A DNA stretch of 33,330 nucleotides from a virus. Positions 1-33,330 of the stretch are shown piece by piece. The notes under the pieces were generated by a model that worked only from the letters and a program-made list of their open reading frames with translations, had not been told where the DNA came from and did no database searches. The translations under genes and the position numbers were made by a program. The stretch is taken from positions 1 to 33,330 of IMG/VR virus record IMGVR_UViG_3300047560_001424; one strand, given 5' to 3'. How positions within the stretch are numbered: the first letter of the stretch is position 1; every line of letters starts with the position of its first letter.

Positions 1-774
1 CACGTTTGTAATGTTTCCAGCACTTAGAACAGAATTGTAAACAAGGATTTCTGCGATACCACCATTCCAGAAATCTGAGGATCCGGCCAAGTACCAAGTA
101 CCAACTGACATTGCAGTAGCACTAGACGTTACAGCTGCATTAGTTACTGCTCTCACTACTGACGTTCTATTCAATCGAACAAATGAATTGGCAGCTCCAT
201 TGCCAGCCGATAGAAGCTGGTAAGTATTATTACCAAGCGTTCCAAGCGGTCCTACAGCATAAGGAGTGCCATTATAACCGTTACCACAAGAGAAGAACTC
301 ATTGTTCTGCCAAAAATTAGCGGCTGGGCCTACAACTCCCACTGCTCGACCAGATGTGCCACCTGCAGCAAAGTTATGACCCCAAGCACCTGCGTTAGTC
401 AGGTTTGCCCACACGGTACGAGAACCAACTATAAAAGCCGTGTACTCGCCTAGTGTTGGAGTCGTTGATGTAGTGAGGTAGTCGTTGGTTCCATCAAATA
501 CAATCGTTGGCAAACCATTTTGACCAGAAGCGGTCCAGAGTGGTTTGTTTCCTGTTGTAGCCTGAGAAAAGTGATTGTTGTTACCACTTTGGTCGTTCCA
601 CGTACCAACTAGGTTGCTACCATCCTTGGTAATTCCAGTATCTGCTTTTAACCAAACAGTTAGCCCAGCGATTGTCGTAGGATTAAACGCTGCGACATTT
701 GAGCCACCTGGCTTAGTAATTGCAGTTCCAGCTATTCCAATAATCATGAGTAGCAACCAAACCCAATTAGGCAT
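1..774 (-). CDS. LamG/concanavalin-like adhesin, copy 1 (3' end cut by window edge)
   Basis: The frame is open from an ATG at 772-774 to the window edge with no stop (258 codons). The complete homologue at 32499-33308 shows that 11 residues and the stop are missing. Residues 4-18 form a hydrophobic segment that could be a signal or anchor. It is followed by the pattern ADTGI...W.DQSGN.NHF...NGLP.IVFDG.NDYL (about residues 40-100), which is typical of LamG/ConA-like jelly-roll domains on phage and bacterial surface proteins. This family usually binds carbohydrate; binding here is inferred. The gene starts 1 nt after the stop of the spike-base-like gene, with no clear SD, so translational coupling is likely. 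Compared with the other copy it differs at about 14 residues, mostly within residues 55-98. It may be an assembly variant rather than a second gene. Confidence 0.8.
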   Translation of the reverse strand, partial: MPNWVWLLLMIIGIAGTAITKPGGSNVAAFNPTTIAGLTVWLKADTGITKDGSNLVGTWNDQSGNNNHFSQATTGNKPLWTASGQNGLPTIVFDGTNDYLTTSTTPTLGEYTAFIVGSRTVWANLTNAGAWGHNFAAGGTSGRAVGVVGPAANFWQNNEFFSCGNGYNGTPYAVGPLGTLGNNTYQLLSAGNGAANSFVRLNRTSVVRAVTNAAVTSSATAMSVGTWYLAGSSDFWNGGIAEILVYNSVLSAGNITNV

Positions 775-796
775 CTTAGTATAAAGCTACAATGCT
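1..796. repeat. Left member of terminal repeat
   Basis: Aligns without gaps to 32535-33330 (offset 32534). By hand count there are 57 mismatches (about 93% identity), none in 670-796. Mismatches cluster in 481-612. Confidence 0.9.
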
Positions 797-1033
797 TGTT
801 GCTGTTGTTGCAGCCATAACTCTTGCGGCAAATACTGGCAAAAGAACACCAGCATTAGGAATTGCAATCGTAACAGCAGCGCTATCATCAACGCATTTAA
901 GGCTTAAGTTGCCTGTACCACCAATCCACAAAGCTCTGCAGCCTGTAAGATCAGTAGAATCCGATGGAGTTACAGCCGCAACTTTACGAGCTGAAAAGAG
1001 TGCTCCAGGATTAGAAGGTGTAAAATCTGGCAT
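776..1033 (-). CDS. Spike-base-like small virion protein
   Basis: 85 aa. The layout (FSARKVAAVTPSDSTDL near the start, then a CRALWIGGTG-type strand, then LLPVFAARVMAATTATSIVALY at the C-terminus) matches small all-beta virion proteins annotated as spike base proteins of the RCAP_rcc01079 type, originally named from a gene transfer agent. Such proteins sit where spikes or fibres attach. The assignment is from recalled sequence resemblance, not a search. It lies between a decoration-like gene and the LamG adhesin and stops 1 nt before the adhesin ATG, so it may form the base on which the adhesin sits. The last six codons and stop recur at the right end of the window. Confidence 0.65.
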   Translation of the reverse strand: MPDFTPSNPGALFSARKVAAVTPSDSTDLTGCRALWIGGTGNLSLKCVDDSAAVTIAIPNAGVLLPVFAARVMAATTATSIVALY

Positions 1034-1045
1034 AAATCACCAATA

Positions 1046-1076
1046 AAAATGTGGGGTGCTGTACAAGCCACCCCAT
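1046..1076 (-). terminator. Intrinsic terminator-like hairpin after the 1081-1488 gene
   Basis: On the minus strand a 7-bp stem TGGGGTG/CACCCCA (1052-1058 with 1069-1075) encloses a loop containing GCTTGTACAGC and is followed by CATTTTTATT. It starts 5 nt after the upstream stop codon. The GC-rich stem plus T-run fits a rho-independent terminator, probably partial, since the spike-base and adhesin genes continue in the same direction. A very similar hairpin lies at 1507-1530. Confidence 0.6.
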
Positions 1077-1080
1077 AAAA

Positions 1081-1488
1081 CTAAGTTGCCTTAGTGTGAA
1101 CAAAAGCCAACCAGTTCGTAGTCGACTGACGTACGCACTGAATAGCTTGCAAGTTGGTTACCGTTGTTCCAGTAGCACCAGCAATGGATGTATTGATTGT
1201 CTGAGAGCTTTGAGCATAAACCTTTATGCTGTTCGCTCCATTATTCGCAATCCAAATCTGTGAACCAATAGGACAATCGATCGGCAGCTTTACACCAGTA
1301 CCAAGTGCAGCAGTTCCTACCAAGTTAATAAACGAGGTAATAGCAAGTGCATCAGTAATCGTTGAGCCAGCAGCGGTAAGTGTTGCAGATGACGAAAGAG
1401 ATGGAGCTGACGAAAGAGTCTCAGTGGACAATACCGCAGCCAACTCTCCTGGCATTCCTGTTCCCATCAAATCATTCAAGAGAGCCAT
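1081..1488 (-). CDS. Probable head decoration or fibre-type structural protein
   Basis: 135 aa, rich in Ser, Thr, Ala and Gly. The central region (TLTAAGSTITDALAIT, then LGTGVKLP, then WIANNGANSIKVYAQ) follows a pattern seen in small beta-sandwich phage proteins encoded just downstream of the capsid gene. No enzymatic motif is visible. The ATG at 1488 has an AGGAG SD about 6 nt upstream. Position directly after another decoration-like gene suggests a capsid-surface or head-completion role. Function is inferred from context. Confidence 0.65.
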   Translation of the reverse strand: MALLNDLMGTGMPGELAAVLSTETLSSAPSLSSSATLTAAGSTITDALAITSFINLVGTAALGTGVKLPIDCPIGSQIWIANNGANSIKVYAQSSQTINTSIAGATGTTVTNLQAIQCVRQSTTNWLAFVHTKAT

Positions 1489-1506
1489 AAAAACTCCTTA
1501 TAAAGC

Positions 1507-1530
1507 GCGGGTGCTATACAAGCCACCCGC
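1507..1530 (-). promoter_or_regulatory. Intercistronic hairpin with the same loop as the 1052-1075 hairpin
   Basis: The minus-strand stem GCGGGTG/CACCCGC encloses a loop with GCTTGTATAGC. It lies between the stop of the 1538-2017 gene and the AGGAG SD of the 1081-1488 gene. No T-run follows, so it is less likely to terminate. It could stabilise or separate the two messages. Confidence 0.5.
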
Positions 1531-1537
1531 TAATTGA

Positions 1538-2017
1538 TTAGTTGAGCGTGAGGTATCCAGTTGACTTCAATTCTACGCTTGCTGCACCAGTCGTAAGAGT
1601 GGTTGCAGATACGTTTTTAATTGTTGTCGAACCAGCATCATCAGCTACGCCAGAAGCAGCAGTAGTAAGAAGAGGAGTATTAGCAACATACGATGCTGCA
1701 ATCTTTCCTTTAATTCCTTTACCAACTCCACCACCAGCAGGACCGCCAATCCATACCCATCCAAACTCGTTAGTAGCAAGAGCAACCTGAGCCACTCCAA
1801 CATGCTGAACGATTGACGAAGCACCAGATGTTTCAGCTACTGTAAATGTATCGCTAATCAATACAAATGCATACTGAGCAACGGATGCAGATGCTTTTAC
1901 AAACATCCACTCGCCATCAATATCAGAACCAAGATCGCCAAGCTTATGCTCAACAACAGCCGGGTCCGTACCAAACGACTTTTTGTAATTAACTCCAAAA
2001 GATCCTGAACGTGCCAT
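1538..2017 (-). CDS. Putative capsid decoration protein
   Basis: 159 aa with a strong SD (AGGAGG about 8 nt before the ATG). It is Gly/Ala/Thr/Val-rich and predicted mostly beta. Features include an N-terminal segment (FGVNYKKSFGTDPAVVEHKLGD), a central GWVWIGGPAGGGVGKGIKG loop and a C-terminal threonine-rich strand region. It is encoded immediately downstream of the major capsid gene, the usual place for capsid cement proteins, and has the size of that class. I do not recognise a specific family, so the role rests on position and composition. Confidence 0.6.
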   Translation of the reverse strand: MARSGSFGVNYKKSFGTDPAVVEHKLGDLGSDIDGEWMFVKASASVAQYAFVLISDTFTVAETSGASSIVQHVGVAQVALATNEFGWVWIGGPAGGGVGKGIKGKIAASYVANTPLLTTAASGVADDAGSTTIKNVSATTLTTGAASVELKSTGYLTLN

Positions 2018-2036
2018 TTTATGTTCCTCCTACTAA

Positions 2037-2993
2037 TTAAGCGTAAATAACAGCTTGAAGAGCTGGAGCAGCACAACAGAGATTTCCTTCCACAATGATC
2101 ACAGTGAAGAAGGCATCCTGGTCAACAGGACGATTCATCTCTGGAGCAAGTGGCTTGAAGTCTGCGCCTCGAACCATGTCGAACGACCAATACTTAGTAT
2201 TGAGAAGTCGGATTGAGTTCGTCTCAAGCACTGAAGAGCCGAATCCACCATCGAATACGAAATCGCATCCGTCGTAGCTCAAAGCACGGAAACCAGCGGT
2301 AGCCTTCTTTGCAGGAAGCTGAATTCGCTGAATAGCTGTGAGAGAGCTGTGGAGGAACTTCCATGATGTACGATCGCAAAGTGCAAGATCAGGAGTCTCA
2401 TCGCCACGAGTAATCTGGCTGATAGCATCCGTTACCTGCTCTTGTACGTTAGCAGCAGTAAGAGTTACGTTAACCGCAAGGTTACGTGCCCAAGTGTTGC
2501 TCGTACGATCGATCTGTCCGTATGTTCCTGAAGCTGGCGAAGTCGAAACTGCCTTCTTGATACCGTCAAACTCAAGTCCACCACTTCCAGTTCCATCGCC
2601 ACGAAGCGAGGTCGAAACAGTATTCTTAAGACGGCTGATTGCAGCCTTCATCTTCATCTCAGCGAGATCAAGCAACATAGCTTGGTCACGGTTAGCACGA
2701 CGATCACGTCCAGAGATTGCTACTGGCTCGTAAGCCTGCTTGATAGCAAATCGGAATGCAGTTGCATCATCGATTGCATCAAGGTTGAACGAGCTGAATC
2801 CAGCGTAGAATCCACCAACAGCCGCATCATTGTACATGATTGGCTTACGGAGTTCATATCCACCAGAGAATTTACGGATAAGACCTTGGTCATCCAGCGA
2901 CTTCAAAAGCGGATTGTGGTGGAGTACCTCATCAGCAATTGAATCAGACTGGTCAAACAAGGTCGCTACGATTGCTTCCTCAAGATTTGCCAT
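2037..2993 (-). CDS. Major capsid protein (HK97-fold type)
   Basis: 318 aa. The N-terminal part (MANLEEAIVATLFDQSDS, then LIRKFSGGYELRKPIMY) followed by a long helical region with KMKAAISRLKNTVSTSLRGDG and a C-terminal beta-rich region resembles HK97-fold capsid proteins of podoviruses. The order scaffold, capsid, decoration supports this. The SD (AAGGA) lies inside the right arm of a hairpin at 2999-3028, which could limit translation initiation. No protease gene or large cleavable delta-domain is visible, consistent with a separate scaffold protein. Confidence comes from length, position and general sequence character. Confidence 0.85.
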   Translation of the reverse strand: MANLEEAIVATLFDQSDSIADEVLHHNPLLKSLDDQGLIRKFSGGYELRKPIMYNDAAVGGFYAGFSSFNLDAIDDATAFRFAIKQAYEPVAISGRDRRANRDQAMLLDLAEMKMKAAISRLKNTVSTSLRGDGTGSGGLEFDGIKKAVSTSPASGTYGQIDRTSNTWARNLAVNVTLTAANVQEQVTDAISQITRGDETPDLALCDRTSWKFLHSSLTAIQRIQLPAKKATAGFRALSYDGCDFVFDGGFGSSVLETNSIRLLNTKYWSFDMVRGADFKPLAPEMNRPVDQDAFFTVIIVEGNLCCAAPALQAVIYA

Positions 2994-2998
2994 TTTAA

Positions 2999-3028
2999 TT
3001 GTCCTTAAAGTTAATACTTACAGGACAA
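2999..3028 (-). promoter_or_regulatory. Hairpin over the capsid gene ribosome binding site
   Basis: On the minus strand TTGTCCT pairs with AGGACAA (7 bp, 16-nt loop). The right arm carries the AAGGA SD of the capsid gene, whose ATG starts 6 nt beyond the stem. Pairing would hide the SD unless ribosomes or another factor melt it. Confidence 0.45.
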
Positions 3029-3043
3029 CCAAATAGCTTTTAG

Positions 3044-4129
3044 CTAATCACCACCAAAACGTCGGCGGAGGTTATCCCGTAAATCTTTTGTTTGTACTCT
3101 TGGCGTCCCACTACCTGCGGACCCAGAGATTGAGCGAGAAGCAGATTTAGCCTTTTGGACTACTGCTTGTTTCTGATCCATTACCGTCTTTGCAGCCATT
3201 GCTTGATTGAGGCTGGAAAAGTTCGGGTTGCCAGCTACTACATAGTTATAAGCGGTTTCTAGGATCTCCTCAGGAGAGCTATACCGACCTGTACTAGTAA
3301 GCGCACTAACGATAGGAGCCATCTCAGCCTCTAACTGCGAAGCTGTTTCCGGATCTCTAAACATAGGTTTAGCCGACATAAAAGATTCTACAGCCCGCTC
3401 GTTATAATAGGCAACGGCAGACTGTTGCTGCTGCTGCTGGTAGCTTTGGAATTTCTCCTCAGCTATACGCTCAGCCTCTTCACGAGTCAGGTAATTTTGC
3501 TGTTGCGGTTGCGGTTGATAATAACCTTGTTGTAACGCTTCTTGCTGGCTAGCTGTTAAATCGTTAATTGATAGGCCATAAGAGTCCAGCCATTCTAACG
3601 CTGTTTGAACTGGGTTGTTTTGCATCGCACGATCCCAAGCGATTGAGCGTTTTGCTATATCACCCAGTGAGATACCTTGCTTTGCGTAATCCAGCTCATA
3701 CTCTTTAATGGTATCAAGCACGCTAGAAGTCTTCTTCTGCATCTGCTCAATTTCTACCATTCTGCGTTGATGATCGCTTCTAAGCTCGTAAGCTCTGCGA
3801 TTCATGTATTGTTGCAACACATGCGCATTGTTTGGAGTTGGATTGAGGAATGCTTCCTTTTCTGCTGCGTTCATATCAGCAGGTGGAACAACCGGAATCC
3901 GTTCAGGCTGCGGTTGTTGCATTTGCTGTGTTGCTGCTGGAGCATTTACTTCTCCAGTAAGTAATCGCTCCTCATCTTTAGCTTCGCTGACGACTTCATC
4001 ATCACGAGCGTCAAATTGCTCATTAAGAGCATCGCGGATGCTTAGTTTTTGTTCTTTTTCTCGTACTGGAGTGACTTCGGTGTCCTGCGGCTCCAATGCT
4101 TCTGTTTCTACTTGTTCTACGTTATCCAT
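3044..4129 (-). CDS. Capsid scaffolding protein
   Basis: 361 aa, highly charged and Gln-rich: an acidic N-terminus (residues 1-60), a Pro/Gln linker, then a long helix-forming middle (about 100-170) and a Gln-run region near 205-240. It ends in a basic tail (KDLRDNLRRRFGGD) of the kind that in scaffold proteins contacts the capsid floor. Location between portal and major capsid genes is the classic scaffold position. An AAAGGA SD precedes the ATG, which overlaps the end of the 105-aa gene by 8 nt. No protease motif was seen. Confidence 0.75.
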   Translation of the reverse strand: MDNVEQVETEALEPQDTEVTPVREKEQKLSIRDALNEQFDARDDEVVSEAKDEERLLTGEVNAPAATQQMQQPQPERIPVVPPADMNAAEKEAFLNPTPNNAHVLQQYMNRRAYELRSDHQRRMVEIEQMQKKTSSVLDTIKEYELDYAKQGISLGDIAKRSIAWDRAMQNNPVQTALEWLDSYGLSINDLTASQQEALQQGYYQPQPQQQNYLTREEAERIAEEKFQSYQQQQQQSAVAYYNERAVESFMSAKPMFRDPETASQLEAEMAPIVSALTSTGRYSSPEEILETAYNYVVAGNPNFSSLNQAMAAKTVMDQKQAVVQKAKSASRSISGSAGSGTPRVQTKDLRDNLRRRFGGD

Positions 4130-4439
4130 TTAGTCTGTCCTTTACCTGTCTCATAAAATTAGCCACAACCTGTTTTTCACGAACTTCTGCGTGACGTTCA
4201 GGATTATAGCCACGATCAAATTCAGTGCCGATTTCAACAGCACCAGCCGCTTTATATGCAGCTCGCAGTTTGCTTTTACTTGTGTAGATTTCCTTAGGAT
4301 TTAGCGGATTGCGCGTTGGCGGCATCTCATCATGTATGAAGTTATGTGATGCATTAGCATGAACGCGAACCATCACCTCTTCAACTGGAACAACCTTTTC
4401 TTGTATCGGACACCACTGATAAAGTTTGTACTTGCTCAT
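4122..4439 (-). CDS. Small conserved head-module protein, function unknown
   Basis: 105 aa, soluble, mixed charge. It starts MSKYKLYQWCPIQEKVVPVEE and contains SHNFIHDEMPPTRNPLNP and a C-terminal basic helix (REKQVVANFMRQVKDRLNG). The ATG overlaps the portal stop by 4 nt, so the two are translationally coupled. Position between portal and scaffold suggests a structural or assembly role. I recognise no domain. Confidence 0.65.
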   Translation of the reverse strand: MSKYKLYQWCPIQEKVVPVEEVMVRVHANASHNFIHDEMPPTRNPLNPKEIYTSKSKLRAAYKAAGAVEIGTEFDRGYNPERHAEVREKQVVANFMRQVKDRLNG

Positions 4440-6958
4440 CCAATAGTCTCGTTTGGTTTCGCTATTACAACAACCGGCTGTGATTGACTCATTCGCTCTT
4501 GAGCTAATTTATTAGCATCAAGATTTATACGAGCTTGCTCAATCATCTGCTCTTGAGAAAGTCTTTGTTCTTCCATCAACTTCTCTTGTTGCGCCATCTT
4601 AAACTCTAACTGATTTGCGTCAAGTTCTTGAACTTTTAGAAGTCCTTGAAGCCTATTGTTTTCAGCAATAATTTCGTTTTTAGCTTGTGCGCTATCAGTC
4701 ATTGCTTGAATTTTCAGCATATCAACTTGCACAGCATTAGCTTTAATCTGCAACTCCTGCTGCTTTAATGCTAATTCCTGCTCTGCAATATATTGATCGA
4801 GTTGTGCCTTTTGCAGTTGCAATTGACTTAATAATTGTTCGCGTTGCATTTTAACCTGCTGGTCTTGAGCAGCAAGCATATTCTTCTCATGATTATCTTG
4901 AGCTTGAATTTGTGTAGCTTGAATACGAGCCTGAGATTCCATTTGAGCAATCTGCATACGAGCTTGCATCTCTTGAGCCACAGGATCTGGAGGTGGGGGT
5001 TGTTTAGCAGCCTCCTCTTTGGCTTTGGCAATGTCACCAATTTGCTGCAGCGCCTTGGTGAATATACCATCGAGTTCCTTACCGCTCTTAAATCGCTTAA
5101 TCACGTTCTGGAATAGTTCTATTGAGAAGCCAAGAAGAGGAGGATATTGCTCAATGAGAGATTTCATTTGGTTGAAGAAATCTCCACATGTTTGCATCAA
5201 CTGCGCACCTTCTTGTTGTTCTTGTGCTTGGTCGATTGCAACCATTGAGTCGGATGCTATACGAATGCGATAGGTTAACTTGTCATCGCTACGTAGCAAT
5301 CCGATAATCTTTTGCTTAAATATCGCCATCTGTAACTCAGGCGGAGGAGCAATAGGAGTTGGAGGTGGAGGAGGTGCCATTGGTGGCATACCACCTTCCA
5401 TACCTGGCTCACCTGGTGGCATACCTTCAGGTCCTGCTTCTGACATTGGTGGTGGAGCTGGAAGTTCTGGAGGAGGCGGCAATACAGCCTCAATCATTCT
5501 ATCAGCATCACCTACATCGAAAAGAGTCTCTGGCTCAAACTGTTCTGCAATAATTGTACCAATGCGTTCGATAGCATCCGATACAAATTTACAGAACATG
5601 TTCTGACGCACAACAAGACCAAGCGACGACCATTGTGATTCGAGGCGGCTTGCTGTTGCAGACTTATATTGCTCACTAGTACCACGAAGCAGATCAGAAA
5701 CTTTTAGTGTTTCGTAAAGCTGCTCAAGCGCTGATTGTCTTGCAGCTTGAAGTTGCTGGAGAGCATTAACGTATGGCGCAATTTCCATGAACTCTACGCC
5801 AGACGCGATGCCACCACGACTCTTGTATGACGGCCAGTTCATAACCGGAACCATTTTAAGGTCGCCAATCATGAGTTGCTCAACCTGTAAACCAAGTGAA
5901 GCATCATAGAGAGCGTTAGTTCTGATTGTCTGGGTTACAGCATGGATACGGGTAGTAAGACGCTCAATCTCAAGAATTTGGTCTTTAACATGCGCATAGT
6001 CAGATACTGGGATTACAGAATCAGGATCTGCTGATTGAGCAATAACGGAACATGGGTAGAACGATTCAAAATCTATAGGCGGTTCAGACTTATGGATAAT
6101 AAAGTTCTTAGCTGCTTTATGACCCCAGTAAACCGTATAGGTTTCTTCGCACCAAATCTCGAAGACTTCAGCTTTGCCTTCGTACTTATCGGCATCTTTA
6201 TTCCAATCCTTAGTAGCTTTGTCGGGAAAGGAATCGAAGTACATCTCATCAGCAATCTCAGCGCCAAATAACTCTTCGGCTTGTGGGCGAGTAAGGAACG
6301 CACGACGAGCACGCCACTCTACTTCCATCTCGTTGCGAGCATCAGAGCAGAAGTAATCGTTGTATTGAACTACATCGAGAAGCGCATACTCTTCATTCTT
6401 GTTTTCAGTCTTTACCTTACCAAGAACGAGTCCGCCTGGGCCTTGACGTTGCTCAATAAGCTCTTGAGTAAATGGTTGACCTTTATCGTCAAGAAGAGTT
6501 CCATCTGGAGCTTGAAACAGAGCAATCTCCATCTCGCTCTCTTCAATCTCAGCTTCATAACGTGCCCACAATACTGCACGCCCAGTAAGGAGAAACTGCA
6601 ACGCTGCGTTGTATCCAACGTTATCGAATGGAAAGTTTACATCCATATTGTACTGGATGTTTCGCTCAAGGATGGTAGCTGATAGCTCTTCGATTAAGCC
6701 ACCAGTACGCTTTCGCAAACTTACTTCTGCTTTCGGCGTAGAGGAATAGTAAGCAGGTAAAAGAGTGTTAACGCAATACCACCAAACATTAAGTCGTCGC
6801 TCTGTATCATTTAGGATACCTACTTGTTTTTGAGCGTTATAAACACGGATGGATTCTTCAGCCATCTCAACGAATTTCTTGGATCTCTCTTCCGCACGAG
6901 TGATTTCAGTTTTCCAATAGGTAGAGGAGAATCGCTCAACTAACGGCTTAATTTTCAT
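4436..6958 (-). CDS. Portal protein (long podovirus type)
   Basis: 840 aa, the dodecameric DNA channel at one capsid vertex. It follows TerL with a 4-nt overlap and precedes scaffold and capsid, the standard portal position. The N-terminal 450 residues (helical start, then NVWWYCVNTLLPAYYSSTPK and a Glu/Tyr-rich clip-like region) look like long portals of P22-size or larger. Residues about 488-545 are a Pro/Gly/Met linker with runs of up to five prolines. The C-terminal part from about 655 is a Gln/Glu/Met-rich coiled coil that could form a long barrel into the capsid. P22 portal is shorter (725 aa). Confidence 0.85.
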   Translation of the reverse strand: MKIKPLVERFSSTYWKTEITRAEERSKKFVEMAEESIRVYNAQKQVGILNDTERRLNVWWYCVNTLLPAYYSSTPKAEVSLRKRTGGLIEELSATILERNIQYNMDVNFPFDNVGYNAALQFLLTGRAVLWARYEAEIEESEMEIALFQAPDGTLLDDKGQPFTQELIEQRQGPGGLVLGKVKTENKNEEYALLDVVQYNDYFCSDARNEMEVEWRARRAFLTRPQAEELFGAEIADEMYFDSFPDKATKDWNKDADKYEGKAEVFEIWCEETYTVYWGHKAAKNFIIHKSEPPIDFESFYPCSVIAQSADPDSVIPVSDYAHVKDQILEIERLTTRIHAVTQTIRTNALYDASLGLQVEQLMIGDLKMVPVMNWPSYKSRGGIASGVEFMEIAPYVNALQQLQAARQSALEQLYETLKVSDLLRGTSEQYKSATASRLESQWSSLGLVVRQNMFCKFVSDAIERIGTIIAEQFEPETLFDVGDADRMIEAVLPPPPELPAPPPMSEAGPEGMPPGEPGMEGGMPPMAPPPPPTPIAPPPELQMAIFKQKIIGLLRSDDKLTYRIRIASDSMVAIDQAQEQQEGAQLMQTCGDFFNQMKSLIEQYPPLLGFSIELFQNVIKRFKSGKELDGIFTKALQQIGDIAKAKEEAAKQPPPPDPVAQEMQARMQIAQMESQARIQATQIQAQDNHEKNMLAAQDQQVKMQREQLLSQLQLQKAQLDQYIAEQELALKQQELQIKANAVQVDMLKIQAMTDSAQAKNEIIAENNRLQGLLKVQELDANQLEFKMAQQEKLMEEQRLSQEQMIEQARINLDANKLAQERMSQSQPVVVIAKPNETIG

Positions 6959-8361
6959 ATTTGGGCTCTACCTCGTTGCGCTCGCATCTGTGCGATATAC
7001 GCTTGTAACTTAATGACACCTTTGTTGAAGACTTCTGCAGGTTGCTCCCACTTGCTGTCGATAAGCCTTTCCTTACACAAATAGCGTAAAGCATCCGGCA
7101 AATGGTCATTGCCTTCAGTATCAACGTCCTCTGGTCTTCGTTTGTCAATCGCCAAACTAGGCAGAGATTCCAACAATGCGGGACAATTAGTCGCAATATA
7201 CAACAGAGCTGGCTTCGCAACCAACCGTTGTCTTATCTGCGACCAGCCTGAAAGTCTGTCGTTATCAGCTTGCCGAAAGTTTGGATGCTTGTATTTCGCA
7301 AACACTGTATGGAACTGGTCGGCAATGCTTGGCCCACCTTGGTTATTAAAGATGCTGGGGTCTGCTGCGGCGTGGACGTTTTCACCAACTGAAGCCGCTG
7401 CAATGCGTGTTGCCTGCTCGATATTGTCGATGCCTTTGCCGTGCATTTCCCGGTAAATAATAATCGAGCCTTTTGGATAAGGAACCTCGTTACCTTTGTC
7501 GTCTCGTCCAGAGCTAACAGCACCCCAAACAGCAGCGAAAGGAGAGCGAAAACCCCAGTCATAACCAAGATAACGAGGCCAATGCTTAGGTATATTAAAA
7601 GGCTGGATAATGTGTCGCGAACTAAATTCTGGAAAGTACGAACCTTCATGGATTTCAAAGTCTCCTTCTAGCCACGCTCGCACCAACTCAGGAGACCCAA
7701 CCATGTGCAAGCGGTTAATATATTCTGGGTCTTGCGCTAAAAGTATCTGGTTATCTCCAATGCGACTGGGAATATAGATGTAATCAAAAGATGAACCATT
7801 AGGCAGATCCTTTGTTAATATCTTCTTTCCGTTAGGCGCTGGCTTAATAAACAACTCTTTTAACCAGTGATGACCTACACCACCCGGGTTAAACGTGAGT
7901 ATGACCTGGCCTCCACCTCGACCACGAAGCGCTCCAAATAGTTTGAAAATAGGCGATGGACTAGAAAAGTTACCAGCCTCCTCAACTGCAGCATGACTAA
8001 GATTCTGACCTTGATATTTCTCAGCATCACTATCATCAGCCAATGGTCGAAATCTTAACCGTGCGCCATTAGGAAACGTAAACTGCTTCTTTTGGTCCTG
8101 CCAGTGAGCACGAAGCGGTAAGTATATCTGCTTAGCACGCTCAATAAGGTCATCAGCTTGAGGTAATTCTTTACGAAAGAATATAGCATTAAATGCCTCG
8201 CCTAGCTGCTCTTGGTTGATAGCAAACTTGCCAAGTACACCATCGGTCTTACCGCCACCACGAGCGCCACCATAACCGATAAGAGTTATAGGACATGCAA
8301 CCAGCATCTCCTGCGGACCCGATTGAGGAGCCCATACAACTCTTTCAATAGATTCAGTCAT
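6955..8361 (-). CDS. terL: Terminase large subunit (ATPase and nuclease)
   Basis: 468 aa DNA-packaging motor. Walker A is GGARGGGKT (31-39). The Walker B acidic pair is in AAVEEAG (E127/E128). The coupling segment is ILTFNPGG (about 154-161). The C-terminal RNase H-like nuclease has candidate metal ligands D268 (YLGYDWGF), D334 (AAADPS) and D423 (DHLPDALRY). Length and motif order are normal for T4/Terminase_6-type large subunits, so it appears intact. It docks on the portal encoded next with ATGA overlap. The SD is weak. Unusually, six small genes separate it from TerS. Confidence 0.93.
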   Translation of the reverse strand: MTESIERVVWAPQSGPQEMLVACPITLIGYGGARGGGKTDGVLGKFAINQEQLGEAFNAIFFRKELPQADDLIERAKQIYLPLRAHWQDQKKQFTFPNGARLRFRPLADDSDAEKYQGQNLSHAAVEEAGNFSSPSPIFKLFGALRGRGGGQVILTFNPGGVGHHWLKELFIKPAPNGKKILTKDLPNGSSFDYIYIPSRIGDNQILLAQDPEYINRLHMVGSPELVRAWLEGDFEIHEGSYFPEFSSRHIIQPFNIPKHWPRYLGYDWGFRSPFAAVWGAVSSGRDDKGNEVPYPKGSIIIYREMHGKGIDNIEQATRIAAASVGENVHAAADPSIFNNQGGPSIADQFHTVFAKYKHPNFRQADNDRLSGWSQIRQRLVAKPALLYIATNCPALLESLPSLAIDKRRPEDVDTEGNDHLPDALRYLCKERLIDSKWEQPAEVFNKGVIKLQAYIAQMRAQRGRAQI

Positions 8362-8380
8362 TAAATGTGCTTCATGAAAT

Positions 8381-8542
8381 TTATAAAAATATCAATTTAA
8401 TAGCTATCATAAGTGCGATAATTGAACACACCGATAGGATCGCCCACCATCCGATAATAATGCAGTAAATAATAACAACGTCTAAAGTAGAATCAGGCTC
8501 AAGTGATAAAAATGTGTTTTTCAAATTCATATCAATATCCAT
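8381..8542 (-). CDS. 53-aa membrane peptide
   Basis: A short frame just upstream of TerL. It starts MDIDMNLKN; an in-frame ATG at 8530 would give 49 aa. After an acidic N-terminus the rest is almost entirely hydrophobic (LDVVIIYCIIIGWWAILSVC, then SIIALMIAIKLIFL), enough for one long or two short membrane helices. Its start overlaps the preceding gene by 11 nt, consistent with a coupled operon. Function is unknown. A small membrane protein between terminase subunits could be an accessory lysis or exclusion factor; that is a guess. Confidence 0.65.
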   Translation of the reverse strand: MDIDMNLKNTFLSLEPDSTLDVVIIYCIIIGWWAILSVCSIIALMIAIKLIFL

Positions 8543-8747
8543 TCTTTTCTTTTTCTGCCTGTCTTGCTTTTACTTTGGCTAGTACGCCTTCAACAAAACT
8601 AAGCATGGCTTGGCCCAGTTTCTCGCCATCAATCTCTCCTGATTCATTATAAAATCCAGGACCATTTGTAATAAATCCATGACTATATGTTTTAATTCTC
8701 GCTTTTCTTCGCTTTTTTCTTTTCGGTTCAGTCATATCAGCATCCAT
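8532..8747 (-). CDS. Basic small protein, function unknown
   Basis: 71 aa from ATG 8747, or 67 aa from ATG 8735. The N-terminus is very basic (PKRKKRRKARIKTYSHGF), suggesting nucleic acid binding. The C-terminal half is an amphipathic helix (KLGQAMLSFVEGVLAKVKARQAEKEK). It overlaps both neighbours by about 11 nt, so it is part of the tight TerS-TerL gene string. Confidence 0.6.
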   Translation of the reverse strand: MDADMTEPKRKKRRKARIKTYSHGFITNGPGFYNESGEIDGEKLGQAMLSFVEGVLAKVKARQAEKEKNGY

Positions 8748-8916
8748 TCTTTAGCTCGTTACAATACTGCCAAAACTCTAAATCACTTAGTTCATGGTCT
8801 TTAGGAACAACTTCAGTTTCGCACTCCTGACATATAGTGAGTTGAGGTAAGAGACCATCAACCATCCAAACCTCTTCACATTCAGGACATTTCCAATATC
8901 GCGGTTCGCTACTCAT
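8737..8916 (-). CDS. 59-aa putative zinc-ribbon protein
   Basis: Frame from the ATG at 8914-8916 to TGA at 8737-8739. CPEC (C10, C13) and CQEC (C29, C32) form a CxxC-15-CxxC pattern typical of a zinc ribbon. The C-terminus is acidic then ends NGC. It overlaps the upstream gene by 8 nt (ATGAGTAG) and the downstream one by 11 nt. Likely a small DNA- or protein-binding module; no specific role can be assigned. Confidence 0.65.
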   Translation of the reverse strand: MSSEPRYWKCPECEEVWMVDGLLPQLTICQECETEVVPKDHELSDLEFWQYCNELKNGC

Positions 8917-9103
8917 TCGTCACCAACAAATGACCTGACATCATTACAGCGTTATCACCATAAATCCGTTCAACTGAACATGCAGGATTCTGGCAGTAAA
9001 AGTAAAAATCACGCCCATCTTGTGTCGACACAGTGCTCACATGCTTACAACACGGGCAGCGACGCGTATGCTCTGGCTCCTTAAGGCTATGTTCTATGCC
9101 CAT
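8909..9103 (-). CDS. 64-aa putative zinc-finger protein
   Basis: Cys pairs at C16/C19 and C37/C42 (CxxC and CxxxxC) indicate a metal-binding ribbon; C18 is an extra cysteine. The same CxxC...CxxxxC spacing occurs in the 9360-9545 product, so the two may be paralogues. Its ATG touches the stop of the 9103-9351 gene. Small Cys-rich proteins of this kind are common phage accessory genes of unknown function. Confidence 0.65.
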   Translation of the reverse strand: MGIEHSLKEPEHTRRCPCCKHVSTVSTQDGRDFYFYCQNPACSVERIYGDNAVMMSGHLLVTNE

Positions 9104-9351
9104 TATTCCTCTGGAAAATAATAGTCTTTATCTTCTTTGCTAAATAGATCAGGATGTTTGCTGTAATGACCAATGTTTACCAAAGGAGTCCAAAATCTCC
9201 ACATATCTGCGTTGTTGTTGCCAAGATCCCGTGTTTCGCCATTTTGCAAAACTATGTGATGTCGCTCTGCGTGACCAATAGAAACCTTAGGACACTCAAT
9301 AATGTCTCCAGGTTCAAATAAGATTCCTGCAAATATAAACTTTTTATTCAT
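9103..9351 (-). CDS. 82-aa protein of unknown function
   Basis: Starts MNKKFIFAGILFEPGDIIECPK; a beta-rich N-terminal half with a GDII element suggests a small SH3-like barrel. The C-terminus is acidic and aromatic (DKDYYFPEE). There is no signal peptide or metal motif. It shares a nucleotide with the next gene (stop/start at 9103), so it is co-translated with the zinc-ribbon genes. Confidence 0.55.
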   Translation of the reverse strand: MNKKFIFAGILFEPGDIIECPKVSIGHAERHHIVLQNGETRDLGNNNADMWRFWTPLVNIGHYSKHPDLFSKEDKDYYFPEE

Positions 9352-9359
9352 TATTCATC

Positions 9360-9545
9360 TTATCCCCAGACACGATTGTACTCCTCCTCAGTAATCTCAC
9401 AGCGAGTGTAATGCGTTCTTCGACCACAGCCTTTGAAACTGCACTCAACCCAACCATTAGCCGTAGCCATGCAACTAATCTGCCGACACTTAGGACAGCG
9501 AAAATAAACAAACTGATATACTTTGGGTTTATAGCGGGTAGTCAT
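9360..9545 (-). CDS. 61-aa putative zinc-ribbon protein
   Basis: The ATG at 9543-9545 was chosen because a GGAGAC SD lies just upstream; a longer frame starting at 9629 would overlap TerS and lacks this. Cysteines are C17/C20 (CPKC) and C35/C40 (CSFKGC), then a basic GRRTHYTRC segment. The spacing matches the 8909-9103 protein. Probably a nucleic-acid-binding ribbon. It sits directly after TerS. Confidence 0.65.
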   Translation of the reverse strand: MTTRYKPKVYQFVYFRCPKCRQISCMATANGWVECSFKGCGRRTHYTRCEITEEEYNRVWG

Positions 9546-9582
9546 AGAGTCTCCAGTGTAGTTTAAGTCTAGCGACCTTATA

Positions 9583-10095
9583 CTATGACTCTTCCTCTTC
9601 GGCATTAGAATTAAGATACCGCTGCTCAAATTCTTCTCTACTCAAAGGCTTAGCACTAACAACAGCGTTTATAGTGCCAACATGCTCAACAACATTAGCC
9701 TCAGTCCAACCTAACTTAGCCTTACCGAGATACATCAATATCTGTGGGTTCCCAGCCATCGCCTGCTCCATCAACCCACGAGCAACAACCTCCTGCATGC
9801 CAGCCTGCCCAGTCGCATACTCCTCGCCATACCACTTCGTTAACTCAGTAGGACTAAGCCTACACGCAATAGCTACAGCAGTTTTGGTAAGCCCAAGCCT
9901 AGCAAGCCTAGTAACAGCAGCACTCGTCTCTGGATCCTTCTCATACCGCTGATTGCTGTAATCCTTACGTCTAGGAGGATTGATAACTACAGTTTTTGGT
10001 ATCGATATATCATCAATACCATCGTCTAACTGTCCTTCATGGAGCAATTTTACTACGCCATGCTTTGAATAAATCTCTTTTTCCTCATCACTCAT
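9583..10095 (-). CDS. terS: Terminase small subunit
   Basis: 170 aa, recognises phage DNA and loads TerL. A helix-turn-helix-like region (about 70-100: LGLTKTAVAIACRLSPTELTKWYG) is followed by a helical oligomerisation segment with GNPQILMYLGKAKLGW (about 118-133), a pattern common in small terminases. The acidic C-terminal tail (NSNAEEEES) could contact TerL. It starts within the 3' end of the methyltransferase gene (4-nt overlap). Confidence 0.8.
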   Translation of the reverse strand: MSDEEKEIYSKHGVVKLLHEGQLDDGIDDISIPKTVVINPPRRKDYSNQRYEKDPETSAAVTRLARLGLTKTAVAIACRLSPTELTKWYGEEYATGQAGMQEVVARGLMEQAMAGNPQILMYLGKAKLGWTEANVVEHVGTINAVVSAKPLSREEFEQRYLNSNAEEEES

Positions 10096-10766
10096 AAGCC
10101 TAAAACCTCCTGCCGCATCCGGTTAGCCGCTACTTCGCAATACTTTTCCTCTAGTTCTATTCCCACACATGAAAGCCCCAAATCTTTTGCTGCTCTTAGT
10201 GTTGTGCCACTACCAGCAAATGGATCTAGTATTGTTTTTGTATTTGGAACTTTTCCAATGCACCAGGTCATTAAACTAACTGGTTTTTGCGTTGGATGCT
10301 CTTTGGTGTAACTTAATACTGATTTTCTAAACAACTTGGCTGGACCTTTATTGTTAGTCCAAGCCATTTCACACATAGCTAAACTAAAATCTTCTGGTTG
10401 CTGCTTATCCCATACATAAAAACACTGCTGTGCTGGTAATCCAAAATAGTTGCCACCCCATACAATCGCTACAGTCCCAGCCTGAATAACTAACTGAAGT
10501 AATCCACTATCAACTGGAGCATTATCCCAATCCTTTCGATCATGCTTTTGCCTAACAGGATTATTTGAAATGCCTATTCCATAAGGCGGATCAGTCAGCA
10601 CCAAATCAACTCTTGGTATCAGCGGCAACAACTCACGACAATCTCCATGGTACAAAGTTATCTGCTCATCCTGGTAATACGGCTTTGGTAGTCCAGAGAT
10701 TTTTACAGAATCGGCATCCTCAGAAACGACGGCCGGTTTTGAATTCAGATTAGAATCGTTTTCCAT
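10092..10766 (-). CDS. DNA N4/N6 methyltransferase (beta-class order)
   Basis: 224 aa SAM-dependent DNA methylase. Catalytic motif IV is DPPYG (59-63), HPTQKP is at 157-162 and the SAM-binding FAGSG motif is in DPFAGSGTT (181-189). The catalytic motif precedes the SAM motif, as in the beta class. The target-recognition part between them is short, so the recognition site is probably short. No restriction partner is nearby, so it is an orphan methylase, likely for protection from host restriction or for marking packaging substrate. It leads the late operon and overlaps TerS by ATGA. No clear SD. Confidence 0.92.
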   Translation of the reverse strand: MENDSNLNSKPAVVSEDADSVKISGLPKPYYQDEQITLYHGDCRELLPLIPRVDLVLTDPPYGIGISNNPVRQKHDRKDWDNAPVDSGLLQLVIQAGTVAIVWGGNYFGLPAQQCFYVWDKQQPEDFSLAMCEMAWTNNKGPAKLFRKSVLSYTKEHPTQKPVSLMTWCIGKVPNTKTILDPFAGSGTTLRAAKDLGLSCVGIELEEKYCEVAANRMRQEVLGL

Positions 10767-10917
10767 AGCTGTAGGTTAGAACGTTGGTTGGGTAGTAAGA
10801 TTGGGATTTTTATGTGGGAGATGGGAGAAATGAGACGACGGTTGAGAGTGATGTGGTGACTTTTTTAGTGGGAGATAGCATGCGCCGTCGCCTACTTTGG
10901 CGGGTGGTTTCAAATTG

Positions 10918-10933
10918 AAAACTTTTTGCAAAA
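10918..10933. repeat. 16-bp direct repeat, copy A
   Basis: AAAACTTTTTGCAAAA, repeated exactly at 11600-11615 on the same strand. It contains the perfect 10-bp palindrome TTTTGCAAAA. One copy lies on each side of the XRE gene, so it is a candidate protein-binding site. Confidence 0.6.
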
Positions 10934-11085
10934 ACTGCGCCGCGGCTGGGAAACTTGCCGTGCAGCCTAGGAACAGAACTAACCTAAGAACATAACTTGT
11001 TTTTCTGGCGCGGAGCTGGGGGGTGCCTGCCTCATTACATTCTGCGCACACTAATCCCCCCAACGATCTCATTGAGTTACACCCA

Positions 11086-11113
11086 CCTAGTTTTCCAATA
11101 CTAATAAACTAGG
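11086..11113. repeat. Inverted repeat CCTAGTTT/AAACTAGG
   Basis: Eight-base arms with a 12-nt spacer, about 50 nt downstream of the XRE stop on its transcription strand. It could be a transcript hairpin after the XRE gene or a regulatory dyad for the late operon. Confidence 0.45.
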
Positions 11114-11136
11114 ATATGCATAGTGATACCAGGTAG

Positions 11137-11154
11137 TTACATATAGGTATGTAA
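11137..11154. promoter_or_regulatory. Perfect dyad TTACATA-N4-TATGTAA, candidate operator
   Basis: Seven-base arms around TAGG. Located just past the 3' end of the XRE gene and upstream of the late operon. The half-site resembles ATACAT/ATGTAT in the dyad at 11694-11711 over the early promoter, so both may be bound by the XRE protein. Confidence 0.4.
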
Positions 11155-11163
11155 TGTTATCAG

Positions 11164-11451
11164 TCACTTGGCTATCTCCTCGAGCAACGCACACCACTCA
11201 TCGTTCGTCATACCGCTGATGTCCTTGAGTCTTTGTAACTCGAGAGCTGTGTACAATCGCTTACTACCTTCTCTCGCTGCTATTGAGTCTCGAGTGCAGC
11301 CTATTAAACGGCCCATAGCCTCTTGTGTTAGCCCCAACTTCGCTCTGATGATTTTATATAGGATACCTCTATCTCGTTGATTCTTGCGTATCGTACGCAC
11401 TGTAAGAGGCTGTCTCGACTTAGTCATAGTCTGATTTTGCACTGTGTCCAC
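11164..11451 (-). CDS. XRE-family transcriptional regulator
   Basis: 95 aa with a helix-turn-helix at about 34-75 (IIRAKLGLTQEAMGRLIGC, then TRDSIAAREGSKR), close to the Cro/C1-type fold. The basic N-terminal extension of about 25 residues is unusual; an internal ATG at 11427 would remove 8 residues. It is transcribed away from the early operon, so it sits at the early/late switch. Without an integrase it need not be a lysogeny repressor; it may time early or late expression. It is too short to include a dimerisation or protease-sensitive domain of lambda-CI type. Confidence 0.75.
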   Translation of the reverse strand: MDTVQNQTMTKSRQPLTVRTIRKNQRDRGILYKIIRAKLGLTQEAMGRLIGCTRDSIAAREGSKRLYTALELQRLKDISGMTNDEWCALLEEIAK

Positions 11452-11599
11452 AGTTGTACACTAATGCAACTGAGTATCATTAGCCATACCTTACTTAACG
11501 CAACCTAGTCGCATCTAGTCATATGCTCGGCCATAGCCTGCGCGTTGTGTTCGCTAAACGCTCACGATCTCCAAGACGATCTGAGGTTCACTTTTATTC

Positions 11600-11615
11600 A
11601 AAACTTTTTGCAAAA
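11600..11615. repeat. 16-bp direct repeat, copy B
   Basis: Exact copy of 10918-10933 (AAAACTTTTTGCAAAA), located about 80 bp upstream of the early promoter candidate. Confidence 0.6.
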
Positions 11616-11681
11616 TCTTTCACTTTTCTTCTAAGTACCTGAACTCATAGCAATATAAGCCCATCACTTTTTCTGCATCTT

Positions 11682-11709
11682 TTGGTTGCGCGCATACATC
11701 TCATAATGT
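11682..11709 (+). promoter_or_regulatory. Candidate early promoter
   Basis: TTGGTT (11682-11687) and TAATGT (11704-11709) are separated by 16 nt. CATAAT at 11702-11707 is a closer -10 match but with a short spacer. It lies 55 nt before the first early ATG. Confidence 0.35.
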
Positions 11710-11711
11710 AT
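11694..11711. promoter_or_regulatory. Dyad ATACAT-N6-ATGTAT over the early promoter
   Basis: A perfect 6-6-6 inverted repeat overlapping the proposed -10 element. A protein bound here would block early transcription. Its half-site is shared with 11137-11154. Confidence 0.45.
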
Positions 11712-11763
11712 ACATAAGAGTATGAGGTGAGTGATTAGCACTTACCGATTGGAGACAATGATT

Positions 11764-11946
11764 ATGAAACCTACAGCAAGCACACTTCAACAAATCAAAG
11801 ACATTAGAATAAGCGCTGAAATTCTTAAATTGATGCTCGAAGGCAAAGATTTAGAAACAGCTTTCAATACAGTTTTAGGTACGAACGCTTACACTAATAT
11901 GGCTAGCGAATTATATGATGAGCTAAACAAAAAACAATCGAAGTAG
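11764..11946 (+). CDS. First early gene, 60-aa helical protein
   Basis: The ATG at 11764 was chosen because it lies 9 nt after GGAG (11751-11754); an in-frame ATG at 11758 is too close. Product MKPTASTLQQIKDIRIS..., predicted all-helical, with acidic and basic residues alternating and a Lys-rich end. No known domain. It is the first gene of the rightward operon and is followed 12 nt later by the next. Confidence 0.6.
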   Translation: MKPTASTLQQIKDIRISAEILKLMLEGKDLETAFNTVLGTNAYTNMASELYDELNKKQSK

Positions 11947-11958
11947 GAGACAACGACC

Positions 11959-12156
11959 ATGACAATCGAAGAAGCAATCGAACTTCTTACGACCTACCGC
12001 AATGGCTGGATTGATTCAGAACTGTTTGATCTAAGCCAAGTGGACGAAGCCCGTCAGGTAACTCACAACGCTGGTTATGAATGGGCTCACGGCTATGATT
12101 CTAGTCTGGGTGGCGGGCCACTTGGATGGAAGCTAATTAAATCTGAAAACAACTAG
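11959..12156 (+). CDS. 65-aa early protein, function unknown
   Basis: Starts MTIEEAIELLTTYRNGW and ends GGGPLGWKLIKSENN. Preceded by TAGGAGACAACGACC, the conserved early SD. The N-terminal half is helical and acidic; the second half is Gly- and Trp-rich. No recognised family. Confidence 0.6.
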   Translation: MTIEEAIELLTTYRNGWIDSELFDLSQVDEARQVTHNAGYEWAHGYDSSLGGGPLGWKLIKSENN

Positions 12157-12165
12157 GAGACAAAC

Positions 12166-12387
12166 ATGACTATGAAAAGCACAGAAAAAATAACCGTCGG
12201 AGATCTTGTTACAACAGACGGAAACAAAACGGGCCGCGTAATTTCTATTGAATACGATCCAGATATACCGAACCCATATTGGTACGAGGTTTTGTGTGAC
12301 GGAATAATTTATTGCACTTTTAGCGTTAGGTTAAAGAAAAAAAAGAAGCAGCTTGCAACCTTAATTGGCATAACTCACAACCAATAA
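12166..12387 (+). CDS. 73-aa early protein with SH3-like pattern
   Basis: SD GGAGACAAAC directly before the ATG; an in-frame ATG at 12172 is possible. The sequence pattern VGDLVTTDG...GRVISIEYD...YEVLCDGIIYC is that of a small beta-barrel, followed by a Lys-rich RLKKKKKQ segment. It may bind nucleic acid; this is inferred from shape and charge only. Confidence 0.6.
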   Translation: MTMKSTEKITVGDLVTTDGNKTGRVISIEYDPDIPNPYWYEVLCDGIIYCTFSVRLKKKKKQLATLIGITHNQ

Positions 12388-12402
12388 ATATCGGAGACAA
12401 AC

Positions 12403-12807
12403 ATGACTAAGCTAGAAACACTCACTGAAATCCTTTTAGCCGCTTGGATATTTGTTAGCGGTTACTTCATCCTCATCGCAGCATCTGTAATCTGCGAGGC
12501 CCAACTCTTAGACATAAACGCACCAGGCCCATTAGCTGAACAACCATCATTGTTTGGGCAGTACTCACAGCAACCAATACTTGCACCCATAGTGCCGGTA
12601 GTTCCTGGGTATGTTCCACCCGCGAATATACCGGTTAATCCGTACGGTACTGGCTACAGCGTAGTAACAACTGAGCGTGTCGGACCTGATTACGTACAGC
12701 AGTATCTGGGCAATCGTAACGCTGTTACCCATACAACTGTTACTAGCGTTGTACCGAATAACGCATGGGGCCAGCCGATTAGACCAATTAATCCGTATTG
12801 GCCATAA
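12403..12807 (+). CDS. Membrane-anchored Pro-rich protein
   Basis: 134 aa. Residues about 8-33 are hydrophobic (ILLAAWIFVSGYFILIAASV), either a membrane anchor or an uncleaved signal. The rest is Pro/Val/Tyr-rich and probably extended outside the cytoplasm, with VVPGYVPP-type segments and a C-terminal PINPYWP. Conserved SD GGAGACAAAC. Early expression of an exported Pro-rich protein fits a host-surface or exclusion role, but that is inference. Confidence 0.6.
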   Translation: MTKLETLTEILLAAWIFVSGYFILIAASVICEAQLLDINAPGPLAEQPSLFGQYSQQPILAPIVPVVPGYVPPANIPVNPYGTGYSVVTTERVGPDYVQQYLGNRNAVTHTTVTSVVPNNAWGQPIRPINPYWP

Positions 12808-12809
12808 AT

Positions 12810-12853
12810 TTTCACATTAAGTGAAACCCGTAGGATGACGACTACATCCTATG
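12810..12853 (+). promoter_or_regulatory. Two consecutive hairpins before the lipoprotein-like gene
   Basis: TTTCAC/GTGAAA (12810-12826, 5-nt loop) is followed by TAGGATG/CATCCTA (12831-12851), extended by a G-U and a C-G pair. There is no T-run, so these are more likely leader or stability elements than terminators. Confidence 0.45.
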
Positions 12854-12889
12854 TAAACGTAGTAGTTAAACAATTAACTTGGAGACAAT

Positions 12890-13153
12890 ATGAAACGACT
12901 AATACTCGCTACACTTGTAGCATCAACAACCGGCTGCGGCGTTATCTTTCCAGACGTAATGATAGTAGGCACAGAGCAAGGTATACGCGCATACAACGAT
13001 GGCCAATCGGCACTAATAGCTCAAAGCAAAACTCAGAGCCGTAATGGTGAAACACCTTACTGGAACAACCGTAAGATCCAATCGCGTTACAGCTTCTGGG
13101 ATAGACTCAGCAAAGGTTTTGTAAACACAGTGGAGAAGGACAATGAGCAATAA
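12890..13153 (+). CDS. Possible small lipoprotein
   Basis: 87 aa. The N-terminus MKRLILATLVASTTGCG has a basic start, a short hydrophobic core and a Cys at position 16 preceded by TTG, a weak lipobox. The mature part is polar and ends in a helix. SD TTGGAGACAAT. If exported it would be attached to the inner or outer membrane. A spanin role is unlikely given its early location. It overlaps the next membrane protein by 11 nt, hinting at a joint function. Confidence 0.55.
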   Translation: MKRLILATLVASTTGCGVIFPDVMIVGTEQGIRAYNDGQSALIAQSKTQSRNGETPYWNNRKIQSRYSFWDRLSKGFVNTVEKDNEQ

Positions 13154-13367
13154 AGCAATTACATGGTTTTTAACTACAGCTACAATCGTTGGAGTTCCTG
13201 TCACAATCGCATTGATTTTAGTTGGTAGCGAGCGAGCGTTCCATACGCTTACTTGTGAGACAGCTCGATACAATTGCTCACGTTCACTTATTCACTCACT
13301 CGACTACGTGGTTGAGCAAGTGGATCAAGACACTGACGTTGTAGTGACACCTAAAAAAAGACGTTAA
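13143..13367 (+). CDS. 74-aa single-span membrane protein
   Basis: Residues 6-28 (ITWFLTTATIVGVPVTIALILVG) form a membrane helix. After it come two Cys (TCETARYNC) and an acidic-then-basic tail ending TPKKRR. SD GGAGAAGG. Together with its two upstream neighbours it forms a run of three envelope-directed early products. Function unknown. Confidence 0.6.
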   Translation: MSNKAITWFLTTATIVGVPVTIALILVGSERAFHTLTCETARYNCSRSLIHSLDYVVEQVDQDTDVVVTPKKRR

Positions 13368-13371
13368 TAAC

Positions 13372-13399
13372 TTGTACTGTAAACATAGAGTGATAAGAT
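13372..13399 (+). promoter_or_regulatory. Candidate internal early promoter
   Basis: TTGTAC (13372-13377), 16-nt spacer, TAAGAT (13394-13399), about 20 nt before the ATG of the 13420 gene. It resembles a bacterial sigma-70 promoter and would drive the recombination genes. Confidence 0.4.
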
Positions 13400-13419
13400 A
13401 ACCAAACAAGGAGACAAAC

Positions 13420-13728
13420 ATGACTAAATACACACAAAAAGCATACGAATTTTTTCTGCGCGATAAGGAAGCCTACCGCTTCGTGGAGGAGATAGTGGCA
13501 TCTGGTAAACCTAGCTGCGTCATTGCTGAACAGCTTGAGGAATACATGGATCAACTAAACGCCTTCATGATGATAGCAATCTACCATCAGTTAAGCGTAA
13601 CACCTGTTGAGGCTACAGACTGGAAAGAGGTCGCCCATCTGCTTATCTGCGAGAGCCAAAACGCACCAGTAAATGACCCAGATCCGCTCGTTGCAGAGTG
13701 GGATACAGACTTTGATTCAATGAACTAG
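13420..13728 (+). CDS. 102-aa acidic protein, function unknown
   Basis: SD AAGGAGACAAAC. Helical N-terminal two thirds (MTKYTQKAYEFFLRDKEAYRF), acidic C-terminus (PDPLVAEWDTDFDSMN). It lies 9 nt upstream of the ERF gene, so a partner or regulator of annealing is possible. No family recognised. Confidence 0.6.
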   Translation: MTKYTQKAYEFFLRDKEAYRFVEEIVASGKPSCVIAEQLEEYMDQLNAFMMIAIYHQLSVTPVEATDWKEVAHLLICESQNAPVNDPDPLVAEWDTDFDSMN

Positions 13729-13737
13729 GAGGAAAGC

Positions 13738-14334
13738 ATGAGTAAAGAAAACACAATCTATCAAGCATTTGTAAAAGCACAAAAAGCCTTTGGCCCAGCG
13801 CTTAAGACTTCAACAAACCCACATTTCAGGTCTCGTTATGCTGATTTAAGTGCATGTGTTGAGGCTGTAATCGACGCACTTAACGACAACGGAATAGCGT
13901 TAATGCAGACAACCCATCCTTGTGACAATGGCGTAGCCGTTGAGACAATTCTGGTACACGAGTCAGGACAAACCATGACATCTGGAGTTCTACATGTACC
14001 GGCTAGCAAACAGGATGCTCAAGGTTACGGGTCTGCTCTTACGTATGCTCGTAGGTACAGTCTTATGGCAACCTGTGGCATAGCTCCTGAGGATGATGAC
14101 GGTAACCGTGCTTCCACCCATCAACCTCAAACGCCACCACCACCATCGGCTAAAAAATCGAGACTGGTTAAAACCTTTTACGATATTCGGACGCTACCAA
14201 CTGACAAACAGCAAGCGGCAGCAGAATACCTAAAAGGACATAGTTGTGAGTTTAACGAGGCTCTTGGCGTATGGACCTGCCCGATACGACTAGAGAGACT
14301 CGCGGACTACGTTGTTGAGAAGACCAATGGATAA
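13738..14334 (+). CDS. erf: ERF-family single-strand DNA annealing protein
   Basis: 198 aa. The ERF domain spans about 5-125, with the start NTIYQAFVKAQKAF, the FRSRYADLSACVEAV segment and the signature DAQGYGSALTYARRYSL (93-109). ERF proteins anneal complementary strands for recombination and genome circularisation, as in P22. The C-terminal third is Pro-rich, then a separate small basic domain (KTFYDIRTLP...). Strong SD (AGGAGG). A recombinase here fits replication by host polymerase with concatemer formation. Confidence 0.9.
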   Translation: MSKENTIYQAFVKAQKAFGPALKTSTNPHFRSRYADLSACVEAVIDALNDNGIALMQTTHPCDNGVAVETILVHESGQTMTSGVLHVPASKQDAQGYGSALTYARRYSLMATCGIAPEDDDGNRASTHQPQTPPPPSAKKSRLVKTFYDIRTLPTDKQQAAAEYLKGHSCEFNEALGVWTCPIRLERLADYVVEKTNG

Positions 14335-14509
14335 ACCGAAACGTAAATACGATGCACCTAAGGAAGGTTATCAGCGATTTACTGCCTATGTTTCTATTAA
14401 GTTAGTTAACGATTTCAAAAAGATAGCTAACTTAGAACAGAAAACATTTAGCGCAGCACTCGAAGAGGCTATACAAAATTGGACATATACGGAGACAGAC
14501 AATGACTAA
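14327..14509 (+). CDS. 60-aa ribbon-helix-helix protein
   Basis: ATG 14327 (MDKPKRKYDAPKEGYQ) overlaps the ERF end by 8 nt; an upstream TTG at 14312 is less likely. RFTAYVSIKLVNDFKKIANL forms a beta strand then helix, followed by a second helix (TFSAALEEAIQNW), the Arc/MetJ-type DNA-binding fold. Probably a small transcriptional regulator. Confidence 0.65.
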   Translation: MDKPKRKYDAPKEGYQRFTAYVSIKLVNDFKKIANLEQKTFSAALEEAIQNWTYTETDND

Positions 14510-14747
14510 GGCACTACAGGCAGAAGCTCTACAATACGCTATACGACGCGAACGTGGAGCACTTGATGGAAGGATAGCAAGGATAGAGAAACAAGCCTTC
14601 ACGGCTGGTATAGAGGCTATACGAGGCTTGTTAGCAAATAGGTTGGACCGAATGTTGTGGAAGTCAGAGCGTAGCAATTCAGATTATGATAAAGCTCGCT
14701 TGGATGGAGCACTCTGGTTGTATCAGGTTTTAGAAGAGGAAGATTAG
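14502..14747 (+). CDS. 81-aa helical protein, function unknown
   Basis: ATG 14502 overlaps the preceding stop by 8 nt, with a GGAGACAGAC SD. Charged and Ala/Arg/Leu-rich, predicted almost entirely helical (YAIRRERGALDGRIARIEKQ, then GLLANRLDRMLW). No motif recognised. It ends 6 nt before the tRNA. Confidence 0.6.
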   Translation: MTKALQAEALQYAIRRERGALDGRIARIEKQAFTAGIEAIRGLLANRLDRMLWKSERSNSDYDKARLDGALWLYQVLEEED

Positions 14748-14753
14748 ACAAAC

Positions 14754-14828
14754 TGGTCGGTAATTCAGTGGTAGAATGATCGGCTGTTAACCGATTCGTC
14801 GCAGGTTCGAATCCTGCCCGACCAGCCA
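14754..14828 (+). tRNA. tRNA-Asn (anticodon GTT), CCA encoded
   Basis: A full 75-nt cloverleaf can be drawn. The acceptor stem is TGGTCGG/CCGACCA. The D-stem is ATTC/GAAT with a short loop. The anticodon stem is ATCGG/CCGAT with loop CTGTTAA. The T-stem is GCAGG/CCTGC with TTCGAAT. Discriminator G and CCA follow. U1-A72 and G73 match bacterial tRNA-Asn. It lies in the early operon, so it is probably processed from that transcript. It may raise Asn decoding capacity or replace a cleaved host tRNA. Confidence 0.93.
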
Positions 14829-14835
14829 AATTGAT

Positions 14836-15144
14836 ATGAAAACACTTCAATATATTCCAATACCAATGACGGTTTGGGCATTCATCAGTTTATTATTGGC
14901 TTATCATGTTCATATGAAAGAAAAACAATTAGCAGATCGAGATCAGTCAGTGTGGGTAGCAGTTGCGGAAAAACTTCCTGATTTAAATGGTTCTTTTTAT
15001 ACAATCATTGAGGAAAATGGAGTCAAGTCCATGAAACTGTCAATTTATACAGATGGAAAATGGAAAGTTATGGACAGCACTGCCAATCCCATTTTTTGGC
15101 GTCCTATTCGTTCTTGGCCGGATGATGATGAAATTATTAAATAA
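14836..15144 (+). CDS. Membrane-anchored DUF551-like protein
   Basis: 102 aa. A membrane segment (about 11-26, MTVWAFISLLLAYHV) is followed by a domain with W.AVAEKLPDLNGSFYTIIEE, a YTDGKW strand and FWRPIRSWPDDD. This order resembles DUF551 proteins (W-VS-RLP...Y-DG-W...HW-P-P), which are common phage accessory proteins of unknown function and normally lack a membrane anchor. It follows the tRNA by 7 nt, has no SD and is visibly more AT-rich than its neighbours, as expected of a moron-type insertion. Confidence 0.6.
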   Translation: MKTLQYIPIPMTVWAFISLLLAYHVHMKEKQLADRDQSVWVAVAEKLPDLNGSFYTIIEENGVKSMKLSIYTDGKWKVMDSTANPIFWRPIRSWPDDDEIIK

Positions 15145-15223
15145 AAACACCACTTGCAAAGCTCATTGAAATTGGCAACGGGTTAAACTCGTGGACCAGC
15201 GGAATTTACCAAGTCAAACTCTT

Positions 15224-15397
15224 ATGAATAACTATAAAATAGCAATCATTTCTAACTGTTGTGGAGCTGAAGCTGACGAAGATACCGGTATATGTTCAGA
15301 CTGTTGCGATCACTGTTGTTTCGTATGCTTAAAATGCGACGAGGAATGGCAGGTTGGTAGCGAGCATGAGTGTAAAAAAATAGCCTCCCAGGATTGA
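15224..15397 (+). CDS. 57-aa Cys-rich zinc-ribbon-like protein
   Basis: ATG 15224 is preferred; a GTG at 15191 would add 11 residues. Neither has a good SD. NCCGAEADEDTGICSDCCDH and a downstream CxxC pair (FVCLKCDEEW), then HEC, give many metal ligands. The NCCGA...C..C pattern occurs in short phage and bacterial zinc-ribbon proteins of unknown role. Its 3' end is inside a leftward terminator-like hairpin. Confidence 0.6.
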   Translation: MNNYKIAIISNCCGAEADEDTGICSDCCDHCCFVCLKCDEEWQVGSEHECKKIASQD

Positions 15398-15409
15398 TAC
15401 TGAGAGGCT
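15374..15409 (-). terminator. Leftward intrinsic terminator
   Basis: On the minus strand a 10-bp stem with one mismatch (AGCCTCTCAG/CTGGGAGGCT, 8-nt loop) is followed by ATTTTTTTA. On the plus strand there is no T-run. No minus-strand gene lies nearby, so it most likely stops leftward read-through or an antisense RNA. Confidence 0.6.
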
Positions 15410-15576
15410 TAAAACTCAGTGACTAGCTGTGTTTTACTTGGAGACATGGTAACCCATGACTAACTCCAGTTTACAGCAGACACATCTACTACTCAACAAA
15501 AGTATAATCAGATAAGTATCAGAATTATTTGATAATTTAAGGTATTAAGAAGAAATTTAATACACTAAATAAATAG

Positions 15577-15593
15577 CGCGCCATTGAGGCGCG
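15577..15593 (-). terminator. Second leftward terminator-like hairpin
   Basis: CGCGCC/GGCGCG with a 5-nt loop, followed on the minus strand by CTATTTATTTAG. Same direction as the 15374-15409 element. Confidence 0.45.
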
Positions 15594-15656
15594 ACAGGAA
15601 AGAGTAGAGGTAGGTGTAGAGATCAGTCTTGAAGCGGTATTAGGATTCAATGTAAC

Positions 15657-15688
15657 GGGATAGCGGGATGGGGGGGATCTTGGGGGGG
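15657..15688 (+). other. G-quadruplex motif
   Basis: Four G-runs on the plus strand: GGG 15657-15659, GGG 15665-15667, seven G 15670-15676, seven G 15682-15688, with loops of 5, 2 and 5 nt. This meets the usual G3+N1-7 rule. It would form in the coding-strand DNA or in the mRNA leader of the SSB-like gene. Confidence 0.6.
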
Positions 15689-15718
15689 AAACCCATATTC
15701 TGTCAATAGGTCTACCCC

Positions 15719-15751
15719 CAAAATAGTTTGCAATAATGCAAAATAGTTTGC
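15719..15751. repeat. Two 13-bp direct repeats with 20-bp period
   Basis: CAAAATAGTTTGC occurs at 15719-15731 and 15739-15751. Between them TTTGC-AATAAT-GCAAA forms a dyad, and GTTTGGTAAAC follows at 15756-15766. Spacing of about two helical turns fits binding of a protein dimer or initiator on one DNA face. Confidence 0.55.
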
Positions 15752-15800
15752 TGCTGTTTGGTAAACTCAACAAAAACGACTAGAGAATAGGATAGAGACA

Positions 15801-16109
15801 ATGGCACGACCCATACAAACTTGGAGAAACAAAGGCATTGACGTAGCGGCTTGGCCGACGAGCAATGGAGGTTGCAGCTTTACGATACGCAAAACGTATA
15901 AGCCTAAGGACGAAAAGGAATATAAAGAGACGAAGACGTTCTTCAGTGGCGACATAAAGGTTCTTGTTGATTTGCTTAACCAGGCATCGGGTTGGGCACA
16001 TGAGTACTTCGGTGAGCCGGTAGCAGTAGTTGATACACGTCCCGTGAACCCAGCCGTCGCTGCAGTGGTAAAGAAAATTACCGACGAAATCGACGACATT
16101 CCATTTTAA
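15801..16109 (+). CDS. SSB-like single-stranded DNA binding protein
   Basis: 102 aa. The body (WRNKGIDVAAWPTSNGGCSF, then TIRKTYKPKDEKEYKETKTFF) looks like a compact beta-barrel with basic and aromatic residues. The protein ends DEIDDIPF, matching the acidic tip (D-D-I-P-F) of bacterial SSB proteins that recruits replication and repair partners. Full SSBs are usually longer, so this could also be another ssDNA-binding fold with a convergent tail. It is followed by an intrinsic terminator and may be transcribed on its own. Confidence 0.65.
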   Translation: MARPIQTWRNKGIDVAAWPTSNGGCSFTIRKTYKPKDEKEYKETKTFFSGDIKVLVDLLNQASGWAHEYFGEPVAVVDTRPVNPAVAAVVKKITDEIDDIPF

Positions 16110-16117
16110 TGTATACA

Positions 16118-16166
16118 CGGCAGAATCATTTCGTGCTAAAACGCACTAATTGGTTCTGCTGTTTTT
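16118..16166 (+). terminator. Rightward intrinsic terminator after SSB-like gene
   Basis: CGGCAGAATCA pairs with TGGTTCTGCTG over 11 bp (G-U pairs allowed). The loop holds its own GTGC/GCAC hairpin. The stem is followed by TTTTT. It lies 9 nt after the stop codon. Confidence 0.65.
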
Positions 16167-16181
16167 CAGCCTTGGGGACAA

Positions 16182-16541
16182 ATGACTAAACAAAGAGAAG
16201 ACAATGGCAAATGGGGTACTCCATTCGGTCATTGGTTACGCAACCAACCACGCCTTGATTCATCTGAAGGCTACGTAGCAACCGATATTGATTACCTCTG
16301 GAGCAATTACCGCACTGGCGAGTGGATGCTCATAGAGGAGAAATGCCGCATGGCATATCCAAGTGCTACTCAAAAAGAACTGCTCTTAAGACTTCGCAAA
16401 GTATGCCAAAAAGATCCGTTGTTTCGTGGTCTTCACTTACTGCAGTTTGAATGTGAGACACCCGACGACGGCCAAATGTTCTGGAATAAGCACCCAATCT
16501 CAACAGAAAATTTAATTGCAATGCTAAGGTTTGGACTATGA
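16182..16541 (+). CDS. Possible PD-(D/E)xK-like phage protein
   Basis: 119 aa with SD TTGGGGACA. The segment GYVATDIDYLWSNYRTGEWM followed by LIEEKCR gives a D...ExK arrangement (D36 or D38, E52/E53, K54) like restriction-endonuclease-fold nucleases. I recall similar phage proteins with this WMLIEEK motif of unknown function. The N-terminal WGTPFGHWLRNQ may bind DNA. Nuclease activity is inferred only. Confidence 0.5.
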   Translation: MTKQREDNGKWGTPFGHWLRNQPRLDSSEGYVATDIDYLWSNYRTGEWMLIEEKCRMAYPSATQKELLLRLRKVCQKDPLFRGLHLLQFECETPDDGQMFWNKHPISTENLIAMLRFGL

Positions 16542-16780
16542 ATGTTTATAGCCTACACACGATTAACGATGGCAAATGGTCCATCCGTTTAACAATCAAA
16601 GAAACGGATGATTTTAAGCATAGGTATGAGAGCCGTCCCGACCTACGAGCTTTGGTAGACGAATACTATAACCGCTCACCTGAAGAATTGGCACGGATAT
16701 TGATAGAGCAAGTCCTCGACTGCGAAACCGTTGAGGTAAATCTTATGTGCGGACCCGGCATTGTGATGAGGAAAGCATGA
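16538..16780 (+). CDS. 80-aa protein, function unknown
   Basis: ATGA overlap with the upstream gene. MNVYSLHTINDGKWSIRLTI begins as a beta hairpin; the middle is helical (RPDLRALVDEYYNRSPEELA). No motif recognised. Overlapping starts and stops suggest it is translated with its neighbours. Confidence 0.55.
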   Translation: MNVYSLHTINDGKWSIRLTIKETDDFKHRYESRPDLRALVDEYYNRSPEELARILIEQVLDCETVEVNLMCGPGIVMRKA

Positions 16781-16947
16781 TGGGCAAAAAAGAACTGTTA
16801 GAGCAGTACTTAGAGGCAATTGGATCCGTTGAAGGCGAGTTCACAATTTCAGATGTGAAAAGAGCTTTTGAAACTGGTTTTTCTATGGGTCAACTTATCG
16901 AAAAATTAAAACAGTTTGAGGAAACCGAAGATGACGAAATCAATTAA
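16777..16947 (+). CDS. 56-aa acidic helical protein
   Basis: ATG 16777 has a GAGGAAAG SD and overlaps the upstream stop by 4 nt. The product (MMGKKELLEQYLEAIGSVEG...) is helical and ends FEETEDDEIN. It shares a general pattern (FETGFSMGQLIEKLK) with the next protein (YACGFKDGYAMR), so the two may be distantly related. Function unknown. Confidence 0.55.
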   Translation: MMGKKELLEQYLEAIGSVEGEFTISDVKRAFETGFSMGQLIEKLKQFEETEDDEIN

Positions 16948-17149
16948 TATCGATGAAGTAATACAGCTTAAATTTCCGGTCTCAATGTTTCCAAGCGTGG
17001 ATGAACAAACAATGGTTCAACTTTACCGTGCTTATGCGTGTGGCTTCAAAGATGGTTACGCTATGCGGAATCCAGATGCTACAATCGAAGTAAAGCGTAA
17101 TCCCACGCTAGGAGAATTACTACATGCCACTCAACAAGAAAGGTCTTAA
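16931..17149 (+). CDS. 72-aa protein, function unknown
   Basis: ATG 16931 with GAGGAAACC upstream; it overlaps the preceding gene by 17 nt. MTKSINIDEVIQLKFPVSMF..., helical with a Gly-Phe-Lys-Asp-Gly turn, C-terminal LGELLHATQQERS. No recognised domain. Confidence 0.55.
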   Translation: MTKSINIDEVIQLKFPVSMFPSVDEQTMVQLYRAYACGFKDGYAMRNPDATIEVKRNPTLGELLHATQQERS

Positions 17150-17261
17150 GATTCGCGCTGCAATGGAAAAATTCTACGGCAAGAAACAAGGTGACGAAGT
17201 TTTCTATGCATCAGAAAACAAAGGTAACATTAAAAACGTAACTAAGAAGAAATCGAAATAG
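17124..17261 (+). CDS. 45-aa basic phage protein
   Basis: Short frame with a good SD (AGGAG, 9 nt before ATG). It starts MPLNKKGLKIRAAMEKFYGK, continues with DEVFYASENKG and ends NVTKKKSK. The pattern KKG.KI..AM...YG.KKG..VFYAS.NKG recurs in many phages, where it is a conserved protein of unknown function. Strong basic charge suggests nucleic acid or nucleoprotein binding. It overlaps both neighbours. Confidence 0.7.
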   Translation: MPLNKKGLKIRAAMEKFYGKKQGDEVFYASENKGNIKNVTKKKSK

Positions 17262-17869
17262 TGAACGCAGATATACCGCCTCTCAAAGTATTAGTCGCAA
17301 ATAAAAACCTCACGCAAAACGATGAGGCCGACGGATACGAGGCAGGATACGCATTTGCTATTCAGAGTTACAAAGGCCGGGCACTGCAGTTTCACGTTCT
17401 GTTTCAAAGTGGCGCTCATTTTCGCCATGTGCCACTGCATTGGCTTTTACACGAACCAGGACCATTCGAGACGCACGATTTAGAAATGTTGCAGCTATGG
17501 GACTGCTATAGTTTTCATCCTGTGGTGACGGTTTTTGACTTCTTACGAGACTATCAGTGCGATGCGATTCTTAAAGACAAAACGGTTGTTCCTGCTCGTT
17601 ATTGGTTTACGATTGATTGGCTTCCTGACTCTAACGAGCGTCCTGGTATCTTGCTCCAACCAGACCAGAATAAATGCGCCCACGTTGTCCTGCTGGGGAA
17701 CGGACAGATCGCCTGTTTGCCTACAAATAGGCTTACATTCAAGGACGCCTATTTTGTCGGTAACAAACCAGACGCAGCAACCAAAGGATATGTTACCATC
17801 GACACAGTTTTCACAGCAGAAAACGCTGATAGATGGTCGGTAGCTAACACAGATGAAACGTACTACTAG
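17261..17869 (+). CDS. 202-aa conserved-looking phage protein, function unknown
   Basis: GTG start overlapping the previous stop (TAGTG). The sequence is rich in aromatic residues and His (FRHVPLHWLLHEPGPFETHD, then LQLWDCYSFHPVVTVFDFL), and the middle and end are beta-rich (CAHVVLLGNGQIACLPTNRL). It looks like a folded enzyme or binding protein but no catalytic motif is recognisable. It precedes a VRR-NUC nuclease with a 17-nt overlap, so a DNA metabolism role is possible. Confidence 0.6.
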   Translation: MNADIPPLKVLVANKNLTQNDEADGYEAGYAFAIQSYKGRALQFHVLFQSGAHFRHVPLHWLLHEPGPFETHDLEMLQLWDCYSFHPVVTVFDFLRDYQCDAILKDKTVVPARYWFTIDWLPDSNERPGILLQPDQNKCAHVVLLGNGQIACLPTNRLTFKDAYFVGNKPDAATKGYVTIDTVFTAENADRWSVANTDETYY

Positions 17870-18236
17870 GTTTAGACACAAGCCTGAAGAGACAGCAATG
17901 ATCGTGTTTTTCGATTATTGTAGAGCTATGGCGCACGCTCACAAAGGTTATGGCTTAGCGTTCCACATACCAAACGAAAGCAAATCATCAATTCAGCGAC
18001 GCATGACAATGAAACGAGCGGGAGTAAAAAAAGGCATCCCGGACATCTGTGTTCCAATAGCAAATGATAAGTTCGCGTCACTGTTTATCGAAATGAAGAT
18101 TAAGCCGAATAAGCCGTCGCCAGAACAAATGCAGCTCATACGCGAATTGAATCAGGTAGGTAACTATGCAGCTCTCTGCTGGTCAGCGGATGAAGCGATT
18201 GAAATGCTAAACAAATATCTGAACAACAAGTTATGA
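17853..18236 (+). CDS. VRR-NUC domain nuclease
   Basis: 127 aa, a stand-alone VRR-NUC domain. HIPNESK, the MKRAGVKKGIPDI motif (D64), then LFIEMK (E80, K82) and SPEQ (Q92) form the PD-(D/E)xK active site of this family. Viral VRR-NUC proteins are thought to cut branched DNA such as Holliday junctions, as FAN1 relatives do. With ERF and the SSB-like protein it makes a plausible recombination set that resolves replicative DNA before packaging. Confidence 0.85.
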   Translation: MKRTTRFRHKPEETAMIVFFDYCRAMAHAHKGYGLAFHIPNESKSSIQRRMTMKRAGVKKGIPDICVPIANDKFASLFIEMKIKPNKPSPEQMQLIRELNQVGNYAALCWSADEAIEMLNKYLNNKL

Positions 18237-18715
18237 CTACCAACTATAAATCAGATGAAGACGATCTAATCTTAGACATACCAGAGCGTCATCTATGGAT
18301 GGCGGTCATAGAGCGAGCATTAAAAGACTATTGCTTTTTTTTTGATAAGCTCTGCAATACAGGCAGTGGTCAACTTGTAGATTTCCATCGCCTTACTAAT
18401 ATCGGGCAAAACGATTTTAACCTAAAAGCCATTGGACAATTTAATAGGCTACGCTGGTTTATTTACAGCAAGGAATATAAGCCGTTCAATCTGACTTACC
18501 TAGCTAACGAACTATACGAAGATGGCGACGGTACTGCTGGTCTGATACGTAAGGAAGCATCGAAGCAGTTTAAGCTGCATCTTAAAAATATTGAAGAGCG
18601 TAATCAGTTTGTAGCTATCGTCAGCTACATTAAAGAAAACACTACTGCTGCTGATTCTGAGGCCGCAGAGAAGGAAAGCAAACTGCGCCACAAACGGTAT
18701 AGAATGTTCGCCTAG
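18233..18715 (+). CDS. 160-aa protein at end of early operon, function unknown
   Basis: ATGA overlap with the nuclease gene. Helical, with many aromatic residues (FFFDKLCN, RLRWFIYSKEYKPFNL) and a charged C-terminus (KESKLRHKRYRMFA). Phage genes at this place often encode late regulators or antiterminators; nothing in the sequence proves that here. Its TAG shares the bases CTAG with the convergent holin-like gene. Confidence 0.55.
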   Translation: MTTNYKSDEDDLILDIPERHLWMAVIERALKDYCFFFDKLCNTGSGQLVDFHRLTNIGQNDFNLKAIGQFNRLRWFIYSKEYKPFNLTYLANELYEDGDGTAGLIRKEASKQFKLHLKNIEERNQFVAIVSYIKENTTAADSEAAEKESKLRHKRYRMFA

Positions 18716-18897
18716 CGCTTCTTCTTATCCTTAAGCGACCAAACTTGCGAGACGCCATATAGTACAGCTCCAGAAATTACTGGTGTAGCAGCTTCTGCCA
18801 ATTGATTTGATTCAGCTTCAGATACACCTACGGTAAGCAGTCCACCAGCAGCAAGCGTAAGAAGGTGGCGCACTATCGAGAAGATAAAAAGTTCCAT
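18712..18897 (-). CDS. Putative holin
   Basis: 61 aa. Two hydrophobic segments (SIVRHLLTLAAGGLLTVGV and TPVISGAVLYGVSQVW) are separated by a polar turn, with a KDKKKR tail. The RHLLT..GG.L pattern resembles the Pam3-gp28-type holin family. It is the last gene of the leftward late block and overlaps the secreted Cys-rich gene by 25 nt. It would form membrane lesions that trigger lysis. Confidence 0.65.
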   Translation of the reverse strand: MELFIFSIVRHLLTLAAGGLLTVGVSEAESNQLAEAATPVISGAVLYGVSQVWSLKDKKKR

Positions 18898-19670
18898 GCA
18901 ATTCTCCTTGCTTCATTCATCACATTAAACGATGACCTACAATCTCTGCGGGTCGGTCTTATAAAACTACCAAAGTTACAATTCATCCAACCAGACCAAT
19001 AAAACCGCACGTCGCAATCTTTAGTCTGTTCAGCAAAAGCCTTTAAGTCAACCGAAGAATTTGCCTCTGAACCGTCCATATCAGCGATACACGGTCGAGA
19101 TACATTGGGTCTAAGTCCGTGCCGCTCACAGACAAATCCGGGCAAGCATGGCTGTAAGTGCGGATTATCAACCAGCACACAAGCAGGCAAAGCAACACGT
19201 ACAGCGTCAAGCATAGTTTTTCTAGCCGGTCCATACAGATCACACTCCAGACATGGCGACACATAACAGCTCACAGTGCCTTTAGACGATTCAATACGAC
19301 GCTTAAAACGGCTTAAGATTTGATGGTATTTGCGAAACAGTGGAGAGGATGGGTTGGCCATTAATCGACTGGCAGAAGCCTTTGTGTGGCCGTATAAGAC
19401 GTCATGGCGCTGACATCTGCCATTACGCATACAAGGTGAGTTAATCAGATGCACTCTGATAACCTTGTCGTTACGAGTCTGTAGTATTTGATTGGCGCAA
19501 GGACACTCACGGCCAAACGAGTTTTCAAGCCATCCAGTTACAATCGGACGTGTACCAAAGGATGATACAGTTGCTTGACAGTCCCAAGTCTTGTTGCAAA
19601 GACCAAGATAACTAACGCCTTGCGCTTGTGCTGTAGCCATCAATGCTAACAACACAAGGATGATTCTCAT
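18873..19670 (-). CDS. Secreted Cys-rich protein in lysis cassette
   Basis: 265 aa with a clear Sec signal (MRIILVLLALMATAQAQG; likely cut near residue 16). The mature part has 16 cysteines, an even number consistent with disulfides in the periplasm. Notable segments are YLGLCNKTWDCQ, TGWLENSFGRECPC, VSCYVSPCLECDLYG and WSGWMNCNFGSF. No lysozyme, amidase or peptidase signature is visible. Position between a holin and a coiled-coil membrane protein suggests a lysis role, possibly a signal-exported endolysin of an unrecognised fold. Scattered aromatic and acidic residues would also allow a glycosidase. Confidence 0.55.
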   Translation of the reverse strand: MRIILVLLALMATAQAQGVSYLGLCNKTWDCQATVSSFGTRPIVTGWLENSFGRECPCANQILQTRNDKVIRVHLINSPCMRNGRCQRHDVLYGHTKASASRLMANPSSPLFRKYHQILSRFKRRIESSKGTVSCYVSPCLECDLYGPARKTMLDAVRVALPACVLVDNPHLQPCLPGFVCERHGLRPNVSRPCIADMDGSEANSSVDLKAFAEQTKDCDVRFYWSGWMNCNFGSFIRPTRRDCRSSFNVMNEARRIAWNFLSSR

Positions 19671-19909
19671 TTCTCAAGTATCCGATCTATCTTTTGTTCG
19701 ATGCGAGTAAGTCGGTCTTTAATCCCAAGCATTTCAGACTGCATTACTTCAACATGCATCGTAACTTGGTACTTGCTTTGCTCTAACTCTTTAAGAGAGT
19801 TTTTAACCTGTCGGTAGTCCATACCTACGAGCGAGATAACGATGCCGATAACTCCTTTAATAAGGAGATCAATCCAGTACCGCAATTCAGTGACATCGCT
19901 ATCCGTCAT
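19667..19909 (-). CDS. Membrane and coiled-coil lysis-associated protein
   Basis: 80 aa. Residues about 12-29 are a membrane helix (WIDLLIKGVIGIVISLVG), followed by a heptad-rich coiled coil to the end (LKELEQSKYQVTMHVEVMQS, then IKDRLTRIEQKIDRILEK). Size and layout resemble XhlA-type or spanin-like lysis accessory proteins, although XhlA usually has its helix at the C-terminus. Overlaps of 4 nt on both sides tie it to the lysis cluster. Confidence 0.6.
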   Translation of the reverse strand: MTDSDVTELRYWIDLLIKGVIGIVISLVGMDYRQVKNSLKELEQSKYQVTMHVEVMQSEMLGIKDRLTRIEQKIDRILEK

Positions 19910-20295
19910 ACAATTTCTAGCTCCGCGTCATCTCCATTCATTTCAATCATGAAACTTGCAAGAGCTGCTCTGCTGGAAAGAATAGCAGATTTAGTACCTA
20001 TTAAACCGTACATCATGCCAAGCAATATACACCCATGAGTATCCTCGTCGGTATTGCCAGCATGGATTAAAATATCACTGCGGTTAGGAACATCATGAAC
20101 CTTGTAGCAAAGTCCAAACTTAGGTGATTGGTGAATTAGTACCGGATACTTACCTTTTGGAATACAAGAGATTTGCTTTTCGTTGTTGCGCCACTTGTCT
20201 TCGAGCGTAACGAAACACGGCTTATCATCGATACAAAGCACGCCAAATTGGGCGTCGTTATGCTCTGTAACTCTGACAAGCCGTAACTGTTTCAT
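19906..20295 (-). CDS. DUF5675-like protein, possible peptidoglycan-related enzyme
   Basis: 129 aa. The core contains CFVTLEDKWRNNEKQISCIP, YPVLIHQSPKFG, then ILIHAGN (H78) and THGCILLG (C89). The H...GC arrangement is like the L,D-transpeptidase (YkuD) active site, and this family is listed as DUF5675 in phages. Enzyme activity is unproven. It starts on the fibre stop codon and precedes the lysis genes, so a cell-wall role fits. Confidence 0.65.
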   Translation of the reverse strand: MKQLRLVRVTEHNDAQFGVLCIDDKPCFVTLEDKWRNNEKQISCIPKGKYPVLIHQSPKFGLCYKVHDVPNRSDILIHAGNTDEDTHGCILLGMMYGLIGTKSAILSSRAALASFMIEMNGDDAELEIV

Positions 20296-21515
20296 TACGC
20301 AACTTCGTAAACAACATTCAAGCTAATAATATCACCAGCCGCGATTGTGATTGCTGGCTGCTGTCCAAAGTAAGATCCCACGCTAGTATCTCCAGCAAAT
20401 GCCACTGTTCCAGCAGCGTTATGCATACAAGCAACATGATATGTTGTGGCAGGACTAGCATCGAAGAACGTACCGTTTCCAATCACTTTATAAGAAACAG
20501 GTCCAAGTCCAGTTACAGGAAGTGTTACAAGAACAGGATTAGCAGCAGTTCCCGCGCTAGTAGCAGTAAGCATTGCTTGGAATGTTACTCGCCCAGGCTC
20601 AACTAAATACTTTGAGTAGTTGTTGGTATACGTGATTGTTGCACCTTGAGTTACTGTTGGTGTAAATGCTTGAAATACAGCAGATGGATTTAATACGTAA
20701 GCATTATTTCCATTGAGATAAATGTTATACAATCGAGACTGTATTAACATGCCAGCTTTAAGAGCGTTGCCTTCGCGGTCAAACAAACTGATTGCAGCAA
20801 GTCCACTGATTGCTATGGTACATCCGGCCGTGTTTGTTGTTGCGTCTTTTACAAAACTATAAAAACCGCTAACGCCAGCATTATATGCAGTAAGTGCTGG
20901 ACTAGGAGTAAGAACTATTGCATTGGCAGTGCCGGTAGAAACTCCAAGGTATGTTGCAAGATTGCTTTGAATTTCTGTAGATGATTGCGTCAATAAAAAT
21001 TGAGTACCATCATATACAACTTCGCAAAGTTGATTGATTTTAATATATCCAGCAGAAGCGGAAGCATTGGTCGATTGCAAAAAGATATTTTTTGCACCTA
21101 TTCCATTTACATTAAGAGTCGCAGCTCCGGTATTGCTAGCATTAGCAATAAACAAGAATCGTTGACCAGCTGCGTATGCTGCTATGGCAGGAGTTAAAGT
21201 AATTGTATATGCGGTAGCCGTACCACTAGAAGTTCCTCCCCATATTGGAGTGCTATCTTGTACCTGGCCCAATGCTGCATAGTCGTTTCTAGCAGATCCA
21301 TTGCCTACGCCAGTATGACGGAAGCCTCCCATTGGAAGGTTTGCCGTTGCACTATTCTGTCCATCTTTAGTAAGGCAGGTGTTAATACCAGCAGTGAAAT
21401 CATCGTCCTGTGTATCGTGACGACCGGCTTCAATACCAATGCCTAACGATGCGTCTCCTGTCCAACCGTTAGTTAAGTAGTTACCTTTACGATATGTTCC
21501 ACCAGACCAGCTCAT
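20295..21515 (-). CDS. Tail fibre protein
   Basis: 406 aa, Gly/Ala/Thr/Ser-rich, predicted beta. The N-terminus (MSWSGGTYRKGNYLTNGWTG, then DTQDDDFTAGINTCLTKDGQ, NLPMGGFRHTGVGNGSARND) is the conserved particle-attachment region of short phage fibres. The middle has TITLTPAIAAYAAGQRF repeats and the C-terminus (about 290-406) is a probable receptor-binding head. It follows the ejection protein genes and precedes lysis genes. Confidence 0.8.
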   Translation of the reverse strand: MSWSGGTYRKGNYLTNGWTGDASLGIGIEAGRHDTQDDDFTAGINTCLTKDGQNSATANLPMGGFRHTGVGNGSARNDYAALGQVQDSTPIWGGTSSGTATAYTITLTPAIAAYAAGQRFLFIANASNTGAATLNVNGIGAKNIFLQSTNASASAGYIKINQLCEVVYDGTQFLLTQSSTEIQSNLATYLGVSTGTANAIVLTPSPALTAYNAGVSGFYSFVKDATTNTAGCTIAISGLAAISLFDREGNALKAGMLIQSRLYNIYLNGNNAYVLNPSAVFQAFTPTVTQGATITYTNNYSKYLVEPGRVTFQAMLTATSAGTAANPVLVTLPVTGLGPVSYKVIGNGTFFDASPATTYHVACMHNAAGTVAFAGDTSVGSYFGQQPAITIAAGDIISLNVVYEVA

Positions 21516-21522
21516 ATTTCAC

Positions 21523-24234
21523 CTATGCTTCTAAAAGATTTCGTTGAGTAATTACTTTATTAACGTACTTGCGAGTTTCTGCAGGAACATATGCAATCTC
21601 AAGAATGTTTTCCCATGTTGGTTTTACACCAGCCTTCTTAGCTTTTTGAATTGCTTTTTCTACGTTGCCTGGTCCCCAGTTATAAGCAGCAAGAGCCAAC
21701 TGCTCATCACCAAACTTGTTTAGCATTTGTTCAATGTATCGCGAGCCACCTTCAATGTTTTGCTGTGGATCAGTAGGATCAACACCAAGTTCTTTTGCTG
21801 TTTCTGGCATAAGTTGCATTAGGCCAGTAGCACCTTTTTTGCTTTTAGCTTGGGGTTTACCTGCTGATTCGGTTTGAATAATAGCTTTAATCAATGGTGG
21901 TTGATTCTGAATCAACGCACTGATGTTTTGTTTGGTTGGTGTTGTGACAGATGGTTGCGTTACGTTGCTTGCTGTTGGCATTGATTCAGAGTTTATATCA
22001 GCCAACAATTGGTCAATTTCAGAAATGCCAGTTAACCCAAGCGCTCCCATTGCAGCACCTGGCGTGCTCAATTTAGGCGTAGTAGGTGAACTTGGCGTAC
22101 CTTCATATAATCGTCCAGCTGCGCCTCTAGAAGCTTGCTGCGCTACTCCACCTACTGCCTCTCCAGCAGCTTGTGATGCTTGCAATGCTTTTACTAATGG
22201 CGTTAATCCTGACAGCGTTTCACCAGCTTGTGGGCTGAAGTAAAGACTTGCTAAGTCTTTCCAGTATTTTTCGTCGGGTTGATTAACTAAAGCACGCGAA
22301 AGCAATCCTAACGCTTTGCGTGTTATTCCTTCTTGCGAGATGATATTTTGCGCTGCTTGCTGGTCTTCAAGCATTTGCTTTTCTGCAGTCAATTGACCAC
22401 GAGTGGTAGATCCACCTAAATAATCACGTTTGCCGACAGCAATTTTCTTTTCGATCTCCAGTGCTTTAATGATGCGTTCTGCTTTATTGCCCAGTGCCGC
22501 TTCTAAGCGCTTTTTCATTATTGGCGTTGTAAACTGAGAAGCCAAATCAAATCCTTCCTGCTTAGCTTCTAAGCTTCGTTGCATAAAGCCACGAATGCCA
22601 GCTTCAAAATCATCTAACTTATCAGCATCAATAAAAGCTTGTCGCAAGTTTGCAATCTGCTCTGGTTCATACTTAAAGATCGTGCCGATCTTTTGCGTAT
22701 CCGTTGGGTCTATATCGAGCAGCATTTTGAACTTGGTTTTTTCAAGTTCATTTAATCCAGCACTCGCATCTTCAAATGCTGCTCTTGCTTCTTTGTAAGT
22801 TGGAGATGCTTCATCCAAATACCTAACCAACTCTTCTTTAGTGTTAGTTAGCAATCGCGCTTTATTGGTTGCGCCTACTTTTTTTGCACCAGTAATCTTA
22901 TCATCCAGAATGCGCTTGGCTTGGTCTAACACATCCAAAGATGTAAGAGACTTATCTGCATTAACTCCAAAGGAGCGCACCTCTTTGATAGCAGCAGACA
23001 AGTTTTTGTCCTTTGCAATCAATTCAGTTAATGCTTCATTCGTTATTTCAGGTGCTTCTTTTCTAGCTTGATCGTATAGCGGTTTAGCTAAAGCTGCACG
23101 CTCACTCTTTAATCCTTCAACAATGTTTTGCGCTGCTTCGGCCATTCGCATCCCGCCACTGTACGGGCTTACTTCAGGACTAACTTGATTGAACACATTT
23201 GATAAGCGATCTAATTGTTCTGCGGCTCTACCTTCGATAGCACGTTTTGCAATATCAATTGATTCTGGCCTTTGAGCTACAATTTGTGCGCTTTGTTTTA
23301 AGCCACCAGTGCCAACAGTTTCAGGTAAAAAGATTGGAAGATTGAGCTGCTGAGCTTCTGTTGCAAGGTTTTGAGCAGCTATCAATTCTTCTGGTCGTAG
23401 GTTCCGTAGTTGTTTGGCAGCTTGTAATGTAGCTGGTGTTGGCTTCTCAAAAGTCACTTTTATATCTGGAGCCCATTGTGGCGGAATGTCGCCAACTGCG
23501 CCAGTTTGTGAACTCAAAAATTGCTTGAGCTTTGCGCCTAGCTGAGCAGCATCAATACCCCGACTTGCTAAGTAATCACCAGCACCTTGAACTGCAGCTC
23601 TACCGCCATAGTATAGTCCAGGAGTCAACGCAGCGCCTAACGTTCCACCTACTGCTGCACCCGTTAATCTGTTTTCTAATCCTGCTTCAGCAGAACCAGC
23701 ACCTTGAATAGCTCCCGTGGCTCCACCAGCTCTAATTAAGGCAGGCAGCGTTTTAGCCTCACTAGCACCAATTAATGTTTTAGCTCCAGGAATTGCTTCA
23801 ACAACGCGTCCAATTAAACCTGGAGCAGCTTTAGCTGAGGTTAAAACTCCAGAACCTAAAGCACTTCCAAGAATAGTACCATATTGAGCAACGTTATATG
23901 CAGTTGGAGATTGTGCCTCAACCTGCTTTAGTAAATCTTGCTCTTCTTTTATCGTTTCAGCGTATGGCTTGTTATATAAAAGAGATTTGATACCAGCGAT
24001 TGCCTCATCTGCAAATGGGTTAAGACCTTGACTAATACCACCAAGAATAGCTGCACTTCTATCAAGTCTATTTACATAGTCTTGCTGCGCAGCAGTCTTA
24101 ATTTTATTTGCAGCAATTTCATTTTGCACAGCATCGTATTTCGCTTGATCAGCTTGAGACAATGGAAATGGTGCCGCGCTTGTAGCAGTTGTGTTGATAT
24201 CTGCTAATAGTGCAAAAGGATCTACCTCAGCCAT
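21523..24234 (-). CDS. Large internal virion protein with lytic transglycosylase domain
   Basis: 903 aa, the largest protein in the window. The first 260 residues include Ala/Gly-rich, membrane-active-looking segments. The middle is helical and charged. The C-terminal domain (about 779-880) is an SLT-type lytic transglycosylase: catalytic E789 in IIQTESAG, then ATGLMQLMPETAKELGV and LAAYNWGPGNVEKA. It is probably ejected with the DNA to cut peptidoglycan, like T7 gp16, although T7 has the domain at the N-terminus. Confidence 0.88.
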   Translation of the reverse strand: MAEVDPFALLADINTTATSAAPFPLSQADQAKYDAVQNEIAANKIKTAAQQDYVNRLDRSAAILGGISQGLNPFADEAIAGIKSLLYNKPYAETIKEEQDLLKQVEAQSPTAYNVAQYGTILGSALGSGVLTSAKAAPGLIGRVVEAIPGAKTLIGASEAKTLPALIRAGGATGAIQGAGSAEAGLENRLTGAAVGGTLGAALTPGLYYGGRAAVQGAGDYLASRGIDAAQLGAKLKQFLSSQTGAVGDIPPQWAPDIKVTFEKPTPATLQAAKQLRNLRPEELIAAQNLATEAQQLNLPIFLPETVGTGGLKQSAQIVAQRPESIDIAKRAIEGRAAEQLDRLSNVFNQVSPEVSPYSGGMRMAEAAQNIVEGLKSERAALAKPLYDQARKEAPEITNEALTELIAKDKNLSAAIKEVRSFGVNADKSLTSLDVLDQAKRILDDKITGAKKVGATNKARLLTNTKEELVRYLDEASPTYKEARAAFEDASAGLNELEKTKFKMLLDIDPTDTQKIGTIFKYEPEQIANLRQAFIDADKLDDFEAGIRGFMQRSLEAKQEGFDLASQFTTPIMKKRLEAALGNKAERIIKALEIEKKIAVGKRDYLGGSTTRGQLTAEKQMLEDQQAAQNIISQEGITRKALGLLSRALVNQPDEKYWKDLASLYFSPQAGETLSGLTPLVKALQASQAAGEAVGGVAQQASRGAAGRLYEGTPSSPTTPKLSTPGAAMGALGLTGISEIDQLLADINSESMPTASNVTQPSVTTPTKQNISALIQNQPPLIKAIIQTESAGKPQAKSKKGATGLMQLMPETAKELGVDPTDPQQNIEGGSRYIEQMLNKFGDEQLALAAYNWGPGNVEKAIQKAKKAGVKPTWENILEIAYVPAETRKYVNKVITQRNLLEA

Positions 24235-24235
24235 G

Positions 24236-25456
24236 TTATTGTGCCTTTTGTCCTCGTGTTATTTGCCAAACTCGCCCATAGCGAATAACAAGATTGTTTG
24301 CTTCTGTTTTTAGATTTTTTCGTTCTTGTGGATCTGAGCTGGCTGCTATTGTCTTTTTTATTTCAACTAGACGGTCAATAGCTTTTTCGCTTGCAGTTTT
24401 ATCAGGTAACTCAAATGGCAATACTTTTGTATTAATTTGCGTATCTGTTGGTTCAATATGTTTATTTGCAATCAATCGATTCTTAGCAAGTTCAGCTTGC
24501 GAAGCATAAGAAGATTTAGAAGCATCAACATATACCTTAAACGCTTTTAGCAAGTCAGCGCGAGCATCATCCGTAAGTCGCGACTTACCGCTAGCAACTT
24601 GTTGTAGCTCTTGAGCATATTGTTGAATAACTGGAAGTACGCTGATTCTTGCTTTTGCTTCCGATGGAGACACAATAGAAGTTGGATCTCCAATCTTTGT
24701 ACCTAATCGCGCAATTTCATTATCCGCAGCAATGCTATCTTGTGACATCAACTCTTCGATAGAATTATACATGTTTGCAATTTGCGTAGCATTTTCGCCT
24801 TGTTTTGTTAAAGCTTGACGCTCTTTATCAATTGCCTCTTGACGACGTTGCGGACCTTGAACAATTTCTTGTTCTGCAACTTTTTGTTGTACCTCTCGCT
24901 GTTGTTTAGGATTAAGTCCAGACATAGCTGGAGTAGTTGGTATGGTTGTTGGTGCTGTTACTGCTAATGGTTGTAAACTTTCAAAACCACTTGGAAGGTT
25001 TCCAGTTTGCTTTACATATTCCAACGCAATTTCTTGTTCTAGCTTTTTTCGTGCTGCAGCTTGATCTGCTTTTGTTGCAATCTCATTTTGAAGAAGGATC
25101 GGATTAAGCTCTGTTAAACGACTCATTACATTTGTAGGAGTATCTTGTTCCGCAAGACTCTTAAGGAACGCAGAGCGATCTACTGCAGTTTTATTAAGCA
25201 ACTGAGTTGCAAGATCGTTTGCTTGAATTGATTCTTCTACTGCTTGTCGCTTAGCTTGATAACCTAAAAGCGCAGATAGAAGACCTTGGCCAATAGCAAT
25301 ACCAAAATTAGAACCAGTGCTGCCATAAGGATTATATAGAGCTGGTGCCGCTTGGTTAAGCGTCATCAATCCCATACCCCACGGATTCTCTGCGCCAGTT
25401 ACGCGAAGACCACCAAGAGCAGTCGCTAATGTATTTGGATATGTTGCATCAGCCAT
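24236..25456 (-). CDS. Internal virion (ejection) protein
   Basis: 406 aa, Ala/Gln/Glu-rich, almost all helical after residue 60 (EEIALEYVKQ-like helices, QKVAEQEIVQGPQRRQEAID). The N-terminus contains NPYGSTGSNFGIAIGQGLLS, a possible membrane-inserting stretch. It lies between the transglycosylase protein and another Gln-rich protein, the arrangement of podovirus core/ejection proteins. No family recognised by motif. Confidence 0.65.
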   Translation of the reverse strand: MADATYPNTLATALGGLRVTGAENPWGMGLMTLNQAAPALYNPYGSTGSNFGIAIGQGLLSALLGYQAKRQAVEESIQANDLATQLLNKTAVDRSAFLKSLAEQDTPTNVMSRLTELNPILLQNEIATKADQAAARKKLEQEIALEYVKQTGNLPSGFESLQPLAVTAPTTIPTTPAMSGLNPKQQREVQQKVAEQEIVQGPQRRQEAIDKERQALTKQGENATQIANMYNSIEELMSQDSIAADNEIARLGTKIGDPTSIVSPSEAKARISVLPVIQQYAQELQQVASGKSRLTDDARADLLKAFKVYVDASKSSYASQAELAKNRLIANKHIEPTDTQINTKVLPFELPDKTASEKAIDRLVEIKKTIAASSDPQERKNLKTEANNLVIRYGRVWQITRGQKAQ

Positions 25457-25463
25457 AAATCAC

Positions 25464-26426
25464 CTATCTTAAAGCCCAATTAGTTGCAGCAGCACCAGCA
25501 CCTGTGCCAACACCTTGAGCAGCAGCAGCCCATGGATTTACTTGTGGTTGCCCACCATAACCTTGCATAGCTTGCATAGCTGCAGCATCTCTTTGTGCAT
25601 TAGCGGCAATTTGAGCAGCCGATACGGCAGATCCACCACCAATACGTGCTGCTTGCAATTGTGCTTGACGATTCTTTTCAGCTTGAATTGCTTCAGCCTC
25701 TGTCGCGTATTGAGTAACGTATGGTTTTTCAAACTGCTGCCATAGTTGTCCAGGCATCATCACATTTTGCATTTGTTGCTGCCATCCTTGCTGCTCATAT
25801 CCAGCACCAGCAGTGAACGCATTAGTCATTGCACTTTGGAGCGCTTCATTCTGAGCGTTCTTCATTGCACGATATTGTGCTTGGTAAGATCCGCTATTTG
25901 GATCAATGCCTTGCTCAAGCATACGCTGATTGAAATCTGCTTCTTGCCTAGCAAACTCTGGATCCATAGACATATGGAATTGCTTCATTGCTACGTCGCG
26001 AGCTTGGTCAAGCTGTCCTTGGTAATTAAACTTGCTTGGATCGTACTGCATAGCTTGCGCCATAGCTTGATCATAAAGAGCACCAGCCGATCCATATACT
26101 TCTTTATTTTGCTGTTCTGGTGAAAGGTTTCTAAACTTTTCCTCTGCAGAGCCTTTTGGTGCACCCGGAATGCCTACTGGTTTAGTTCCAGGAGCTTTAG
26201 TTTCTTTGATTGCTTGGAATGGCTTATCTTGACCAGGCAAACGTCGGCCATAACCGTCAACGCGGTAGCCTTTGTCGTCTACCCATACGCCTTTATATCT
26301 ATGCGTAGGTGGCTTCTTCCACTTAGTCTTATCATCAGTAGTTGAAGTTGGTGCAGTGCTCAATGCTCCACTCGACTTAGTAGCCTTGTTGCCTGCTGTT
26401 GCTGTTCGTGTTGGTGCTGTTGCCAT
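25464..26426 (-). CDS. Gln/Ala-rich internal virion protein
   Basis: 320 aa from ATG 26426 (MATAPTRTATAGNKATKS), 1 nt after the stop of the nozzle gene; a GTG at 26441 would add 5 residues. The N-terminal 80 residues are basic and disordered. The rest is helical, rich in Met, Gln and Ala (LYDQAMAQAMQYDPSKF, GYEQQGWQQQMQNVMM). It ends in an Ala/Gly-rich hydrophobic segment (VGTGAGAAATNWALR) that could enter membrane. Confidence 0.65.
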   Translation of the reverse strand: MATAPTRTATAGNKATKSSGALSTAPTSTTDDKTKWKKPPTHRYKGVWVDDKGYRVDGYGRRLPGQDKPFQAIKETKAPGTKPVGIPGAPKGSAEEKFRNLSPEQQNKEVYGSAGALYDQAMAQAMQYDPSKFNYQGQLDQARDVAMKQFHMSMDPEFARQEADFNQRMLEQGIDPNSGSYQAQYRAMKNAQNEALQSAMTNAFTAGAGYEQQGWQQQMQNVMMPGQLWQQFEKPYVTQYATEAEAIQAEKNRQAQLQAARIGGGSAVSAAQIAANAQRDAAAMQAMQGYGGQPQVNPWAAAAQGVGTGAGAAATNWALR

Positions 26427-26427
26427 A

Positions 26428-28068
26428 TTATACTTGCCCACCCAAATCGTATCTTATTTCAAAGCCTATAAATTGACACGGAGAGTTTTTAATACTGCCT
26501 CCAAACCTAATTGCTGCGCAGTGTCCTTGCCCGGCTACTGCATACCGATCAAAGATATATTCGACATCTCCAGACCACGGCTGGTAGTACGCAGTTAATG
26601 GTAAACCAGTGTATGGATTTATCGTGCCAGCACCTACGCCCCAACGAACTCCCCAAGCTGTAAATATACTTACTGGACTAGTAACATTGGTAAGTATCGA
26701 TTGCCGCTTAAAGTCAGTATCAAGTCCAAGCTGAAGCGTTAATCCACGCTTTGCTTTGATAATTGGCCGAATATCTTTGAACGCTTTGTAGTTGCCACGA
26801 GAGCCGTAGAAGGAAAACGCACTTCTACCTGCAAATGTAATTGCCTCTCCCGCGCTTCCACTTACTACATTATCGGCATAACCAGTCTCGCCTTGGTATA
26901 CAACGCCTCTATTAGAACCGTAGAACGGAAGGTTATTGTATTTGCAAGCAGCAATAGAGTGTTCGCTCGTATACAATTGAAATTGCGTCCATGATTTAGA
27001 ATCAATGCTGTAAACAAGCAGCGTTGCAGTAGAAGTTGAATCTGGCAAAATAATGTAAACTCTGCGACCGGCTGGATAGAAGAATCCAGTCCACATCTCG
27101 CTTAAAGCAACTTGTGTTGCATATTGAGAAATCAGTGGGTTAATTTTGTAGCTTACAACAGTGAGCGCTTGTTCTGGATCTGTTTGAAATAGTGCCGATA
27201 CTGGGACAATACCTTGCTGCGTAATAATCCAAATATCTTGATTGATTCGGATAAATGCTTTTTGTCCAAGTGGCTTACCGATAATAAAGTGCGCGACTAG
27301 ATTCCACGCCCCACCTGCATCTGAAGCAGTAGCATCAGGAGACGAACCTGAGTACATAACGATTTCGCCTTCGCTGGAAACCGCCATGAAGTAATCTTGT
27401 GACGTTACTCCACTCTGGTTTGTATAACTACCAGTGAAGAGAAGATACCCACCACGTCTAAAGATACCGCTAAAATCATAGCTATCAAGCGTGCTTGCTG
27501 CTGTTGTCATTACAGCGCCAGCAGTCTTGTCGTACCACATGGTCATCGTATTTCGCTGAACAAAGTATAAGCGAGTACGATAAGCAGCAACATTGCAAAG
27601 TTCAGTTATAGCTACAGATCCACCACGACACGTTGCGTTGATATTAGCAGCAGCAACTCCACCACCTTTGTAAACTTGTGGCGCGTCGCCATAAGAATTA
27701 GCAAGATACATGTAATAACCATATTGGCTATTACCAAACATCTCCTTATTCCACTTGCCAGATGAATATCCACCAACTTTACTAACGTCAGTTTTAACGC
27801 CAGTAGAACTAATTGAGTAAATCTTAGTACCTTGAGCAGCGATCAATTCTGCAGTTCCATCTTGCTTTGGAAACTCATGCATAAACTGAATTGGCGAAGT
27901 TACTCCCAGATCGCAAAACTGCTGATAGCCAAGGCGTACAGTTGGAGCACCAGCACCAGGAAAGATGTTCTGTAACTCAAGAGCGCTAGTTGGCTCCATG
28001 TTATCGATAGGAGTTATAAGGTCCAATCCTCCCGATGGTGGCGGCATTGTATAGCCTTGAAAGCTCAT
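26428..28068 (-). CDS. Tail nozzle / tubular protein B-like
   Basis: 546 aa, beta-rich. The start GLDLITPIDNMEPTSALELQ followed by NIFPGAGAPTVRLGY is the typical N-terminus of podovirus nozzle proteins. Repeating blades (ELIAAQGTKIYSI, YGYYMYLANSYGDAPQVYKG, DYFMAVSSEGEIVMYSG) suggest a beta-propeller. The end (QFIGFEIRYDLGG) is also typical. It forms the distal tail tube below the adaptor encoded upstream. Confidence 0.8.
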   Translation of the reverse strand: MSFQGYTMPPPSGGLDLITPIDNMEPTSALELQNIFPGAGAPTVRLGYQQFCDLGVTSPIQFMHEFPKQDGTAELIAAQGTKIYSISSTGVKTDVSKVGGYSSGKWNKEMFGNSQYGYYMYLANSYGDAPQVYKGGGVAAANINATCRGGSVAITELCNVAAYRTRLYFVQRNTMTMWYDKTAGAVMTTAASTLDSYDFSGIFRRGGYLLFTGSYTNQSGVTSQDYFMAVSSEGEIVMYSGSSPDATASDAGGAWNLVAHFIIGKPLGQKAFIRINQDIWIITQQGIVPVSALFQTDPEQALTVVSYKINPLISQYATQVALSEMWTGFFYPAGRRVYIILPDSTSTATLLVYSIDSKSWTQFQLYTSEHSIAACKYNNLPFYGSNRGVVYQGETGYADNVVSGSAGEAITFAGRSAFSFYGSRGNYKAFKDIRPIIKAKRGLTLQLGLDTDFKRQSILTNVTSPVSIFTAWGVRWGVGAGTINPYTGLPLTAYYQPWSGDVEYIFDRYAVAGQGHCAAIRFGGSIKNSPCQFIGFEIRYDLGGQV

Positions 28069-28069
28069 G

Positions 28070-28576
28070 CTACCTCTTCAAATTTGGATTGTATGGCATT
28101 TGATATTGAGCGTTCTGCATTGCTTGATTCCAGATGTTGCCTGGTTGCCATTGATTGAAATAACCACCAGCAAATCGCTTTGAGATATCTGGTGGTGTTT
28201 CTCTTGTTTGCTGCCAGGCATTAGGAGCTGCAGACTTTACCCAAGGCGTCTGATCATTGATTGGAGCATTCATTTCTTGAGCTTGCTGTTGTGCTCCAGT
28301 CGTTGATTGTTGCATCGATGGATCGTTTCCTACAGAACTAGGATTCATTCCGACCGTATGCGGTACGCCTTGGCTTTGTGCTTGCTGACTTAAATATGCC
28401 TTTTGCTGTTCATCGTTAGGATTGAACGGTTGGTTAACTGCCTGCATCTGAGCAGGATTATTTTGAAGCGCAGAAACCATGGAAGAACCAATAGGCTGAT
28501 TAGCATATCTGTTGCTTCCATTGGTCTGCGGAACAAACTTATAAATGCTCTGTGCTGGCAGTTTACTAAATGGCAT
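28070..28576 (-). CDS. Gln/Asn-rich virion protein, function unknown
   Basis: 168 aa from ATG 28576 (MPFSKLPAQSIYKFVPQ); a TTG at 28609 would add 11 residues. Low complexity: Gln, Asn, Pro and Met make up much of it, with QPFNPN and ANQPIGS motifs that recur in the neighbouring 262-aa protein. Likely a disordered structural or ejected protein. Confidence 0.55.
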   Translation of the reverse strand: MPFSKLPAQSIYKFVPQTNGSNRYANQPIGSSMVSALQNNPAQMQAVNQPFNPNDEQQKAYLSQQAQSQGVPHTVGMNPSSVGNDPSMQQSTTGAQQQAQEMNAPINDQTPWVKSAAPNAWQQTRETPPDISKRFAGGYFNQWQPGNIWNQAMQNAQYQMPYNPNLKR

Positions 28577-28581
28577 ATTAT

Positions 28582-29370
28582 TTAGCTTATGCTTTGTCCC
28601 CAACCCCAACCAATAGGCTGTCCTGTCATTCCATATTGAAGCTGCATGCCTGGTTGTGGTGGTGGCGTATTAGGATTGAATGGCTGTACCTGAGCATTTA
28701 CTTGTCCAGCAGCAGGTTGATTAGCATAGTTTCTATATGCTGGATTCATGTCAGCCTGTTCAGCAGTCCCATAATTAAGCGGAAGTGGTTGTAATTGTCC
28801 AAGTACGGGCCTAGGCATTGGACGACCTGCACCAGCAAAGTTTCCATAAGCTGGACTATAATCATTCAATACTGGTCGAGGCATTGGCTGAAGATTCCCA
28901 CCCAATGATCCGTCTGCTCCAGCACCAACTCCTTGCAACGCTCCTTGGATTACCTGCTGCTGATTACGACGTGGATCATGCTGTGCATATCCTGGTTGTC
29001 GATAAACGTTGCCAGGCAAACGTCCGCCAGATGAATTTACAAGATCACCACTGGCATTACGATAGATACCAGGAGAAACACGTTGTAATGGAGCTTGAAA
29101 ACCTGGGCCTTTTACTGGGCCACGATTCTCTGGAATTCCAATTGGTCCACCAGAATGAGGAGGCATTTGCGGATTTTCCGGGATATACACTGGATTACCA
29201 GAATGAGGTGGCTGTCGAAACTGTCCAGTGCGCTCATCAAAATTAGGTGAACCCCCGGCATATATTTGCCCATCGCGAGGTGCTACGAAAGAACTTGGAC
29301 CACTAGTACGTGGCATAGAAGCTAGTGCTCCTGATAATTTATTGCCTTTCATTGGTTGTTTAGTTGCCAT
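28582..29370 (-). CDS. Pro/Gly-rich disordered virion protein
   Basis: 262 aa. Internal repeats: PPHSG.P..IPEN at about 54-66 and 70-82, and PMPRPVL at 162-168 and 184-190. The C-terminus is WGWGQSIS. No folded domain is evident. The PMPRP motif also ends the product of the adjacent 29389-30876 gene, suggesting a shared binding partner. It lies between adaptor and nozzle genes, so it is likely a virion component. Confidence 0.55.
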   Translation of the reverse strand: MATKQPMKGNKLSGALASMPRTSGPSSFVAPRDGQIYAGGSPNFDERTGQFRQPPHSGNPVYIPENPQMPPHSGGPIGIPENRGPVKGPGFQAPLQRVSPGIYRNASGDLVNSSGGRLPGNVYRQPGYAQHDPRRNQQQVIQGALQGVGAGADGSLGGNLQPMPRPVLNDYSPAYGNFAGAGRPMPRPVLGQLQPLPLNYGTAEQADMNPAYRNYANQPAAGQVNAQVQPFNPNTPPPQPGMQLQYGMTGQPIGWGWGQSIS

Positions 29371-29388
29371 AGTTATCCTCTATAAAAA

Positions 29389-30876
29389 TTACAATCGTGG
29401 TCGTGGCATTGGTTGTACGTTACTTTGTTGCCAAGGTTTTTGTTGTTGCGGTGGCTGTTGTGGTTGCGGCTGAATTCCAGCGGTAAGTTGTTGCGCACCA
29501 CCTAAATAGTAATCATATTGATTTTGATTAATACGTTCTTTTGCTAATGCTTCATCCAACTTGCTTTTCACTAAATCAAAAGTGATTCCTTGTTGTCTAG
29601 CAAAGTGTTGAGCATTAGCAATTGCAGCTAGAGGATCATTTTGTGCATTGCTTACTGCAGCTTTTGCATACCACGCAGAAACATCGGATGCTTTTTGGCC
29701 AACAAGACCATAAGAAGCAGCAAGAGCATCGGTTAGCGGAACGGTAGAGTTCCATGAGTTAGGATTTGCTGCAGCAACCTTGTCAATTTCTTTCCATTTC
29801 ATATGTGAACCATCTTTACCGAAATCGTAAAGCGATCCATCTGCAAGAGTTCCTTGATAATTAGCATCAAGAATGTTGCCTTCTTTCATCACATCTCTAA
29901 TGTTATCGCGCATAAATTGTGCTTTACCTTTATGCGAACCAGTCCACGATCCAACAAGACCAGCAGCTCCTCCAATTACAGCTCCAACAACAGCTCCAAC
30001 AGCAGTTCCAATACCTGGAACAACTGAGCCAACAGTACCACCAATAGCAGCGCCAGAAGCTGCACCGCCTATAGCGCTATTTCTGTTGCGTTGAGACCCA
30101 GCAGCAGAATCACCAATCATTTCTGCGGTTTTATAGCCTTGATAGGCTCCTGCAACAGCTCCTAAGTATGGCATTGCTTCAGCAGCCATTTCACTTCCCG
30201 CTAAGGATGCAGCCCCAGTTGCAGCAGTGGCACCAGAAATGCCAGCACCAATTTTGTCTCCTGTTTTATATGATTGATAAGCTTGATATGCAGCTAGAAG
30301 AGTAATTGCGCCAGTTGCTACTTGATTCCAATTAACTGAACTTAAAAAGCCTTCATCATTTGCTATTGTTTCTGGCACCTGTTGTTTGCCAATTGGCGTA
30401 TCAATTTCAACAGTTTTTCCGTATTCAAATTGTGGCGTTTGGTAATTAAATTCACCAGGAACATTAGGCAAATTAGATCCAGCAGCAGCGCTTGCGCCAG
30501 TTGTTGTAGGTGTAGTTGTAGCTACCGTACCAGGTGTTGCGTTTGGATTGTTTCTAATTAGCGCACTCTTTATTTCAGGAGTAGCTACTCTGCCGGTAAG
30601 TTGATCAATCCATTTACCAGAATTATCAAGAACATATTTGGTTGCAAGTGCACCACCAACTGTTCCAACGGTTCCGGCAATAGCGGCCATTTGTTGATTT
30701 TTTGCTTGCTCTTTTGCTCTATCCTGCGCAGATGGTGGCGGACCAAAACTAGCCTGAACAGCTTGATATGCTTGGTATGGCGACATTCCATTACGAACCA
30801 ATTGGAAATAGTAATCCTGTGGTTTCATTCCTGGAGCTGGTCTTGGTGCGCCTTGCATTGCCATAATTAAGTCCAT
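29389..30876 (-). CDS. Internal virion protein with glycine-zipper region
   Basis: 495 aa. A helical N-terminus (DYYFQLVRNGMSPYQAYQAV) is followed by a disordered Thr/Pro part (about 105-140). Residues about 200-310 are Ala/Gly-rich with small-residue repeats (GGAASGAAIGGTVGSVVPGI) as in membrane-inserting glycine zippers. The C-terminal part is helical and ends with Pro/Gln repeats and NVQPMPRPRL. Such a protein could form part of the trans-envelope DNA channel. It overlaps the adaptor gene by 10 nt. Confidence 0.65.
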   Translation of the reverse strand: MDLIMAMQGAPRPAPGMKPQDYYFQLVRNGMSPYQAYQAVQASFGPPPSAQDRAKEQAKNQQMAAIAGTVGTVGGALATKYVLDNSGKWIDQLTGRVATPEIKSALIRNNPNATPGTVATTTPTTTGASAAAGSNLPNVPGEFNYQTPQFEYGKTVEIDTPIGKQQVPETIANDEGFLSSVNWNQVATGAITLLAAYQAYQSYKTGDKIGAGISGATAATGAASLAGSEMAAEAMPYLGAVAGAYQGYKTAEMIGDSAAGSQRNRNSAIGGAASGAAIGGTVGSVVPGIGTAVGAVVGAVIGGAAGLVGSWTGSHKGKAQFMRDNIRDVMKEGNILDANYQGTLADGSLYDFGKDGSHMKWKEIDKVAAANPNSWNSTVPLTDALAASYGLVGQKASDVSAWYAKAAVSNAQNDPLAAIANAQHFARQQGITFDLVKSKLDEALAKERINQNQYDYYLGGAQQLTAGIQPQPQQPPQQQKPWQQSNVQPMPRPRL

Positions 30877-31730
30877 GTACCAAATACTGCAGTTCCAGCT
30901 CTTGCGAATAGTTCCGCACGAGTATGGCCACCTGCATAGATAATCTTGCTTACTTGTTGCCTAGAATAGTCTTCGTTCATCTGAACAAGGTAACGAGGCT
31001 GAATCGTATCCAGTCCATGAATCTCTGCAAATCGCTCTAGCATACCTTGCTCAAGTGTTTTCTGATTGAAGACAGTTTCATCAGTATCAGCAAGGAAGTC
31101 GCTATATGCACCACTGTAGTACGTCCATGTAACGCCACCATCTGAAACCGATCCAGTAGTATGCGTAGGAGGCGTAGTACCAGAGGTTCCTCCAGCAGTA
31201 GTTTGATAATAGTTACCGTTATAGAACGTATAAGCATTAGCAGAATACGATGTGCTTGCTGCCCATGTTGCAGGTCTTACAGAGCGATCTGCAATATACT
31301 CAAAGATAATCACGTTACCATCTTGAGATGCACTTGGAGTTGGCGAAATAAGCAACTCGTTGTTGCTCAACCCACGAATTTGAAACCGTTGGTAAACAGT
31401 CGTATTAAGACCATATCCACGAATCTCAGCATACTCTTGAGGAGACATTGGCCCAAGGATTCTCCAACGTGTTGAGCTATTCCAGAAGGTTTCATAGTGA
31501 TACCATGAAAAGGCTGCGGGCAGCGGATAACTAGCCTGTCCCGCAACCAATGTAATAGAACCGGACGCATACAATTGCGGCCAAGGATATTGATCCGCAA
31601 TGTCATGGTTTATGCGTTGTGCAATAGTCCGCAGTTGTTTAGTAGTCATTTCTGTTGAGTTGGTCACACCACTTTCGACAGTGTATCCAGCCTCGTTAGC
31701 TACGTTTTGTACTGCGGTTTGCAAACTCAT
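30867..31730 (-). CDS. Head-to-tail adaptor (gp4/tubular A-like)
   Basis: 287 aa. The helical N-terminus (AVQNVANEAGYTVE...LRTIAQRINHDIADQYPWPQL) then ITLVAGQASYPLPAAF, and the tail with YLVQMNEDYSRQQVSKII match podovirus adaptors that sit under the portal. An insert at about 155-205 (AYTFYNGNYYQTTAGGTSGT, then TTPPTHTTG and GVTWTYY) resembles a small carbohydrate-binding (CBM5/12-like) module and is absent from minimal adaptors. ATGA overlap with the upstream gene. Confidence 0.8.
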   Translation of the reverse strand: MSLQTAVQNVANEAGYTVESGVTNSTEMTTKQLRTIAQRINHDIADQYPWPQLYASGSITLVAGQASYPLPAAFSWYHYETFWNSSTRWRILGPMSPQEYAEIRGYGLNTTVYQRFQIRGLSNNELLISPTPSASQDGNVIIFEYIADRSVRPATWAASTSYSANAYTFYNGNYYQTTAGGTSGTTPPTHTTGSVSDGGVTWTYYSGAYSDFLADTDETVFNQKTLEQGMLERFAEIHGLDTIQPRYLVQMNEDYSRQQVSKIIYAGGHTRAELFARAGTAVFGTWT

Positions 31731-32419
31731 ACTTTTCTTGGTCTACCTCGACGCTTAGGCGCTTCAGCTTGAACTTCTTCAACTTCGGAAACTTCAACAT
31801 CCTCAACTACTGGATCGATAGAACGGATCACCTCCTTTCGACGTGAACGAAGATCGGTACCTTCGTTTCCTTCTACTCGTTGCAACAACAATTCTACTTG
31901 CTCTTCCAATTTAGCTGTTCGTTTTTGCTCTCGCTCAAGCTGCTGCTTCAATGCAACAACATTGAACTGCGATGAATTTGCAGCCTCAAGCCAATCCTTA
32001 GCCATTTTTACAAAACGACCGGTAGGTCCAAGGCGTCGCTTGATTTCATCGTTTGCGTCTGCAAGCTGTTCAACAGTCTTAAATCCAAGATGCTGTAACT
32101 CACGAAGCGTTGAGCCGTTCATCAATGGCCACTCAGCGAGAGGCGTGCCACTAACAACAGCTTCGCTGCCAGACTTAAATGCTGCGTACAGCTCTGGATA
32201 ATCAGCTACGTCTTGCGGCTCAATCTTACGAACCGTTTCATCTCCACCTGGATATTGAATAGAAATAGATGGAATTTCATCAAAGATTGCTCGACCTGCT
32301 TGAAGGCTCTTTTCTTTGTTTTCATTGTAGGAATTAAAGAAACGGACATTCGCGCCATGAAAACGTTTGCGCGGTTGCATCTGTCCATTCATTAAATTAT
32401 TCCAGTCAATTTGTGCCAT
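31727..32419 (-). CDS. Virion-associated protein with C-terminal AT-hook
   Basis: 230 aa. The N-terminal part (NVRFFNSYNENKEKS...SISIQYPGGDETVRK) and the GTPLAEWPLMNGSTLRELQH / LGFKTVEQLADANDEIKRRL region resemble a protein found near the capsid or adaptor genes of several phages, the latter part being helix-hairpin-helix-like. A coiled coil (about 155-185) follows, then an acidic linker and KRRGRPRKV, an AT-hook that binds the minor groove of AT-rich DNA. SD GAGGAGACAAT. Confidence 0.65.
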   Translation of the reverse strand: MAQIDWNNLMNGQMQPRKRFHGANVRFFNSYNENKEKSLQAGRAIFDEIPSISIQYPGGDETVRKIEPQDVADYPELYAAFKSGSEAVVSGTPLAEWPLMNGSTLRELQHLGFKTVEQLADANDEIKRRLGPTGRFVKMAKDWLEAANSSQFNVVALKQQLEREQKRTAKLEEQVELLLQRVEGNEGTDLRSRRKEVIRSIDPVVEDVEVSEVEEVQAEAPKRRGRPRKV

Positions 32420-32434
32420 ATTGTCTCCTCATAA

Positions 32435-32452
32435 TTACGCACGATTGCGTAA
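32435..32452 (-). promoter_or_regulatory. 7-bp inverted repeat upstream of the 32419 start
   Basis: TTACGCA/TGCGTAA with a 4-nt loop, placed just before the GGAGACAAT SD. Could be an operator or a leader hairpin setting translation of the adaptor operon. Confidence 0.45.
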
Positions 32453-32498
32453 CTATGATATACCATTACCTTTTAATTAGGCATACAACGTTTAGTCA

Positions 32499-33308
32499 TC
32501 ATGGGGTTTGCCACTTACTTCTCAAGTAATTCTCCACGTTTGTAATGTTTCCAGCACTTAGAACAGAATTGTAAACAAGGATTTCTGCGATACCACCATT
32601 CCAGAAATCTGAAGATCCGGCCAAGTACCAAGTACCAATTGACATTGCAGTAGCACTAGACGTTACAGCTGCATTAGTTACTGCTCTGACTACTGACGTT
32701 CTATTCAATCGAACAAATGAATTAGCAGCTCCATTGCCAGCCGATAGAAGCTGATAGGTATTATTACCAAGCGTACCAAGCGGTCCTACAGCATAAGGAG
32801 TGCCGTTATAACCGTTACCGCAAGAGAAGAACTCATTGTTCTGCCAGAAGTTAAAGGCTGCACCTACAACTCCCACTGCTCGACCAGATGTACCAGCAGC
32901 AGCAAAGTTATGACCCCAAGCACCTGCGTTAGTCAGGTTTGCCCACACGGTACGAGAGCCAACTATAAAAGCCGTGTACTCGCCAAGTGTTGGAGTTGTT
33001 GATGTAGTGAGATAATCGTTGGTTCCATCGAATACAATCGAAGGCAACCCATTCTGAGCCGATGCAGTATAAAGTGGCTGATTGGCTCCAGTAGCTTGAG
33101 CGAAGTGGTTATTGTTACCGCTCTGGTCATTCCATGCGCTAACAAGGTTGCTACCATCCTTGGTAATTCCAGTATCTGCTTTTAACCAAACAGTTAGCCC
33201 AGAGATTGTCGTAGGATTAAACGCTGCGACATTTGAGCCACCTGGCTTAGTAATTGCAGTTCCAGCTATTCCAATAATCATGAGTAGCAACCAAACCCAA
33301 TTAGGCAT
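32499..33308 (-). CDS. LamG/concanavalin-like adhesin, copy 2 (complete)
   Basis: 269 aa. Hydrophobic N-terminus (residues 4-18), then a LamG/ConA-like domain with WNDQSGNNNHF and NGLPSIVFDGTNDYL, a central GAWGHNF and EFFSCGNGYNG part, and a C-terminal GGIAEILVYNSVLS / IENVENYL-type ending common to this family. Probably binds surface polysaccharide. The N-terminal hydrophobic stretch is unusual for a virion fibre and might be a buried anchor. See copy 1 for divergence. Confidence 0.85.
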   Translation of the reverse strand: MPNWVWLLLMIIGIAGTAITKPGGSNVAAFNPTTISGLTVWLKADTGITKDGSNLVSAWNDQSGNNNHFAQATGANQPLYTASAQNGLPSIVFDGTNDYLTTSTTPTLGEYTAFIVGSRTVWANLTNAGAWGHNFAAAGTSGRAVGVVGAAFNFWQNNEFFSCGNGYNGTPYAVGPLGTLGNNTYQLLSAGNGAANSFVRLNRTSVVRAVTNAAVTSSATAMSIGTWYLAGSSDFWNGGIAEILVYNSVLSAGNITNVENYLRSKWQTP

Positions 33309-33330
33309 CTTAGTATAAAGCTACAATGCT
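32535..33330. repeat. Right member of terminal repeat
   Basis: Same orientation as 1-796. The last 127 bases (33204-33330) are identical to 670-796. Confidence 0.9.
33310..33330 (-). CDS. 3' end of a spike-base-like gene (cut by window edge)
   Basis: The last six codons (SIVALY) and the TAA are identical to 776-796. Either the sequence loops back to position 797 or a second copy of the gene continues beyond the window. Confidence 0.6.
   Translation of the reverse strand, partial: SIVALY

Follow-up and report, generated by a model that had tools for sequence, protein, structure and literature searches.

A 132-bp divergent patch between two alleles of a phage tailspike-like gene is most readily read as an imported tract

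The window (the whole 33,330-bp stretch analysed here) carries a tailspike/adhesin gene at both of its ends, and the two copies differ most strongly within a patch of 132 bp. As read from the sequence, the copies are alleles from one sample of a single locus at which the contig ends meet, and the patch is very probably a short tract imported from the gene of a related phage. It most likely represents ordinary tailspike mosaicism, a common kind of gene shuffling, and not fast adaptive mutation. On this reading, mismatching contig ends become readable as two natural alleles, and adaptive-looking clustered variation in an adhesin serves as a worked case of imported sequence under purifying selection.

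Two copies as alleles of a single slot

Window positions 1–796 align without gaps to 32535–33330, with 57 mismatches by pairwise alignment of the contig ends. The complete copy, allele B, is a 269-aa open reading frame on the minus strand (32499–33308), the true start of which may be Met10; allele A, on the same strand (1–774), is truncated by the contig end and retains 258 of the 269 residues. The overlap extends to both contig ends exactly, includes the end of the neighbouring gene, and finishes on the right with exactly 127 identical bases, positions 33204–33330 being the same as 670–796. Such a run is a k-mer signature: a metagenome paper using JGI data lists metaSPAdes k-mers of 33, 55, 77, 99 and 127 (PMC7171226). 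The identical run at the left end is 78 bases long, short of 127; a different cause must have cut the contig there, perhaps a third variant. Near-complete relatives have exact end overlaps, of 127 bp in one record (G004) and of 80–123 bp in some others. The end pattern is that of de Bruijn assembler output from a circular or circularly permuted genome with two strain variants at one place, and the record probably holds the whole genome, whose length would be about 32,534 bp.

To place the copies in context, relatives were collected by a query with the 230-aa neighbour, g230 (31727–32419, minus strand), which yielded 77. Their gene order is scaffold, MCP, g159, g135, TF85, a variable slot, g230 and the 287-aa g287, with some genes absent or replaced in some relatives; the junction that separates the window's two ends lies inside their contigs. 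One edge of the slot is g230; the other is TF85, an 85-aa tail-fibre-like gene (776–1033, minus strand; phrog_12296, E 1.3e-14; synteny). Among 115 loci spanning both edges, some of which are overlapping pieces of single contigs, the slot holds one gene in 97, two unlike genes in 12 and none in 6, and in none of the 115 does it hold two adhesins. Across 14 larger or near-complete records, the adhesin occurs at a single place in 10 and is absent from 4. Because relatives hold at most one adhesin per slot and per near-complete genome, we take the copies in the window to be alleles.

The presence of both copies in one contig is also what tandem adhesin paralogues with local divergence would produce, but their overlap touches both contig ends and takes in part of a neighbouring gene, two adhesins share no relative's slot, and the end signature fits assembly of a circular map; we regard paralogy as highly improbable. 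The microdiversity in the phage population that the initial annotation had proposed is thus upheld as two alleles of one slot, on the strength of the single-slot relatives and the end signature.

The virus record itself is classed as linear, at 33,330 bp, though its ends overlap imperfectly. A second record, G006 (the record of L124; also L254 and L255), has first and last 538 bp that overlap with 14 mismatches and a leading identical run of exactly 127; that imperfect overlap falls in a gene resembling window 18873–19670.

Predicted fold of the tailspike/adhesin

The tailspike/adhesin gene matches phrog_10356, a virion structural family (E 3.9e-22, PHROGs), and its protein has no Pfam match at E 0.01. 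An AlphaFold model (mean pLDDT 78.6, pTM 0.81) matches concanavalin-A-like jelly-roll domains over residues 27–266. Among phage proteins it matches the tailspike of cyanopodophage Pan3 (PDB 9vyh chain p), with a Foldseek E of 1.7e-8, a VIA Z of 18.5 and an rmsd of 3.8 over 223 residues. The two are alike in having 269 residues and a concanavalin-A-like fold across nearly the whole model, but they share just 15–17% identity, and fold likeness by itself is no proof of function. From the model, the product is probably a LamG-like/concanavalin-A-like adhesin, which would have a role in host attachment and might thereby affect host range. No host was found by capsid search in genomes. Elsewhere among the virion genes, window 26428–28068 matches phrog_5107 (amidase) over its full length, a label that may be wrong.

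Clustering of the differences

The divergent patch spans 481–612 in allele A and 33015–33146 in allele B, both on the minus strand, and covers codons 55–98. It contains 34 of the 57 mismatches, exactly the count first given for it, and exceeds chance in both tests applied. When 57 mismatches were placed at random in 2,000 trials, no 132-bp stretch received more than 22. Codon shuffling of the allele pair, which leaves domain-wise rate differences in place and should be read accordingly, reached a log-likelihood ratio of 10.4 at most, whereas the observed value is 31.3. The maximum-likelihood patch lies at about 507–610, with 32 mismatches.

The initial annotation had described the flanks as nearly identical, which is true of one side only: residues 1–54 differ once between the alleles, residues 99–258 differ 22 times. 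Part of the identity on the right-hand side is built in, because the assembler needs an identical final 127 bp to join paths. Among the 22 differences is a second, smaller cluster at 313–364 on the minus strand (codons 137–154), which includes the replacements P150A and A152F.

Substitution patterns and the case for selection

The initial annotation had called many of the changes nonsynonymous and suggested a positively selected binding surface, with point mutations piling up in residues 55–98 as the host receptor changes. The gene probably encodes an adhesin, and nine replacements in 44 residues is above chance (p 1e-4), but the substitutions point the other way. Replacements form a minority, with 9 of the 28 changed codons nonsynonymous (about 11 of 34 by substitution), a share that does not differ from the one elsewhere in the gene (Fisher p = 0.77). 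Within codons 55–90, pS is 0.86 and pN 0.13, compared with 0.11 and 0.012 elsewhere; dN/dS in the patch is far under 1 for the allele pair. Codons with synonymous changes alone are equally clustered, 19 of 36 falling within 44 of the 258 codons (p 1e-6). The patch also occupies the best conserved block of the family, with a mean majority share of 0.61 versus 0.33–0.37 in residues 99–240, and maps to predicted strands 55–59, 79–85 and 88–94 with the intervening loops. Such synonymous saturation is what a stretch brought in from an older allele would show, and adaptive mutation acting locally would not produce it. With the tracts of other allele pairs lying elsewhere in the gene, we consider positive selection a very improbable cause.

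A patch stitched from unrelated reads by the assembler deserves consideration here, as the contig terminates at a strain bubble, a setting prone to mis-joins, and the mismatching end overlap is itself an assembly effect. Both alleles are nevertheless intact open frames that differ mostly at third positions, and independent relatives from other samples show tracts of like kind. Beside the patch no identical run exceeds 58 bp, which is not long enough for the assembler to have crossed from one of these alleles to the other at a 127-mer. An assembly error or chimera is very unlikely, if marginally less so than selection or paralogy.

Diversity-generating retroelements usually act on adhesin genes in which variation is concentrated, and to that extent the gene resembles a target. 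Targeted adenine mutagenesis of this kind is the least probable of the explanations weighed and close to negligible: the genome gives no match to the reverse transcriptase family PF00078, which leaves such an element unsupported, and no template repeat occurs elsewhere in the window. Nor is there an adenine bias, the changes being spread over all base types, as had been said of them from the start, and mostly synonymous. Positive selection, tandem paralogues and a retroelement were each rejected on evidence from substitutions, slot and gene content.

Probable recombination tracts in relatives

Similar tracts are common among relatives. Of 54 allele pairs with under 25% divergence, 85% are significantly clustered beyond codon shuffles, with tracts all along the gene; the pairs share members and are not independent. 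This distribution led us to reject a shared hypervariable surface at residues 55–98. Two triplets show donor-like alleles for relatives' tracts. In L107, residues 6–29 have 0 of 72 differences from L219 and 27 of 72 from L207, from which L107 differs elsewhere at 17 of 714. In L187, residues 112–169 differ from L101 at 8 of 165 and from L192 at 50 of 165, with the reverse elsewhere. The initial suggestion of a locally exchanged segment therefore agrees with what we see, as the patch behaves like an imported tract, with a sharp synonymous shift and similar tracts in relatives.

Neither protein search nor exact DNA pattern returned a donor for the window's own patch from collections that may omit the nearest records; the best protein match to the allele-A patch has 69% amino-acid identity. 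The window has no DNA match among isolate phages. Breakpoints guided by conserved motifs were also considered and rejected, as breakpoints are not better conserved than random positions (p 0.28).

Mosaicism limited to the tailspike was likewise rejected. Clustered divergence appears in other genes in 23–54% of relatives' pairs, less often than in the tailspike, except for the scaffold gene. Because other genes show clustering, the tailspike is mosaic-rich but not alone. In the scaffold-like gene (window 3044–4129), clustering is commoner than in the tailspike, at 92% of the relatives' pairs tested.

An Erf-like annealing protein as candidate recombinase

The window encodes an Erf-like single-strand annealing protein at 13738–14334 on the plus strand (phrog_2324, E 2.5e-44; PF04404, E 1.8e-25), a plausible candidate for a recombinase that could act on diverged sequences. 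Erf was detected in 7 of 15 records, some of which are probably incomplete. In the mechanism that we propose, co-infecting related phages would swap short homologous stretches, and a relative whose copy of the gene is more diverged would donate the 132-bp tract by homologous (homeologous) recombination. The phage's own Erf-like protein, acting during co-infection, would be the likely agent. For this particular pair, recombination is the cause that we infer from the clustering, the saturation, the single slot and the relatives' tracts, all of which were observed directly.

Rad52-like recombinases such as Erf and Red-beta tolerate divergence and make mosaics in coliphages, with median lengths of 131–494 bp (PMC3945230). 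The present case is alike in its short fragments between diverged phages and in the Erf-family annealing protein carried by the phage. That work used E. coli phage assays, whereas ours reads sequences from an uncultured group, in which no donor for the window's tract was found. It is also conceivable, though we hold this only tentatively, that Erf-driven gene conversion in tracts of about 70–170 bp steadily reshuffles the tailspike within the population, so that recombination would contribute far more variety than mutation.

Exchange of the tailspike cassette between backbones

Exchange is also evident at a larger scale, in a cassette that includes a 135-aa gene, g135 (1081–1488 in the window), and a 159-aa gene, g159 (1538–2017), both on the minus strand and both identified by synteny and cassette exchange. 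Between L109 and L125, g159, g135, TF85 and the tailspike are 96–99% identical, in contrast to 82% for MCP, 66% for scaffold, 65% for g230 and 73% for g287. By sequence comparison, the whole cassette would represent a recent transfer between backbones that are otherwise 65–82% identical, and it documents, for a phage group that is widespread but uncultured, a tailspike cassette able to change backbone. In L101 and L102, scaffold, capsid, g230 and g287 are more than 99% identical and the tailspike 83%. Modular exchange of tailspikes and receptor-binding proteins (PMC10408124, PMC10579305) is alike in that host-recognition genes change backbone while their neighbours stay; here exchange also appears at a scale of about 70–170 bp within a small single-domain adhesin. 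The slot before g230 holds quite different genes in L078, L099, L112, L115, L142 and L147, and its alternative contents comprise a 105-aa gene, pairs of genes of about 200 aa, and large genes of 605–774 aa accompanied by a second gene.
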